A stretch of DNA of 64,000 nucleotides, from positions 62,001-126,000 of the forward strand of contig NZ_JAHVAI010000011.1 in the NCBI RefSeq assembly GCF_019264375.1. The letters are read 5' to 3'. The first letter of the stretch is position 1. Every line of letters starts with the position of its first letter. The position numbers and the translations under genes were made by a program. Shown in pieces: positions 1 to 64,000 of this stretch. Origin of the DNA: Sedimentimonas flavescens (GTDB lineage: Bacteria; Pseudomonadota; Alphaproteobacteria; Rhodobacterales; Rhodobacteraceae). The notes beneath the pieces were generated by a model. The model was given only the letters and a program-made list of their open reading frames with translations. It was not told the DNA's origin and made no database searches.

Positions 1-1162
1 GCTGCGGCGCGGGGGCCGCGTCGAACAGGTTGCGCTCGACCGGCTGCGGCGCCGGAGCAACGGGTTGGCTGGCGGCAACCGGCTGCGGAGCGGGCTGCGG
101 CGCCGGAGCGGCGGCGACCGGAGCAACCTCGGGTTCGGCGGGCTTCAGCGGCTCGGCCAGCGAACGGCGCGGCACCGGAATTTCGATCGTCGCAGGCGCG
201 GCGTCGATACCCGTCGCCACGACCGAAACGCGCATCGCGCCTTCCATCTCGGGGTCCAGCGTCGAGCCGACGATGATGTTGGCCTCCGGGTCCACCTCTT
301 CGCGGATCCGGTTCGCGGCCTCGTCCAGTTCGAACAGGGTCAGGTCGTAGCCGCCGGTGATGTTGATCAGCACACCCTTGGCGCCCTTGAGCGAGATCTC
401 GTCGAGCAGCGGGTTGGCGATGGCCTTCTCGGCGGCCTGCACGGCGCGGTCGTCGCCCGCGGCTTCGCCGGTGCCCATCATGGCCTTGCCCATCTCGTCC
501 ATCACCGCGCGCACGTCGGCGAAGTCGAGGTTGATCAGGCCCGGACGGACCATCAGGTCGGTCACGCCCTTGACGCCCTGATAGAGAACGTCGTCGGCCA
601 TGGCGAAGGCCTCGGTGAAGGTCGTGCGCTCATTCGCCAGACGGAACAGGTTCTGGTTCGGGATGATGATCAGCGTATCGACGACCTTTTGCAGCGCCTC
701 GATACCGGCCTCGGCCTGACGCATCCGCTTGGTGCCTTCGAACTGGAAGGGCTTGGTCACGACGCCGACGGTCAGCACACCCAGCTCACGCGCAGCCTGC
801 GCAATGATCGGGGCAGCCCCGGTGCCGGTGCCGCCGCCCATGCCAGCGGTGATGAAGCACATATGCGCGCCGGCCAGATGATCGACGATCTGCTCAATGG
901 ATTCCTCGGCGGCGGCCGCGCCGACGCTCGGGCGCGCACCGGCACCCAGACCCTCGGTAACCTTCACGCCCATCTGGACGCGGGCCGAGGAACGCGACTG
1001 TTGCAACGCCTGCGCATCGGTATTGGCCACGACGAATTCGACCCCTTCGAGGGCCTTTTCGATCATGTTGTTGACTGCGTTGCCCCCGGCGCCGCCGACG
1101 CCGAAAACGGTGATCCGCGGCTTCAGCTCTTCGTGATCCGCCATCATCAAATTCAAGGTCAT
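1..1162 (-). CDS. ftsZ: Cell division protein FtsZ (partial, C-terminus beyond the left edge)
   Basis: FtsZ is the tubulin-like GTPase that polymerises into the cytoplasmic Z-ring. The reading frame starts at the ATG at 1162 ([16 protein letters not shown]) and stays open to base 1. It shows the nucleotide-binding [13 protein letters not shown] near residue 21, the tubulin signature GGGTGTG near residues 109-115, and the T7-loop [11 protein letters not shown] around residue 212. After about residue 315 it enters a Pro/Ala/Gln-rich linker, which is long in Rhodobacterales FtsZ, so perhaps 100-200 residues including the C-terminal FtsA-binding peptide are missing. It is the last gene of the dcw cluster. 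A 211-bp gap separates it from ftsA, so it probably has its own promoter. The start is preceded by AGGCGGAA. Confidence 0.97.
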
Positions 1163-1260
1163 GGGATTTCCGCCTGTTTTTATGTGATGAGCCGCGCCGC
1201 CGCGGCCAATTGCCCCCAAAATTAGACCGATTTTAGCTTCGAATCCGGGGAACGTCACTT

Positions 1261-1293
1261 AAAAAACACGTTCTCTCCACAAAATGTGGAGAG
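1261..1293 (-). terminator. Stem-loop with trailing T-run in the ftsA-ftsZ gap
   Basis: CTCTCCACA (1273-1281) and TGTGGAGAG (1285-1293) form a perfect 9-bp stem with a 3-nt loop. On the minus strand it is followed, after AACGTG, by six T residues (1261-1266). It could attenuate readthrough from ftsA into ftsZ or mark the end of the upstream transcript. The six-base gap between stem and T-run is longer than usual, so this is tentative. GAATC (GANTC, the CcrM methylation target) occurs at 1241 and 1347 in the same gap. Confidence 0.4.
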
Positions 1294-1373
1294 CGCCTTG
1301 CCGCTGTCAGCGGTATTTCGCGCATACGTCAGGATCTGGTGGAAGCGAATCGGGCAGGCCCCTGCCCTAGCTT

Positions 1374-2708
1374 TCACCAGTTCTCGCGGAACCAACGGAA
1401 TGCCCGGCGCAGCGAGCGCGCGCCAAGCCGTTCGGCGGGGGCTTCGAAATCCCACCATTCGTCCTGCGGATGGGCCGCAAACAGCGCCAACCCGACCACT
1501 GAGGAAAAGCTCGACCCCGTCGCCGCCTGCGGCAGACCCTGGACGCGCAGCGGCCGCCCGAGGCGCACGTTATGGCCAAGAATACGTGCCGCCAGCCCGT
1601 CGAGGCCGGGGATCTGGCTCGCGCCGCCCGTCAGCACGATCTGCTGCGAGGGCAGATGATCAAAGCCCGCGGCATCCAGCAGGGCACGCACATCTTCGAG
1701 GATCTCTTCGACACGCGGACGCATGATGCCGATCAGCTCGGCACGGCTGACCTGGCGGCGGTCTTTTTCCCAGTCGCCCGAGCTGCCCGACAGCTCGATC
1801 AGCTCGCGGTCGTCCATACCGGTCGCGACAACGCCACCGTGGAAGGTCTTGATCCGCTCGGCCACCGCCATGGGCACCTGAAGCCCCGCCGCGATGTCGC
1901 GCGTCACGTGATCGCCGCCAAGACGCACCGCATCGGCAAAGATCATGTGCTTTTTCATGAAGATCGACACGCCGGTCGCGCCGCCACCCATGTCGATACA
2001 GGCGGAACCCAGTTCCAGCTCATCCTCGACCAGCGATGACAGCCCCGAAACATAGGCCGAGCTTGCCACCCCGGCGAGTTCCAGATCGCAGCGGCGGATG
2101 CAGTAAATCAGGTTCTGGATAACCGTTTCATCGACCGTCAGCAGGTGCATATCCACCGCCAGACGCTGCCCGACATGGCCGCGCGGATCGCCCAGACCCG
2201 AGCGATGATCCAGCGCGAAGTTCACCGGATGGGCGTGCAACACTTCGCGCCCCTGCCCGATCGGGGGCAGATCGCACGAGGCCAGCACCCGCGCCACATC
2301 CTGCTCATCGACCTGGCCGCCCAGAACCTCGACATCGCCGGCCAGCCCGTAGGAACGCGGCTCCGCACCGGCAAAGCAGGCAATGACGTGATCGACGCGC
2401 GTATTGGCCATCTTCTGCGCGGCCTGAACGGCGGTGCGGATCGCGCGCTCGGTCTCGGCCATCGCGTCGATCTCACCAAAGCGCACCCCGCGCGAGCGGG
2501 TCGTGGCCGCGCCGATCACCCGGAAGCCGGACTGCCCAGCCAGCGAGCCGATCCCCTCGGCGTCACGCAGCGTGTCCGCCCCGTCGAAGCGCAACACGAG
2601 GCAGGCGATCTTTGATGTCCCGATATCCAGAAGCGCCACAACACCGCGCTGCATCGCCGCCTTGCGCATGTTCCGCATCGCACGTTGGGACTGGTAAAGA
2701 TCGGTCAT
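1374..2708 (-). CDS. ftsA: Cell division protein FtsA
   Basis: FtsA is an actin-fold ATPase that tethers FtsZ to the membrane and recruits later divisome proteins. The 444-residue product has the actin phosphate-1 motif LLDIGTSKIACLVL near residue 27, the second phosphate motif CIDMGGGATGVSIF near residue 235 and an adenosine-site VLTGGASQIPGL near residue 360. It ends in a basic, aromatic amphipathic helix (ARSLRRAFRWFRENW) that fits the membrane-targeting sequence of FtsA. It overlaps the ftsQ stop by 4 bp (ATGA), so it is translationally coupled to ftsQ. Confidence 0.97.
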   Translation of the reverse strand: MTDLYQSQRAMRNMRKAAMQRGVVALLDIGTSKIACLVLRFDGADTLRDAEGIGSLAGQSGFRVIGAATTRSRGVRFGEIDAMAETERAIRTAVQAAQKMANTRVDHVIACFAGAEPRSYGLAGDVEVLGGQVDEQDVARVLASCDLPPIGQGREVLHAHPVNFALDHRSGLGDPRGHVGQRLAVDMHLLTVDETVIQNLIYCIRRCDLELAGVASSAYVSGLSSLVEDELELGSACIDMGGGATGVSIFMKKHMIFADAVRLGGDHVTRDIAAGLQVPMAVAERIKTFHGGVVATGMDDRELIELSGSSGDWEKDRRQVSRAELIGIMRPRVEEILEDVRALLDAAGFDHLPSQQIVLTGGASQIPGLDGLAARILGHNVRLGRPLRVQGLPQAATGSSFSSVVGLALFAAHPQDEWWDFEAPAERLGARSLRRAFRWFRENW

Positions 2709-3637
2709 GGCGTTGCCTTCACTTGGATCGTCTGCCCGGCCAGCGTCTTGAACGTGTCCATCGCGCTTGCGCTAAGGCGCAGCGTCGGGCGTTCGCGGTT
2801 GCGCAGGTCGAGCTGGGTGAAATCGCGGGCCAGCAGATCCTCGGCCGCGTCGAGCGCGAGCAGGCGCTCGACCGCGCGGGCGGGCTCAGCCTCGGGCAGA
2901 AGAATGCGCTGATCGTGGTCAAGCACCAGATCCCAGCGGCGCTCGCCCATCCGCACGAGGCCACGGGTGCGCGGCAGGATCGGCTGCGCGGCTTCAAGGA
3001 TCTCAAGCGCCTCGGGCACGGCGGCATCGGCGCCCAGCCCCGCGACCAGCGGCAGGTCAGAACGCGCGGCGCGGTCCAGAAGGGTCGCAACACGGTGACC
3101 GGTCTCGTCAAGCATCTCGATCCCGGTGACGGTGCGCCACAGGATCGCGGGTTCACGCTCGGTCACGCGCACCGCAAGCAACCCGCCCGAGCGCACGACG
3201 ATCGACACGTCGCGCACCGCATCAAGCTTGGCGATGGTGTCGCGGTAATTATCCAGATCGATCGCGAAGGACGAGGCGGGAAGCGGCACGGGAAGCATCG
3301 CGCGGATCGCGGTGTCGACCTCGGGCGATGCGCCCTCAATCTTCATCAGCGAGACCATGAATTCCGGGCGGTTCTGCACCGCCGTCTTGATGTCCTGATA
3401 ATCCTGCATCAGATCGGCGCGTCGGCCCTCATCGCCAAGCCAGATGCCAAGCCCGAGCGTCACCGCGAAGACCGGCACGCCGACCCGGGTGAACGCACGC
3501 ACCAAGGGGGTCAGCCACAAACGCTCCAGCCGATAGGCCAGACGCGAGGGCGCGGGATCGCGGCGCATGGCGCGCGGGGCGGCCGCGCGCGGCTGATCGC
3601 GGTGCAGATAGCGGGGTTCGGCGCTCAGCGGTCGCAT
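2705..3637 (-). CDS. ftsQ: Cell division protein FtsQ
   Basis: FtsQ is a bitopic inner-membrane divisome protein that bridges early cytoplasmic and late periplasmic division proteins with FtsB/FtsL. The 310-residue product has a basic, Ala/Arg-rich cytoplasmic N-terminus, one membrane segment around residues 50-66 ([16 protein letters not shown]), then a POTRA region ([19 protein letters not shown]) and a beta domain with the FtsQ-type [13 protein letters not shown]. The first 13 bp overlap ddl and the last 4 bp overlap ftsA, as expected within a dcw operon. Confidence 0.94.
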
Positions 3638-4548
3638 GAGGCATCCTCCACCAGCCAGGCGCAGAGATCGGCGAAAGACAACCCTTCAGCGGCCGCCTGT
3701 TCGGGCGAAAGCGAGGTCGGCGTCATACCGGGCTGGGTGTTGGTTTCCAGCAGAACCAGCCCCGCAAGGCCGCGCGTGTCGTCCCAACGGAAATCAGTGC
3801 GGCTAAGGCCCCGGCAGCCTAGCGCCTTGTGCGCGCGCAGCGCGTAGTCGCGGCAGGCCTCGGTGATCTCGGCGGGGATGTTTGCGGGGCAGACGTGGCG
3901 CGATCCGCCGACATTGTATTTGGCGGCGTAGTCATACCAGCCCGTTGTGATGATCTCGGTCACACAAAGCGCGCGGTCGCCCAAGACCGAACAGGTCATC
4001 TCGCGCCCCGGCGCATAGGTTTCGACCATCACAACATCTGGCATCGTATCGGCCAACTGCGGCGGGCTGTTTGCGCCATCGGTGACCAGATAGACGCCGA
4101 CCGACGAGCCTTCGTTGTTCGGCTTGACGACATAAGGCACCGGCAGAACGTGACGCGCCATCACCTCGGATTTGGTCGCCAGAACGCTTTCGACGACCGG
4201 CAGGCCAGCAGCGCGGTAAACGTCTTTCGAGCGGCTCTTGTCCATCGCGATGGCCGAGGCCATGACGCCCGAGTGGGTATAGGGGATCCGCAGCCATTCA
4301 AGCAGGCCCTGAACGCAGCCATCCTCGCCCCAACGGCCATGCAACGCATTGAAAACACAATCGGGTTTCGCATCACTCAGGCGCGCGGGCAGATCCGCCC
4401 CCGCGTCGATCTCGATCACATCGAAACCCGCCACCCGCAGCGCCTCGGCACATTCACGCCCCGAGGAGAGCGACACTTCCCGCTCTGCGGAAAGACCACC
4501 CTTCAAAACCGCTACACGGTGGGTTGCCCTGCTCGACACACCCGCCAA
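3625..4548 (-). CDS. ddl: D-alanine--D-alanine ligase
   Basis: This enzyme joins two D-Ala molecules with ATP to make the terminal dipeptide of the murein stem peptide in the cytoplasm. The 307-residue length is normal for DdlB. ATP-grasp landmarks are [15 protein letters not shown] near residue 70, [30 protein letters not shown], and the metal and D-Ala binding end [20 protein letters not shown]. It lies between murB (63-bp gap) and ftsQ (13-bp overlap), the usual rhodobacterial order. Confidence 0.97.
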
Positions 4549-4611
4549 TTTCGCCTCTCCCGGGGTTGTCCCCGTGGAATGTTGTTCGTTGTCAGTCGCG
4601 CGCCGGGCTGA

Positions 4612-5532
4612 TCAATATTCGCCCACGCGCATGATTTCCCACTCTAGCGAAATTCCCTGGGTCTGCAAAACCTTTTTGCGGACCTCTTCGCCAAGGGACT
4701 CAAGATCTTGTGCCGTGGCGCCGCCTGCGTTGATCATGAAATTCGAGTGCATCTCGCTCATCTGCGCACCGCCGATCCGGGCGCCACGCATGCCGGCGTT
4801 GTCGATCACCTTCCAGGCCTTGAGATCGTGCACATCGTCGGCCCGCCCGGTCGAGGACGCCCCCGAGGGGTTACGGAAGGTCGAACCGGCCGAACGTTCC
4901 TTGGTCGGCTGGCTGGCGTCGCGCTTGGCAAGCTGATCCTCCATCCGCGCGGCAAGCGCATCGGGCGCGCCTTTCACGGCCCGGAAGGTCGCCGAGACCA
5001 GAACAGCCCCCTCGGGCAGAACGCTTGAGCGATAGGCAAAGCGCAGATCCGTGGCCGTCAGCGTGAGGCGCTGGCCGGTGCGCAGAACAACCTCTGCGCT
5101 GACCAGACAATCGGCGACATAGGAGCCATAGCAGCCTGCATTCATCCGTACCGCACCGCCGATCGAGCCGGGAATGGTGCGCAGGAAGGTCAGATCAAGC
5201 CCCGCCTCGGCGGCTTTGCGCGCGACATGGGCATCCAGCGCGGCGGCCCCGGCGGTGACGGTATCGCCCGAGATCTCAATCGCATTGAAGCCGCGCCCAA
5301 GCCGGATGACAACCGCCCGAATACCCCCGTCGCGCACGATCAGGTTGGAACCAACCCCCATCGGAAATACCGGAACCTCTGCCGGAAGGGCCGCCAGGAA
5401 GGCCGCCAGATCCTCGGCATCCGCAGGCTGGAAGAACCAGTCCGCCGGGCCACCGACCCGAAGCCAGGTCAGATCGGCAAGCGAGCGGTTCGGCGTCAGG
5501 GTGCCGCGCGGGGTATAGGCCATGTTTTCCAT
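4612..5532 (-). CDS. murB: UDP-N-acetylenolpyruvoylglucosamine reductase
   Basis: MurB is the cytoplasmic FAD enzyme that reduces UDP-GlcNAc-enolpyruvate to UDP-MurNAc with NADPH. The FAD-binding part shows [29 protein letters not shown] and [19 protein letters not shown]. The C-terminal domain has the catalytic-serine motif [12 protein letters not shown] and the type I features of short MurB proteins. Three in-frame starts lie close together: GTG at 5538, ATG at 5532 and ATG at 5523. The last has GGAA just upstream and best fits the family N-terminus ([13 protein letters not shown]), so the start is uncertain by a few codons. Confidence 0.95.
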
Positions 5533-5579
5533 GGCCACGCTCTACCCCGCGACGGGGGCGCTCGACAAGAGGCGCGGCG

Positions 5580-5834
5580 CTATTCCGAATGCGCCCCGCG
5601 ATCCGAGCGTAGCGAGCGCAGCAGGTATTTCACCGGCCAGCGCAGGACCGACAGGCCGCCTGCCAGCACAAGGATGCCCCAGACCGGCCCATTCTCATAG
5701 GTCACCCAGCCCAGCAACGGCACCCCAGTGGCGATCAGCACCCAGGCCGCCGGCCAGTGCCAGCGGTTCGGGCCGACCGCGATCAGGGTGGCGATCAGCG
5801 CCCAGACACAGGCGGCAGTCAGCGAATGGGTCAT
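5580..5834 (-). CDS. DUF2484 small membrane protein
   Basis: This 84-residue hydrophobic protein has two or three predicted membrane segments (LTAACVWALIATLIAV, AAWVLIATGVPLLGWV, WGILVLAGGLSVL) and a short basic tail. It matches the DUF2484 family, a rhodobacterial family that is often encoded between murC and murB. No biochemical role is known to me. The conserved position inside the dcw cluster suggests an envelope or division role, but that is inference. Its start overlaps the upstream permease stop by 4 bp. Confidence 0.8.
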   Translation of the reverse strand: MTHSLTAACVWALIATLIAVGPNRWHWPAAWVLIATGVPLLGWVTYENGPVWGILVLAGGLSVLRWPVKYLLRSLRSDRGAHSE

Positions 5835-7018
5835 GCGACACCCCCAAGTGCGGCGAACAACGCGGCCGCCGAGGCCGCCGCGCCGAACAGCGGCACGATC
5901 ATCGGAACGCGGAACGACGCCTCGGCGCTGCGGCGTTTGAGGAAGACAAGCGACAGGTTCACAAGGATGAAGACCCCCAGCAGCACCATCGAGGTTGCCT
6001 GCGCCAGCGCCGATACCGGCAGCATCAGCGCGGCGGTCAGCATCAGCGCGCCCGCAAGCACCGTCCCCAGAACCGGCGTGCCAAAGCGCGGATGCGCCTT
6101 GTTGAAGATGGCAAGCCCCGGCTCGCGCCGCCCCAGCCCGAAGAGAACTCGCGCCGCCATGACGATCTGCGCCAGCACGCCGTTCAGCGCCGCCGCTACC
6201 GCGATCGCCGCAAGCAGCTGCGCCGAATTGCCCGCGCTTTCCCAGACCAGCGCCAGCGGACGCTCGGACCCCGCAAGGGTTTCAACCGGCACGGCGCGCA
6301 CGGCGGCATAACTGACCAGCAGATAAAGCGCCGTCGTGATCGCCAGCGCGGCAAGGATCGAGCGCGGCAGGGTGCGGTTCGGGTCGCGCACCTCCTCAGC
6401 CATGTTGACCATGTCCTCAAAGCCGATGAAGGCGAAGAAGGCCAGTGCAGCGGCCCCCGCCACACCCGACCAGTTCACCGGCGGCAGCGCGGCCATCTCG
6501 GGGACGGCGGGCGCGGAAAACCCCGCCCAGATCACCAGCGCAAGGCCCACGACCTCGATCAGCGTCAGGATCGCGGCAAAGGCAATGGACTCAAGCACCC
6601 CGACAACCGCCAGCGCAGTCAGCGCAACGCCAAGCCCGAGGATGATCGGCGCGGGCTCCAATGGCACGAGCAGCGCCAGATAGCCCGCCCCGCCCCGCAG
6701 GACGGCAGCAGCGGAAATGACACCTGCGAGCACGATGGCCAGTCCCACCAGAACGGCCAGCGCATGGCTGCTCAGGCCTTCTGCCACATAGGCGACCTCT
6801 CCGGCAGCTTCGGGCAGACGCACCGAGAGCTCGGCATAGGACAGCGCCGAAGGTGCGGCCACTACGCCTGCGATCAGGAAGGCCAGCGGCGCCCAGATCC
6901 CGGCCTGCGCCGCGACGGCGCCGACCAGAACATATACGCCCGCTCCGACCATGACGCCCACCCCATAGGCGGTCATCAGGCCGGGGCCGAGACGCCGCTT
7001 GAGGGCAGGCGTGGCCAT
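5831..7018 (-). CDS. APC-family amino acid/polyamine permease
   Basis: This is a predicted inner-membrane secondary transporter of 395 residues with about 11-12 hydrophobic segments. The N-terminal LGPGLMTAYGVGVMVGAGVY matches the unwound TM1 substrate site of the amino acid-polyamine-organocation superfamily, and GFEDMVNMAEEVRDPNRTLP is the classic APC loop after TM6. The substrate cannot be told from sequence. It sits 1 bp after murC and overlaps DUF2484 by 4 bp, so it is fully embedded in the murein operon, where it is not a standard dcw member. Confidence 0.85.
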   Translation of the reverse strand: MATPALKRRLGPGLMTAYGVGVMVGAGVYVLVGAVAAQAGIWAPLAFLIAGVVAAPSALSYAELSVRLPEAAGEVAYVAEGLSSHALAVLVGLAIVLAGVISAAAVLRGGAGYLALLVPLEPAPIILGLGVALTALAVVGVLESIAFAAILTLIEVVGLALVIWAGFSAPAVPEMAALPPVNWSGVAGAAALAFFAFIGFEDMVNMAEEVRDPNRTLPRSILAALAITTALYLLVSYAAVRAVPVETLAGSERPLALVWESAGNSAQLLAAIAVAAALNGVLAQIVMAARVLFGLGRREPGLAIFNKAHPRFGTPVLGTVLAGALMLTAALMLPVSALAQATSMVLLGVFILVNLSLVFLKRRSAEASFRVPMIVPLFGAAASAAALFAALGGVA

Positions 7019-7019
7019 G

Positions 7020-8444
7020 TCAACTGGTTCCTAGCCGCGCGGGCAAACCATTCGCCCAGGTAGAAATGGTCCCTGCGCCAAGGCACACGACGATATCGCC
7101 CGGCCGGGCCTGTTCCTTCACCAGCCGCGACAGGTCTTCCTCGGACAGGATTGCGCGGGCATCGCGGTGGCCGTGGCGGATCAGGCCCGCCACCAGATCG
7201 TCGCGCGAGGCGCCCGGGATGGGTTCTTCGCCCGCGGCATAGACCTCGGCGATGGCGACGACGTCGGCCTCGTTAAAACAGGCGCAGAAGTCGTCAAAGA
7301 GGTTGTGCAGGCGCGAGTAGCGATGCGGCTGGTGCACGGCGATCACGCGCGCATCGGGCGTGCCCGACACGGCCTGACGGGCGGCACGCAGCACGGCCGC
7401 GATCTCGACCGGGTGATGGCCGTAATCGTCGATGATGCTCACGCCGCCCAGAACCTCGCCCACCTTGGTGAAGCGCCGATTGACGCCACCAAAGTTGGCC
7501 AGCGCCTCTCGGACCTCTTCCTTCTTCATGCCGAGGTGACGCGCCACGGCCACGGCGGCCAGCGCGTTCGAGACGTTGTGGTCCCCCGGCATGGGCAGGG
7601 TGCAGCCCTCGATTTTCGAGCCTTCGCCCTCGCCCTGAAGCAGGATGTCGAAATGCGCGATGCCCTTCTGGAAGGTCAGGTTCACCGCACGGACATCTGC
7701 CTGCGCGTTGAAGCCGAAGGTCACCACGCGGCGGTCGTTGACCTTGCCGACCAGCGCCTGCACCTCGGGGTGGTCAGTGCAACACACGGCCAGACCGTAG
7801 AACGGGATGTTCGAAACGAAATCGTAGAACCCCTTGCGCAGGTTCTCGATCGTGCCCCAGTGCTCCATGTGCTCGGGGTCGATATTGGTCACGATAGCGA
7901 CGGTCGCGGGCAGACGATTGAACGAGCCGTCGCTTTCATCGGCCTCAACCACCATCCATTCGCCCGCACCGGCGCGCGCGTTCGAGCCATAGGCATGGAT
8001 GATGCCACCATTGATCACGGTCGGGTCAAAGCCGCCCTTGTCGAGCAACGTCGCCACCATCGTCGTGGTGGTCGTCTTGCCATGCGTGCCAGCCACCGCG
8101 ATGTTCGAGCGCAGGCGCATTAGTTCGGCCAGCATCTCGGCGCGGCGCACCACCGGCAGCCCACGGCGGCGGGCTTCTTCCAGTTCCGGGTTGCCCGGCT
8201 TGATCGCCGAAGAGATCACGACAACAGCCGCCTCACCAATATTCTCGGCGCGCTGACCCTCAAAGAATGTCGCGCCAAGCTCGACCAACCGATCGGTGAT
8301 CTTCGAGGCCTTGGCGTCCGAGCCCTGAACCCCAAAGCCCTGCGTCATCAGCACTTCAGCGATGCCAGACATACCGATGCCGCCGATGCCGACGAAGTGG
8401 ATCGGCCCAATGTCTCCGGGAAGCTTGGTGGCGGCTGCGCTCAT
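7020..8444 (-). CDS. murC: UDP-N-acetylmuramate--L-alanine ligase
   Basis: MurC adds L-Ala to UDP-MurNAc with ATP, the first cytoplasmic Mur ligase step. The 474-residue protein shows the N-terminal nucleotide-sugar motif [17 protein letters not shown] near residue 17, the ATP-binding loop [11 protein letters not shown] near residue 117, the metal-ligand region [23 protein letters not shown] and the C-terminal [10 protein letters not shown]. It overlaps the end of murG by 4 bp. Confidence 0.98.
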
Positions 8445-9544
8445 GACGGATTTCCTGCAAGATGTTCGACAATTTCAACCAGCCGCCCGGTGGCATCGGG
8501 AATACCGTAGCGCAAGGCAGCGTGGGCCATTTGCACCGCCCCCCCGGGATTGTCCAGAACAAGGGCGACCTGTTCGGCCAGCGCGGCGGCCTCCAGCTTG
8601 CTCTCGGGGATCATGATCGCAGCACCCGCCTCGACCAGCCCACGGGCATTGGCGGTCTGGTGATCGCCGGTTGCAGCGGCGAATGGGATCAGGATCGAGG
8701 GCCGCCCGATGACCGAGATATCGGCGACCGACGAGGCCCCCGAGCGCGAGATCACCAGCTGACATTCCGACAGGCGACGCGGCACATCGTTGAAGAAGGG
8801 TTGCACCTCGGCGTTGATCCCGGCCGCGGCATAGGCGGCGATGACGCGCTCCATATCCTCTTCGCGGGCCTGATGGGCGATCCGCAACCGGGTGCGTAGC
8901 GCCTCGGGCAGGTTTGCCAGCGCGACGGGAACCACATCCGACAAGATGCGCGCGCCCTGCGAGCCACCGATCACCAGCACCGACATCGGATAATCGCCCG
9001 GCGGAATATAGGGCGCGCCTGCGCGCTCCAGCACCGAAGCGCGCACCGGGTTGCCGGTGTGAATGCCCTCGACCCCGGCGGGCAAATCGGTGGGCCAGGT
9101 GCCGCAGGCAAAGGCGCGCACCTTCTTGGCAAAGACCTTGTTCACACGCCCCATGACGCCGTTTTGTTCATGAATGGCCGAGGGGATGCGCAGCAATTGC
9201 GCCGCCGACAGCGCCGGGATCGTCGGGTATCCGCCGAAACCGACCACAACGCTCGGCCGGTCGCGCAGCCCCGCCTTCACGGCAGCGGCAACCCCGCCCG
9301 CGATGCGGAACGGCACGCCCAGTTTGGCCAGCGCCCCGCCACGCGCGAAGGTCGCCGAGGCGACCTGCTCGATCTGCACCACATGCGGGAAGCCCCCGGC
9401 ATAGCGCGCGCCCCGCGCATCGGTGGACAGCTTGACCCGCCAGCCCTTGCGCACCATCGCCTCGGCCAAGGCCTGCGCGGGGAACATATGCCCCCCCGTG
9501 CCGCCAGCGGCGATCAGAAGAAGCTTGGAGTTGCGGCTGGTCAT
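8441..9544 (-). CDS. murG: UDP-GlcNAc:MurNAc-(pentapeptide)-PP-undecaprenol GlcNAc transferase
   Basis: MurG converts lipid I to lipid II on the cytoplasmic face of the membrane. The GT28/GT-B fold is shown by the N-terminal G-loop [17 protein letters not shown] near residue 12, the acceptor-site [12 protein letters not shown], the second G-loop [14 protein letters not shown] and the UDP-GlcNAc site [17 protein letters not shown]. The 367-residue length is normal. It lies 9 bp after ftsW and overlaps murC by 4 bp. Confidence 0.98.
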
Positions 9545-9553
9545 GACGACCTC

Positions 9554-10720
9554 TCAGTGTTTGCGGCGGGCCAGGATGTCGGAAATCTCGCCCTGCGGCC
9601 GGGTCCGGGTCAGCGCGAGCAGCATCCCCACCGCGATCCCCGAGGCGATCACGGACGAGCCGCCGTAGCTGACGAAGGGCAGCGTCATGCCTTTTGCGGG
9701 CAGCAGGCGCACGGCGACACCCATGTTGATCAGCGCCTGCACACCGAAGGCGCAGGCCAGGCCTGCCCCGGCGAGCCGGGTAAAGGGGTCGCGCTCTTTC
9801 ATCAAGCGCATGAGCGAGCGCGCCACCACCGTTGCGTAAAGCGCGATGATGCACAGCACCAGAACAAGGCCGTATTCCTCGGCGGCGACTGCGATGATAA
9901 AATCCGTATGCGCATCTGGCAGCGACCATTTCACCGTGCCCTCGCCCACGCCCACGCCGAAAAAGCCTCCCTCCTGGATCGCGTTGGTTGCATATCCGAT
10001 CTGGGTGCGCGGGTCGATCTCGGTCGAGAGGAAGCCGTTGATCCGGCGGGCGAAATGCTCGGAGGTGTTATAGGCCAGCACGCCACCCGCTGCCGTCAGC
10101 CCGCCGATGGCGGTCAGCAACGTGATCGGCGCGCCGCCCACGAAATACATCACCATCCAGGAAAACAGGATCAGCGAGGCCTGCCCAAAGTCGGGTTGCA
10201 GCGCCAGCGCGACGACGATGATCGCAGTCAGGATGAACGAATAGAACCGCCCCGGGGGGCCGCCCACCTCATGCGCCGCCGAAATGAACCAGGCGGCGAT
10301 GATGACAAAGGCGGGCTTGAGGAACTCGGACGGCTGCACCGAGGCGAATCCGAACGAGAACCAGCGCACGGCACCCTTGCCGAAATCCGTCCCGAAAACC
10401 GGCAGCAGCAAGATCGCCACGAAGGCCCCGGCAAAGCCCAGAACACCCAACCGGCGCACCTGTGTCGGGCTCATCATCGAGATCAGGCCCGCGACACCAA
10501 GCGCGACGATGCCGAAGAAGGCCTGTCGCTTGACGTAGTAGAAGGGCTCCAGCCCGTTCTTGTCCGCCAGCGGCACCGAGGCCGCCAACCCCAAGAGCAT
10601 TCCGATGCCGAAAAGCACCAGAATGGCCGAGAGCGACCACTTGTCGATCGTCCGCCACCATCGGGGGAGAACAGGCTCACCTGCCCTTACGGGCACGGTG
10701 CCAAACACCATCTCTGTCAT
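9554..10720 (-). CDS. ftsW: SEDS peptidoglycan polymerase FtsW
   Basis: FtsW is the septal SEDS-family glycosyltransferase that polymerises lipid II together with FtsI. The 388-residue protein has about ten hydrophobic segments and SEDS landmarks: WFSFGFASVQPSEFLKPAFV near residue 110, the EYGLVLVL segment, and the C-terminal LPFVSYGGSSVIASG. Unlike most dcw clusters it does not directly follow murD. An opposite-strand ldh-chrA pair of about 2 kb intervenes, so a promoter is expected in 10721-10944. I see no clear -35/-10 pair there. Confidence 0.96.
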   Translation of the reverse strand: MTEMVFGTVPVRAGEPVLPRWWRTIDKWSLSAILVLFGIGMLLGLAASVPLADKNGLEPFYYVKRQAFFGIVALGVAGLISMMSPTQVRRLGVLGFAGAFVAILLLPVFGTDFGKGAVRWFSFGFASVQPSEFLKPAFVIIAAWFISAAHEVGGPPGRFYSFILTAIIVVALALQPDFGQASLILFSWMVMYFVGGAPITLLTAIGGLTAAGGVLAYNTSEHFARRINGFLSTEIDPRTQIGYATNAIQEGGFFGVGVGEGTVKWSLPDAHTDFIIAVAAEEYGLVLVLCIIALYATVVARSLMRLMKERDPFTRLAGAGLACAFGVQALINMGVAVRLLPAKGMTLPFVSYGGSSVIASGIAVGMLLALTRTRPQGEISDILARRKH

Positions 10721-10878
10721 GGCTAAACCGCCGTCGCTGCCTCTGAACTGCCCGTTTTCCGGGTCTGCCTGAAAGCTTAGCCCAAAGTGCTAGCGCTGCA
10801 TAGGGGAACATGGGCCGAACGGCAGGGTTTCGCCCGCCCCCACGCGGCACTCGCGCAAAGGTGAAGTGACTGGCCTGA

Positions 10879-12989
<2,111 letters not shown>

Positions 12990-12991
12990 CC

Positions 12992-14392
12992 TTAGCCCGG
13001 CAGCGCCTGCACAAGCTGGGTGAAATGCTCGCCGCGTTTCTCGAAATTCGGATACTGGTCAAAACTGGCCGCAGCGGGTGCCAGAAGCACGGTATCGCCA
13101 CCCTCGGCCTCTTCGGCGGCGCGGGCAACGGCGCGCTCCATCGTCTCGCAGATCTCATGCGGGATCTCGCCCAGTTCCAGCGCGAAATCGCGGCCCGAAT
13201 GGCCGATGAAATAGGCTTTCTTCACGGCGCCGAGGTATGGGCGCAGGCTGGCCACGCCGCCCTCTTTCCCGAGCCCGCCCGCGATCCAGCGGATGTTCTG
13301 GAAGGCCTGCAACGCCTTGGCGGCGCTATCGACATTGGTGGCTTTGGAGTCGTTCACAAACCGTACCCCGGCCTTTTCGGCGATGGTCTGCGAGCGGTGT
13401 GGCAGACCGCCGAAGCTGTGGAATGCCTCCTCGATCTGGCGCGGCGCTAGGCCGAGCGCGCGGCAAGCGGCATAGGCCGCACAGGCGTTCTGGTGATTGT
13501 GCGCGCCGGGCAGCCCGCGCACCTCGCGCAGGTCGATCGAGGCCACCTGCCGCCCCTTGCGCCATTCGCTGAGGAACCCCTTGCGGGCAAAGACCGACCA
13601 GCCGAAATCGCCCAGCTTGCGCGCGGCCGAAATGCGGATCACCCGGTCATCCTCACGCGCGACGGCGATCTGGTTGGCAAGATAGACGCCTTCGGGTTCA
13701 TCCACGCCGATGATGGCGCGGTCCGGCCCGCCCTCGGCGAAGAGCCGCCGCTTGGCTGCGAAATAGCCCCCCATGCCGCCGTGGCGGTCGAGGTGATCGG
13801 GCGAGAGATTGGTGAAGACCGCAATGTCGGGCGTGAGCGCGCGCGCCAGATCGGTCTGGTAGCTGGAAAGCTCGAGCACCACGACCTCGCCATCCTCAGC
13901 CGGGTCGATGTCGAGCACGCCTCGCCCGATATTGCCCGCCATCTGCGTCGGGCGCCCGGCATGGTCGAGAATGTGGTGGATCAGCGCCGTCGTCGTCGAT
14001 TTCCCGTTCGAGCCGGTCACGCAGACCGTGCGCGGGGCAGTGTCGAAATTGTCCCAGTCGCGCGTGGCCCAAGAGCGGAAGAAAAGGCCGATGTCGTTAT
14101 CGACCGGGATACCCTCGGCCATGGCGCGGGCGATCAGCTTGTTGGGCGCGGGGTAAAGATGCGGAATGCCGGGCGAGACGATCAGCGCGGAGACCCCCTC
14201 CCAGGCGTCGGCGCGATTCAGATCGTGGCAGGTCCAGCCGGCGGCCTCGGCGCGGGCGCGCGATTCCGGGCTGTCATCCCACAAAAGCGGGATTGCCCCA
14301 CCGGCTTGCAGCGCGGCCGCCGTGGCGAGACCGGACCGAACCAACCCCAGAACGGCGACCTTGTGACCCTCGTAGCCCTGAACCGGTATCAT
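12992..14392 (-). CDS. murD: UDP-N-acetylmuramoyl-L-alanine--D-glutamate ligase
   Basis: MurD adds D-Glu to UDP-MurNAc-L-Ala with ATP. The 466-residue protein has the N-terminal [20 protein letters not shown], the ATP loop [18 protein letters not shown] near residue 123, [12 protein letters not shown] and the C-terminal [17 protein letters not shown]. It is read from the mraY side across a 79-bp gap that contains a stem-loop repeat element, and it converges with chrA. Confidence 0.97.
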
Positions 14393-14411
14393 GATGCCCC
14401 CTGAACTGCGC

Positions 14412-14455
14412 GCGGGGGCGCTGCCCCCGCACCCCCGGGATATTTGAGCAAAGCC
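14412..14455 (+). repeat. Intergenic GC-rich stem-loop plus CCCCGGGATATTTG element, copy 1
   Basis: GCGGGGGC (14412-14419) and GCCCCCGC (14423-14430) form an 8-bp stem with a GCT loop. It is followed by ACCCCCGGGATATTTG. The GGGGGCGCTGCCCCC core recurs exactly, in reverse orientation, after folE2 (28285-28299), and related copies flank purD/sdaA. It lies between mraY and murD, which are read through it on the minus strand. Confidence 0.7.
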
Positions 14456-14471
14456 GAAAGGGGAAGGCCCC

Positions 14472-15553
<1,082 letters not shown>

Positions 15554-15554
<1 letters not shown>

Positions 15555-17005
15555 TACTCTTTCCCTTTATGTGCTTCGGCGGCGCCGGGTTGACCCAGTT
15601 TCCTGAGCGCGTCAACCACCAGACTGACCTTCGAGCCCTTGGAGCCCTTCACAAGTATGACGTCGCCCGCATCGACCAGATGTGCGGCCCGCGCGGCCAG
15701 GTCTTTGGCGCTCTCGTGCCATTCGCCACGCTTGGCGCGGGGCAGCGCCTCGTAGAGTGCGCGCATACGCGGACCGGCCAGATGCACCATATCGACCGAG
15801 TTCATCGCAGCCAGAGCCGCAATCTCGGCGTGCAGGGCGGCCTCGTCCGGACCAAGTTCGAGCATATCGCCCAGAACCGCCACACGGCGACCACGGGCGA
15901 CGCGCCCCACCCCATCGCGCGGCTGCGCACCGGCGAGCACCTCAAGCCCCGCCGCCATCGAGGCGGGGTTCGCGTTGAACGCGTCATCGAAGAGATCGAA
16001 GCTCTGCGTCTCGTCCACAATATCCATATAAACGCGCTCGCGCGCGCCGCGCCCGGCGGGCGGCTCCCACAGGCCGATATCGCAGGTCAGAACAGCCTGA
16101 TCGGCGCCGACCGCCTCGGCCAGCGCGATTACACCAAGGGCATTCGCCGCGAAATGCTTGCCCGGCGTCATCACCTTGAACAGCATCTGCTGGCCTGCCG
16201 CCTCGGCGCGCACAATCGTCGCGTCACCCGCGATCTGCGCCGAGATCAGGCGGTAGTCCGAGCCTTCATCGGGCCCGAAGGTGATGGTGCGCCCCGCGCG
16301 CGTCTCGGCGGCGACGCGCAGGATCGGCGTCACGCCAAGGCCGGTGGGAATGACCGCCACTCCGTCCGGCTCCAACCCTTCAAAGATCGCGGCCTTTTCG
16401 CGCGCAATGCCCTCGACGCTGTCGAAGGCCTCGAGATGCGCGGGGGCGACCGTCGTGATCAGGGCCGCATGGGGGCGCGCCAGACCCGCCAGCGGCGCGA
16501 TCTCTCCGGGGTGGTTCATACCGATCTCGATCACCGCGAAATCGGCATCCTGCGGCATCCGGGCGAGCGTGATCGGAACGCCCCAATGATTGTTGAAGCT
16601 GGCCTCGGCCGCATGGACCTTGCCCTGCGAGGTCAGAACCGCGCGCAGCATCTCTTTGGTCGAGGTCTTGCCGACCGAGCCGGTCACCGCCAGCACGCGC
16701 GCGCGGGTTCTGGCGCGCGCTGCGCGGCCCAGATCTTCCAGCGCGCCCAGAACATCGGGAACGATCAGCAGCGGATCGGCCTCTGAGCAACCCTCGGGGA
16801 GGCGCGAAACCAACGCGGCGGCCGCGCCTTTGGCCAGTGCATCTGCCACGAAATCATGCCCGTCGCGCACATCCTTGAGCGCCACGAACAGATCGCCCGG
16901 GCGGATCGAGCGCGTGTCGATCGAGATACCCGTGGCGGCAAAGGCCCGCGTGGCGCGCCCTCCGGTGGCAAGCGCGGCGTCGGCAGAGGTCCACAATACA
17001 GCCAT
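15554..17005 (-). CDS. murF: UDP-N-acetylmuramoyl-tripeptide--D-alanyl-D-alanine ligase
   Basis: MurF adds the D-Ala-D-Ala dipeptide (made by Ddl) to the UDP-MurNAc-tripeptide. From the ATG at 17005 ([16 protein letters not shown]) the product is 483 residues, a normal length. It has [16 protein letters not shown], the ATP loop [33 protein letters not shown], the [15 protein letters not shown] motif and the terminal [10 protein letters not shown]. The frame is open further upstream into murE, but the family N-terminus and the 1-bp spacing to the murE stop favour this start. Confidence 0.96.
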
Positions 17006-17006
17006 C

Positions 17007-18521
17007 TCAGATCTTTCCATCCAGCGCGGCCACGGCCACGCTTGCCTGCTCGGCATCGTCAAAGGGGTAGATATCGGTGCCGATGATCTGCCCGGTTTCA
17101 TGGCCCTTACCGCAGATCAGCAGCGCATCGCCCGGCCCGAGCATATCCACCCCGCGCAGGATCGCCTCGGCGCGGTCGCCGACCTCAACCGCCTCGGCAC
17201 CTGCGCCCTCCATCACCGCGGCGCGGATCAAGGCAGGGTCTTCGGTGCGCGGATTGTCATCGGTCACCAGAACCTTATCGGCGTTCAGCGCCGCCGCGCG
17301 CCCCATCAGCGGGCGCTTGGTGCGATCCCGGTCGCCCCCCGCGCCGACGATGGCCACCAGATTGCCCATCACATGCGGGCGAAGCGCCTTGATCGCGGTC
17401 TCGACGGCATCCGGCGTGTGGGCGTAATCGACAAAGACCGCCGCGCCATTGTCGCGCGTGGCCGCAAGCTGCATCCGCCCGCGCACGGTCTGCAACCTGG
17501 GCAGGGTGCCGAAGACCGCGCTCGCCTCGGCCCCGCAGCCGATGGCGAGCGCCGCCGCAGTCAGGACGTTCATCGCCTGAAAACCGCCGATCAGCGGCAG
17601 CCGCGCCAGATGCACCGCACCCTCCCACGAAAAACGCAGATCCTGCCCGGTCGCATCGTAGCGCTGGCCGAGCAGCCGCATCTCGCAGCGCTCGTCATGG
17701 CCAATGCGGATCACGCGCTGACCGCGCACGCGGGCATACTTCACCAATTCCTCGCCCTTGGGATCGTCGGTGTTGATCACCGCGACGCCATCCTCGGGCA
17801 GCACGCGGGTGAACAGCCCCGCCTTGGCAGCAAAATACTCGTCAAACGTGGCGTGGTAATCGAGGTGATCTTGCGTGAAATTCGTGAACGCCGCCGCCGA
17901 GAGCCGCACCCCGTCCAGCCGCTTTTGCGCCAACCCGTGCGAGCTGGCCTCCATCGCGGCATGGGTCACGCCAGCGGCCTCCATCTGCGAAAGCAGCCGG
18001 TGCAGGGTGATCGGCTCGGGCGTGGTATGGGCGCTTGGCGCGGTGAAGGCGCCCTCGACGCCGGTCGTGCCGATATTGGCGGCCTCGAAGTCCAGAAGCG
18101 CCCAGATCTGGCGCGTGAAGGTCGCGACGCTGGTCTTGCCATTGGTGCCGGTCACCCCAACGACCGTCGCGGGTTGCGCCCCAAAGAAGAGCGCCGAAGC
18201 GAAGGCCAGCGCCTGACGCGGGTCCTCGACCACCACCAGCGCGACATCGCGGCCGCTGACAGCCTCGCGCGCGATCTCGGCGCCTTCGCGGTCGGACAGA
18301 ATGGCAATGGCGCCCCGCTCAAGCGCGACTGGCGCGAAGCTTGCGCCGTGGACTTTGGTACCCGGCAGCGCGGCGAACAGGTGGCCTTCCCTGGTCAAGC
18401 GGCTATCGACCGACAGCCCCGTCACGGCGACATCCGCGCCATGCAGCACGGTCAGCCCCAGTTCGCTAAGCGGCTTTGCCCCGTTACCCATATCTTGTGC
18501 CCCCGTTATCGCTCCCGCCAT
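17007..18521 (-). CDS. murE: UDP-N-acetylmuramoyl-tripeptide synthetase (meso-diaminopimelate-adding)
   Basis: MurE adds the third stem residue. The ATP loop VVGVTGTNGKTSVATFTRQ and the substrate motif DDNPRTEDPALI are present. The DNPR form of that motif marks meso-diaminopimelate enzymes, as expected in a Gram-negative. The 504-residue start at 18521 has no clear Shine-Dalgarno sequence. An in-frame ATG at 18491 (MGNGAKPLSEL) is preceded by GGGGGC and may be the true start. Confidence 0.96.
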   Translation of the reverse strand: MAGAITGAQDMGNGAKPLSELGLTVLHGADVAVTGLSVDSRLTREGHLFAALPGTKVHGASFAPVALERGAIAILSDREGAEIAREAVSGRDVALVVVEDPRQALAFASALFFGAQPATVVGVTGTNGKTSVATFTRQIWALLDFEAANIGTTGVEGAFTAPSAHTTPEPITLHRLLSQMEAAGVTHAAMEASSHGLAQKRLDGVRLSAAAFTNFTQDHLDYHATFDEYFAAKAGLFTRVLPEDGVAVINTDDPKGEELVKYARVRGQRVIRIGHDERCEMRLLGQRYDATGQDLRFSWEGAVHLARLPLIGGFQAMNVLTAAALAIGCGAEASAVFGTLPRLQTVRGRMQLAATRDNGAAVFVDYAHTPDAVETAIKALRPHVMGNLVAIVGAGGDRDRTKRPLMGRAAALNADKVLVTDDNPRTEDPALIRAAVMEGAGAEAVEVGDRAEAILRGVDMLGPGDALLICGKGHETGQIIGTDIYPFDDAEQASVAVAALDGKI

Positions 18522-18592
18522 TTATCGTGGAGCGGCCTCGCACGTCAACGCAACCCGACCGCAGCAGCGGGAAACGGCCGCCGGCTGCGCGC

Positions 18593-20377
18593 TCAGTCCT
18601 TTTTCACAAGCTGGATGCCGGCAAGCTCGGTCGGGCCTTCCTGCGGGCGCAGTCCCAGCAGGGGCGCCACGCGCCGGATGACCTCGGCGGCGACCGGAAC
18701 GGCGGTCCAACCCGCGGTGCGGCGCGGCTCGGAGCCTGCGTTTTCCGAAGGCTCATCAAGCGTCAGCACCAGCACATATTTCGGATCGGTAACGGGGAAG
18801 ACCGAGGCGAAAGTGGCAATCACCTTATCCTTGTAATAGCCGCCAGTGGGTTTGGCCTTGTCCGCGGTGCCGGTCTTGCCCGCGACCTGATAACCCTTCA
18901 CATCGCCGAACGAGGCCGTCCCGCGCGTCACCACCGCCCGCATCATCGCCAGCGATTTCTGCGCGACATCGGCGCTCATCACCCGCTCCCCCGGCGTGCG
19001 TGCCGCGCCGCGGATCAGCGTCGGCCTCACCCGCAGGCCGCCATTCGCAATCGTGGCATAGGCTGCGGCCAGATGCAGCGGAGAAGCCGAGAGCCCGTGC
19101 CCATAGCCAATGGTCATCGCCGTGATCTCGGGCCATTTCTGCGGCACGATAGGGCGGCCCGTCGGCGCCTCGATCAGTTCGACCGAGGTCGGTTCGAGGA
19201 AGCCCAAACGCTCAAGGAATTCGCGCTGACGCTCGCCGCCGATCATCTGCACGATCCGCGCCGTGCCGACGTTCGAGGATTTCACGATCACGTCGGTCAC
19301 CGAGTTCTCGGCCCCGTAATTGTGGAAGTCGCGAATGCGGTGGCGGCCATAGACCAGCGGGGTCTTGGTCGGAACCTTGGTTTCGGGGTTCACAAGGCCC
19401 AGTTCCATCGCCTGCGCGACAGCAAAGATCTTGAACGTCGAGCCAAGCTCATAGACGCCCTGAACCGCGCGGTTGAACAGCGGGCTGTCCGAGGCATCGC
19501 CCTTGGCCAACGGCGCGGGACGGTCGTTGGGGTCGAAGTCGGGCAGGCTGGCCATCGCCAGAATCTCGCCGGTCTTGACCTCCATCAGAATCGCAGTCGC
19601 GCCCTTGGCATTCATCAGCTTCATACCGCCATCGAGGATTTCCTCAACCGCGGACTGGAGCGTAAGATCGATGGTCAACTGAAGCGGCGCGCCGTTGTTC
19701 TCCGGGTTGCGCAGCCAGAGATCGAATGCCTTCTCGACCCCCGCGACACCGACGATCTCGGCAGAGTTCACGCCCTCCGCCCCGAAGCGCGCGCCGCCCA
19801 GAATATGCGAGGCTACCGCACCGTTGGGGAAAAGGCGCATCTCGCGCGGGCCGAACAGCAACCCCGGGTCGCCGATATCATGTACCGCCTGCATCTGCTC
19901 GGGCGAGATTTTCTTCTTGATCCAGACGAACTTGCGCGCGCCGGTAAAGTCGCGCACCAGCCGCTCGCGGTCGAGATCGGGGAAAATCTCTACCAGCTTC
20001 TCGGCCGAACGCTCCGGATCGACCAGCAGCGGCGGCTGCGCGTAAAGCGCGTGGGTGACGAGGTTGGTGGCCAACAGGCGCCCGGCCCGGTCGGTAATAT
20101 CCGCGCGCTGCGCCAGAATCGGCGCGCCGCTGTCCGACAGTTGCGGTTCCTGCGGCTTGGTGTTGGCCAGCACGCCCATGCGCACGCCAACCGTCATGAA
20201 GGCGCACAGGAACATCACGCCCATCATCAACAGGCGGCCCTCGGCGCGCAGCCGCGCCTTGTCGCGCGTGGCCTCGCCGCGCAGGCGGATATTCTCGCGC
20301 TCGATCGCGTCGGGGTTCTCGCCCTTCGCGCGGGCGTCGAGGATACGGGCCAGGGGACGCAGGGGCGTGCGGATCAT
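18593..20377 (-). CDS. ftsI: Septal peptidoglycan transpeptidase FtsI (PBP3-type)
   Basis: FtsI is a class B penicillin-binding protein that crosslinks septal murein with FtsW. The 594-residue protein has a basic cytoplasmic N-terminus, one membrane anchor around residues 48-68 (LLMMGVMFLCAFMTVGV), a pedestal domain and a transpeptidase domain with ELGSTFKIF (catalytic Ser of STFK), the KSSNVGTA triad and KTGTADKA. The start overlaps ftsL by 4 bp, and 71 bp separate the stop from murE. Confidence 0.97.
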   Translation of the reverse strand: MIRTPLRPLARILDARAKGENPDAIERENIRLRGEATRDKARLRAEGRLLMMGVMFLCAFMTVGVRMGVLANTKPQEPQLSDSGAPILAQRADITDRAGRLLATNLVTHALYAQPPLLVDPERSAEKLVEIFPDLDRERLVRDFTGARKFVWIKKKISPEQMQAVHDIGDPGLLFGPREMRLFPNGAVASHILGGARFGAEGVNSAEIVGVAGVEKAFDLWLRNPENNGAPLQLTIDLTLQSAVEEILDGGMKLMNAKGATAILMEVKTGEILAMASLPDFDPNDRPAPLAKGDASDSPLFNRAVQGVYELGSTFKIFAVAQAMELGLVNPETKVPTKTPLVYGRHRIRDFHNYGAENSVTDVIVKSSNVGTARIVQMIGGERQREFLERLGFLEPTSVELIEAPTGRPIVPQKWPEITAMTIGYGHGLSASPLHLAAAYATIANGGLRVRPTLIRGAARTPGERVMSADVAQKSLAMMRAVVTRGTASFGDVKGYQVAGKTGTADKAKPTGGYYKDKVIATFASVFPVTDPKYVLVLTLDEPSENAGSEPRRTAGWTAVPVAAEVIRRVAPLLGLRPQEGPTELAGIQLVKKD

Positions 20378-20730
20378 TCGGCAGCCTCCAGCGCCTGGGT
20401 GCTTGCGATGACGTCAATCGGCTCGGAGACCGGTTCTTCGGGCGGCAGCGGATAGGCGACCTGCGCGACGGACCCGAATTGCTCGGGCGAGAGCGGCAGC
20501 AGTTGCAGACGCTCGAAGTTCAGATCGACCAGCTCACGCAGCCGATCGGGGCGGTTCAGATAGGCCCATTCGGCGCGCAGAACGCTCAGCCCCTCGTGCA
20601 GCGAGGCAATCTCGCGGTTTAGGGCGCGCAGCTCGCCTTGCAGATCCTGAGTTTCGTAATTCACCCGGTAGGCCCAGAAGGCCAGGCCCATCACGCTCAG
20701 CGCGGTGGCAAGGTAAATAAAGTTCCTCAT
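20374..20730 (-). CDS. ftsL: Cell division protein FtsL
   Basis: This 118-residue bitopic protein has an N-terminal membrane helix (residues 4-20, [17 protein letters not shown]) and a heptad-rich periplasmic coiled coil ([19 protein letters not shown], then [12 protein letters not shown]). This is the FtsL architecture, which with FtsB and FtsQ activates FtsWI. The sequence is weakly conserved between taxa. The assignment rests on the rsmH-ftsL-ftsI position with 4-bp overlaps on both sides. Confidence 0.9.
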
Positions 20731-21746
20731 CTGGATCTTCCTTTGGAACCTTGGGGGCGAAAGACGGGAGCGGGCAGCCCGAGCGAGGCACGATCAGCCT
20801 GCCCTGCCGGAGCATCGGTGCGCCGCCCAACCCGCAGCTTGGCCGAGCGGGCGCGCGGGTTGTCGGCCAGTTCCTCATCATCGGGGCCGACCGACTTGCG
20901 GGTGACCAGTTCGAATGCGGGGCTCTCGGCGGCCTGGATCGGCGCATAGCGCGACCCCTGCGCCGCGCGGCCCGAGCGCGCGAGGAAGAAGCGCTTGACC
21001 ACCCGGTCTTCGAGCGAATGGAAGGTTACCACCGCGAGCATCCCGCCGGGCTTGAGCGCGCGTTCAGCAGCTTCCAGCCCCTCGATCAGCTGGCCGAATT
21101 CATCGTTCACCGCAATGCGGATCGCCTGGAACGAGCGCGTCGCGGGATGGCTCTGGCCGGGCTTGGGACGCGGCAGGCACCGCTCAATCACCGCGACCAG
21201 TTCACGCGTGGTTTCGAACGGCTTGACCTTGCGCGCCTCGCCAATCGCCCGCGCGATCCGCCGCGAGGCCCGCTCTTCGCCGTAGTGATAAAGAATATCG
21301 GCCAGTTCCTCTTCCGAGGCGGTGTTCACCAGATCCGCAGCCGTCGCACCCTCGGCCGACATACGCATATCGAGCGGGCCATCATGCATGAAGGAAAAGC
21401 CGCGCTCGGCCTGATCAAGCTGCATCGAAGACACACCCAGATCGAGCACGACGCCGTCAAGCCCCTGCCCTTCCGAGATATCCTCGGCATATTCATCAAG
21501 CTCCGAGAACGTCCCCTCCACAAGGATCAGCCGTTCGCCATAGGGCGCGCGCCAGCTTTCCACCATATCGAAAACCGAAGGATCGCGGTCCACGCCGATG
21601 ACGCGCTCGGCCCCGGCCTCCAGCAGACCGCGGGTATAGCCGCCCGCGCCGAAGGTGCCATCAAGCCATAGCCCAGAGACAGGCGCGACCGCTTTGAGGA
21701 GCGGCCGCAGAAGAACTGGAATATGGGGTCGGTCGGCGTCGGACAT
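20727..21746 (-). CDS. rsmH: 16S rRNA (cytosine-1402 N4)-methyltransferase RsmH
   Basis: RsmH (MraW) methylates C1402 in the ribosomal P site using S-adenosylmethionine. The 339-residue protein starts [13 protein letters not shown] and shows the SAM motif [39 protein letters not shown], the helical insert region and [14 protein letters not shown], all typical of the family. The start overlaps the mraZ stop by one base (TGATG), and the stop overlaps ftsL by 4 bp. Confidence 0.98.
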
Positions 21747-22249
21747 CAGGCGCCCCCGATCTTTGGCAGGTTGACCAGCGGGTCATATCTTTCGGGCCGC
21801 TCCGTTGCGCGCTCAGAGGCCAATGCGTTCTGCTCTGCCTCATAGGCCTCGGGATCCCAGATCTTGAACGAGGTACCCGCCGAGGCAAAGAACGCCTCTG
21901 CCTTCAGGCCGATCTTCTCGCGCAGCTTCTGCGGCAGCACGAGGCGGCCATCGCCGTCGATATCGGTCTGGTGGGACTGGGCGTACATCAACTCTTCGAT
22001 CTCGGCGCGCGCGACCGAGCCGCGCTGCATCGCGTCGATCTGCTCGTCGATCTCATAGATCGCTTCCATGGTAAAGACTTCGAGGAACTTTCGCTCGGAC
22101 CCGCCGTAAACAATGACGATCTGGGGGCGCGCGCCGGGCTGCCAATCGGGGTCACCCGCCTCGATCACGCGGCGGAAGGAGGCCGGGATGGAAACGCGAC
22201 CCTTCGCGTCCACCTTGAAAGTTTCCGAACCTCTGAACCGCCGTGCCAA
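21746..22249 (-). CDS. mraZ: Division/cell-wall cluster transcriptional regulator MraZ
   Basis: MraZ is a DNA-binding protein with two tandem SpoVT/AbrB-like halves. Here they are [18 protein letters not shown] and [18 protein letters not shown]. In E. coli it represses the dcw operon by binding TGGGN repeats. I place the start at the TTG at 22249 ([13 protein letters not shown]), because AGGAGAG lies 8 nt upstream and the family begins at this ARRFRG segment. The frame is open upstream to an ATG at 22318, but that extension would be translated through the terminator hairpin. The product is then about 167 residues. Confidence 0.93.
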
Positions 22250-22285
22250 AGCTGGCGCTCTCCTGTCCCGTTCCCCCTTGGTGCC

Positions 22286-22332
22286 GAATAAGAAAACGGC
22301 GGATCGGGCTGCTGCCACTGCCCGATCCGCCG
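22286..22332 (-). terminator. Strong intrinsic terminator upstream of mraZ
   Basis: CGGCGGATCGGGC (22297-22309) and GCCCGATCCGCCG (22320-22332) form a perfect 13-bp stem with a 10-nt loop. On the minus strand it runs directly into TTTTCTTATT. It lies about 40 nt before the mraZ start and points in the direction of dcw transcription, so the whole cluster must read through it, or an RNA must be released here. Confidence 0.9.
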
Positions 22333-22490
22333 CCCTCGTCCCATCTCTGGGTATGTCCGACTGCGCGCGCCACCTGGGGGGATGTCTGCTCGCTCGCGCG
22401 CCGGATCCTTGGTTCGTGAAGCGGGTGCCTGTATGAAACCCGGTCTTTTCGCCGTGAGGTCTTGTTGCCTCTTAACCTCGCCTCCGATGA
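22286..22490 (-). ncRNA. UpsM-like small RNA from the mraZ 5' leader
   Basis: Between the presumed dcw promoter (about 22480-22520) and mraZ lies about 200 nt of non-coding sequence that ends in a perfect intrinsic terminator on the mraZ strand. This is the arrangement of UpsM in Rhodobacter sphaeroides, an abundant sRNA of about 200 nt made by termination in the mraZ leader. I assign this by position, length and terminator, not by sequence alignment. The 5' end is approximate. Confidence 0.6.
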
Positions 22491-22493
22491 ATA

Positions 22494-22518
22494 AGGGATG
22501 CCATGGGAAATCATGGGA
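22494..22518. promoter_or_regulatory. Putative MraZ operator: three 10-bp-spaced WGGGA boxes
   Basis: On the plus strand AGGGA (22494-22498), TGGGA (22504-22508) and TGGGA (22514-22518) repeat with exactly 5-nt spacers. This is the spacing and near-consensus of the TGGGN repeats bound by E. coli MraZ. They lie about 245 bp upstream of the mraZ start and just upstream of the likely sRNA/dcw transcription start, where binding would repress. No promoter hexamers are clear enough to place. Confidence 0.65.
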
Positions 22519-22723
22519 AGCAACAGGAATTTTCGCCACCAGACGGAATATCTGCCTTTACAGATAACAGAAGATCAACAGCTTGCGGCCCACAGCCAGC
22601 AAGATTTTCCTTCATATTGGATAAGATCAACACCGCCGCCGCTACATCTAGACAAGGGATCGAAAGGCACTTTGCCGCCCACGAAATCCCAGAAATATCT
22701 CTGCAACGCCACTCCGCTCAGCA

Positions 22724-22746
22724 AAATAAGGCCCGAAGCGGGCCTT
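22724..22746 (-). terminator. Orphan intrinsic terminator-like hairpin
   Basis: AAGGCCCG and CGGGCCTT form an 8-bp stem around a 3-nt loop at 22728-22746. On the minus strand the stem continues into CCTTATTTTGC. It lies downstream of the mrp terminator (22838-22861) with no open reading frame between, so it may be a backup terminator for mrp or end a short RNA. The rest of 22520-22840 shows no gene that I can support. Confidence 0.5.
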
Positions 22747-22837
22747 CAACCACGATCACGGTGGAGTGATTCGGCGTGATCGCGCGCCCTTGGCGCCCAG
22801 ATTCCATGAATTCCCATGCCATAGGGCGACCAGAATG

Positions 22838-22861
22838 AAAAAGGGCACCGGAAAGGCGCCC
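22838..22861 (-). terminator. Intrinsic terminator of mrp
   Basis: GGGCACC (22843-22849) pairs with GGCGCCC (22855-22861) with one G-U pair and a 5-nt loop. On the minus strand it is followed by five T residues (22838-22842). It begins 25 bp after the mrp stop codon. Confidence 0.8.
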
Positions 22862-22885
22862 CTCGTCATTACTAGCGCGAGATGC

Positions 22886-23950
22886 TCAGACCGCACCGGC
22901 CTCGATCAGCTTGCGCGCGATCCCGGCATAGGCATCAGATGCCGCACCCTCGCCCGTCGCAACCGGCTGCCCGGCATCCCCCGCGAGGCGCACATCGAGG
23001 TCAAGCGGCAACTCGCCCAGGTAGGGCAGGCCAAGACGCTCGGCTTCGGCGCCAACGCCGCCGTGGCCGAACAGATGCGCCTCGTGGCCGCAATTGGGGC
23101 AGACATAGGTCGACATGTTCTCGATCAGCCCAATGACCGGCGTGCCGAGGCGGCGGAACATGTCGAGCGCCTTCTTGGCATCCAGCAGCGCCACGTCCTG
23201 CGGGGTCGAAACGACAAGAGCCCCATCAAGCCGCGTCTTCTGGCACAGCGTCAGCTGGATATCGCCCGTCCCCGGCGGCAGGTCGATGATCAGCACGTCG
23301 AGCGGGCCGTAGTGATCCCAGGCCACCTGCCCCAGCATCTGCTGCAACGCGCCCATCAGCATCGGGCCGCGCCAGATCACCGCCTCATCCTCTTTCAGCA
23401 TCAGGCCAATCGACATCACCACAACGCCGTGCGCCAGAAGCGGCAGGATCGTCTTGCCATCGGGCGAGGCCGGGCGCTTGTTCACACCCATCATCCGAGG
23501 CTGGCTTGGCCCATAGATATCGGCATCCAGAAGCCCCACGCGCTTGCCCGCGCGCGCAAGCGCCACCGCGAGGTTCGACGAGACGGTCGATTTGCCGACG
23601 CCGCCCTTGCCGGACCCGACGGCGATGATATGGCGCACCCCCTCAACCGCCTGAGGACCGGCCTGCGGCGTCGGGTGCTGGCCAATCTTGGGACCCGCCC
23701 CCATCCCCTTCGCGGGGCCAGAGGGAACCACGACCGTCAGGCTCTCGACACCGTCGAGCGCGCGTACGGCGGCCTCGATCGCGGGCTTCGCCGCCGACAA
23801 CTCGGCCTCCGAGGCACCCTCAAGGACGAAGCGGACGATTCCCCCTTGCACCGCAAGCGCGCGCACAAGATCACGCGACACCGGATCACTACCAGAGGGC
23901 ATTTCCACGCCTCGAAGCGCTTTGAGGACCGATTCCTTGCTCAGGGACAT
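22886..23950 (-). CDS. mrp: Mrp/ApbC-type iron-sulfur cluster carrier ATPase
   Basis: Mrp/NBP35-family P-loop ATPases load [4Fe-4S] clusters onto apo-proteins in the cytoplasm. From the ATG at 23950 (GGAGAAAACT upstream) the 354-residue protein has an N-terminal MIP18/DUF59-like domain (about 1-75), a Pro/Gly-rich linker, the deviant Walker [21 protein letters not shown] near residue 113, [16 protein letters not shown] and the cluster-binding CPNCG near residue 282. Upstream in-frame codons to 24082 lack a ribosome-binding site. It is divergent from the DUF1127 gene across 260 bp. Confidence 0.95.
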
Positions 23951-24096
23951 AGTTTTCTCCTGTCGATTTCGCGGCGACTGTGGCGCTTTTGCCGCGCGCT
24001 GCAAGAGGGGACGGCAATTAATGCAAACAAAATGCGCAATATGACGCAGGGTGAAGTGAAGATCGGCCGGAAAATTGAGCAATAAAGGTCATGCAT

Positions 24097-24146
24097 TTTC
24101 TGCATGGCAGAAATGCTCTCGCCAACCATTGTGCAGGTGCAGCATT
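24097..24146. promoter_or_regulatory. Palindromic CTGC-N3-GCAG site upstream of the DUF1127 gene
   Basis: TTTCTGC-ATG-GCAGAAA (24097-24113) is a perfect palindrome and contains CTGC-N3-GCAG, the sequence bound by PhaR in Paracoccus. A second TGC-rich stretch, TGTGCAGGTGCAGCATT (24130-24146), resembles the one in the phaC start region. Both lie in the 260-bp space between the divergent mrp and DUF1127 genes. Assignment to PhaR is inference. I could not define a sigma-factor promoter here. Confidence 0.45.
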
Positions 24147-24210
24147 AGCGCCATCTTGATCCCAACAGCGGCACTGGACCGCGACACGACATCAAGAAGG
24201 TTAGCAGAAA

Positions 24211-24414
24211 ATGGCACTGGCACAGGACATTCGGATCATGGAAACGGGCGTGGCACGCCTGTTCTCTGGGTTCTCGGAGGCTCTGGCCCGCCGCAAGGTC
24301 TATCGTCAGACCCTGCGTGAGCTGAAAGGGCTTTCGAGCCGCGAACTCGACGATCTGGGCATTCATCGCTCGATGATCACCCGCATCGCCATGGAAGCGG
24401 CCTACGGCAAGTAA
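24211..24414 (+). CDS. DUF1127 small protein (CcaF1-like)
   Basis: This 67-residue protein has the C-terminal DUF1127 segment (LRELKGLSSRELDDLGIHRS, then MITRIAMEAAYGK), an Arg-rich helical domain. In R. sphaeroides the DUF1127 protein CcaF1 (RSP_6037) binds RNA and is co-transcribed with the CcsR1-4 small RNAs that follow it. The same arrangement is seen here, with the first Cuckoo hairpin starting 11 bp after the stop. It is probably stress-induced by analogy. It has no membrane segment or signal peptide. Confidence 0.88.
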   Translation: MALAQDIRIMETGVARLFSGFSEALARRKVYRQTLRELKGLSSRELDDLGIHRSMITRIAMEAAYGK

Positions 24415-24424
24415 CACGTTTCCA

Positions 24425-24489
24425 GAGGCCCCTCCTCCTCCCTGGGCCTCGGAACTTGGCGGCACCCACCTCCTCCCTCGGGTGTCGCC
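24425..24489 (+). ncRNA. Cuckoo/CcsR-like small RNA unit 1 (hairpins 1 and 2)
   Basis: Hairpin 1 has a 7-bp stem GAGGCCC/GGGCCTC (24425-24431, 24444-24450). Hairpin 2 has a 10-bp stem with one G-U pair (24458-24467, 24480-24489). Both carry 12-nt loops containing CCTCCTCCC (loops 24432-24443 and 24468-24479). Seven bases separate them. Two consecutive CCUCCUCCC-loop hairpins are the defining layout of Cuckoo RNAs. The loop sequence is complementary to GGAGG Shine-Dalgarno sequences. A loop-motif-free hairpin (CCGGC 24497-24501 with GCCGG 24520-24524) follows. Confidence 0.85.
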
Positions 24490-24535
24490 TGAAATACCGG
24501 CCTCGGACCAGATGGTCATGCCGGATGCCGATGCG

Positions 24536-24605
24536 AAGGCCCCTCCTCCTCCCTGGGCCTTTGTAGAGAAGGCGGCGGCCCCCTCCTCCTCCCTGGGGCC
24601 GCCGC
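24536..24605 (+). ncRNA. Cuckoo/CcsR-like small RNA unit 2 (hairpins 3 and 4)
   Basis: Hairpin 3 pairs AAGGCCC with GGGCCTT (24536-24542, 24555-24561). Hairpin 4 has a perfect 11-bp stem (24572-24582, 24595-24605). Both have the same loop, CTCCTCCTCCCT. The stems differ from those of unit 1 but keep pairing, so the structure is conserved rather than the stem sequence. A GCCC-TTCG-GGGC tetraloop hairpin (24629-24640) sits in the 47-nt space before unit 3. Confidence 0.85.
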
Positions 24606-24652
24606 ACTTACTCAGCGGCAAGAAACACGCCCTTCGGGGCAGAGACGCGAAA

Positions 24653-24716
24653 GGCCCTTCCTCCTCCCTGGGCCGATCGCTTGGGCGGCGCCCCTCCTCC
24701 TCCCTGGGGCGCCGCC
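24653..24716 (+). ncRNA. Cuckoo/CcsR-like small RNA unit 3 (hairpins 5 and 6)
   Basis: Hairpin 5 has a short GGCCC/GGGCC stem (24653-24657, 24670-24674) and the loop TTCCTCCTCCCT. Hairpin 6 has a perfect 11-bp stem (24684-24694, 24706-24716) with an 11-nt loop, TCCTCCTCCCT. The leader GACGCGAAAGG matches GATGCGAAGG before unit 2, which supports duplication of a complete unit. Confidence 0.85.
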
Positions 24717-24725
24717 ACAAGAATA

Positions 24726-24793
24726 CCGGGTCCTTCCTCCTCCCTGGACCCGGCTGCGGCGCCGCCCTCCTCCTCCTCCCTGAGGGATGCGCC
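24726..24793 (+). ncRNA. Cuckoo/CcsR-like small RNA unit 4 (hairpins 7 and 8)
   Basis: Hairpin 7 pairs CCGGGTCC with GGACCCGG (24726-24733, 24746-24753) around TTCCTCCTCCCT. Hairpin 8 pairs 24758-24769 with 24782-24793, apart from a 2x2 internal loop, around CTCCTCCTCCCT. Four bases separate the two. The unit is preceded by AATACCGG, also found after unit 1 (24494-24500). Confidence 0.82.
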
Positions 24794-24803
24794 AGGATAC
24801 CGA

Positions 24804-24881
24804 CGGCCCCTCCTCCTCCCTGGGCCGATCGGAAGGTAGACGGCGAGCCCCTCCTCCTCCCTGGGCCCGCCGTTTTCTTTT
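24804..24881 (+). ncRNA. Cuckoo/CcsR-like small RNA unit 5 (hairpins 9 and 10) ending in the array terminator
   Basis: Hairpin 9 pairs CGGCCC with GGGCCG (24804-24809, 24822-24827). Hairpin 10 pairs 24841-24850 with 24863-24872 with one A-C mismatch. Both loops are CTCCTCCTCCCT. Hairpin 10 is the only one followed directly by a T-rich tract (TTTTCTTTT, 24873-24881), so it doubles as the intrinsic terminator of the locus. Internal hairpins have no T-run, which suggests one long precursor cut into units. Confidence 0.85.
24841..24881 (+). terminator. Intrinsic terminator of the DUF1127/Cuckoo RNA transcript
   Basis: The 10-bp stem of hairpin 10 (24841-24850 with 24863-24872) is followed by TTTTCTTTT. 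It ends about 50 bp before the rlmJ start and separates the sRNA transcript from rlmJ. Confidence 0.8.
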
Positions 24882-24933
24882 GCGGCTTGCCTGTCGGGGG
24901 CGCGCGGGGCATCAGGGGGGCAAAGGGGGTGCC

Positions 24934-25731
24934 ATGCTTTCCTATCAACACAGCTACCACGCCGGAAATCTGGCCGACGTCCACAAGCACGCGCTGATGG
25001 CGGCGATGCTTGATTACATGACGCGCAAGGACAAACCGCTGAGCTACCTCGAGACCCATTCGGGCCGCGGGCTCTACGCGCTGGACGCGGCCGAGGCCGT
25101 CAAGACCGGCGAAGCCGCGCAAGGCATCGAGCGGATCGCGCGTCTGAACTGGTTTGCCCCCGATCATCCCTATGCCCGCGCCCTCGCGGCGGTGCGCGCC
25201 GCGCATGGCGCGCGCGCCTATCCGGGCTCGCCCCTGCTTGCGGCAACCCTGCTGCGCCCGATCGACTCGATCCAGCTATGCGAGCTACACCCGCAGGAAT
25301 TCGCGGCCCTGCGCGCGGCGATGGAGTCCCATGGCGGCGTCTTTCATCAGAAGGACGGGCTGCAAATGGCACTGGCGCTGGCCCCGCCTACCCCGCGCCG
25401 CGGCGTCATACTGATCGACCCCTCGTGGGAGGTGAAATCCGATTACGAGGCGATCCCCAAGCTGATCGGCCAGGTCGCGCGCAAATGGAACGTCGGCGTC
25501 ATCGCGCTCTGGTATCCGATCCTCGCCCCGAGCGTTACCGCCAGTGACGCGCAGCGCGCCATGGTGCGCGGCCTGCGCGCCAGCCACCCCGAGGCGCTGA
25601 TCTCAGAGGTCCGCTTTCCGCCCGCGCGTGAAGGCCATGGCATGATCGGTTCGGGCATGTTCGTGCTGAACCCGCCCTGGGGGCTGGAGGACGAAGCGCA
25701 AAGGCTCGGCCGTCTCTTCGCGAAACTCTGA
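24934..25731 (+). CDS. rlmJ: 23S rRNA (adenine-2030 N6)-methyltransferase RlmJ
   Basis: RlmJ uses S-adenosylmethionine to methylate A2030 of 23S rRNA. From the ATG at 24934 (AGGGGG upstream) the 265-residue protein begins MLSYQHSYHAGNLADVHKHA, the N-terminal signature of the family. It has LETHSGRGLYALD (SAM site) near residue 40 and LIDPSWEVKSDYEAIP, where E. coli RlmJ has the catalytic DPPY. The Ser-Trp variant there appears to be a lineage difference. It ends with GSGMFVLNPPWGLE. Confidence 0.93.
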   Translation: MLSYQHSYHAGNLADVHKHALMAAMLDYMTRKDKPLSYLETHSGRGLYALDAAEAVKTGEAAQGIERIARLNWFAPDHPYARALAAVRAAHGARAYPGSPLLAATLLRPIDSIQLCELHPQEFAALRAAMESHGGVFHQKDGLQMALALAPPTPRRGVILIDPSWEVKSDYEAIPKLIGQVARKWNVGVIALWYPILAPSVTASDAQRAMVRGLRASHPEALISEVRFPPAREGHGMIGSGMFVLNPPWGLEDEAQRLGRLFAKL

Positions 25732-25747
25732 GCGCGCTCCGGCAAAC

Positions 25748-28180
25748 TCAGAACGGCACGTCGTCGGCCTCGTCGGCGGGCACGACAAAGGAGGCCAGCA
25801 GCTTCTTGGTGTCGGCCTTGTCGAAGGCCACGACGATCTTGTCGCCCTCGGAGCCGAGAACCTCGCCATAGCCGAACTTCTTGTGGAACACGCGCTCGCC
25901 GATTTCAAAGGCGACCGTCTCGGCGTCGATGATCATCGCGCCGCGCCGCTGCGGCTGTGAACTGACCCCACGCGACTGCATCCGCTGCCAACCCGGCGAG
26001 GCATAGACATCGGCGCGGCTCGCCCGCTCCTCGATCCCGCCGCGACCATAGGCGCTGGCCGCGCCGAAGCCGCCCCCTACCATGCCCGAGGGAAGCACCT
26101 CGACATGCGCGGCCGGCAATTCATCGATGAAGCGCGACGGCAACTGGCTTTGCCACTGGCCATAGACACGGCGGTTTCCGGCGAAGGAAATCGTGCACAA
26201 CTCCTCGGCGCGGGTGATGCCGACATAGGCCAGTCGGCGCTCCTCCTCGAGCCCCTTCTGCGGCGCTTCATCCATCGAGCGCTGACTGGGAAACAACCCG
26301 TCCTCCCACCCCGGCAGGAAGACGATCGGAAACTCCAGCCCCTTCGCCGCGTGCAGCGTCATGATGGTGACCTTCTGGTCCCCCTCGTCGCGGTCATTGT
26401 CCATGATCAGCGCGACATGCTCCAGGAACCCCTGGAGGTTTTCGAACTGCTCCAAGGCCTTGACGAGTTCCTTGAGGTTCTCAAGCCGCCCCGGCGCCTC
26501 GGGTGTCTTGTCGTTCACCCACATCTCGACATAGCCGCTGTCTTCGAGGATCTGCTCGACCAGCCGGATATGCGAGTGATCGTTGGCGGGCGGCACCGCG
26601 TCTGCCTCCAGCTCGATCAGCGCATCGTCGTCCTCTGCGGGGCTCGTGGCCGTAGCGGGGGAAGCCCCGCGCACCGCCTCATGCCAGCGCGCGATATTCT
26701 CGACAAACAGCCGCAACTGCCCGGCGGCCTTGCCGCTCAGACCGCCAGATTGCAGCACCAGCCGCGCCCCGTCGAACAGGCTTAGCCCATTTTCGCGTGC
26801 GGCCCGCTGGATCGTGTTCTGCGCCTTGTCGCCAAGTCCGCGCTTAGGCGTGTTCACGACGCGCTCAAACGCCAGATCGTCATCGGGGCTGACCGCCAGC
26901 CGGAAATAGGCCATCGCATCGCGAATCTCGAGCCGCTCGTAAAAGCGCGGCCCGCCGATGACCCGATACGGCAGACCGATCGTTAGAAAGCGATCCTCGA
27001 AAGCCCGCATCTGATGCGAGGCACGCACAAGGATGGCCTGCTTGTCATAGGAAACCGGCCCCATTGCGCGTGTGCCGCGCCGCAACGCCTCAATCTCCTC
27101 GCCGATCCAGCGCGCCTCTTCCTCGCCGTCCCAAAGACCGATCAGGCGCACCTTCTCGCCGCCCTTCGCCTCGGTCCAAAGCTCCTTGCCAAGCCGCCCC
27201 TCATTGGTCGCGATCAGCCGCGAGGCCGCCGCCAGGATATGCTCGGTCGAGCGATAATTCTGCTCAAGCCGGATCACCGCCGCGCCGGGAAAATCCTTTT
27301 CGAACCGCAGGATATTGCCCACCTCAGCGCCACGCCAGCCATAGATCGACTGATCGTCATCGCCCACGCAGCAGATGTTGCGATGCCCCTGCGCCAAGAG
27401 CCGCAACCACAGATACTGCGCGACGTTCGTGTCCTGATACTCGTCCACCAGGATATACTTGAACCAGCGTTGATACTGTTTAAGCACATCGTCATGCATC
27501 TGGAAGATCGAAACCATGTGCAGCAGCAGATCGCCGAAATCGACGGCGTTGAGTGTGCGTAACCGCTCCTGATAGGCCGCGTAAAGCTCGGACCCGCGAT
27601 TGTTGAACGCCGCTGTCTCGGCGCCCTTCACCCGGTCAGGCGTCAGCGCGCGGTTCTTCCAACCGTCGATGATCCCGGCCAATTGCCGCGCCGGCCAGCG
27701 CTTCTCATCCATATTCGCGGCGACGATCAACTGCTTAAGCAGCCGGATCTGATCGTCCGTATCGAGAATGGTAAAGTTCGGCTTCAGCCCCACCAACTCG
27801 GCATGGCGCCGCAAGAGCTTGACGCAAACCGAGTGGAAAGTGCCAAGCCACGGCACGCCATCGATTCCGCCCCCCAACAGACGGCTCACACGCTCCTTCA
27901 TCTCGCGCGCAGCCTTGTTGGTGAAGGTCACGGCCAAGATCTCGTTCGGCCTCGCTCGCCCCGTATCGATCAGATGCGCGATCCGCGCGGTCAGTGCCTT
28001 GGTCTTGCCCGTGCCCGCCCCCGCAAGCATCAGAACAGGCCCATCCAGCGTCTCGACCGCCGCGCGTTGTGCGGGGTTCAACTCGTGAATATAGCCCGCA
28101 GCCCCCCGCATCGCGCCCATGGCACGTTGCGACAGGCTCAACGCCCCCTCGAATGCATCATCTTCGTCAAATCCGCTCAT
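25748..28180 (-). CDS. uvrD: ATP-dependent DNA helicase UvrD/PcrA
   Basis: This is a superfamily 1A 3'-5' helicase of nucleotide excision and mismatch repair. The 810-residue protein has the full motif set: LNPAQRAAVE (Q motif), LAGAGTGKTKALTARIAHL (Walker A), ILVDEYQDTNVAQY (motif II), VGDDDQSIYGWRGAEV (motif III), VTIMTLHAAKGLEFPIVFLP (motif V) and YVGITRAEELC (motif VI). The C-terminal 60 residues (ERVFHKKFGYGEVLG) form a Tudor-like domain that in PcrA/UvrD contacts RNA polymerase. It converges with rlmJ and is not in an operon. Confidence 0.97.
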   Translation of the reverse strand: MSGFDEDDAFEGALSLSQRAMGAMRGAAGYIHELNPAQRAAVETLDGPVLMLAGAGTGKTKALTARIAHLIDTGRARPNEILAVTFTNKAAREMKERVSRLLGGGIDGVPWLGTFHSVCVKLLRRHAELVGLKPNFTILDTDDQIRLLKQLIVAANMDEKRWPARQLAGIIDGWKNRALTPDRVKGAETAAFNNRGSELYAAYQERLRTLNAVDFGDLLLHMVSIFQMHDDVLKQYQRWFKYILVDEYQDTNVAQYLWLRLLAQGHRNICCVGDDDQSIYGWRGAEVGNILRFEKDFPGAAVIRLEQNYRSTEHILAAASRLIATNEGRLGKELWTEAKGGEKVRLIGLWDGEEEARWIGEEIEALRRGTRAMGPVSYDKQAILVRASHQMRAFEDRFLTIGLPYRVIGGPRFYERLEIRDAMAYFRLAVSPDDDLAFERVVNTPKRGLGDKAQNTIQRAARENGLSLFDGARLVLQSGGLSGKAAGQLRLFVENIARWHEAVRGASPATATSPAEDDDALIELEADAVPPANDHSHIRLVEQILEDSGYVEMWVNDKTPEAPGRLENLKELVKALEQFENLQGFLEHVALIMDNDRDEGDQKVTIMTLHAAKGLEFPIVFLPGWEDGLFPSQRSMDEAPQKGLEEERRLAYVGITRAEELCTISFAGNRRVYGQWQSQLPSRFIDELPAAHVEVLPSGMVGGGFGAASAYGRGGIEERASRADVYASPGWQRMQSRGVSSQPQRRGAMIIDAETVAFEIGERVFHKKFGYGEVLGSEGDKIVVAFDKADTKKLLASFVVPADEADDVPF

Positions 28181-28242
28181 GGCGCCAATCTAGCCGCCTC
28201 TGCGCCGAAGGCCAAGAGAAGTTCACGCAATGTTCGCATCTT

Positions 28243-28303
28243 CTTCTTGGCAAAAATACCTCGGGGGGAGGGCCGCAGGCCCGAGGGGGCAGCGCCCCCT
28301 CCC
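28243..28303 (-). repeat. Intergenic GC-rich double stem-loop plus ATATTTG-like element, copy 2 (folE2 terminator)
   Basis: Reading the minus strand from the folE2 stop: GGGGGC-GCT-GCCCCC (28285-28299), then GGGCC-TGC-GGCCC (28270-28282), then CCCCCCGAGGTATTTTTG. The first stem and loop match copy 1 (14412-14430) exactly in the core, and the tail matches CCCCGGGATATTTG. Position and the T-rich tail suggest it terminates folE2. Confidence 0.7.
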
Positions 28304-29398
<1,095 letters not shown>

Positions 29399-29444
29399 TG
29401 GGTCACCTTGCGGACTTGTCCCGGACGACCCCCGGGCACTTTTG

Positions 29445-29473
29445 CATATGGGGGTGATACGAAAAAAGTCCAA
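29445..29473 (-). promoter_or_regulatory. Putative folE2 promoter, sigma-32-like
   Basis: On the minus strand TTGGAC (29468-29473) is followed after 17 bp by CATATG (29445-29450), within CCCCCATATG. The CCCCAT-type -10 resembles heat-shock sigma (RpoH) promoters, and the -35 also fits the housekeeping sigma. The predicted start is about 40 nt upstream of the folE2 ATG. Confidence 0.45.
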
Positions 29474-29503
29474 AACAAGTTGCGCCCGGGCGACACAAAA
29501 AGA

Positions 29504-30682
29504 TCAGGCTGCGTCCAATGCCTGCAATACATCGGCCACCAGGTCCGAACCATCCTCGATTCCCATCGAGATCCGAACCATTCCCGGCGTGATGTTGATC
29601 AGCGCGCGCTCTTCCTCGGACAGGTTCTTGTGCGTCGTCGTGGCCGGATGGGTCGCGATCGACTTGGCATCGCCGAGGTTGTTCGAGATCGAAATGACCT
29701 TCAGCGCATTGAGGAAGCGGAACGCCGCCGCCTTGCCGCCCTTGAGATCGACGCAGACCATCGTCCCGCCAGAGCCCATCTGCTCCATCGCAAGCGTATG
29801 CTGCGGGTGGTCGACCAACCCCGGATAGATCGCACGGGCAAGCTTTTCATGCCCCGCCGCAGCCGAGGCCACCATCGCCGCATTCGTCGCCTGCGCGCGC
29901 ACGCGCAAATCGAGCGTCTGCATCCCCGAGAGCATGATCCAGGCGTGGAACGGGCTCATCGCGCCTCCGGTGTGCTTGACATAGGTCTCCAGCGGGCCGC
30001 GGATATATTCCTTCGTACCGCAGACAACGCCGCCAAGCGCGCGCCCGCCGCCGTCGATATGCTTGGTCGTCGAATAGGCGATGATATCGGCGCCGAGTTC
30101 GACCGCATTCGAGAAGATCGGCGAGGAAAAGACGTTATCCACCACCACGACCGCGCCATTGGCATGGGCAATCTCGGACACGCCCTTGATGTCGACGACC
30201 TCAAGACCGGGGTTCGAGACGCTCTCGAAGAAGCAGACCTTGGTCGCCGGGGTCATCGCGGCGCGCCACTCGTCCAGCTTGGTGCCGTCAACCAGCGTCA
30301 CGCCGACACCAAAGCCTTGCAGCACCTTGAGCACATGCAGGCACGAGCCGAACATCTGCCGCGCGGCGACGATGTGATCGCCCGCCTTGACCAGACAGGT
30401 CAGCGCGCCGTTGATCGCGGCCATGCCGCTGGCGCAGGCGAAGGCGTCCTCGGTGCCCTCGATCGCGGCGATGCGGTCTTCGAACATGCGGGTGGTCGGG
30501 TTGCCGTAGCGGGCGTAGATGAATTCGTCATCGCCCGAGGACAGGAAGCGCGCCTCGGCGGCCTCGGCCGACGGATAGACAAAGCCCTGCGTCAGAAACA
30601 GCGCCTCGGCCATCTCGCCATACTGGCTGCGGCGGATGCCTTCATGGACGAGTTTCGTGCGGGTTTTCCAATCCTTCGACAT
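29504..30682 (-). CDS. metZ: O-succinylhomoserine sulfhydrylase
   Basis: MetZ is a PLP enzyme that makes homocysteine directly from O-succinylhomoserine and sulfide in methionine synthesis. From the ATG at 30682 the 392-residue protein shows YARYGNPTTRMFE, EDAFACASGMAAI, VVVDNVFSSPIFSN and the PLP-lysine segment IAYSTTKHIDGGG (Lys near residue 207), the Cys/Met-metabolism fold type I pattern. MetZ rather than a gamma-synthase is favoured by the alphaproteobacterial context, but related sulfhydrylases are close. Confidence 0.9.
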   Translation of the reverse strand: MSKDWKTRTKLVHEGIRRSQYGEMAEALFLTQGFVYPSAEAAEARFLSSGDDEFIYARYGNPTTRMFEDRIAAIEGTEDAFACASGMAAINGALTCLVKAGDHIVAARQMFGSCLHVLKVLQGFGVGVTLVDGTKLDEWRAAMTPATKVCFFESVSNPGLEVVDIKGVSEIAHANGAVVVVDNVFSSPIFSNAVELGADIIAYSTTKHIDGGGRALGGVVCGTKEYIRGPLETYVKHTGGAMSPFHAWIMLSGMQTLDLRVRAQATNAAMVASAAAGHEKLARAIYPGLVDHPQHTLAMEQMGSGGTMVCVDLKGGKAAAFRFLNALKVISISNNLGDAKSIATHPATTTHKNLSEEERALINITPGMVRISMGIEDGSDLVADVLQALDAA

Positions 30683-30711
30683 GGAACGGGCCTTTCGTTG
30701 CAAGGTTCCCT

Positions 30712-30740
30712 GCCCTAACGCCGCGCCGCGCCTGCGTCAA
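30712..30740 (-). promoter_or_regulatory. Putative metZ promoter
   Basis: On the minus strand TTGACG (30735-30740), a 17-bp spacer and TAGGGC (30712-30717) match a housekeeping promoter with a strong -35 and a GC-rich -10. It predicts a leader of about 22 nt. No SAM riboswitch fold was recognisable between it and the start. Confidence 0.5.
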
Positions 30741-30806
30741 CCTGCCACGCCATGCCTCACACGGGTTTCGGCCTTGTATTCAAGGGGCTGAATGCAGGGG
30801 CGCGTC

Positions 30807-31424
30807 TCAGGCGTCGCCGCCATCCTCGCCCGGCTTTTCATAGCCGTAGCGCGCGAACAGGCGGCTTTGGCCCATGAAGAAGGCGAACATGATGATCGTC
30901 AGCCCGAAGGTTTTGAAGTTGACCCAGGTCTGGTCCGACATCGTGCGCCAGATCGCCTCATTGGCAACCGCAAGACCGAAGAACAGCGCGATCAGGCGCT
31001 TGGTCAGGATGATCCAGCCTTCGTGCTGCATGGGCAGCGCGTCATCCATCACCAGTTGCAGCCAAGGCTTGCCGCGCATCAGCCCCACACTCAGCAGCAC
31101 CGCGAACAACAGATAGATCAGCGTGGGCTTCATCTTGAAGAACTTGGGGTCATTGAGCCAGACCGACAGCCCGCCGAAGACCACCACCAGCACGAGCGTC
31201 GCGATCTGCATGGGCGCCAGCCGCCCCGTAAGCCGCCACAGCGCGAGCGTGGTCGCCACCAGCAGCGGAACGAACAGCGCCGTGGCCACCACAAAGCCCG
31301 AATAGGCCGTGCCCCCAATGGTGACATCGGTATCCTTGAGGCGCGAGAAAGCCACGAAGAACACGACCAGCGGCCCGAACTCGAGCCCAGCCTTCACCCA
31401 GGGATTGATCTTGCGTCCGGCCAT
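30807..31424 (-). CDS. yciB: YciB/IspZ-family inner-membrane septation protein
   Basis: The 205-residue protein has five or six hydrophobic segments and the family signature pattern: KAGLEFGPLVVFFVAF at the N-terminus, FKMKPTLIYLLFAVLL in the middle, and AVANEAIWRTMSDQTWVNFK followed by a final membrane segment. Family members are needed for normal septation in Shigella and interact with envelope-biogenesis proteins in E. coli. It is 2 bp downstream of an EamA transporter gene, so the two are probably co-transcribed. Confidence 0.88.
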   Translation of the reverse strand: MAGRKINPWVKAGLEFGPLVVFFVAFSRLKDTDVTIGGTAYSGFVVATALFVPLLVATTLALWRLTGRLAPMQIATLVLVVVFGGLSVWLNDPKFFKMKPTLIYLLFAVLLSVGLMRGKPWLQLVMDDALPMQHEGWIILTKRLIALFFGLAVANEAIWRTMSDQTWVNFKTFGLTIIMFAFFMGQSRLFARYGYEKPGEDGGDA

Positions 31425-31426
31425 TC

Positions 31427-32332
31427 TTACCCCGCCACTTCAACGATTACGGCGCCCACCGCGATCAGCGCCATCAGCGCAGTGCGGCGCGGCCCCACCT
31501 TTTCCCCCAACACCAGCCAGCCGATCAGCGCGGCGAACACGGTCGAGGTCTCGCGCAGCACGGCGGCCTGCCCGACATTGTCGAGCCGCGTGGCCATCAT
31601 GATCGCGCCAAAGGAGAAATAGGCCACGAAGGCCCCGATGACACCCCTTTTCAGAAGCGGCACGAATTCCGAGGAGGGCACGTTGCGCCAGCGCCGCAGC
31701 GTCAGGAGCGGCATGAACCAGCCGTCGATGAAGAAAAACCACGCAAGGAAGGTGAACGGATCGGCCGTCGCGCGGATGCCATAGGCGTCATAGGTCGTGT
31801 AAAGCGCCACGAACCCGCCGGTCAGCACAGCAAAGCCAAGCGCGGGGATCATCGTCTCGCGGTTCAGTGTGATGGTGCGCAGGTTGTAGAGCGCAAGGCC
31901 GTAGATGCCGGCGACCAGCACGCCGACGCCGACCCACTGGCCTGCGTTGAAATGCTCATCGAACAGGAACCCGGCCCCGATGACGGCGAAAAGCGGGCCG
32001 GTGCCGCGCACGACCGGATAGACGACCGTATAGGCGCCGCGGCTATAGGTCATCGCCTGCGCCAGCTTGTAGCCCGCATGGATCACGAAGACGCCCGCGA
32101 AGATCGGCCACATATGCGGCTCGGGCCAGGGCACAACGAACAGCGCGAAGGGTGCGGCGATCAGACCATAGCAGGCATCGATCACCGCGCGACTGAGCCA
32201 TGGGTCATGCCGACCCTTTTGCAACGCGCCGAACAGCGCATGCAGCAGCGCGGCCATAAGCGCCAGCACCAGCGCGGCCTGATGCCCGGCCGGAGTGCCT
32301 TCAAGTGAAGTAAGCCATTCACTCATCGCCAA
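31427..32332 (-). CDS. EamA/DMT-superfamily transporter
   Basis: This 301-residue membrane protein has about ten hydrophobic helices arranged as two EamA repeats. The second repeat ends with AAVLRETSTVFAALIGWLV and GEKVGPRRTALMALIAVGAV, a typical DMT signature. The substrate is unknown. It is the middle gene of a likely ftsY-EamA-yciB run (24 bp after ftsY, 2 bp before yciB). The start may be the ATG at 32332 or at 32326. Confidence 0.85.
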   Translation of the reverse strand: MAMSEWLTSLEGTPAGHQAALVLALMAALLHALFGALQKGRHDPWLSRAVIDACYGLIAAPFALFVVPWPEPHMWPIFAGVFVIHAGYKLAQAMTYSRGAYTVVYPVVRGTGPLFAVIGAGFLFDEHFNAGQWVGVGVLVAGIYGLALYNLRTITLNRETMIPALGFAVLTGGFVALYTTYDAYGIRATADPFTFLAWFFFIDGWFMPLLTLRRWRNVPSSEFVPLLKRGVIGAFVAYFSFGAIMMATRLDNVGQAAVLRETSTVFAALIGWLVLGEKVGPRRTALMALIAVGAVIVEVAG

Positions 32333-32356
32333 GCGGCCCCTTTCGGCACCCGCTCT

Positions 32357-33418
32357 TTATTCATTCGCACCAACAAGCGCGCGGGCGAAGTCTTCGGGGT
32401 CGAACGGCGCCAGATCGTCGATCTGCTCGCCCACCCCGATGGCATGGATCGGTAGGCCGAACTTGTCGGCCAGCGCAACCAGCACGCCGCCCTTCGCGGT
32501 GCCGTCGAGCTTGGTCATCACCAGCCCCGAGACATCGGCGATCTTCGAGAAGATCTCGACCTGGCTCAGGGCGTTCTGACCGGTCGTCGCATCCAGCACC
32601 AGAAGCGTGTTATGTGGCGCGGTCTCATCTATCTTGCGGATAACACGGATGATCTTGGCCAACTCTTCCATCAGATCGGCGCGGTTTTGCAGCCGCCCGG
32701 CGGTATCGATCATCAGCAGATCGGCGCCGTCTTCCTGCGCCTTGGTCAGCGCATCGAAGGCCAGCGAGGCCGGGTCCGAGCCCTCGGGCGCAGTCAGCAC
32801 CGGCACCCCGGCGCGATCGCCCCAGACCTTGAGCTGCTCGACCGCTGCGGCGCGGAACGTGTCGCCCGCAGCGATCACCACCTGTTTGCCCGCCGCGCGG
32901 AACTGCGAGGCGAGCTTGCCGATCGTCGTGGTCTTGCCCGAGCCATTCACGCCCACCACCAGCACGACCTGCGGGCGCTTGGGGTAGATCGGCAGCGGGC
33001 GGGCCACCGGCTCCATGATCCGAGCGATTTCGTCGGCCAGAAGGGCCTTGATCTCGGGGACGGACAGCTTCTTGCCCATGCGCCCTTCGGCAATATTCGC
33101 ACTGACCCGCAGCGCCGTCTCGACCCCCATGTCCGAGGCAATCAGCAGCTCTTCGAGGCTCTCGAGCATCTCGTCGTCCAGCACCCGGCGCGGGGCGGCG
33201 GCATCCTCGCCTTTGCCCAGAAGCCGCCCGAAGAAGCCGGGTTTACGCGCCTCGGCGGGTTGCGGGACAGGCTGCGGCGCGGCGGCCACTGGTGCGGCAG
33301 GCGCTGGCGCCTCGGGGGCTGCGGGCTCGGGCGCCTCGGCGACGATGGCCTCAAGCCCCTCTTCGAGCTTCGAGGAGGAGCGCGTCAGGCGCGACTTCAG
33401 TTTTTGGAAAAACGACAT
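32357..33418 (-). CDS. ftsY: Signal recognition particle receptor FtsY
   Basis: FtsY is the SRP-type GTPase at the inner membrane that docks ribosome-nascent chain complexes to the Sec translocon. From the ATG at 33418 (MSFFQKLKSRLTR) the 353-residue protein has a basic N-terminal helix, a 50-residue Pro/Ala/Glu-rich acidic A domain, the N domain, and the G domain with GVNGSGKTTTIGKLASQFR, DTFRAAAVEQLK, LLMIDTAGRLQNR and TKLDGTAKGG. This is short-A-domain architecture, common in alphaproteobacteria. Confidence 0.97.
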   Translation of the reverse strand: MSFFQKLKSRLTRSSSKLEEGLEAIVAEAPEPAAPEAPAPAAPVAAAPQPVPQPAEARKPGFFGRLLGKGEDAAAPRRVLDDEMLESLEELLIASDMGVETALRVSANIAEGRMGKKLSVPEIKALLADEIARIMEPVARPLPIYPKRPQVVLVVGVNGSGKTTTIGKLASQFRAAGKQVVIAAGDTFRAAAVEQLKVWGDRAGVPVLTAPEGSDPASLAFDALTKAQEDGADLLMIDTAGRLQNRADLMEELAKIIRVIRKIDETAPHNTLLVLDATTGQNALSQVEIFSKIADVSGLVMTKLDGTAKGGVLVALADKFGLPIHAIGVGEQIDDLAPFDPEDFARALVGANE

Positions 33419-33483
33419 CAGGCAGCCCTTCGGGTGGTTTCTTCTCACCTAATCAATCCGGGCGCCCGATGGAAGGGCGAAGC

Positions 33484-34101
33484 TCAGACAGCACCCCACA
33501 GGATCAGGACCTGCCCGCACCAGTAAAGCACCCAAAGCAACCGCTGGCAGGCGCGGCGCAGCGGCCCATCCGCCAGCACGAAGATCTGAACGGCCAGCAC
33601 GAGGTCCGAGGCGACAAAGAGCACCGCGCCCGCGCGCAGCATCGCGCGCCCCTCCATCCCGAGGGCCGCAAGGCTCATCGCCAGGATGACCAGCACATAG
33701 CCCCGCACGGGCCAGCGCAGCGCGCCGGTGCGGGGCGCAAGCCAGAACTCGGTCGAGGCGCCAAGCAGAACCAGCGCCACGATCACAGGCCAGCCGGGCA
33801 CCCCGGCGCCCATCGCGATGAAGGCCGCGACATAGCTGGCGTGTCCCGCCGCGAAAGCCGCCATGCCCAGCAAGAACGCCCGCTCACCGTCGCGCGAAAG
33901 GAACCAGTCGCCGACCGCACCAAGTGCCAGCCCAAGCGCGACGGTCCATGGCGCGCCCAGCATCGGCGCGGCCAAAGCCAGCGCCGCGACCGATCCGGTC
34001 TTGACCACACTCTTGCGCAGGGAGGATGGTGCCGTGGCAAATGCCAAGAACTGCCAAACCGCCAGAAGCGCCGCAAAACTGACAAGAAGCTGCTCCATCA
34101 T
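33484..34101 (-). CDS. YhhN/TMEM86-family membrane protein
   Basis: From the ATG pair at 34101/34098 this is a 205-residue protein with eight hydrophobic segments. Conserved YhhN features are LGLALGAVGDWFLSRDGE and the C-terminal GAVLFVASDLVLAVQIF. Eukaryotic and some bacterial members are lysoplasmalogenases, but whether this one hydrolyses ether lipids is unknown. The longer frame to 34308 would run through the divergent alkB start and is unlikely. Confidence 0.82.
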   Translation of the reverse strand: MMEQLLVSFAALLAVWQFLAFATAPSSLRKSVVKTGSVAALALAAPMLGAPWTVALGLALGAVGDWFLSRDGERAFLLGMAAFAAGHASYVAAFIAMGAGVPGWPVIVALVLLGASTEFWLAPRTGALRWPVRGYVLVILAMSLAALGMEGRAMLRAGAVLFVASDLVLAVQIFVLADGPLRRACQRLLWVLYWCGQVLILWGAV

Positions 34102-34195
34102 GGCGCCACAGCGCCAGAAAATCGCCGCGCGATCAAGGCTGACCCATCGGCAGCCCACACAACCGGCAAGGCTCCGACGCAAGCGAGTATGAGTA

Positions 34196-35347
34196 GTGAC
34201 GACCCAGACCGACCCGACCCGATCCCCCGGCCCGCTGTCCTCCCTTGCCCGTCTGGGGCGCGCGACGCCGGGCGTGGACCTGTTCGCACTGGTTACACTC
34301 GCACCCATCCCCCTGCTTCTTCTGGGCGCGTTTCTGGGCGGCGCCTTCGTCTGGGTCGCTCTGATCTACATGACAGTGCTGATCTTCGCGCTCGACGAGA
34401 TCATCGTCCGCGCCTCCCCTGATGCGCCGGAAGGGACCGAGTTCCCCGCCGCAGACAAGCTTTCGATCGCGCTTGGCTGCGCGCATTTCGTGCTGCTTGG
34501 GGTCGCGGTGGCGGCAGTGTCGGGAGCAACCGGCCTTGGCTGGGGGGCGCGTGCGGGCCTCTTCTGGGCTTTCGGGCTCTTCTTCGGGCAGGTGTCGAAC
34601 TCGAACGCGCATGAGCTGATCCACCGCGCCAACGCACGCCTGTTCCAACTGGGCAAATGGGTCTATATCTCGCTGCTCTTCGGGCATCACACCTCGGCGC
34701 ATCGGCTGGTGCATCACCGCTTCGTCGCCACACCTGACGACCCCAACACCGCTGCATTGGGCGAAGGGTTCTGGTCCTTTTTCACACGCGCCTGGGGCGG
34801 CTCGTTCATCGCGGGATATGAGATGGAGCGCACCCGCATCGCCTCTGCCACGCAGCAAGATGGCGCACGGCGGATGATCAACCCCTATGTCGGTTACGTG
34901 CTTGGCGGGTTGTGGTTCCTGCTGATCGCGGGGCTGACCTTCGGGCTGGCCGGAGTGCTGGCCTATCTGGCGCTCTGCCTCTACGCGCAGCTTCAACTGC
35001 TGCTGTCGGACTATGTTCAGCACTATGGGCTGGAGCGCGCCCGCATCGACGAGGTGCATTATGAGCCCGTCGATATCCGCCACAGCTGGGATGCCCGCCA
35101 GCCGGTCTCCGCGCTCTGGATGCTGAACGCGCCACGCCACTCGGACCACCACGCTCACCCGGCCCGCGCCTATCCCGCGCTGCGCCTTGGCGACACCCGC
35201 GACAAGGCGCGCCCCATGCTGCCCTACTCGCTGCCGGTGATGGCGACTCTGGCGCTGATCCCAACGTTGTGGCGACGCACGATGGATCGCAAGGTCCGCA
35301 CCCTGCGCAAGCACCACGAGGCCGCTCGCACGCCGCTCACTTCATAG
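34196..35347 (+). CDS. alkB: AlkB-family membrane di-iron alkane/fatty-chain hydroxylase
   Basis: This is a predicted inner-membrane di-iron oxygenase that inserts oxygen at the terminal carbon of alkyl chains. The 383-residue protein has six or so membrane helices and three His boxes: NAHELIHRAN near residue 142, LVHHRFVATPDDPNTA near residue 178 and NAPRHSDHHAHPARAY near residue 310, plus LSDYVQHYGLER. These match alkane 1-monooxygenase. The start is a GTG (34196). An ATG at 34189 is in another frame. No rubredoxin or rubredoxin reductase gene is adjacent, so the electron donor is encoded elsewhere. Confidence 0.9.
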   Translation: MTTQTDPTRSPGPLSSLARLGRATPGVDLFALVTLAPIPLLLLGAFLGGAFVWVALIYMTVLIFALDEIIVRASPDAPEGTEFPAADKLSIALGCAHFVLLGVAVAAVSGATGLGWGARAGLFWAFGLFFGQVSNSNAHELIHRANARLFQLGKWVYISLLFGHHTSAHRLVHHRFVATPDDPNTAALGEGFWSFFTRAWGGSFIAGYEMERTRIASATQQDGARRMINPYVGYVLGGLWFLLIAGLTFGLAGVLAYLALCLYAQLQLLLSDYVQHYGLERARIDEVHYEPVDIRHSWDARQPVSALWMLNAPRHSDHHAHPARAYPALRLGDTRDKARPMLPYSLPVMATLALIPTLWRRTMDRKVRTLRKHHEAARTPLTS

Positions 35348-35405
35348 TGGCTTTCACTACTGGGCCGTTCGTGCCACTCTGCGGCCATTCTGACCGGAGT
35401 GTTTC

Positions 35406-35816
35406 ATGGCCCTGCCCCACCTGATGACCGCCCTCGCGATTGCGCTTGCACCGGGATTGGCCTTAGCGGCAGACGGCAAACCGCTTGACGCGGCGGGGTT
35501 CGACGCGCGCACCGTGGGCAAGACGATCACCTATTTCTCGGGCGGCGAGCCCTATGGGGTCGAGCAATACCTGCCCGGCCAGCGCGTAATCTGGGCCTTC
35601 ACCGAGAGCGAGTGCAAAGAAGGCCGCTGGTTTCAGGCGGGTGAGTTCATCTGCTTCGATTACCGCGACCGGAACGGCCTTCAGTGCTGGACGTTCTACG
35701 ACCGCCCCGAGGGGCTGATGGCCCGCTTTCAGGGTAGCCCAGAAAGCGAGCCGCTGATTTCGCTGCAAGAGAGCGACAAGCCCCTGTCCTGCCCCGGCCT
35801 GAACGTCGGGGTCTGA
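35406..35816 (+). CDS. Small exported protein of unknown function
   Basis: This 136-residue protein has a signal peptide ending near residue 22 (LAIALAPGLALAA). The mature part has four cysteines (SECKEGRW, EFICFDYR, LQCWTFYD, LSCPG), probably two disulfides, and the motif GRWFQAGEFICFDYRDRNG. I recognise it only as a rhodobacterial-type periplasmic hypothetical protein. It lies 58 bp after alkB and its stop abuts the xseA stop. No function can be assigned. Confidence 0.75.
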   Translation: MALPHLMTALAIALAPGLALAADGKPLDAAGFDARTVGKTITYFSGGEPYGVEQYLPGQRVIWAFTESECKEGRWFQAGEFICFDYRDRNGLQCWTFYDRPEGLMARFQGSPESEPLISLQESDKPLSCPGLNVGV

Positions 35817-37340
35817 TCAGAACAGACTGCCCTGGTTGGGCGGCTCGGGCTTTTTGGCGCGCGCGGGTTTGGGCGCGGGCTGCGGGGTCGGCGGCGCATC
35901 TGTTCCCGTGACAACCGGCAGACGGCCATCATGGAACTCGATCTCAAGCGCCGCGTGCCCGGCGGCGTCAGCCCTGCTGGTCACCACATCCTCGCCCGCG
36001 CGCACGACCGCATAGCCGCGCCGCAACGTTTCGCGGTAGCCAAGCGTCTGGCGCATCCGGTCAAGCCGTTCAAGCCGCTCGGCCAGCGCCTCGAAGCGGA
36101 CATGCGGCGCGCGCTGAAGGCGCTCACCCAGACTGTCGAGCTGCGCACGGCCCAGGCGGTTCTGGCGCTCGGCATCGGCGCGGGTGCGCGCCAGCGCCGG
36201 GGCCAGACGTCCGGCCAGACCGGCAAGCCGCCGCGCCTCCTCGGCCATGAAGCGGCGCAGCACATGCGGGGCGATGCGCGCCTCAAGCGGCGCGAACAAC
36301 GCGCGCTTGCGCGTGGTGACCATGCGCAGCGCAGGGCTTAGGCGGTCGCTCATCAAATCGAACCGCTGCCGCGCCGGTTGCAGCAGCGCATCCGGGCGGC
36401 CAAGGGCGCGCGACAGATCGGACAGCCGCTGGCCGCGCTGATCAAGCCGCCCGCGCGTTGCCCGCGCCATACGCGCCTCGGCCTCGGCCAGACGCGCGGC
36501 GAGTTCGGAGCGCACCGGCACAGCCATCTCGGCCGCCGCCGTGGGCGTCGGCGCCCGGCGATCCGAGGCAAAGTCGATCAGCGTCGTGTCGGTCTCATGC
36601 CCGACGGCAGAGATCAGCGGAATGCGGCTTTCTGCGGCGGCGCGCACGACGGATTCTTCGTTGAACCCCCAGAGGTCCTCGATCGAGCCGCCGCCACGCG
36701 CGACAATGAGCAGATCGGGGCGCGGGATCGGCCCGCCCTCGGGCAGGGCGTTGAAGCCCCGGATCGCCGCCGTCACCTCGGGCGCGCAGGCCTGCCCCTG
36801 CACTGCCACCGGCCAGATCAGGACCCGCCGCGGAAAGCGGTCGCGCAACCGATGTAGAATATCGCGGATCACCGCGCCCGAGGGCGAAGTCACCACGCCG
36901 ATCACCTCGGGCAGATAGGGCAGCGGGCGCTTGCGCGCGGCGTCAAACAGCCCCTCGGCCGCCAGCGCCTTGCGCCGCGCCTCAAGCATGGCCATCAGCG
37001 CGCCCGCCCCGGCGGGTTCGACATCATCGACGATCAGCTGGTATTTCGACTGGCCCGGAAAGGTGGTCAGCTTGCCGGTGGCGATGACCTCCATCCCCTC
37101 TTCGGGGCGCACCTGCATCCGCGCGACCTGCCCCTTCCAGCTGACCGCCGCAATTACCGCGCGGTCGTCCTTGAGGTCGAAATAGAGATGCCCCGAGGAC
37201 GGGCGCGAGACCCGCCCCACCTCGCCGCGCACGCGAACGCGGCCGAACTCGCCCTCGATCACGCGCTTCACCGCCCCCGAGATTTCCGAGACGGAATAGT
37301 CATGGGCGTTCGAGCCGGGGGTTTCGTCCAACAGATCCAT
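35817..37340 (-). CDS. xseA: Exodeoxyribonuclease VII large subunit
   Basis: XseA with the small subunit XseB degrades single-stranded DNA in both directions. The 507-residue protein has an N-terminal OB-fold (GRVRVRGEVGRVSRPSSGHL near residue 35), the catalytic domain signature VARGGGSIEDLWGFNEE and ISAVGHETDTTLIDFASDRR around residues 210-250, a long Arg/Ala-rich coiled coil and a C-terminal Pro/Lys tail. xseB is not adjacent. It is divergent from purD. Confidence 0.96.
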   Translation of the reverse strand: MDLLDETPGSNAHDYSVSEISGAVKRVIEGEFGRVRVRGEVGRVSRPSSGHLYFDLKDDRAVIAAVSWKGQVARMQVRPEEGMEVIATGKLTTFPGQSKYQLIVDDVEPAGAGALMAMLEARRKALAAEGLFDAARKRPLPYLPEVIGVVTSPSGAVIRDILHRLRDRFPRRVLIWPVAVQGQACAPEVTAAIRGFNALPEGGPIPRPDLLIVARGGGSIEDLWGFNEESVVRAAAESRIPLISAVGHETDTTLIDFASDRRAPTPTAAAEMAVPVRSELAARLAEAEARMARATRGRLDQRGQRLSDLSRALGRPDALLQPARQRFDLMSDRLSPALRMVTTRKRALFAPLEARIAPHVLRRFMAEEARRLAGLAGRLAPALARTRADAERQNRLGRAQLDSLGERLQRAPHVRFEALAERLERLDRMRQTLGYRETLRRGYAVVRAGEDVVTSRADAAGHAALEIEFHDGRLPVVTGTDAPPTPQPAPKPARAKKPEPPNQGSLF

Positions 37341-37408
37341 TGCGCGCCTTGCCTGATTTGGGTCCAGACCTTAGAAGGCGCAGCAAGGATGGCCAAGGGG
37401 GTTGAGCG

Positions 37409-38671
37409 ATGAATATTCTGTTGCTGGGTAGCGGTGGGCGTGAACATGCGCTGGCTTGGGCGATCAAGCAGAACCCGAAATGCGACCGGCTGATCGTCGC
37501 TCCGGGCAATGCCGGGATCGGCGCGATCGCCGAACTGGCCTCGATCGACCCCTGCGACAGCGCCGCCGTGCTCGCCTGCGTCGAGGAAAACGCCATCGAC
37601 TTCGTCGTCGTCGGCCCCGAGGCCCCGCTGGCCGCCGGTGTGGCCGACGCGCTGCGTGGCGCGGGCATCCTGACCTTCGGCCCCTCGGCCGCAGCGGCCA
37701 AGCTCGAGTCCTCCAAGGCCTTCACCAAGGAGATCTGCGAAGCCTGCAAGGCACCGACCGCAGGCTACGCGCGCTTTGACGATCTCGAAGAAGCCAAGGC
37801 CTATGTTCTCGCACAGGGCGCGCCGATCGTGGTCAAGGCCGATGGCCTCGCCGCCGGTAAGGGCGTCATCGTCGCGATGACCCTCGAAGAGGCGCTGACC
37901 GGTCTTGAGGAGATCTTCGGCGGTGCCTTCGGCGCGGCTGGCGCCGAGGTGGTGATCGAGGAATTCATGGAAGGCGAGGAAGCCTCGTTCTTCATCCTCT
38001 CGGATGGCGAGAACGTGCTGCCCGTCGGCACCGCGCAAGACCACAAGCGCGTGGGCGACGGCGACACCGGGCCGAACACGGGCGGGATGGGCGCCTACTC
38101 GCCCGCGCCGGTTCTGACAGACGCGATTCAGACGCAGGTGCTGGATCAGATCGTCAAGCCGACCGTGGCCGAGATGGCCCGCCGCGGCACTCCGTTCCAG
38201 GGCGTGCTCTACGCGGGCCTGATGATCAAGAACGGCCACGCGCGCCTTGTCGAATACAACGTGCGCTTCGGCGACCCCGAGTGTCAGGTGCTGATGCTCC
38301 GCCTTGGCGCACAGGCGCTCGACCTGCTTCTGGCCTGCGCCGAAGGGCGACTGCCGGACGTTCAGGCCCAATGGGCCGATGATCATGCGCTGACGGTAGT
38401 GATGGCCGCCAAGGGCTACCCCGGAAGCTACGAGAAAGGTACCCCGATCAGTGGCCTCGACGCCCTGCCCGAAGACAGCTCCAACATGGTCTTCCACGCC
38501 GGCACCGCCCTACAAAACGGCCAACTGGTCGCCACGGGCGGGCGTGTGCTCAACGTCACCGCACGCGGTACAACCCTGCGCGAAGCCCAACAAAAGGCCT
38601 ATGCGATGGTCGAGCAGATCGACTGGCCCGAAGGCTTCTGCCGCAAGGACATCGGCTGGCGCGCGCTCTGA
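37409..38671 (+). CDS. purD: Phosphoribosylamine--glycine ligase
   Basis: PurD (GARS) condenses phosphoribosylamine with glycine using ATP in purine synthesis. The 420-residue protein has MNILLLGSGGREHALAW at the N-terminus, the ATP-grasp segments VVKADGLAAGKGVIVA and AEVVIEEFMEGEEASFFIL, and GAYSPAPVLT, then LVEYNVRFGDPECQ near the metal site. AAGGGGGTTGAGCG precedes the ATG. A terminator follows 12 bp after the stop. Confidence 0.98.
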   Translation: MNILLLGSGGREHALAWAIKQNPKCDRLIVAPGNAGIGAIAELASIDPCDSAAVLACVEENAIDFVVVGPEAPLAAGVADALRGAGILTFGPSAAAAKLESSKAFTKEICEACKAPTAGYARFDDLEEAKAYVLAQGAPIVVKADGLAAGKGVIVAMTLEEALTGLEEIFGGAFGAAGAEVVIEEFMEGEEASFFILSDGENVLPVGTAQDHKRVGDGDTGPNTGGMGAYSPAPVLTDAIQTQVLDQIVKPTVAEMARRGTPFQGVLYAGLMIKNGHARLVEYNVRFGDPECQVLMLRLGAQALDLLLACAEGRLPDVQAQWADDHALTVVMAAKGYPGSYEKGTPISGLDALPEDSSNMVFHAGTALQNGQLVATGGRVLNVTARGTTLREAQQKAYAMVEQIDWPEGFCRKDIGWRAL

Positions 38672-38682
38672 CGATCAAGAAA

Positions 38683-38706
38683 GGGGGGCTGTCTGCCCCC
38701 CTCTTT
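38683..38706 (+). terminator. Intrinsic terminator of purD
   Basis: GGGGGGC (38683-38689) pairs with GCCCCCC (38695-38701) around a 5-nt loop, followed by TCTTTGCTT. It begins 12 bp after the purD stop. Confidence 0.85.
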
Positions 38707-38718
38707 GCTTACAGCAAA

Positions 38719-38850
38719 TTCACCCCCCGAGGATATTTCAACCACATTGAAGCGCATGTGCGTTTCCCTTCAATGTGGCCCAAATATCCCGGGGTGAATG
38801 GCCGCAGGCCAGAGGGGCCGCGCCCCTGAGGCGCCCGACGAGCGGCGAGC
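38719..38850. repeat. Paired inverted CCCCGGGATATTT elements forming a long palindrome (copies 3 and 4)
   Basis: TTCACCCCCCGAGGATATTT (38719-38738) and AAATATCCCGGGGTGAA (38782-38798) are inverted copies. The bases between continue the pairing: CCACATTGAAG (38742-38752) with CTTCAATGTGG (38768-38778). The result is an arm of more than 30 bases with a short loop. The right copy continues into GGCC-GCA-GGCC and GGGGC-CGC-GCCCC stems, the order seen after folE2. It fills the space between purD and sdaA. Confidence 0.75.
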
Positions 38851-38878
38851 TTGCCCGCCCGAGGAGGGCGCACTCTCC

Positions 38879-40258
38879 TCAGCAGTTCGGCACGTTGACC
38901 GCCAGTCCGCCAAGGCTCGTTTCCTTGTAATGCTCGTGCATGTCGCGGCCGGTCTGGCGCATCGTTTCAATCGCCGCGTCAAGCGGTACAAAATGCGACC
39001 CATCCCCGCGCAACGCCAGGGATGCGGCGGAGATCGCCTTGATCGCACCCAACCCGTTGCGCTCGATGCAGGGCACCTGCACAAGCCCCTTCACCGGATC
39101 GCAAGTCATCCCGAGATGGTGCTCCAGCGCGATCTCGGCAGCGTTCTCGATCTGCTCGGGCGTGCCCCCGAGCACCGCTGCGAGCCCCGCTGCCGCCATC
39201 GCCGCCGCCGAGCCGACCTCGGCCTGGCAGCCGCATTCCGCCCCAGAGATCGAGGCGTTCGTCTTGATGATCCCGCCGATCGCGGCTGCGGTCAGCAGGA
39301 ACTCCCCCACCCGCGCACCGGATGCCCCCGGCACATGGTCAAGCCAATACCGGATCACGGCAGGAACCACACCGGCCGCGCCATTCGTCGGCGCTGTCAC
39401 GACCTGCCCTCCGGCGGCGTTTTCCTCGTTCACCGCCATCGCATAGGTCGATATCCAGTCGTTGATCGTGTGCGGCGGCGCGAGGTTCATGCCGCGCTCG
39501 GCCTGAAGGCTTTCCAAAATTCCCTTCGCGCGGCGGCGCACATGCAACCCACCGGGCAGCACGCCGTCACCCACCAACCCGCGCGAGATACAATCGTTCA
39601 TCACCTGCCAGATCCGGGCAAGCCCCGCGTCGATCTCGGCTTCCGAGCGATAACGACGCTCATTGCGGCGCTTCATCTGCGCGATGCTCAGACCCGAGGC
39701 ATGGGCCATCTGCAACATCTCGACGGCGGTGCGGAAGGGGAAGGGCACCGGCGAAGGCTCGGACAGCGCCTTGTCATCGACGGCCTCGTGCTCGGCTGCG
39801 GTCAGCACGAAGCCCCCACCGATCGAATAATAGGTCTCTTGCATCAGCACGTCGCCTTGCGCGTCGAGCGCCTCAATGACCATGCCATTGGCGTGTCCGG
39901 GCAGCGCCGGGCCGAAATCGAACACAAGATCGCGGTCGGGATCGAAGGCAAGCACGTTCAGACCCGGAGGATGGATCGTGCCCGTGTCGCGATTTGCCGC
40001 CAGCGCGGCCTCGGCCGCCGCATGATCGTAGCTTTCGGGCAGAAAACCCGCGAGGCCAAGGATCGTGGCGCGATCGGTCGCGTGCCCCTTGCCGGTGAAC
40101 GCGAGCGAGCCGTAAAGCCGCGCGCGCAATCCATGCGCGTGGAAGGGCGAGGCGCGCAGGCGATCGAGAAACCGCCCCCCGGCCACCATCGGGCCCATAG
40201 TATGCGAGGAAGACGGGCCGACGCCCACCTTGAAGATGTCGAAAACGCTTAGAAACAT
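38879..40258 (-). CDS. sdaA: L-serine ammonia-lyase (iron-sulfur dependent)
   Basis: This enzyme deaminates L-serine to pyruvate with an oxygen-sensitive [4Fe-4S] cluster. From the ATG at 40258 (AGGGAGCC upstream) the 459-residue protein is the single-chain E. coli-type. The beta domain starts FDIFKVGVGPSSSHTMGPM and the alpha domain carries cluster cysteines in SISGAECGCQAEVGS and GMTCDPVKGLVQVPCIER. Serine cleavage feeds C1 and pyruvate metabolism. purU, which is also C1-related, lies on the same stretch but is not linked by operon. It is divergent from rpiA. Confidence 0.96.
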   Translation of the reverse strand: MFLSVFDIFKVGVGPSSSHTMGPMVAGGRFLDRLRASPFHAHGLRARLYGSLAFTGKGHATDRATILGLAGFLPESYDHAAAEAALAANRDTGTIHPPGLNVLAFDPDRDLVFDFGPALPGHANGMVIEALDAQGDVLMQETYYSIGGGFVLTAAEHEAVDDKALSEPSPVPFPFRTAVEMLQMAHASGLSIAQMKRRNERRYRSEAEIDAGLARIWQVMNDCISRGLVGDGVLPGGLHVRRRAKGILESLQAERGMNLAPPHTINDWISTYAMAVNEENAAGGQVVTAPTNGAAGVVPAVIRYWLDHVPGASGARVGEFLLTAAAIGGIIKTNASISGAECGCQAEVGSAAAMAAAGLAAVLGGTPEQIENAAEIALEHHLGMTCDPVKGLVQVPCIERNGLGAIKAISAASLALRGDGSHFVPLDAAIETMRQTGRDMHEHYKETSLGGLAVNVPNC

Positions 40259-40432
40259 GTTGGCTCCCTGTCGCGCACAGCTTGGCATGAAACGACGCGG
40301 ACGCGGGTGTAAAAACGACCTTCCGCGCCCGAAACGCGCACAGCCGCGTTAGCCGGGCACAGGCGAGATTCGCCCTCGCACGCGCGGGCGCGATTGCCTA
40401 TAAGCGAGACGGACCAATTGCAGGAGACGCCC

Positions 40433-41218
40433 ATGCCCGCCGAACTCTCCCCCATCGACAAGGCGAAATTCGCCGCCGCCCGCCGTGCCGTCGACTTTGT
40501 CGAGGACGGGATGAAGGTGGGTCTTGGCACTGGCTCGACCGCCGCCTGGATGGTGCGCTGCCTGGGCGAGATGGTGCGCGAAGAGGGGCTGAGCATTGTG
40601 GGCGTGCCCACTTCGACCCGCACCGCCGAACTGGCCCGCCAGATGGGCATCAAGGTCGTCACCCTCGACGAGGCAAAGTGGCTCGACCTGACCATCGACG
40701 GCGCGGATGAGTTCGATCCGGAACTGAACCTGATCAAGGGCGGCGGCGGCGCGCTGCTGCAAGAAAAGATCGTTGCCACCGCCTCGGACCAGATGATCGT
40801 GATCACCGACGCCGCAAAGGAAGTGGCGCAGCTTGGCGCCTTCCCGCTGCCCGTCGAGGTCGTGCCCTTCGGCTGGCAGACCACCCGCGGGTTGATCGAG
40901 GAAATGCTTTCGAGCATGGACGTCATGGGCCGCCAGACCGCGCTGCGCCTGAACGGCACCCAGCCTTTCCTGACCGACGAGGGCAATTACATCGTAGACT
41001 GCCACCTCAAGCGCATTGGCAACCCGCGTCAGCTTAGCCTTGTGCTGAACCAGATCCCCGGCGTGGTCGAGAATGGCCTGTTCATCGACATCTGCGACAA
41101 GGTCATCATCGGCGGCGCGGACGGCACGGTGGAGCTGCGTGACATCAATGATGGCAGCGTGTCGCATGACCGCATCGACTTCGCCGAAGAATCGAACATC
41201 TTCAGCGATCTGGACTGA
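40433..41218 (+). CDS. rpiA: Ribose-5-phosphate isomerase A
   Basis: RpiA interconverts ribose 5-phosphate and ribulose 5-phosphate in the pentose phosphate and Calvin pathways. From the ATG at 40433 (AGGAGA 7 nt upstream) it is 261 residues, with VGLGTGSTAAWMVRCLGE, the catalytic DGADEFDPELNLIKGGGGAL and PVEVVPFGWQTTR. The upstream in-frame start at 40394 lacks a ribosome-binding site. gor follows after 63 bp on the same strand. Confidence 0.96.
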   Translation: MPAELSPIDKAKFAAARRAVDFVEDGMKVGLGTGSTAAWMVRCLGEMVREEGLSIVGVPTSTRTAELARQMGIKVVTLDEAKWLDLTIDGADEFDPELNLIKGGGGALLQEKIVATASDQMIVITDAAKEVAQLGAFPLPVEVVPFGWQTTRGLIEEMLSSMDVMGRQTALRLNGTQPFLTDEGNYIVDCHLKRIGNPRQLSLVLNQIPGVVENGLFIDICDKVIIGGADGTVELRDINDGSVSHDRIDFAEESNIFSDLD

Positions 41219-41281
41219 GGCGCTGGTCGCGCGGCCGGCGCGACCTAGATCAGCCCCGAGCAAACCGGAACGGGAAGAGAC

Positions 41282-42637
41282 ATGACTTTCGACTACGACC
41301 TCTTCGTGATCGGCGGCGGTTCGGGGGGGGTGCGCGCCGCGCGCATCGCCGCAAGCGAGCATGGCGCCAAGGTCGCGCTGGCCGAGGAATACCGCATGGG
41401 CGGCACCTGCGTGATCCGCGGTTGCGTGCCCAAAAAGCTGATGGTCTTCGCCTCGCAGGGACCTGCCATGATCGAGGAGGCACGCGCCTACGGTTGGGAC
41501 GCGCAGATCGGCGGCTTCGACTGGACGGCCTTCCGAGGCAAGCTCGATGCGGAACTTGACCGGTTAGAGCGCATCTACCGCGCAGGCCAGCAGGGTGCGG
41601 GCGTGACGGTCTATGACCAGCGCGCCACCGTCGCAGGGCCGCATGAGATCCGCCTCGCGGATGGCAGCACCGTCACCACCAAGCATATCCTGGTGGCGAC
41701 GGGCGGGCGCCCCTTCGTGCCCGAGTTCGAGGGCCGCGAGCATGTGATCACCTCGAATGAGATCTTCAAACTTGACGCGCTGCCCAAGCGCCTTCTGATC
41801 GTCGGCGGCGGCTATATCGCCTGCGAGTTCGCCTGCATCATGGCGGGGCTTGGCGTGCAGGTCACGCAGTTCAACCGCTCGCCGCTGCTGCGCGGCTTCG
41901 ACACCGAATGCCGCGATCTGATCGTGGCGCAGATGCAGGCGCAGGGGATCGAGATTCACACCGGCATCGTCATCTCGAAGATCGAGAAAACCGATCAGGG
42001 CCTGCATATCCACGGCTCGGACCTGCGCGACGACACCTTTGACGCGGTGCTTTACGCCACGGGACGGGTACCGAACACCGACGGGCTGGGCCTTGAGGCG
42101 GCAGGCGTGAAACTGGCCGAGAATGGCGCCGTAGCCGTTGACGCGTGGTCGCAGACGAATGTGCCCTCGATCTACGCCGTGGGCGATGTGACTGACCGCA
42201 TCCAACTGACCCCGGTCGCGATCCGCGAGGGCCACGCCTTTGCCGATACCGTCTTTGGCGCCAATCCTCGCAAGGCGGACCATGAGCTGGTCGCCTCGGC
42301 GGTCTTTACCCGGCCCGAATTCGGCACCTGCGGCCTGAGCGAAGAAGACGCCCGCAAGCAAGGCCCGGTTGAGGTCTATGTCTCGGCCTTCCGGCCGATG
42401 CGCTCGATGTTCGCCGGATCGGACGCGCGGGTGCTGATGAAGCTGGTGGTCTGTAAGCAATCGCAACGCGTTCTGGGGTGCCATATCGTCGCCCCCGAGG
42501 CGGGAGAGATGATCCAGATGGCGGGCATTGCCATGAAGATGGGGGCAACCAAGGCGCAGTTCGATGCGACCTGTGCGGTGCACCCGACAATGGCCGAAGA
42601 ACTGGTGACAATGCGAAAACCCGTGCGCACGGCTTGA
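41282..42637 (+). CDS. gor: Glutathione-disulfide reductase
   Basis: Gor is a cytoplasmic FAD flavoenzyme that reduces GSSG with NADPH. The 451-residue protein has the FAD motif LFVIGGGSGGVRAARIAA, the redox disulfide GGTCVIRGCVPKKL (Cys 43 and Cys 48), a second Rossmann motif LIVGGGYIACEFACIMAG and the C-terminal CAVHPTMAEELVTMR with the catalytic His. GGAAGAG lies just before the ATG. rpiA upstream can supply NADPH via the pentose phosphate pathway, so co-transcription makes sense but is not proven. Confidence 0.95.
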   Translation: MTFDYDLFVIGGGSGGVRAARIAASEHGAKVALAEEYRMGGTCVIRGCVPKKLMVFASQGPAMIEEARAYGWDAQIGGFDWTAFRGKLDAELDRLERIYRAGQQGAGVTVYDQRATVAGPHEIRLADGSTVTTKHILVATGGRPFVPEFEGREHVITSNEIFKLDALPKRLLIVGGGYIACEFACIMAGLGVQVTQFNRSPLLRGFDTECRDLIVAQMQAQGIEIHTGIVISKIEKTDQGLHIHGSDLRDDTFDAVLYATGRVPNTDGLGLEAAGVKLAENGAVAVDAWSQTNVPSIYAVGDVTDRIQLTPVAIREGHAFADTVFGANPRKADHELVASAVFTRPEFGTCGLSEEDARKQGPVEVYVSAFRPMRSMFAGSDARVLMKLVVCKQSQRVLGCHIVAPEAGEMIQMAGIAMKMGATKAQFDATCAVHPTMAEELVTMRKPVRTA

Positions 42638-42693
42638 ACCCGCGCACGAACATGCCCAAGTGGCTTAGGAACTGACAAGAAGGTGAGGATGGC

Positions 42694-43824
42694 ATGAGTA
42701 ACGGAGGTCCCTGGGGAACAGGTGGCGGAGACGACGACGGTCGTGAAGACCAGCGCCCCGGTCAGCGCCGACCGAATGAGGGCAACCCGATCCCCGAGAT
42801 CGAAGAGTTCATGAAGAAGGGCTCGGAGCAACTCAAGGTGCTCATGGGCGGTCGTGGTGGCTCGGGGGGCGGTCGTCCCACCGGCGGCGGCAGGCCTTCT
42901 GGTCCGGCCTTCACCGGCTCGACGCTCGGCATCGCGATCCTGGCCGCGGCGGGCGTATGGGCCTATGCCTCGTTCTATACCGTCAAGCCCGAAGAACGCT
43001 CGGTCGAGCTGATGTTCGGCCAGTACAAGTCCACCGGCAGCCCCGGCCTGAACTTTGCGCCCTGGCCGGTCGTGACGGCAGAGATCGTTCCCGTGACGCG
43101 CGAACAGACGGTCGATATCGGCACCGGGCGCGGCAGCGAACTGGACACAGGGCTGATGCTGACGGGCGATCAGAACATCGTGGATATCGAATTCCAGGTG
43201 GTCTGGAACATCTCGGACCCGGCCAAGTATCTCTTCAACCTCGCCGATCCCGAAGACACGATCCGCGCGGTGTCTGAATCCGCGTTGCGCGACATCATCG
43301 CGCGCTCGGAACTGGCGCCGATCCTCAACCGCGATCGCGGTGCGATTGCGGCCGACCTGCGCCAGGCCGTGCAGGCGACGCTGGAAACCTACGACGCGGG
43401 CATCAACATCGTGCGTGTCAACTTCAACCGCGCCGACCCGCCGCGCGAGGTGATCGACAGCTTCCGCGAAGTGCAGGCCGCCCAGCAGGAGCGCGACCGT
43501 CTTGAGAAAGAGGCCGACGCCTACGCCAACAAAGTGACTGCGGGCGCCCGCGGTGCGGCCGCGCAGCTCAAGGAAGAGGCCGAGGCCTATCGCGCCAATG
43601 TGGTCAACACCGCCCAGGGTGAGGCCGCGCGCTTTATCTCGGTCTATAATGAATATGTGAAGGCCCCTGACGTGACTCAACGCCGGATGTTCATGGAAGC
43701 CATGGAAAAGCTGCTGGGATCGGTTGACAAGGTAGTCATCGACCAACCCGCCGGCGGGTCTGGTGTGGTGCCCTATCTGCCGCTCGACCAGCTGCGCAAA
43801 CCTGCTACGGGAGGGACGAACTGA
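42694..43824 (+). CDS. hflK: FtsH protease modulator HflK
   Basis: HflK with HflC forms a large cage around the membrane protease FtsH. The 376-residue protein has a Gly-rich, polar N-terminus (GGPWGTGGGDDDG and GGRGGSGGGRPTGGG), one membrane helix near residues 73-90, then an SPFH/Band-7 domain (SVELMFGQYKSTGSPGLNF) and a long helical region rich in Ala/Glu (RDRLEKEADAYANKVTAGAR). GAAGGTGAGG precedes the ATG. The stop overlaps the hflC start by one base (TGATG). Confidence 0.95.
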   Translation: MSNGGPWGTGGGDDDGREDQRPGQRRPNEGNPIPEIEEFMKKGSEQLKVLMGGRGGSGGGRPTGGGRPSGPAFTGSTLGIAILAAAGVWAYASFYTVKPEERSVELMFGQYKSTGSPGLNFAPWPVVTAEIVPVTREQTVDIGTGRGSELDTGLMLTGDQNIVDIEFQVVWNISDPAKYLFNLADPEDTIRAVSESALRDIIARSELAPILNRDRGAIAADLRQAVQATLETYDAGINIVRVNFNRADPPREVIDSFREVQAAQQERDRLEKEADAYANKVTAGARGAAAQLKEEAEAYRANVVNTAQGEAARFISVYNEYVKAPDVTQRRMFMEAMEKLLGSVDKVVIDQPAGGSGVVPYLPLDQLRKPATGGTN

Positions 43825-44717
43825 TGGCTAAAGCTCCGCTGCTGATCCCCGCCGTGGCCGTTATCGCCGCAATCGCGCTTTCGTCGATGTTCGTCGTGGA
43901 CGAACGCGAACGGGCGCTGGTGCTGCAATTCGGTCAGGTAAAGCAGATCAAGACCACTCCGGGTCTCGGCTTCAAGGTGCCGCTGATCCAGGAGGTCGTG
44001 ACCTATGACGACCGCATCCTGAGCCTGCCGACCCGCCCGCTTGAGGTTACGCCGCTCGACGATCGCCGCCTGGTGGTCGACGCTTTCGCGCGCTGGCGTA
44101 TCGTCGATCTGGTCAAGTTCCGCGAAGCCGTGGGCGTGGGCGGTCAGACCGTCGCGAAAAGCCGCCTCGACGGCATTCTGAACAACGCCATCCGCGAGGT
44201 TCTGGGCTCAGTGCCTTCGACCGCCGTTCTGTCGGATGACCGTACGCCGCTGATGAATCGGATCCGCGATCTGGCACGGCGCGAAGCGGCGGCACTGGGC
44301 ATCGACGTGATCGACGTGCGTCTGACCCGCACAGACCTGCCCGAGCAGAACCTCTCCGCGACCTATGACCGGATGCGCGCCGAGCGTGAACGCGAGGCCG
44401 CGGACGAGCGTGCCCGTGGTGGCGAAGCTGCGCAGCGTGTCCGCGCAACCGCCGACCGCACCGTGGTCGAAGTGACCTCGGAAGCCCGCAAGCAGGCCGA
44501 GATCATTCGCGGTGAAGCCGACGCCGAGGCGAACGGCATCTATGCTGACGCCTACAGCAAGGACCCGCATTTCTTCGCCTTCACCCGTGCGCTGCAGTTC
44601 TACACCGTCAGCATGAAGCCGGGTTCATCTTCGCTCGTGACGCAACCTGACAGCGTCTATTTCGACTATGACAGGTTCCTGCAGTCGATTGGCGAGGGCA
44701 AGGCCGCCACGCAATGA
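43824..44717 (+). CDS. hflC: FtsH protease modulator HflC
   Basis: HflC is the SPFH partner of HflK. The 297-residue protein has an N-terminal membrane anchor (LLIPAVAVIAAIALSSMFVV), the Band-7 core starting VVDERERALVLQFGQVKQI, DVRLTRTDLPEQNLSATYDR and the coiled coil REREAADERARGGEAAQRV. The C-terminal SKDPHFFAFTRALQFY is characteristic of HflC. It forms an operon with hflK and a downstream DUF2065 gene (4-bp overlap). Confidence 0.96.
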   Translation: MAKAPLLIPAVAVIAAIALSSMFVVDERERALVLQFGQVKQIKTTPGLGFKVPLIQEVVTYDDRILSLPTRPLEVTPLDDRRLVVDAFARWRIVDLVKFREAVGVGGQTVAKSRLDGILNNAIREVLGSVPSTAVLSDDRTPLMNRIRDLARREAAALGIDVIDVRLTRTDLPEQNLSATYDRMRAEREREAADERARGGEAAQRVRATADRTVVEVTSEARKQAEIIRGEADAEANGIYADAYSKDPHFFAFTRALQFYTVSMKPGSSSLVTQPDSVYFDYDRFLQSIGEGKAATQ

Positions 44718-44908
44718 TCGAAACGCTGATCATGGGCCTCGGCCTTGTTCTGGTGATCGAGGGGCTGGCGCTTGCGCTGGCCCCTTCGCGTATCGAGGAG
44801 GCGCTGGCCTTCCTTGCCGCCATCGGCCCCGAAAGGCGCCGCGCACTTGGCCTTGCCGCGCTGGCAGTGGGGGTGACCGTGCTATGGGGGGTGCGCGTCT
44901 TCGGGTGA
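44714..44908 (+). CDS. DUF2065 small membrane protein (YjeT-like)
   Basis: This 64-residue protein has two membrane helices (LIMGLGLVLVIEGLALAL and ALGLAALAVGVTVLWGVRV) linked by a short loop containing PSRIEEAL. It matches DUF2065, a family encoded next to hflC or purA in many proteobacteria, E. coli YjeT included. Function is unknown. The position suggests an accessory role with HflKC-FtsH. The 134 bp that follow hold only a small GCCTCA/TGAGGC hairpin and the degP leader. Confidence 0.85.
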   Translation: MIETLIMGLGLVLVIEGLALALAPSRIEEALAFLAAIGPERRRALGLAALAVGVTVLWGVRVFG

Positions 44909-45042
44909 TGTGTTCAACTGCGCCTCACATTGAATTGAGGCTTTGCGACGGTGTTTCATTTGCGCCCTACCGGGCTAAGGTATTTATCAATGGTATCGCT
45001 GGGTCCCCTCTGCCCGGCCAATAATTCAAGCGGGAGCCAAGC

Positions 45043-46518
45043 ATGACGACACAAGCCCTTTCCCTGACCTTCCCCGTTCCGACGCGTGGCGGCCTTACCG
45101 GCGCCCTTGGCGCGGCGATGCTGGCCATTGCGCTGGCGCTCGCGCCGATCGCACCGGCCCATGCGCGCGCCGCACCCGAAAGCTTTGCCGATCTCGCGGA
45201 AAAGGTCAGCCCCTCGGTCGTCAACATCACCACCTCGACCGTGGTCTCCGCGCCTGTCGATGGCCCCCAGTTCCCCGAAGGCTCGCCCTTCGACGAGTTG
45301 TTTCGTGAGTTCGGCTTCCCGAACATGCCGCAGAACCGCCAGCAGGGCCCGCGGCGCTCGAACGCACTCGGCTCGGGCTTCGTGATTTCGGAAGACGGCT
45401 ATATCGTCACCAACAACCACGTCATCGAAAACGCCGACGAGATCCAGGTCGAGTTCTTCTCGGGCGAGACGATGGATGCCAAGCTGATCGGCACCGATCC
45501 CAAGACCGACATCGCGCTGCTCAAGGTCGAGAGCGAAAAACCGCTCCCCTTCGTCACCTTTGGCGACTCGGACCGGATGCGCGTGGGCGATTGGGTGATG
45601 GCCGTAGGCAACCCGCTCGGCCAGGGCTTCTCGGTGTCGGCAGGTATCGTCTCGGCGCGCAACCGCGAGCTGTCGGGCACCTACGACGACTACATCCAGA
45701 CCGACGCGGCGATCAACCGCGGCAACTCGGGCGGTCCGCTGTTCAACATGGACGGTCAGGTGATCGGCGTGAACACCGCCATCCTGTCGCCCAACGGTGG
45801 CTCGATCGGGATCGGCTTCTCGATGGCGGCGAATGTGGTCAACAAGGTCGTCGGCCAGTTGCGGGAGTTCGGCGAGACCCGTCGCGGCTGGCTCGGCGTC
45901 AAGATCCAGGACGTGACCGCCGACATGGCCGAGGCGATGGGCCTTGCCAAGGCCGAAGGCGCGCTGGTCTCGGAAGTGCCCGAGGGCCCCGCGCAAGAGG
46001 CGGGCATTCTGGCGGGTGACATCATCACCTCCTTCGATGGCGGCGAGGTCAAGTCGACCCGCGATCTGGTGCGTCGCGTCGCCGATGCGCCGGTGGGTCA
46101 GGCCGTGCGCGTGACCGTCCTGCGTGGCGGCAAGAGCGAAACGCTGCTGGTCACGCTTGGCCGCCGTGAACTGGCCGAGGGCGAGGCCGTCCCGGCTGCC
46201 GTCACCAAGCCGCAAGAGGCCGAGAAAAGCCTGCTTGGCATGACGGTCACCCCCCTCACCGCCGAGTTGACCACCGAGATGGGCCTGCCCTCGGGCACCA
46301 CTGGCCTTGTGATCAAGGAGATCGCCGAAGACAGCGCGGCCTTCGAGAAGGGCCTGCGCACGGGCGATCTGATCATCGAAGCAGGCCAGCAGCCGGTTAC
46401 GGATATCGCCGAGTTGGAGGCCCGGATCGAAGAAGCGAAGGACGCCGGGCGCAAGTCCGTCCTGCTGTTGATCCGTCGCGCTGGCGAGCCGCGCTTCATG
46501 GCGCTGCCGATCGAGTGA
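45043..46518 (+). CDS. degP: Periplasmic Do-family serine protease (DegP/MucD type)
   Basis: This is an HtrA protease-chaperone for misfolded envelope proteins. The 491-residue protein has a long signal sequence cleaved near residue 42, a chymotrypsin-like domain with His 126 (VTNNHVIEN), Asp 156 (PKTDIALLKV) and Ser 229 (NRGNSGGPLF), and two PDZ domains (about 285-370 and 390-485). It follows the hflKC operon, another envelope quality-control system, but has its own leader and terminator. Confidence 0.95.
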   Translation: MTTQALSLTFPVPTRGGLTGALGAAMLAIALALAPIAPAHARAAPESFADLAEKVSPSVVNITTSTVVSAPVDGPQFPEGSPFDELFREFGFPNMPQNRQQGPRRSNALGSGFVISEDGYIVTNNHVIENADEIQVEFFSGETMDAKLIGTDPKTDIALLKVESEKPLPFVTFGDSDRMRVGDWVMAVGNPLGQGFSVSAGIVSARNRELSGTYDDYIQTDAAINRGNSGGPLFNMDGQVIGVNTAILSPNGGSIGIGFSMAANVVNKVVGQLREFGETRRGWLGVKIQDVTADMAEAMGLAKAEGALVSEVPEGPAQEAGILAGDIITSFDGGEVKSTRDLVRRVADAPVGQAVRVTVLRGGKSETLLVTLGRRELAEGEAVPAAVTKPQEAEKSLLGMTVTPLTAELTTEMGLPSGTTGLVIKEIAEDSAAFEKGLRTGDLIIEAGQQPVTDIAELEARIEEAKDAGRKSVLLLIRRAGEPRFMALPIE

Positions 46519-46538
46519 TCATTCAGAACACAGACATG

Positions 46539-46566
46539 AAAGGCGCCCCACCGGGCGCCTTTTCCT
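46539..46566 (+). terminator. Intrinsic terminator of degP
   Basis: AAAGGCGCCC (46539-46548) pairs with GGGCGCCTTT (46553-46562) around a CACC loop and continues into TTCC. It starts about 20 bp after the degP stop. Confidence 0.88.
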
Positions 46567-46643
46567 TTACCCGCAGGGAAATCCTTGCGACGGATTGCCC
46601 GTTTGGCCGCGTTACTCTGGTCATTGCGTGGTTGATGCCCTAA

Positions 46644-47018
<375 letters not shown>

Positions 47019-47035
47019 GACTGCGCTCAGTCTTC

Positions 47036-47061
47036 AAGGGCCGGGATCATTCCCGGCCCTT
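47036..47061 (+). terminator. Intrinsic terminator of the ferredoxin gene
   Basis: AAGGGCCGGGA (47036-47046) pairs perfectly with TCCCGGCCCTT (47051-47061) around a TCAT loop. The T-run is short (CTTATTG). It lies 18 bp after the stop. Confidence 0.8.
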
Positions 47062-47224
47062 ATTGCTGCCTGCCCTCCACTATCGGAAACCGGAGACGCA
47101 TTTGCGACGCGCCTCAGGTCGATTTTCGCGATTGCCGCGTCGCTTCCCGGCTGGCGTGCCGCGGCCTTCGGCCCGATTGTGCGCCTCACACCCCCGCCAA
47201 TCCGGCGAGATGAAGGAAACGCAA

Positions 47225-48109
47225 ATGAGCTCTTACGTTCTTACGGTGCAATGCCCCTCGACGCGCGGCATCGTCGCGGCAATCGCGAATTACCTCGCGG
47301 ACAGCGGCTGCAACCTGACCGACTCGCACCAGTTTGACGACGCGCTGACGGGCCGGTTCTTCATGCGCGTGCACTTCGCCTCGGAGAAGGGTGCCGGGAT
47401 CGATACCCTGCGCGAGGGCTTTGCCGCCGTTGCCGACGCGTTCGCGATGGAATGGGCGATCCATGACGCCGGCACCAAGATGAAGGTGCTCTTGATGGTG
47501 TCGAACTTCGGCCACTGCCTGAACGACCTGCTCTACCGCTGGCGCATCGGCGCGCTGCCGATCGACATCGTCGGCGTGATCTCGAACCACCTGACCTATC
47601 AGAAGGTGGTGGTGAACCACGACATCCCCTTCCACCACATCAAGGTGACCAAGGAAAACAAGCCGGTGGCCGAGGCGCAGCTGATGTCGGTGGTCGAGGA
47701 CACCGGGGCCGAGCTGGTCGTGCTCGCGCGCTACATGCAGATCCTGTCGGACCAGCTGTGCGAGAAGATGTCGGGCCGGATCATCAACATCCACCATTCG
47801 TTCCTGCCGTCCTTCAAGGGCGCGAACCCCTACAAGCAGGCCTATGAGCGCGGCGTGAAGCTGATCGGCGCGACGGCCCATTACGTGACCGCCGACCTCG
47901 ACGAAGGCCCGATCATCGAACAGGACACCGTGCGTATCACCCATGCGCAATCACCTGACGACTATGTCTCGCTTGGCCGCGATGTCGAGGCGCAGGTGCT
48001 CAGCCGCGCGATCCACGCCCATATCCATCACCGCTCGTTCATCAACGGCAACAAGACGGTGGTCTTCCCGGCCTCTCCGGGCTCCTACGCGTCGGAACGG
48101 ATGGGCTAA
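47225..48109 (+). CDS. purU: Formyltetrahydrofolate deformylase
   Basis: PurU hydrolyses 10-formyl-tetrahydrofolate to formate and tetrahydrofolate, balancing the C1 pool. From the ATG at 47225 (AAGGAAACGCAA upstream) the 294-residue protein has an N-terminal ACT domain (VLTVQCPSTRGIVAAIANYL) and a formyltransferase-fold domain with INIHHSFLPSFKGANPYKQA, GVKLIGATAHYV and DLDEGPIIEQD, which contain the catalytic Asn/His/Asp. The frame extends further upstream through non-coding sequence, which I exclude. Confidence 0.96.
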   Translation: MSSYVLTVQCPSTRGIVAAIANYLADSGCNLTDSHQFDDALTGRFFMRVHFASEKGAGIDTLREGFAAVADAFAMEWAIHDAGTKMKVLLMVSNFGHCLNDLLYRWRIGALPIDIVGVISNHLTYQKVVVNHDIPFHHIKVTKENKPVAEAQLMSVVEDTGAELVVLARYMQILSDQLCEKMSGRIINIHHSFLPSFKGANPYKQAYERGVKLIGATAHYVTADLDEGPIIEQDTVRITHAQSPDDYVSLGRDVEAQVLSRAIHAHIHHRSFINGNKTVVFPASPGSYASERMG

Positions 48110-48118
48110 GCCATCACA

Positions 48119-48143
48119 GGCCCGCGCCCGGCGCGGGCCTTTT
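48119..48143 (+). terminator. Intrinsic terminator of purU
   Basis: GGCCCGCGCC and GGCGCGGGCC (48119-48139) form a near-continuous palindrome followed by TTTTCATTTTG. It begins 10 bp after the purU stop. Confidence 0.88.
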
Positions 48144-48239
48144 CATTTTGCGCGGCTTTCTTCGGGCCTTGGCAAAACGACGCGCGAAGCCGTCGTTTTC
48201 AGGATGGACGGCATCACGGACGCAAGATAGCTCGGGCTT

Positions 48240-49193
48240 ATGAGCGAACATGACCGAATCTTTCCCGGCATCGCCCTGATGCTGGGCTTTTGCGTGATAG
48301 CGCCCCTGATCGACGTGGCCTCGAAACTGGCTGCGCAATCGGTCCCGGTGGGCACGGTCACGCTTGGGCGTTTCGTGGTGCAGGCTGCGCTGATGGCGCC
48401 CATCGTTCTGGCGATGGGGCTGCGCTGGCGCGTCACTGCCGCAGCAGCGCGGTTGCTGGTTGCGCGGGCGGCGGTCTCGATCCTCGCGACCTATTGCTTT
48501 GTTGCCGCGGTGCAGGTCATGCCGATCGCCGATGCGCTGGCCATCGCCTTTGTCGAGCCCTTCGTTATCCTGCTGATCGGGCGCTTCGTCATGGGCGAAG
48601 AGGTTGGACCGCGCCGGTTGGGGGCCTCGGTTGTGGGCTTCATCGGCGCGCTTTTCGTCATCCAGCCCTCGTTCATCACCTTCGGCCCGGTGGCACTGTT
48701 CCCGCTTGGGACAGCGGTCAGCTTTGCGCTCTACATGCTTCTGACCCGCGCGCTGTCGCGGCACATGCACCCGGTGACGATGCAGTTGCACACCGCACTG
48801 GTTGCGGCCGTCCTGTGCCTGCCGCTGCTGGCGCTTGGCACTGCGGCGGGCCTCAAAGAGGTCGCCTTCGCCCTGCCCCAGGGTATCTTCTGGCTTTGGG
48901 TTTTCTGCGTGGGCCTTGCCGCCACGATCAGCCACATGTCGATGACCTATGCGCTGAAACTGGCGCCCTCCTCGACGCTGGCCCCGCTGCATTACTTCGA
49001 GATGCTGACGGCCACGCTGTTCGGATATGTCTTCTTTGACGATTTCCCGAACCTGCTGACCTGGATCGGCGTCGCGATCATCACCGGCTCGGGCCTCTAC
49101 ATCATCCACCGCGAGCGCGTCACCGCAGCCCAAGCGCGGAAAGTGCGGCTGGCAAATGCGGCTTCGGCAGCAGGATCAGTGCCGGGCCCCTAA
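48240..49193 (+). CDS. EamA/DMT-superfamily transporter
   Basis: This 317-residue protein has about ten membrane segments in two EamA repeats (FCVIAPLIDVASKLAAQSVP in the first; LHYFEMLTATLFGYVFFDD at the end of the second). The first repeat contains ADALAIAFVEPFVILLIGRF. The substrate is unknown. Its last 74 bp overlap the convergent thiN gene, so the C-terminal tail (RKVRLANAASAAGSVPGP) is encoded antisense to the thiN end. Confidence 0.86.
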   Translation: MSEHDRIFPGIALMLGFCVIAPLIDVASKLAAQSVPVGTVTLGRFVVQAALMAPIVLAMGLRWRVTAAAARLLVARAAVSILATYCFVAAVQVMPIADALAIAFVEPFVILLIGRFVMGEEVGPRRLGASVVGFIGALFVIQPSFITFGPVALFPLGTAVSFALYMLLTRALSRHMHPVTMQLHTALVAAVLCLPLLALGTAAGLKEVAFALPQGIFWLWVFCVGLAATISHMSMTYALKLAPSSTLAPLHYFEMLTATLFGYVFFDDFPNLLTWIGVAIITGSGLYIIHRERVTAAQARKVRLANAASAAGSVPGP

Positions 49194-49776
49194 GCCACAG
49201 CCGCACCGCGCTTGCGACCTCATTCGAGGTGCCGACACGACCATCGGGGGTCAGTTCCAGCCCGTCAATCGGCCAGCGCAGCCCTTCCGAGCGTCCTTCG
49301 ACCCGGCCAAAGGGAAAGATCGAGAATCGCGCGCCGATCGGCAGATCGATCGCCAGCGCCTCGGGCGCGCGAAAGATCACGTCTTCCTCGCCGATCAACA
49401 GAATGCGCTGACCCGCGCGCTGCGCGACCTCGTTCAGCGTGGCAAGGGTGTGGTCCAGCCGCAGCCCGGTAAAGCCAAGCGCCAGGTAGAACTCGGCGCG
49501 CACATGGGTCAGGCATTTGCCAAAATCGGTGCTGTCCTGCTCGGCGATCTCATGAATACGGCCCGCGAGGCGCGCGCGCGCCGCCGCACTCAGGCTGTCC
49601 ATATCGCCGATCACCGCCTCGGGCACCGCGCCCAGTTCCAGCGCGCGATCCCCGCCCCCGTCGGCCGCGATCAATCTGGGCGCAATTGTGAGCGCGGATT
49701 GCAGATCATCGGCTGCGACGGCGCCTCCGCCGAGCAACGTAACTCCGCCAGAAATGTGGACAAATTCGACCGTCAT
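49120..49776 (-). CDS. thiN: Thiamine pyrophosphokinase
   Basis: ThiN transfers pyrophosphate from ATP to thiamine to make thiamine diphosphate. The 218-residue protein has the family motifs APRLIAADGGGDRALELG, VIGDMDSLS, QDSTDFGKCLTH and LGFTGLRLDHTLATLNE. The C-terminal beta domain with TSNEVASAV provides the thiamine site. It overlaps the EamA transporter convergently by 74 bp. Confidence 0.9.
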   Translation of the reverse strand: MTVEFVHISGGVTLLGGGAVAADDLQSALTIAPRLIAADGGGDRALELGAVPEAVIGDMDSLSAAARARLAGRIHEIAEQDSTDFGKCLTHVRAEFYLALGFTGLRLDHTLATLNEVAQRAGQRILLIGEEDVIFRAPEALAIDLPIGARFSIFPFGRVEGRSEGLRWPIDGLELTPDGRVGTSNEVASAVRLWLRGPALILLPKPHLPAALSALGLR

Positions 49777-49917
49777 GGCATGATTGATGCCGATTAAGGC
49801 ACGGAATTACAATCGAGACCGGAAAAATTCCCCGAGTTTGCCTTTTTTCGTTCACGCTAAAGAACCAGTTCACCCTGATCGTGGCCGAACGTCGGTTTAG
49901 AAGAAAGCGAGAGTTCC

Positions 49918-51918
49918 ATGGTTGGTGCGAGTAAGATCCTCACCGTGTCCTACGGGACCTTCTCCTGCACGCTGGAGGGCTTTGACGAGCCTTTCAGCAC
50001 CATGAAGGCCATCGCCGAGTATTTCCGCGATCTGGCTGCGGATGACCGCTACTTCGGCGCGGAACCGCCGCAGCCCGACGCCGAGATGCTTCACCGCATC
50101 GCCGAGCGCGAGATTCAGCGCCGCGTGGAAGCCAAGATTCAGGCCAATGGCGTCGTGCTGCGCCCGCAAATCGAAGAGGCCGCGCCCGAGCCCGTGGCAC
50201 AACCCGCGCCTGCCGCAGCAGCTCCGGCACCCGAGTCTGTCGCCCAACCTACCCCGGCCCCGCAGCCCGCCGTGGCCGAGGATTCGGTGGCCGCAAAACT
50301 CCAGCGTATCCGCGCCGCCGTGGCGTCGGCGCGCACGGCAGCCGTTCAGCCGGACGCCTTCGCGGAAGAGGCCGATGTCGTGCCCGAACCCGCTGCGGAA
50401 ACCAGCTTCGCCGAGAGCGAGGACTTCGGCTACCAGCTTGATATTTCAGGCCCAATCGAGGCCGAAGAGGTCAATGCCGCGCCGGACGTTGAGGCCGTGG
50501 AAGAGCCTACCCCGGCGCCCGCCTTCGCCGCAGACCCCGACGCCGCCGCCCGTCGTCGCGCCGCGCGCCGCGCCGCGCGCGCCGCAGTTCTGGCCCAAAC
50601 GGCGGCTGAGTTGACCGCGCCCGCTGCGCCCGAACCAACGGCTCAGATCGAGGAAGAACTTGAGGAGATCACGCCGGTCTCGGAACTCACCGCGATGCTG
50701 CAAGCCGAATCGGCTGTTGTAGAAGTCGAACCGACCCCGGTTGCACTGGATGTGGCGGACGCGGAAGTTCCGCTCGTCCTGGAAGCACCGGTCGAGCCGA
50801 TGCACAGCATTCTGGCCGAAGAGGCACCGGCGGTTGAGGCTGACGCCGAGGACGAGCAGGATCTGCTGGCCGAGTTGCGCGCGCTACGCAGCCAGAGCGA
50901 GGCGGTCGAGGCTGAGGCCGAGATGATCGAACCGCTTCCCGAACCGGAGATCGAGCCGGTGCCCTTCGAACTCATCGAGGATGAGGTTGCGGTTGATCAC
51001 GTGGCCGAAGCGGTTGCCGAGATCGAACCCGGTGAAGACATCGCCGCAGCAGAACCCGTCGAAGAAATCATCGCGGTCGCACCCGCTGAAGAGATCGCCG
51101 AAGTCGAAGCACCGGCAGAGCAGGCGCATGAGCCCGAACTGCCCGTCGCCGAGGCGTCGCGCGGCCTCGACCATGCCGCGATCTCGGCCGAACATGATGC
51201 GGATGTCTCGCGCCTGATGGAGAAGGCCGACGAGCAACTGGCCGGCCGCGAGAATCGCCGCCGTTTCTCGGCGATCGCCCATCTCAAGGCCGCCGTCGCC
51301 GCGACCGTCGCCGACCGTCGTGCCAAAAGCGCACCGAAGGCCGACGACCAGACCGGCCCCTACCGCGCCGATCTGAGCGAAGCCGTGCGCCCGCGCCGCC
51401 CCTCGCAGGCGGAACCCTCGACGCCGCGCCCGGCAGTGAGCGAACCGCGCCCCGCGCCGCTGGTGCTCGTCTCGGCGCAGCGCATCGACCGCGACAGCGA
51501 GACCGTGCCGCCCACCGCCCCGGTGGTGCGCCCGCGCCGCATCCCCAGCCGCCTCGTCGCCACGATCTCGCCCGAGGATGAACTGGTCGAGTTCGCCGAG
51601 GCCGACCTGCCGCCGATGGCTCCGAGCGAAGCGGCGAGCTTTGCCGAATTCGCCGAGGCGCGCGGTGCACAGGGGCTGACCGAACTGCTCGAAGCCGCCG
51701 CCGCCTATACCGCACAGGTCGAAGGCCGCCCGCACTTCTCGCCGCCGCAGGTGATGCGCAAGGTTGCCTCGGTCAGCGAAGGCGCCGAGACCTCGCGCGA
51801 GGAACGTCTGCGTGGCTTTGGCGCGCTGCTGCGTCAGGGCAAGATCGAGAAAGTCCGCCGCGGGCAATATGCCATCGCCAAGGCCTCGCGCTATTACGAC
51901 GAGAGCAAGAGCGCCTGA
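49918..51918 (+). CDS. Large acidic low-complexity protein, conserved N- and C-termini, function unknown
   Basis: The 666-residue product has three parts. Residues 1-65 are an ordered N-terminus (KILTVSYGTFSCTLEGFDEP, then MKAIAEYFRDLAADDRYFG). Residues 75-430 are very rich in Ala, Glu, Pro and Val (repeated AEEIAEVEAP-like and EEIIAV segments) and strongly acidic, so probably disordered. Residues about 530-666 are ordered and basic (EFAEARGAQGLTELLEAAAA, then GFGALLRQGKIEKVRRGQYA), resembling a winged-helix-like ending. There is no signal peptide or membrane segment, so it is cytoplasmic. Similar rhodobacterial proteins are sometimes labelled CheA, but no histidine kinase motifs are present. 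Confidence 0.85.
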   Translation: MVGASKILTVSYGTFSCTLEGFDEPFSTMKAIAEYFRDLAADDRYFGAEPPQPDAEMLHRIAEREIQRRVEAKIQANGVVLRPQIEEAAPEPVAQPAPAAAAPAPESVAQPTPAPQPAVAEDSVAAKLQRIRAAVASARTAAVQPDAFAEEADVVPEPAAETSFAESEDFGYQLDISGPIEAEEVNAAPDVEAVEEPTPAPAFAADPDAAARRRAARRAARAAVLAQTAAELTAPAAPEPTAQIEEELEEITPVSELTAMLQAESAVVEVEPTPVALDVADAEVPLVLEAPVEPMHSILAEEAPAVEADAEDEQDLLAELRALRSQSEAVEAEAEMIEPLPEPEIEPVPFELIEDEVAVDHVAEAVAEIEPGEDIAAAEPVEEIIAVAPAEEIAEVEAPAEQAHEPELPVAEASRGLDHAAISAEHDADVSRLMEKADEQLAGRENRRRFSAIAHLKAAVAATVADRRAKSAPKADDQTGPYRADLSEAVRPRRPSQAEPSTPRPAVSEPRPAPLVLVSAQRIDRDSETVPPTAPVVRPRRIPSRLVATISPEDELVEFAEADLPPMAPSEAASFAEFAEARGAQGLTELLEAAAAYTAQVEGRPHFSPPQVMRKVASVSEGAETSREERLRGFGALLRQGKIEKVRRGQYAIAKASRYYDESKSA

Positions 51919-51936
51919 TCACCGGGCAACGAAATG

Positions 51937-51964
51937 AAAAGGAGGGGCAACGGCCCCTCCTTTT
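51937..51964. terminator. Bidirectional intrinsic terminator
   Basis: AAAAGGAGGGGC (51937-51948) pairs perfectly with GCCCCTCCTTTT (51953-51964). The flanking A-run and T-run make it work on both strands, for the large protein gene on the plus strand and DUF2842 on the minus strand, whose stop lies inside it. Confidence 0.88.
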
Positions 51965-52196
51965 ACTTTTTGGCGTCGGGATCTTCGCGCCCTACCCCGG
52001 AGAAGACCGGTTTGAGCGGCAGCATCCACAAGAACCCCAGCCCGACATAAACGAGCAACTCGGCCCAGATCGGCAGGCGCCCGAACCTCTCGTTCAGCCA
52101 GCCCGTCAGCGTGACTGCCACCACGATATACAGCGGCAGCCCCACCACGAGGACCAGGATCGAGAGGCGCCGACGCGCCTTGTAGGACAGGGCCAC
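51963..52196 (-). CDS. DUF2842 small membrane protein
   Basis: From the GTG at 52196 the 77-residue protein (ALSYKARRRLSILVLVVGLP) has two membrane helices (LSILVLVVGLPLYIVVAVTL and IWAELLVYVGLGFLWMLPL) and a hydrophilic tail ending in lysines. This matches DUF2842, an alphaproteobacterial family of unknown function. GAGGA 9 nt upstream of the GTG, next to the purA stop, supports this start over the longer frame from 52268 that overlaps purA. It is probably co-transcribed with purA. Confidence 0.82.
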   Translation of the reverse strand: MALSYKARRRLSILVLVVGLPLYIVVAVTLTGWLNERFGRLPIWAELLVYVGLGFLWMLPLKPVFSGVGREDPDAKK

Positions 52197-52200
52197 CGGC

Positions 52201-53493
52201 TCAGTCCTCGAAGGGGTCGGTAACGAGGACCGTGTCGTCGCGCTCGGGGCTGGTCGAGAGCAGCGCAACGGGGCACTGGATCAGCTCTTCGATGCGGCGG
52301 ACATATTTCACTGCGGCACCCGGCAGGTCGTTCCACGAGCGCGCACCCTCGGTCGACTGGCTCCAGCCCTCGACCTCTTCGTAGATCGGCTTGCAACGCG
52401 CCTGCTGGTCCGAAGCGGTCGGCAGGTAGTCGAGAACCTCGCCGTCCAGCTCGTAGCCGGTGCAGATCTTGATCGTCTCGAACCCGTCGAGCACGTCAAG
52501 CTTGGTCAGCGCGATGCCGTTGATCCCCGAGATGGCGCAGGTCTGGCGCACCAGCGCCGCGTCGAACCAGCCGCAGCGGCGCTTGCGCCCGGTGACCGTG
52601 CCGAATTCGCGGCCACGGGTGCCAAGACGCTCGCCGTTCTCGTCATGCAGTTCCGAGGGGAACGGGCCTTCGCCCACGCGGGTCGTATAGGCCTTCACGA
52701 TGCCCAGAACGAAGTCGATGGCGTTCGGGCCAAGGCCCACGCCCGTCGCCGCCTGACCGGCGATGACGTTCGACGAGGTGACGAAGGGATAGGTGCCGAA
52801 ATCGATGTCCAGAAGCGAGCCCTGCGCGCCCTCGAAGAGGATGCGTTTGCCGGCGCGGCGCTTCTCGTTAAGCACCTTCCAGACGGGGGCTGCGTATTGC
52901 AGGATCTCGGGCGCGATTTCATTAAGCTTTTCAAGCAGCGCGACCTTGTCCACCGGCTCCAGCCCCAGACCAAGGCGCAGCGCGTTGTGGTGCACCAGAG
53001 CGCGATCGACGCGCAACTCCAGCGTGGCCGGATCGGCGAGGTCGGCGACGCGGATCACACGGCGGCCAACCTTGTCTTCATAGCACGGGCCGATACCGCG
53101 ACCGGTGGTGCCGATCTTGGCAACCGAGGCCTGCGCCTCGCGGGCGCGGTCCAGTTCACCGTGGAACGGCATGATGAGGGGGGTGTTCTCGGCGATCATC
53201 AGCGTCTCGGGGCTGATGTCCACGCCCTGCTCGCGGATCGAGGCGATCTCCTTGACCAGGTGCCAGGGGTCCAGCACGACGCCGTTGCCGATGACGCTGA
53301 GCTTGCCGCCGCGCACCACGCCCGAGGGCAGCGCATTCAGCTTGTACACCTGCCCGTCGATGACCAGCGTGTGGCCCGCATTGTGCCCGCCCTGAAAGCG
53401 CGCGATCACATCGGCGCGTTCGCTGAGCCAGTCAACGATCTTGCCCTTGCCTTCGTCGCCCCATTGGGCGCCGACCACCACGACATTGGCCAT
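52201..53493 (-). CDS. purA: Adenylosuccinate synthetase
   Basis: PurA makes adenylosuccinate from IMP, aspartate and GTP. From the ATG at 53493 (GAGGAGAGAGAC upstream) the 430-residue protein has the P-loop-like [17 protein letters not shown], the IMP-site [45 protein letters not shown] and [13 protein letters not shown]. The frame is open to 53715, but that extension lies in the divergent secG promoter region and is not supported. Confidence 0.98.
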
Positions 53494-53701
53494 GTCTCTC
53501 TCCTCGAGGGTTGCAAAACCGTGCACCATATAGCGGGGCGGGCGGTCGCATGGAACCTGTTTTTCGGGCCTGCACCACATCTTTTGCAGCTTATCCCGTG
53601 CGGGGCGCGCGCCGATCGCCACGGCACCGGCCAAAGGGCCTTGCCAGCGCTGACGTATACGCCTAAGTAAGCGCGTCGGCAGAAAGAAGGTCCGTGACCG
53701 C

Positions 53702-54052
53702 ATGGAAAACGTCATCCTCTCCGTTCACCTGATCCTCGCGCTTCTGATGATCGGTGTGGTGCTCCTGCAGCGCTCCGAAGGGGGCGGCCTTGGCATGGGC
53801 GGCGGTGGCGGTGGCGGCGTCATGTCGGGCCGTCAGGCGGCTAACGCGCTGTCGAAACTGACCTGGATTCTGGCAACGGGCTTCCTGATCACCTCGGTGA
53901 CGCTGACCATCATCGCCGCGCGCAAGGCCGATGAGGGCTCGGTCGTCGATCGCTCCGTGGCCCCGATCGAGGCGCCTGTACCCGCGCTGCCGAACGTGGA
54001 TCTGCCGCCTGCGGCAACGGATGCGCCGGTCACGCCGCCTCCGGCGAACTGA
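53702..54052 (+). CDS. secG: Preprotein translocase subunit SecG
   Basis: SecG is the small SecYEG subunit that stimulates SecA-driven export. The 116-residue protein has two membrane helices ([20 protein letters not shown] and [19 protein letters not shown]) separated by the Gly-rich loop [13 protein letters not shown], the family signature. The C-terminal Pro/Ala-rich tail is longer than in E. coli SecG and is typical of alphaproteobacteria. pyrG follows after 150 bp, the conserved secG-pyrG order. Confidence 0.96.
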
Positions 54053-54202
54053 CCCCAGAAATAGGGCATTTTGCCCCAGCCTACTCAACTGCTTGCGGTC
54101 CGGTTGCGGGCGTGCCGCGAATCGTGTAAGCATTAAATCCCGTGATCTTGATCCTTTTGGGATCGGGAAGATTCCAGATTTTTGCTGCTCACGGGGGTTT
54201 CC

Positions 54203-55846
54203 ATGGCAAGATATGTCTTCATCACCGGCGGTGTGGTGTCGTCGCTTGGCAAAGGGCTTGCCTCGGCAGCACTTGGCGCACTTTTGCAGGCACGCGGCTT
54301 CTCGGTCCGCCTGCGCAAACTCGACCCCTATCTGAACGTCGATCCGGGCACGATGTCGCCCTTCGAGCATGGCGAGGTCTTCGTGACCGACGACGGCGCG
54401 GAAACCGACCTCGACCTGGGCCATTACGAGCGCTTCACGGGCGTGGCCTGCCGCAAGACCGACTCGGTCTCGTCGGGCCGGATCTACTCGAACGTTCTGG
54501 AGAAGGAGCGCCGCGGCGAATACCTCGGCAAGACCATCCAGGTCATCCCGCACGTCACCAACGAGATCAAGGATTTCATCGCGGTCGGCGATGACGAGGT
54601 CGATTTCATGCTCTGCGAGATCGGCGGCACCGTCGGCGACATCGAGGGCCTGCCCTTCTTCGAAGCCATCCGACAGTTCGCGCAAGACCGCCCGCGCGGC
54701 CAGTGCATCTTCATGCACCTGACGCTGCTGCCCTACCTTGCGGCCTCGGGCGAGTTGAAGACCAAGCCCACCCAGCACTCGGTCAAGGAGCTGCGCTCGA
54801 TCGGCCTTCAGCCCGACGTTCTGGTCTGCCGCTCGGAGCACCCGATCCCGGACAAGGAACGCGCCAAGATCGCGCTGTTCTGTAACGTGCGCCCGGATGC
54901 CGTGATCCCGGCCTATGACCTCAAGTCGATCTACGAGGCACCGCTGGCCTATCACCGCGTGGGCCTCGACCAGGCCGTGCTGGATGCCTTCGGCATCTCG
55001 CCCGCGCCCAAGCCCGACATGACCCGTTGGGAAGACGTGATGGACCGCCTGACCAACGCCGAGGGCGAGGTCCGCGTGGCCATCGTCGGCAAGTACGTGC
55101 AGCTTGAAGACGCCTACAAGTCGATCGCCGAGGCGTTGACCCATGGCGGCATGGCCAACCGCGTCCGCGTGAAAGCCGAGTGGATCGACGCCGAGATATT
55201 CGAGCGCGAAGACCCCGCCCCGCATCTGGAGCGGTTCAACGCCATCCTCGTGCCCGGCGGCTTTGGCGAGCGCGGCACCGAGGGCAAGATCCGCGCCGCG
55301 CAATATGCGCGCGAAAAGGGCATCCCCTACCTGGGCATCTGTCTGGGCATGCAGATGGCCGTGATCGAAGCCGCGCGCAACCTTGCGGGCGTAAGCGATG
55401 CAGGCTCCGAGGAATTCGACCACGAGGCTGGCAAGAAGCGCTTCACCCCGGTCGTCTATCACCTCAAGGAATGGGTGCAGGGCAACCACCGGGTCGAGCG
55501 CAAGGTCTCCGACGACAAGGGCGGCACGATGCGCCTTGGTGCCTATGACGCGGTGCTCAAGGACGGCTCGAAAGTGGCCGAGGTTTACGGAGCCGCCAAT
55601 ATCGAGGAGCGTCACCGCCACCGCTACGAGGTGGACGTGAAATACCGCGACAAGCTTGAGACCTGCGGGCTGGTCTTCTCGGGCATGTCGCCCGATGGCC
55701 GCCTGCCCGAGATCGTCGAGCACAAGGGCCATCCGTGGTTCATCGGCGTCCAGTTCCACCCGGAATTGAAGTCGAAACCCTTCGCGCCCCACCCGCTGTT
55801 CGCGGGCTTCGTGAAAGCGGCGAAAGAGCAAAGCCGCCTCGTGTGA
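54203..55846 (+). CDS. pyrG: CTP synthase
   Basis: PyrG aminates UTP to CTP using glutamine and ATP. From the ATG at 54203 the 547-residue protein has the synthetase domain ([57 protein letters not shown]) and a class I glutamine amidotransferase domain with the nucleophile in [14 protein letters not shown] and the His-Glu pair in [16 protein letters not shown] clear terminator follows. Confidence 0.98.
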
Positions 55847-55857
55847 GGCAGAATACC

Positions 55858-55886
55858 AAAAGGGCGGCCCGCAAGGCCGCCCTTTT
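55858..55886. terminator. Intrinsic terminator of pyrG (bidirectional-looking)
   Basis: AAAAGGGCGGCC (55858-55869) pairs perfectly with GGCCGCCCTTTT (55875-55886) around CGCAA. It lies between the convergent pyrG and phaR genes and has T-runs on both strands, so it can serve both. Confidence 0.9.
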
Positions 55887-55936
55887 CATTTGCCCCTTGG
55901 GGCGCGTGGCAGGGTTGCCCCTGCCCGCCCGGGAAC

Positions 55937-56500
55937 TCAGAGCTTCGAGAGTTTCGACTGCAGATCCGCAAGCTGCTTCTTGATCGCGTTCAACTCGTCG
56001 CGATCCTTGGCGGGAGTTCCCTCCCCCGATTCCATTTCCGGCCCCGACGAACCCGCACTTCCCCAACCCGCCATCATCGATTTCAGGAAGGCCTGCTGCT
56101 GACGCTGCAGCGCGTCGAAGCCCGGCATGTTCGCCATCGGGTTCGGGAAAGAGGAGAACTGCTCCATCAGTTGCGACTGCCCCTCGCGCAGCATCTCGAA
56201 GGATGCGGCCAGGAACTGCGGCACCACCGACTGCGCCGAAGTGGTGTAGCTGCGCACCAGATCGGTCAGCACGTCCACCGGCAGCACATTCTCGCCACGG
56301 CTTTCATGCTCGGCAATGATTTGAAGCAGATATTGGCGGGTCAGGTCATCGCCGCTCTTGAGATCGATGATCTGAACCTCGCGGCCTTCTCGGATGAAGC
56401 TCGCGATATCTTCAAGCGTTACGTAGTCGCTGGTCTCGGTATTATACAGGCGACGGCTGGCATAGCGCTTGATCAGCAACGGCTTCGCTTCGTCAGACAT
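55937..56500 (-). CDS. phaR: Polyhydroxyalkanoate synthesis repressor PhaR
   Basis: PhaR represses phasin and PHA genes and is released when it binds PHB granules. From the ATG at 56500 (GGGAGGACCCG upstream) the 187-residue protein has the DNA-binding domain LLIKRYASRRLYNTETSDYV, the PHB-accumulation regulatory domain QIIDLKSGDDLTRQYLLQII, and a C-terminal coiled coil (DRDELNAIKKQLADLQSKL). It lies downstream of phaP with a terminator between, so it has its own promoter. Confidence 0.95.
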   Translation of the reverse strand: MSDEAKPLLIKRYASRRLYNTETSDYVTLEDIASFIREGREVQIIDLKSGDDLTRQYLLQIIAEHESRGENVLPVDVLTDLVRSYTTSAQSVVPQFLAASFEMLREGQSQLMEQFSSFPNPMANMPGFDALQRQQQAFLKSMMAGWGSAGSSGPEMESGEGTPAKDRDELNAIKKQLADLQSKLSKL

Positions 56501-56520
56501 CGGGTCCTCCCTTGTTATTG

Positions 56521-56552
56521 GCAGCGCAGCAATGATTAAGCGCTGCACCGCC
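56521..56552. promoter_or_regulatory. TGC-rich site upstream of phaR (imperfect PhaR operator)
   Basis: GCAGCGCAGCAAT (56521-56533) and GCGCTGCACCGCC (56540-56552) are TGC-rich and 20 bp before the phaR start. They only partly match CTGC-N3-GCAG. Autoregulation by PhaR, known in Paracoccus, would explain them. Confidence 0.4.
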
Positions 56553-56561
56553 AAAAGCAAC

Positions 56562-56590
56562 AAAAGAAAAGGGCAGGCCGAAGCCCGCCC
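56562..56590 (-). terminator. Intrinsic terminator of phaP
   Basis: On the minus strand GGGCGGGC (56583-56590) pairs with GCCTGCCC (56571-56578), with one G-U pair and a TTCG loop, followed by TTTTCTTTT (56562-56570). It lies 49 bp after the phaP stop. Confidence 0.85.
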
Positions 56591-56638
56591 TTAGGATACC
56601 GTGTCCGGCTGGGAGGAAGGAGCCGGTTCGCGGCAGAA

Positions 56639-57088
56639 TTACTTAGCGGTCGAGGTCGCTTTCTTGGCGGCAGCGGTCACTTCCTCGGTGGCTTTCTTCA
56701 CCGCGGCGGTCGCGTCTTCCTGCAGATCCTTGCCAGCGGCCAGCATCAGCTCGACTGTTTCCATCTGAACCTTCTTCGCGACTTCGGCGAAGGCGGCGAG
56801 GTTTTCAGCAGCCATTTCAGCAGCGGCCGAAGCGAAGTCGCTCACGGCTTTGGCGTATTCGGCCGGCTCTTCCTTGGTCTTGGCGAGGGTACCGACCTTG
56901 GCGATGGTGTCCTTGGCCCACTTCGACGAGATCTCGGTCGATTTCTCGGCAGCGTCCAGGGCAACCTTGGTCATTTTTTCGCCCAGGGCAGCCTGCGATT
57001 TCAGGGCTTCCTGGTACTTCGAGGTGTCAACCGGGATCGACGACATCATGTCTTGAACGATCTTGGTGAAGTCTTGGGTCTTGGCCAT
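56639..57088 (-). CDS. phaP: Phasin PhaP
   Basis: Phasins coat PHB granules and limit their size. The 149-residue protein is almost all helix, rich in Ala, Lys and Glu (ALDAAEKSTEISSKWAKDTI, then the Ala/Lys-rich end VTAAAKKATSTAK), with a phasin_2-type core and no signal peptide. GGAGCACACCA precedes the ATG. Two perfect PhaR-type sites lie 77-117 bp upstream. Expression is probably high and granule-linked. Confidence 0.93.
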   Translation of the reverse strand: MAKTQDFTKIVQDMMSSIPVDTSKYQEALKSQAALGEKMTKVALDAAEKSTEISSKWAKDTIAKVGTLAKTKEEPAEYAKAVSDFASAAAEMAAENLAAFAEVAKKVQMETVELMLAAGKDLQEDATAAVKKATEEVTAAAKKATSTAK

Positions 57089-57164
57089 TGGTGTGCTCCA
57101 TTTTCAGGGGCCCGGGAGAGGGGTACGCAGGCGAGGGCCCATTCGCTTACGGAGCATATATAAA

Positions 57165-57205
57165 TGCTGCACCGCAGCAATTCAAGTAGAAATGCTGCGG
57201 TGCAG
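57165..57205. promoter_or_regulatory. Tandem PhaR-type operators upstream of phaP
   Basis: CTGC-ACC-GCAG (57167-57177, inside the palindrome TGCTGCACCGCAGCA) and CTGC-GGT-GCAG (57195-57205) are perfect CTGC-N3-GCAG sites 28 bp apart. PhaR of Paracoccus binds CTGC-N3/4-GCAG. They lie between the phaC stop (57237) and the phaP start. Confidence 0.8.
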
Positions 57206-57236
57206 AAATTTTTCTGGATGAAGAAAATCGGGCCGT

Positions 57237-59030
57237 TCAGCCCGTCACGGCCTCGGATACATAGGTACCCGGCGCGGGTCCGAGAACGGGGTGATTTTCA
57301 TCGCCCGGCTCACGCGCCGCGATCATCCGCCCCGAGCGCGAGGCAAGCCACTCGCCCCATCGCGGCCACCAGCTGCCTTCATGGTAGGCAGCCTGCCCTT
57401 TCCACTCGTTCGGATTATGCACCGGCGCTTCAGAAGTATAGTGGCCGTATTTCTTTTTCGACGGCGGATTCACGATCCCCGCGATGTGCCCCGACTCGGA
57501 CAGGATGAAGGTCTTGTCCGAAGAACCCATCTGCGCCACCCCGTTGAACGAGGCGATCCAGGGCGCGATATGGTCCGTCTCGCAAGCCACGGCGCAAAGG
57601 GGCACCTTGACGTCCGAGACATGCAGCGTCTCGCCCAGCACCGGGAAGCCGTCCCTGGTGAAATTGTCGCCCTGGCACAGGCCGCGCAGGTATTCGACCG
57701 CCATTCTGCCCGGCAGGTTGGTCGAGTCCCCGTTCCAGAACAGCAGGTCGAAGGCGGGCGGCGACTCGCCCATCATGTAGCTGCGGATCGCGGGTTGGTA
57801 GATCAGGTCGTTCGCGCGCAGGAAGCTGAAGGTGCGCGTCATGAAATGGCTCGACAGAATCCCGTCGGCCACGCATTGCGACTCGATCCCGTCCACGAAA
57901 TCGTCTTGCAGGTATACGGCAAATTCGCCCTGGTCAGAGAAGTCGGTCAGAGTGGTGAAGAAGGTGGCCGAGTTGATCGACTTGTCCTTGCGCTTTTCCA
58001 TCAGCGCGAGCGTCAGGCTCAGCGTCGTGCCCGCGATGCAGTAGCCAACAGTGTTGACCTTCTTCTCGCCCGTGATCTGCTTCACATGGTCGATCGCCGT
58101 CAGATAGCCTTCCTCGATATAGGTATCCATGCCGACGTCTGCATAGCTCGGGTCGGGGTTCTTCCAACTGACCACGAACAACGTAAAGCCCTGATCGATC
58201 ACCCAGCGGATGAGCGAATTCACCGGCTTGAGATCGAGGATGTAGAACTTGTTGATCCACGGCGGGAAGATGATCAGAGGCGTCTTGTGCACCGTCTCGG
58301 TGGTGGGCTTGTACTGGATCAGCTCCATCATCCGGTTGCGATAGACGACCGAACCTTCGGCGGTCCCGATGTTCTGCCCAACCGTGAAGGCATTCTTGTC
58401 CGAGAGGGTAACGACAAGCTCGCCCTGATTGTCCTCGATGTCGCGCACGAGGTTCTCCAGCCCTTTGACGAGGCTGGCCCCTTCGGTGGCAACGGCACGT
58501 TCCAGCGCATCGGGGTTGGTGGCCAGGAAGTTCGTCGGCGACATCATGTCGATGATCTGCCGCGTGAAGTAGTCGAGCCGCCTGCGATCGACCGGGTCGA
58601 GCCCTTCGATTCGGCTGACCGCATCCTCCATTGCCTGCGACGAGATCAGATATTGCTTCTTGATGAAGTTGAAATAGGGGTGGGTGTCCCACAGCGGGTT
58701 GGCAAAACGACGGTCGGAGGATCCCGGATCGGCAGGCGCCTTGAGGCCGCCCTGCGTCAGCGCATGGGAGGCTTCGACATAATGTTTCATCGCCTGACCC
58801 CAGTAGGAAACCTGGGCTTCCAGCATTTTTGCCGGATTATCGGACAATTCTTTGATAAAAGCGGCCCCGGTGGTGAGGTAGAAGTCCATTCCGGGCCCTT
58901 CAAGGGCGGGATTAGGCGTGCGCTTGCGCGACAAGGCTTCGATGAGGCGTTGCGTCAAAGCCTCGATCTTGACGAGGTTCTCCTGAAATTGCTGCGATGC
59001 AGCATTTTGAGTTTCCTCTTTTGTTGCCAT
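57237..59030 (-). CDS. phaC: Class I polyhydroxyalkanoate synthase PhaC
   Basis: PhaC polymerises 3-hydroxyacyl-CoA into PHA on the granule surface. The 597-residue length fits class I. The catalytic domain has PPWINKFYILDLKPVNSLIR, the nucleophile box GYCIAGT with Cys near residue 331, FWNGDSTNLPGRM and ILSESGHIAGIVNPPSKKK with the catalytic His. The box has Ala where most synthases have Gly (GxCxG). GGGAGGGAAT lies 6 nt before the ATG, which confirms the start. It is followed by phaP and is divergent from phaZ. Confidence 0.96.
   Translation of the reverse strand: MATKEETQNAASQQFQENLVKIEALTQRLIEALSRKRTPNPALEGPGMDFYLTTGAAFIKELSDNPAKMLEAQVSYWGQAMKHYVEASHALTQGGLKAPADPGSSDRRFANPLWDTHPYFNFIKKQYLISSQAMEDAVSRIEGLDPVDRRRLDYFTRQIIDMMSPTNFLATNPDALERAVATEGASLVKGLENLVRDIEDNQGELVVTLSDKNAFTVGQNIGTAEGSVVYRNRMMELIQYKPTTETVHKTPLIIFPPWINKFYILDLKPVNSLIRWVIDQGFTLFVVSWKNPDPSYADVGMDTYIEEGYLTAIDHVKQITGEKKVNTVGYCIAGTTLSLTLALMEKRKDKSINSATFFTTLTDFSDQGEFAVYLQDDFVDGIESQCVADGILSSHFMTRTFSFLRANDLIYQPAIRSYMMGESPPAFDLLFWNGDSTNLPGRMAVEYLRGLCQGDNFTRDGFPVLGETLHVSDVKVPLCAVACETDHIAPWIASFNGVAQMGSSDKTFILSESGHIAGIVNPPSKKKYGHYTSEAPVHNPNEWKGQAAYHEGSWWPRWGEWLASRSGRMIAAREPGDENHPVLGPAPGTYVSEAVTG
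58989..59008. promoter_or_regulatory. PhaR-type operator inside the phaC start region
   Basis: CTGC-GAT-GCAG (58992-59002), within TTGCTGCGATGCAGCATTTT, is a perfect CTGC-N3-GCAG site located at codons 8-14 of phaC. Binding there could act as a roadblock to phaC transcription. Confidence 0.55.
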
Positions 59031-59057
59031 AATGCTATTCCCTCCCTATCCTTTTTG

Positions 59058-59081
59058 GTAACAGCATAGCGTTGCTATTAC
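59058..59081. promoter_or_regulatory. Palindrome between divergent phaC and phaZ
   Basis: GTAACAGCA (59058-59066) and TGCTATTAC (59073-59081) form an inverted repeat with one mismatch and a 6-bp centre. It is 28 bp from phaC and 52 bp from phaZ. It could be an operator for either gene. The half-site is not the PhaR CTGC motif, so another regulator is possible. Confidence 0.4.
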
Positions 59082-59132
59082 GGGAGGGTAAAGCAGCGTT
59101 TTCGGGGAGAGCCTGCGGGCCGAGGAGAGTGA

Positions 59133-60407
59133 ATGAAAGGCATGATGCGTTACGACCTGATGGAGACCATCAGGAACACCAACGAATGGATGGGCGCATC
59201 TGCCCGCGCGATGGCGTCCTACCCGGTTTGGGGTCTCGCCCCGCACCCGATGTTCAAACTGCTCTCTGCCTGGGGCCGCGTCACCGAACGCAGCTTCGCG
59301 CGCATGGTGATCAAGCCCGACTGGGGCATCCGCTCGATCGCGGGCGCCGATGGCCGCGACCATGTCGTTTCGGTTGAAACGCTTATCGACAAGCCCTTCG
59401 GTTCGCTGATTCACTTCGCCGTTCAGGGCCGCGCACCGATGAAGCGCCGCATCCTGATGGTGGCGCCGATGTCGGGTCACTACGCGACCCTTCTGCGCTC
59501 GACCGTCGCGTCGCTGCTCCCCGATGCAGATGTCTATGTGACCGACTGGCATAACGCGCGTGATATCCCGGTATCCGAAGGCAAGTTCGATATCGAAGAC
59601 TACACGCTCTATCTTGTCGATTTCATGAAATACCTCGGCCCTGACATCAACATCATTGCCGTGTGCCAGCCCGCCCCGCTGACCCTTGCCGCGACCGCGT
59701 ACCTGGCCGAGGAAGATCCGGCCGCGCAGCCGCGCACGCTGACCCTGATCGGCGGTCCGATCGACCCCGACGCCGCTGCCACCGAAGTCACCGACTTCGG
59801 CGCACGCGTGACCATGGGCCAGCTTGAGCATATGGTGATCCAGCGCGTGGGCTTCAAATACAAGGGCGCCGGCCGCATGGTCTATCCGGGCCTGATGCAG
59901 CTTGCCTCGTTCATCTCGATGAACATGGACAAGCACGTCGATGCCTTCAAAGAGAAGATCGTTGCCGAAGCCAAAGGTGAAGGCTCGGAGCGCGACCACC
60001 ACAACGTGTTCTACGATGAATACCTCGCCGTGATGGACATGACCGCCGAATTCTACCTCTCGACGGTCGAGCGCATCTTCAAGGGCCTCGAGATCGCCCA
60101 GAACAAGTTCACCGTGAACGGCAAGCGCGTCGATATCGGCAAGATCACCGATGTGGCCGTGAAGACCGTCGAAGGCTCGAATGACGACATCTCGGCGCCC
60201 GGCCAGTGCGTTGCCGCGCTGCGCCTGTGCACCGGCCTGCCCGAGAGCAAGAAGGCCCAGCACCTTGAGCCCGGCGCCGGTCACTACGGCATCTTCGCCG
60301 GTTCGAGCTGGCGCAACAACATCCGCCCGCTGGTGCTGGAGTTCATCGACCAGAACGCCGACAACGGCCCGAAGGGCAAGAAGGTCACGCCGATCCGCGC
60401 TGTGTGA
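59133..60407 (+). CDS. phaZ: Intracellular polyhydroxybutyrate depolymerase PhaZ
   Basis: This cytoplasmic enzyme degrades amorphous granule PHB. The 424-residue protein matches the Ralstonia PhaZ1-type family: MRYDLMETIRNTNEWMGASA at the N-terminus, MVAPMSGHYATLLRST, DVYVTDWHNARDIPVSEGKF and the nucleophile segment IIAVCQPAPLTLAA (Cys near 178). The C-terminal PGAGHYGIFAGSSWRNNIRP holds the catalytic His. GAGGAGAGTGA precedes the ATG. It is divergent from phaC. Confidence 0.95.
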   Translation: MKGMMRYDLMETIRNTNEWMGASARAMASYPVWGLAPHPMFKLLSAWGRVTERSFARMVIKPDWGIRSIAGADGRDHVVSVETLIDKPFGSLIHFAVQGRAPMKRRILMVAPMSGHYATLLRSTVASLLPDADVYVTDWHNARDIPVSEGKFDIEDYTLYLVDFMKYLGPDINIIAVCQPAPLTLAATAYLAEEDPAAQPRTLTLIGGPIDPDAAATEVTDFGARVTMGQLEHMVIQRVGFKYKGAGRMVYPGLMQLASFISMNMDKHVDAFKEKIVAEAKGEGSERDHHNVFYDEYLAVMDMTAEFYLSTVERIFKGLEIAQNKFTVNGKRVDIGKITDVAVKTVEGSNDDISAPGQCVAALRLCTGLPESKKAQHLEPGAGHYGIFAGSSWRNNIRPLVLEFIDQNADNGPKGKKVTPIRAV

Positions 60408-60426
60408 TCCCGGACCAAGGAATGCG

Positions 60427-60453
60427 AAAGGCGCCCCGCGGGGCGCCTTTTTT
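60427..60453 (+). terminator. Intrinsic terminator of phaZ
   Basis: GGCGCCCC and GGGGCGCC (60430-60447) form a tight stem followed by six T residues (60448-60453). It separates phaZ from the convergent ABC ATPase gene, whose stop lies at its edge. Confidence 0.9.
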
Positions 60454-61565
60454 CATGCCTTCGCGCCGAAGACGAAACATCGGTCGCGGCGGATCATCAG
60501 CCACATCGGAGTGCCGGGTTTCGGCAGGAAGACATTGGGTACGGTGGCGCGCAGGATCGAGCCGTCGAAATCCATACGAAACTCGACCAGGCTCTCGCGG
60601 CCCATGAAGCGTGCCCGCTCGACCACGCCGCGCGCGGGCGTGCCGTCCTGCACGGTCGGGTTCGGGCCGCGCCCCGCCCGATCGAAGTCGATCTTGAGGT
60701 GCTGCGGGCGGATCACGATGTCGATCTCGGTCCCGTCCGGGTGGCCCGGCGTCAGGAAATCACCGAAGGGCGTCGCGGTCAGCGCGCCCTGCACCCGGCC
60801 CTTGAGCACGTTGATGTCTGAAAAGAACGCCGCCGCCGCGCGATCCACGGGCGCGTTGTAAAGGTTATAGGGCGCGCCACGCTGCACGATCTTGCCGCCG
60901 CGCATCAGCAAGATCTGGTCGGCCATGCGCATCGCCTCATGCGGCTCATGGGTGACCAACAGAACGGCGGTGCCCTCTTCCTTCAGAAGCGCCAGCGTCT
61001 CGTCGCGGATGCCGTCGCGCAGACGCTCATCCAGCCCAGAGAAGGGCTCGTCCATCAGCAGAATGCGCGGGCGCGGCGCAAGAGCACGCGCCAGCGCGAC
61101 ACGCTGCTGCTCGCCCCCGGACAGCGAATGCGGAAAGCTGTCGATATGCCTGAGCAGCCGCACCCGGTCGAGCAATTCGCTCACCCGCGCGCGCTTCTCG
61201 TCCTTGCTGCCCTTCAGACCGAAGGCCACGTTATCGGCCACCGACAGATGCGGGAACAGCGCGAAATCCTGGAACATCAGCCCGATGGCGCGGCGCTCGG
61301 GCGGGACGCGGAAGACCGTGTCGCAGACGAGGTTGCCGTCCACGTAGATCCGGCCCGCGTCCTGCATATCGACGCCCGCGATGATGCGCAGCGTCGTGGA
61401 CTTGCCGCAGCCCGAGGGGCCGAGCAGGCAGGTCACCTGCCCCGCCGGGATCGAAAAGGACACATCGTCCACCACCATCTGCCCATCGAAGCGCCGCACG
61501 AGGTTTTGCACCTCAAGCCGCGGGGCCTCGGCAACGGGTTTGTCGATCTTGGCGGTCAGGTTCAC
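60453..61565 (-). CDS. FbpC/PotA-like ABC transporter ATP-binding protein
   Basis: The 370-residue ATPase has Walker A LLGPSGCGKSTTLRIIAG, the Q-loop FQDFALFPHLSV, the signature LSGGEQQRVALARALA, Walker B ILLMDEPFSGLD and the H-loop LLVTHEPHEAMRMAD, then a TOBE-type C-terminus (VIRPQHLKIDF, LVEFRMDFDGS). It most resembles ATPases of ferric-iron (FbpC) or polyamine importers. No permease or binding protein is next to it, so the substrate cannot be fixed and partners must be elsewhere. Confidence 0.85.
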   Translation of the reverse strand: MNLTAKIDKPVAEAPRLEVQNLVRRFDGQMVVDDVSFSIPAGQVTCLLGPSGCGKSTTLRIIAGVDMQDAGRIYVDGNLVCDTVFRVPPERRAIGLMFQDFALFPHLSVADNVAFGLKGSKDEKRARVSELLDRVRLLRHIDSFPHSLSGGEQQRVALARALAPRPRILLMDEPFSGLDERLRDGIRDETLALLKEEGTAVLLVTHEPHEAMRMADQILLMRGGKIVQRGAPYNLYNAPVDRAAAAFFSDINVLKGRVQGALTATPFGDFLTPGHPDGTEIDIVIRPQHLKIDFDRAGRGPNPTVQDGTPARGVVERARFMGRESLVEFRMDFDGSILRATVPNVFLPKPGTPMWLMIRRDRCFVFGAKA

Positions 61566-61643
61566 CGGGCTTTCCGATCAATTCTCTCAGGCATATGCGG
61601 GATAGCAGGGCGGGCCGGGTGGCGCAAGCGCCCGGCCCGACCG

Positions 61644-62423
61644 TCACATGGTCTGATTTGCCGCACCGCCATCGACAAGGATATTCTGCCCCACGATGAA
61701 CCCCGCGTGCTGCGAGCAGAGAAATGCGCACATCGCCCCGAACTCGGACGCCGTGCCGTAGCGGCGCGCAGGGATGCCCGCCGCGCGGCGCGTCCGCGCC
61801 TCGTCAAGCGAGATCCCCTCGGCGCGCACCACCGCACCATCAAGCGCGTCGGCCCGGTCGGTGGCATGGATGCCCGGCAGCATGTTGTTGATGGTCACCC
61901 CCGCATGGGCTACCTGCCGCGCGGTTCCGGCGACAAAGCCGGTCAACCCGGCGCGGGCCGCATTCGACAGGCCAAGCTGCGGGATCGGCGCACGCACCGC
62001 CGCCGAGGTGATGTTCACCACCCTGCCCCAACCGCGCGCCATCATCCCCGGCATCACCGCCTGCATCATGGCGATGGGGCTGAGCATGTTGCCATCGAGC
62101 GCCTTGATGAAATCGTCGCGCGACCAGTCGCTCCAGAGGCCGGGCGGCGGACCGCCCGCGTTATTGACCAGAATGTCCACCTCACCCGCCGCATCCAGCA
62201 CCGCCGCACGCCCCTCGGGCGTGGTGATGTCCGCCGCCACGGGGATGACCGTCACGCCATAGCGCGCCTCGATCTCATTGGCGGTTTCGGCCAGTGCCTC
62301 GGCGCCGCGCGCGTTCAGCACCAGATCGACGCCCGCCTCGGCCAGCGCCTCGGCACAGCCGCGCCCGAGCCCCTTCGAGCCCGCGCAGACGATTGCCTTC
62401 TTGCCCCTGATCCCCAGATCCAT
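61644..62423 (-). CDS. SDR-family protein lacking the canonical Tyr-Lys active site
   Basis: This 259-residue Rossmann protein has the NAD(P) motif AIVCAGSKGLGRGCAEALAE, VDILVNNAGGPPPG, the catalytic-Ser region VVNITSAAV and the end GQNILVDGGAANQ. Where classical SDR enzymes carry YxxxK, it reads QLGLSNAARAGLTGF, so both Tyr and Lys are missing. This matches the BKR-like SDR subgroup with an imperfect active site. The start at 62423 has AGGAGG 5 nt upstream. An ATG one codon earlier (62426) is too close to it. Confidence 0.85.
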   Translation of the reverse strand: MDLGIRGKKAIVCAGSKGLGRGCAEALAEAGVDLVLNARGAEALAETANEIEARYGVTVIPVAADITTPEGRAAVLDAAGEVDILVNNAGGPPPGLWSDWSRDDFIKALDGNMLSPIAMMQAVMPGMMARGWGRVVNITSAAVRAPIPQLGLSNAARAGLTGFVAGTARQVAHAGVTINNMLPGIHATDRADALDGAVVRAEGISLDEARTRRAAGIPARRYGTASEFGAMCAFLCSQHAGFIVGQNILVDGGAANQTM

Positions 62424-62563
62424 CATTTCCTCCTGCGTTTTTCCCAGACCTAGCGGAGTGGCGCGCCATGGCAAGCGCCCATTGCCCCGATCCCCCGCAA
62501 AAGTGGGGCGCGGGCGCGCTTCCTCCCATTGCCCCAAGCCGCCGCGCGCGGTATGAGCGCGCC

Positions 62564-64000
62564 ATGAGCAACCGACCCGATCTCCCGCCCGAAATCGCCC
62601 GCCGCCGGACCTTTGCGATCATCTCGCACCCCGACGCCGGCAAGACCACGCTGACCGAAAAGTTCCTGCTTTTCGGGGGCGCCATTCAGATGGCCGGTCA
62701 GGTGCGCGCCAAGGGCGAGGCACGGCGGACGCGCTCGGACTTCATGAAGCTTGAACAGGATCGCGGGATCTCGGTCTCGGCCTCGGCGATGAGCTTCGAT
62801 TTCCGCCAGTATCGCTTCAACCTGGTTGACACACCCGGCCACTCGGACTTCTCGGAAGATACCTACCGCACGCTGACGGCGGTAGACGCGGCGATCATGG
62901 TGATCGACGGCGCCAAGGGCGTCGAAAGCCAGACCCGCAAGCTGTTCGAGGTTTGCCGCCTGCGCGACCTGCCGATCCTGACCTTCTGTAACAAGATGGA
63001 CCGCGAAAGCCGCGACACTTTCGAGATCATCGACGAGATTCAGGAGAACCTGGCCATCGACGTGGCGCCGGCCAGCTGGCCGATCGGCATGGGGCGCGAC
63101 TTCCTGGGCTGCTACGATATTCTGCACGACCGGCTGGAACTGATGGACCGCGCCGACCGCAACCGGGTGGCGGAGTCGATCAAGATCAGCGGCCTCGACG
63201 ATCCCAAGCTGGCCGAATACGTTCCCCCCGCGCAACTCGAAAAACTGCGCGAGGAACTGGAAATGGCGCGCGAGTTGCTGCCCGCCTTTGACCGCCAGAG
63301 TTTCCTTGAGGGCCACATGACGCCGATCTGGTTCGGCTCGGCCATCAATTCGTTTGGCGTCAAGGAGTTGATGGACGGGATCGGCGAATACGGCCCCGAA
63401 CCGCAAATCCAGAAAAGCGCCGAGCGCGGCGTGGCCCCGGAGGAAACCAAGGTCACCGGCTTCGTCTTCAAGGTGCAGGCCAACATGGACCCCAAGCACC
63501 GCGACCGCGTGGCCTTCGTGCGCCTCGCCTCGGGGCATTTCGAGCGCGGGATGAAACTGCTGCATGTCCGCTCGGGCAAGCCGATGGCGGTGTCGAACCC
63601 GGTGCTGTTCCTGGCCGCCGACCGCGAGCTGGCCGAGGAGGCCTGGGCGGGCGACATCATTGGCATTCCGAACCACGGCCAGTTGCGCATCGGCGACGCG
63701 CTGACCGAGGGCGAGAAGCTGCGCTTTACCGGCATCCCGAGCTTCGCGCCCGAATTGCTGCAATCGGTGCGCGCGACCGACCCGATGAAGGGCAAGCACC
63801 TGGAAAAGGCGCTGATGCAATTCGCCGAGGAAGGCGCGGCCAAGGTCTTCAAGCCCTCGATCGGTTCGGGCTTCATCGTCGGCGTCGTCGGCGCACTGCA
63901 ATTCGACGTTCTGGCCAGCCGGATCGAGATCGAATACGGCATCCCTGTGCGGTTCGAATCCTCGCAATTCACCTCGGCCCGGTGGGTGCTTGGCCCCAAG
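62564..64000 (+). CDS. prfC: Peptide chain release factor 3 (partial, C-terminus beyond the right edge)
   Basis: RF3 is the translational GTPase that recycles RF1/RF2 from the ribosome. The frame runs from the ATG at 62564 (MSNRPDLPPEIARRRT) to the window end, 479 codons of an expected 530. It contains the P-loop ISHPDAGKTTLTEKFL, the RF3-type DFMKLEQDRGISVSASAMSF, the G3 motif VDTPGHSDFSEDTYR, G4 FCNKMDRESRD and the beta-barrel domain VFKVQANMDPKHRDRVAFVR. An ATG at 62553 opens only a 4-codon frame. Confidence 0.97.
   Translation, partial: MSNRPDLPPEIARRRTFAIISHPDAGKTTLTEKFLLFGGAIQMAGQVRAKGEARRTRSDFMKLEQDRGISVSASAMSFDFRQYRFNLVDTPGHSDFSEDTYRTLTAVDAAIMVIDGAKGVESQTRKLFEVCRLRDLPILTFCNKMDRESRDTFEIIDEIQENLAIDVAPASWPIGMGRDFLGCYDILHDRLELMDRADRNRVAESIKISGLDDPKLAEYVPPAQLEKLREELEMARELLPAFDRQSFLEGHMTPIWFGSAINSFGVKELMDGIGEYGPEPQIQKSAERGVAPEETKVTGFVFKVQANMDPKHRDRVAFVRLASGHFERGMKLLHVRSGKPMAVSNPVLFLAADRELAEEAWAGDIIGIPNHGQLRIGDALTEGEKLRFTGIPSFAPELLQSVRATDPMKGKHLEKALMQFAEEGAAKVFKPSIGSGFIVGVVGALQFDVLASRIEIEYGIPVRFESSQFTSARWVLGPK

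Follow-up and report, generated by a model that had tools for sequence, protein, structure and literature searches.

The window, by which we mean the whole 64-kb stretch of DNA analyzed here, carries a CcsR-type locus (cuckoo RNA, CIN1), an already described kind, in which a DUF1127 gene of 67 aa, the counterpart of ccaF1 (24211–24414, + strand; Pfam PF06568, E 1.3e-13), is followed by ten hairpins presenting the same anti-Shine-Dalgarno loop. This identity, proposed in a first-pass annotation, was upheld: the loops, the two-hairpin units, and the place behind a DUF1127 gene are those of CcsR1-4. The anatomy of the locus, the covariation of its stems, its homology to the Rhodobacter sphaeroides locus, and a conserved upstream region were all observed. 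We consider it likely that the locus yields a stress-induced precursor that would be cut into two-hairpin RNAs masking Shine-Dalgarno sequences.

Ten hairpins with one loop sequence

The nonamer CCTCCTCCC has ten exact copies in the window, all on the + strand and spanning 24434–24861, while dinucleotide shuffles of the window contained 0.90 copies on average and at least ten in 0 of 100 cases. Across the whole genome (3,384,463 bases, 62 contigs) it occurs 26 times, ten of them in the array. In local folds and in the whole-array fold alike, the 9-mer was wholly unpaired in 10 of 10 hairpin loops, as the first-pass annotation had described, and its loop length of 11–12 nt was also recovered, nine hairpins having loops of 12 nt and one of 11 nt in the whole-array fold. 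At the other 16 CCTCCTCCC sites of the genome, stem scores were 10 or less in 14 and reached 14 and 15 in two, on a scale where window hairpins range from 17 to 30; given these weak stems, a second array or solitary cuckoo hairpins at those sites were ruled out.

Only one strand of the array folds better than expected (+ strand, z -8.0, 0 of 100 shuffles as good; − strand, z -1.28, 13 of 100 as good). The pairing total of the stems' own 5' and 3' arms was 230 vs 155 +/- 13 for re-dealt 3' arms, and re-dealing arms among the ten hairpins reached 230 in 1 of 100,000 deals. Using a gap-free, unselected alignment of the ten window hairpins, 78 of 100 cells pair and nine of ten base pairs show two-sided changes. 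The covariation score of this alignment, 0.464 vs 0.190 in shuffles, was reached by 0 of 500 shuffles and dropped to at most 0.184 when the pairing partner was slid; further pair types were the weakest covariation measure, their value being reached by 23 of 500 shuffles. Among 547 distinct hairpins from 64 related arrays, the mean score fell from 21.6 for own arms to 12.6 once arms were exchanged between hairpins of one array. The earlier claim of conserved loops over covarying stems thus stands, on the arm deals and the two-sided changes.

Open frames cross the array on both strands, as they would if it were a coding or DNA-level repeat, whether through a proline-rich frame, a minus strand rich in G, or a frame of 353 aa on that strand. 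However, six of the nine spacings between motifs are not divisible by three, Pfam recognizes nothing in the minus-strand frame, folding beyond the shuffle level is confined to the + strand, and the stems covary. On the strength of the spacings, the strand-specific folding, and the covariation we reject such a reading, to which we give next to no credence. The 353-aa open frame itself (24145–25206, − strand) spans the whole array and is probably a chance product of G+C-rich repeats.

The hairpins can be grouped into five units on the + strand: unit 1 (24420–24489; hairpin 1, 24420–24454; hairpin 2, 24458–24489), unit 2 (24532–24613; hairpin 3, 24532–24565; hairpin 4, 24566–24613), unit 3 (24647–24720; hairpin 5, 24647–24680; hairpin 6, 24681–24720), unit 4 (24726–24793; hairpin 7, 24726–24753; hairpin 8, 24758–24793), and unit 5 (24800–24881; hairpin 9, 24800–24832; hairpin 10, 24833–24880 including outer pairs). 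This division is the one that the first-pass annotation had made. Folded locally, the second member was the more stable in five of five pairs. The centre-to-centre spacings of the ten motifs (35, 76, 40, 75, 36, 40, 36, 40, and 41) do not set off 7+8 and 9+10, whose pairing follows from stem type. The 4–13 nt first given for the gaps inside pairs depend on how far the stems are taken to extend, and the whole-array fold gives 0–4 nt. The same fold places two hairpins lacking the motif in the long spacers, at 24497–24524 and 24629–24640.

From the end of the DUF1127 gene to the first 9-mer is 19 nt. At the other end, hairpin 10 runs into the T-run TTTTCTTTT (24873–24881) and probably doubles as a transcription terminator. 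A generic terminator scan, restricted to loops of 3–8 nt, did not list hairpin 10. Across related arrays, TTTT lies no more than 41 nt past the last motif in 84 of 121 vs 26 of 956 internal motifs, so the last anti-Shine-Dalgarno hairpin often seems to serve as a terminator too. The locus is flanked by a divergent Mrp-type ATPase gene (~22886–23950; Pfam E 1.1e-94) upstream of the DUF1127 gene and by rlmJ (24934–25731; Pfam E 5.2e-50) downstream of the array. Divergent mrp was found upstream in 64 of 73 related loci with enough flank and rlmJ within 700 nt downstream in 43 of 115 related arrays; the upstream side is therefore the better conserved. The nearest named DUF1127 protein, 99% identical, is from Sinirhodobacter sp. 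WL0062, in a listing from which records of the own genome were possibly left out.

Covariance models and array size among relatives

Scanned at gathering level, Rfam gave no match in the window. In E-value mode, Rfam CcsR1 (RF02791) matched units 1, 2, 3, and 5 at 39.7, 55.2, 40.9, and 40.4 bits, respectively (E 1.2e-12 to 4.5e-8). All window units miss the CcsR1 gathering cutoff of 65.3 bits, and because the best reaches 55.2 bits, the array is not filed as RF02791 itself. Rfam ar14 (RF02344) matched hairpins 5–7 (24641–24757) at 55.6 bits (E 3.1e-9), short of its cutoff of 58.8. For a positive control of the Rfam models, 15 of 71 named relative loci were scanned. Loci of Cereibacter johrii (L107) and Luteovulum azotoformans (L105), behind DUF1127 and each holding eight motifs, the number expected for CcsR1-4, scored 106.2 bits with CcsR1 and so lie above the cutoff, as do two Gemmobacter loci (L110 and L111; 75.4 and 73.2 bits); the other 11 of the 15 fell below it. 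The ar14 cutoff was reached in five of the 15 (L101, L102, L110, L111, and L115).

A covariance model (R1) of the eight units of C. johrii and L. azotoformans, whose structure holds the pairs of the second hairpin only (11 pairs), matched units 1, 2, 3, and 5 at 45.5, 67.8, 54.7, and 56.7 bits, respectively; apart from these, the best scores were 12.8 bits on the opposite strand of the array and 12.1 bits elsewhere. Hence the comparison with CcsR units that had been suggested at the outset came out in favor of the identity for four units, unit 4 (hairpins 7+8) being missed by both R1 and Rfam CcsR1. A one-hairpin model (R2) drew on 40 hairpins of named relatives, out of 119 that had passed a filter for 5 of 6 pairs, and pairing measured on these rows is biased upward. 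R2 matched ten of ten window hairpins (E 3.8e-10 to 0.001, against 0.11 for the best other match), including the two of unit 4 at 36.3 and 34.1 bits.

To have five units, or ten hairpins, had seemed remarkable in the first reading but proved ordinary. At least one pair of 9-mers 16–46 nt apart was present in 216 of 295 genomes drawn from the family and, within the same genus, 17 of 18 genomes had such pairs, the exception (G306) being 84% complete; a reversed-pattern control for this survey was confounded, with CCCTCCTCC overlapping the same loops. Pattern-found and DUF1127-found loci together yielded 123 distinct arrays with at least three motifs, a set that is not random since motif-rich loci were picked deliberately. 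These hold 3–26 motifs, 8 being the commonest number (24 arrays), followed by 10 (19 arrays), while among the 71 named DUF1127-found loci, with motifs counted anywhere in the locus, ten was commonest (14 loci). The longest array, in G165 (L018 = L069; the latter at G165:C1:331500-339500), has 26 exact motifs and lies deep inside a 1.3-Mb contig. In L069, stems and spacings recur every three hairpins, with a period of ~140 nt.

The repeat unit was gauged by stem similarity between hairpins at lags 1–4. Where an array had at least six motifs, similarity peaked at lag 4 in 40 cases, lag 2 in 34, lag 3 in 20, and lag 1 in 7. Lag 2 ranked top in L039, L055, and L065, lag 3 in L068, L070, L140, and the 26-motif L018 (0.82), and lag 4 in L071; the window array had lag 4 narrowly above lag 2 (0.63 vs 0.60), and in L050 (16 motifs) lags 2 and 4 were nearly level (0.52 and 0.51). 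The growing unit is therefore often, though not always, a pair. Unit number would vary through duplication and probably adjusts dose.

The upstream box and the DUF1127 gene

Upstream of the DUF1127 gene lies a palindromic box, ATGCATTTTCTGCATGGCAGAAATG (24091–24115, + strand), a candidate site for a LysR-type activator that fits T-N11-A and resembles reported LsrB and VtlR sites. It is followed by a promoter candidate, TTGTGC-N17-CATCTT (24129–24157, + strand), a form of the TTGTGC-N16-18-[CT]ATnTT conserved upstream of arrays, an element that by its sequence may belong to RpoH or to another sigma factor; a generic sigma-70 scan found no promoter upstream of the window array. ATGC-N7-GCAT was found upstream of 104 of 120 related arrays (base-shuffle mean 0.52), TTGTGC stood 37 or 38 nt past the box start in 92 of 121 arrays, and the full promoter-like element occurred in 91 of 120 upstream regions and 0 shuffled ones, all of these counts coming from related sequences and so not being independent. 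With no more than two mismatches, the VtlR motif described in the available text of PMC12595884 matched 82 of the 120 regions upstream of arrays and 0 of 120 once-shuffled ones. The window region differs from that motif by three mismatches, a level also reached by one shuffled region.

The strict box occurs at two sites in this genome, both before DUF1127 genes. The second (G000:C1:411801-411825, − strand; locus L228) precedes a DUF1127 gene of 62 aa (Pfam E 1.9e-13) that has no array, next to a divergent frame that we take to be ruvC-like. A second site of the L228 type is also found in G300 and, with an altered spacer, in G304, and in G311, from another family, the box again precedes a DUF1127 gene (Pfam E 1.5e-8). 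Strict boxes were present in 9 of 21 genomes searched, which speaks against a universal role; two matches (G301:C4 and G315:C7) had no DUF1127 gene in view, and at the main array of 7 of 17 same-genus genomes ATGC-N7-GCAT was absent while TTGTGC was kept. The shared box suggests a regulator of the LsrB/VtlR type. Among frames of at least 130 aa around trxB, inspection by eye showed no LysR gene in the arrangement of Brucella vtlR given in the accessible part of PMC12595884. A limited literature search found no paper treating both CcaF1 and VtlR.

The DUF1127 gene usually accompanies the hairpins. A DUF1127 signature, defined by our own regular expression and checked against Pfam for a few loci only, lay no more than 330 nt upstream in 116 of 121 arrays with enough upstream sequence; many of the 121 were found via a DUF1127 query, and the fair figure comes from pattern-found loci with three or more motifs, where the gene is just before 63 of 67 (some genomes counted twice). 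This association would suit hairpins that chiefly bind or titrate a protein, whether the DUF1127 protein, Hfq, or another RNA-binding protein, as would the accounts, in the portions available, of CcaF1 binding RNA and taking part in CcsR maturation and of CcsR RNAs interacting with Hfq (PMC10253847, PMC8307010). Nevertheless, an exact anti-Shine-Dalgarno 9-mer is not obviously required of a protein site, and five arrays have no DUF1127 signature in the stretch examined, although the gene may sit elsewhere in the genome. We judge protein titration quite unlikely as the chief function.

Those five arrays have box and hairpins with no DUF1127 gene nearby. Three of them (L029, L073, and L074) are among the four remaining pattern-found loci of the 67; box and TTGTGC are retained there, and no such gene is seen in the 3–5 kb examined. 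Two more are from the same genus, L227 (= L243) of G297, with eight motifs, and L265 of G309, with nine; in these the box lies 142–147 nt and TTGTGC 104–109 nt before the first motif, and neither has a DUF1127 gene between box and motifs or elsewhere in the examined stretch. In L025, the fourth of the remaining pattern-found loci, the gene is placed after three hairpins rather than before them, and L117 was scored as lacking DUF1127 solely through the splitting of its array at a 261-nt gap. Within the stretches examined, hairpins and DUF1127 gene therefore seem separable. In G309, two motifs 38 nt apart with a loose box 93 nt upstream (L248; G309:C34:215819-215865), without TTGTGC or a DUF1127 gene in front, are perhaps a stand-alone two-hairpin RNA.

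Arrays without a gene in front also bear on whether the array merely protects and terminates the 3' end of the DUF1127 mRNA. Such a role would agree with the array's start directly behind the DUF1127 reading frame and with the T-run at its end. Yet stability requires stems rather than an invariant loop, ten hairpins far exceed the need, and some arrays have no such gene before them; we find this explanation very improbable.

Proposed function, candidate targets, and known systems

Stress induction, processing, and target repression, as we propose them for the CcsR-type locus, would carry over from R. sphaeroides and Sinorhizobium papers. In the text available from PMC10253847, the ccaF1 operon of R. 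sphaeroides has an RpoHI/RpoHII promoter, is processed by RNase E, and ends at a Rho-independent terminator, and CcsR1-4 derive from the ccaF1 3' UTR via RNase E; CcsR1-4 target flhR (PMC8307010, in part). For Sinorhizobium, the anti-Shine-Dalgarno loops of NfeR1 silenced an ntrB reporter, and silencing was lost once three motifs were mutated (PMC10746234, available portion). By analogy, a stress-controlled promoter would give one transcript containing the DUF1127 gene and the ten anti-Shine-Dalgarno hairpins and ended by hairpin 10, the 3' part of which would be cut, probably by RNase E aided by the DUF1127 protein, into two-hairpin RNAs of ~70–90 nt. Through their CCUCCUCCC loops these RNAs would then base-pair with many mRNAs at purine-rich Shine-Dalgarno sequences, reducing translation. 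The DUF1127 protein may in addition have RNA-independent roles, because other DUF1127 proteins act via the kinase PhoR (PMC12501420, as far as its accessible text goes).

Alternatively, the transcript could act uncut, as a decoy: a single RNA with ten mimics of the 16S tail would occupy numerous Shine-Dalgarno sequences, or the translation machinery, at the same time and slow translation globally under stress. All loops are identical, they presumably share CCUCC with the 16S 3' end, and a motif number as high as 26 in one relative would suit a dose effect. Spacers are kept between units, however, and are often A/T-rich, providing possible cut sites: ATAC occurs in 171 of 956 spacers vs 55.6 in shuffles, and ATAC, ATTC, or TTTC in 195 of 382 wide vs 107 of 574 narrow spacers, an excess that comes partly from length. 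In the window, ATACCG continues into hairpins 7 and 9 at their 5' ends, and longer spacers lie at 24490–24531 and 24614–24646. Such A/T-rich spacer words (ATAC) are possibly cleavage sites, and RNase E is reported to release separate CcsR RNAs from the R. sphaeroides transcript (PMC10253847, available portion). An uncut decoy is in our view unlikely, and the first-pass suggestion of a strong mRNA or ribosome sponge is not supported, nothing beyond complementarity speaking for it.

For the preferred reading, in which processed RNAs mask Shine-Dalgarno sequences, candidate targets were sought as GGGAGGAGG located 4–9 nt before ATG in 41 genomes, and 20 site stretches were examined. Full 9-mer complements elsewhere in this genome number 16, with only two positioned 4–9 nt before ATG, one of which precedes a 63-aa frame of doubtful reality; a third complement is 5 nt before the GTG of a 250-aa frame. 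Long perfect pairing to many mRNAs is therefore not evident, and shorter pairing would be needed. A pyruvate phosphate dikinase-type gene (G000:C61:89587-89603; L220) has GGGAGGAGG, the full loop complement, five nt before its ATG, as does its counterpart in G300 (L209). Leads from relatives were transketolase, RuBisCO large chain, a response regulator, and acetyl-CoA synthetase (weak, E 5.9e-4, under the cutoff), with six target-lead frames searched against Pfam and one of them (L206) falling in no family. Such sites may simply reflect the strong Shine-Dalgarno sequences of highly translated genes, and we do not call these leads targets. Recurrent GGGAGGAGGAGAGAGGATG in G302, G303, G305, and G308 was discarded as a target, being the minus strand of their own arrays.

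More broadly, and tentatively, we propose that CIN1 of Rhodobacteraceae is a copy-number-variable array (3–26 anti-Shine-Dalgarno hairpins, arising by two- or three-hairpin duplications) under a LysR-type activator of the LsrB/VtlR kind and a stress promoter, that the box marks other DUF1127 genes, so that DUF1127 proteins and hairpins make up one regulon, that gene and hairpins are separable, and that hairpin number determines the degree of translational repression during stress. The window contributes one further CcsR-type locus, a single unit longer than that of R. sphaeroides, and is not a record; of greater interest are the variation across the family and the box that its members share, both testable. 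Relative to the cited literature, in the parts available, the additions are arrays of up to 26 hairpins, the box with its promoter-like element, and five arrays without DUF1127. With loops kept exact over 3 to 26 copies, and with drifting stems and duplicating units, the family offers a natural dose series for studying multi-copy anti-Shine-Dalgarno RNAs. The box points to LsrB/VtlR-type proteins as regulators to test, and the roles of protein and RNA could be told apart in the arrays without a nearby DUF1127 gene, two of which belong to the same genus.

Compared with ccaF1-CcsR1-4 of Rhodobacter/Cereibacter sphaeroides, the window has the same order of a DUF1127 gene and then tandem two-hairpin units with CCUCCUCCC loops, an order that the close relative C. 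johrii also shows, with eight motifs and a score above the CcsR1 cutoff; unlike R. sphaeroides, with four units, the window has five. The cuckoo family (Reinkensmeier and Giegerich 2015, as cited in the accessible text of PMC10253847 and PMC4504443), in which short DUF1127 proteins linked with CcsR-like RNAs define the "CIN1 locus" (PMC10253847, in part), shares the invariant CCUCCUCCC loop, the variable stems, and the short DUF1127 protein nearby. Cuckoo RNAs are described with 2–4 hairpins per RNA (PMC4504443, available portion) and rhizobial members with two, three, and four (PMC3927594, likewise in part), in contrast to ten in one stretch in the window and up to 26 in relatives. The alpha-r14 sRNAs (NfeR1 of Sinorhizobium, RF02344) have the loop motif in common with the window, and the ar14 model matches hairpins 5–7. 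NfeR1 also has an LTTR site upstream, TGCA-N6-GCAT, that resembles the window's box (PMC10746234, as far as available), whereas alpha-r14 sRNAs are reported, in the text accessible, as three-hairpin RNAs with their own promoter, unlike the array described here.
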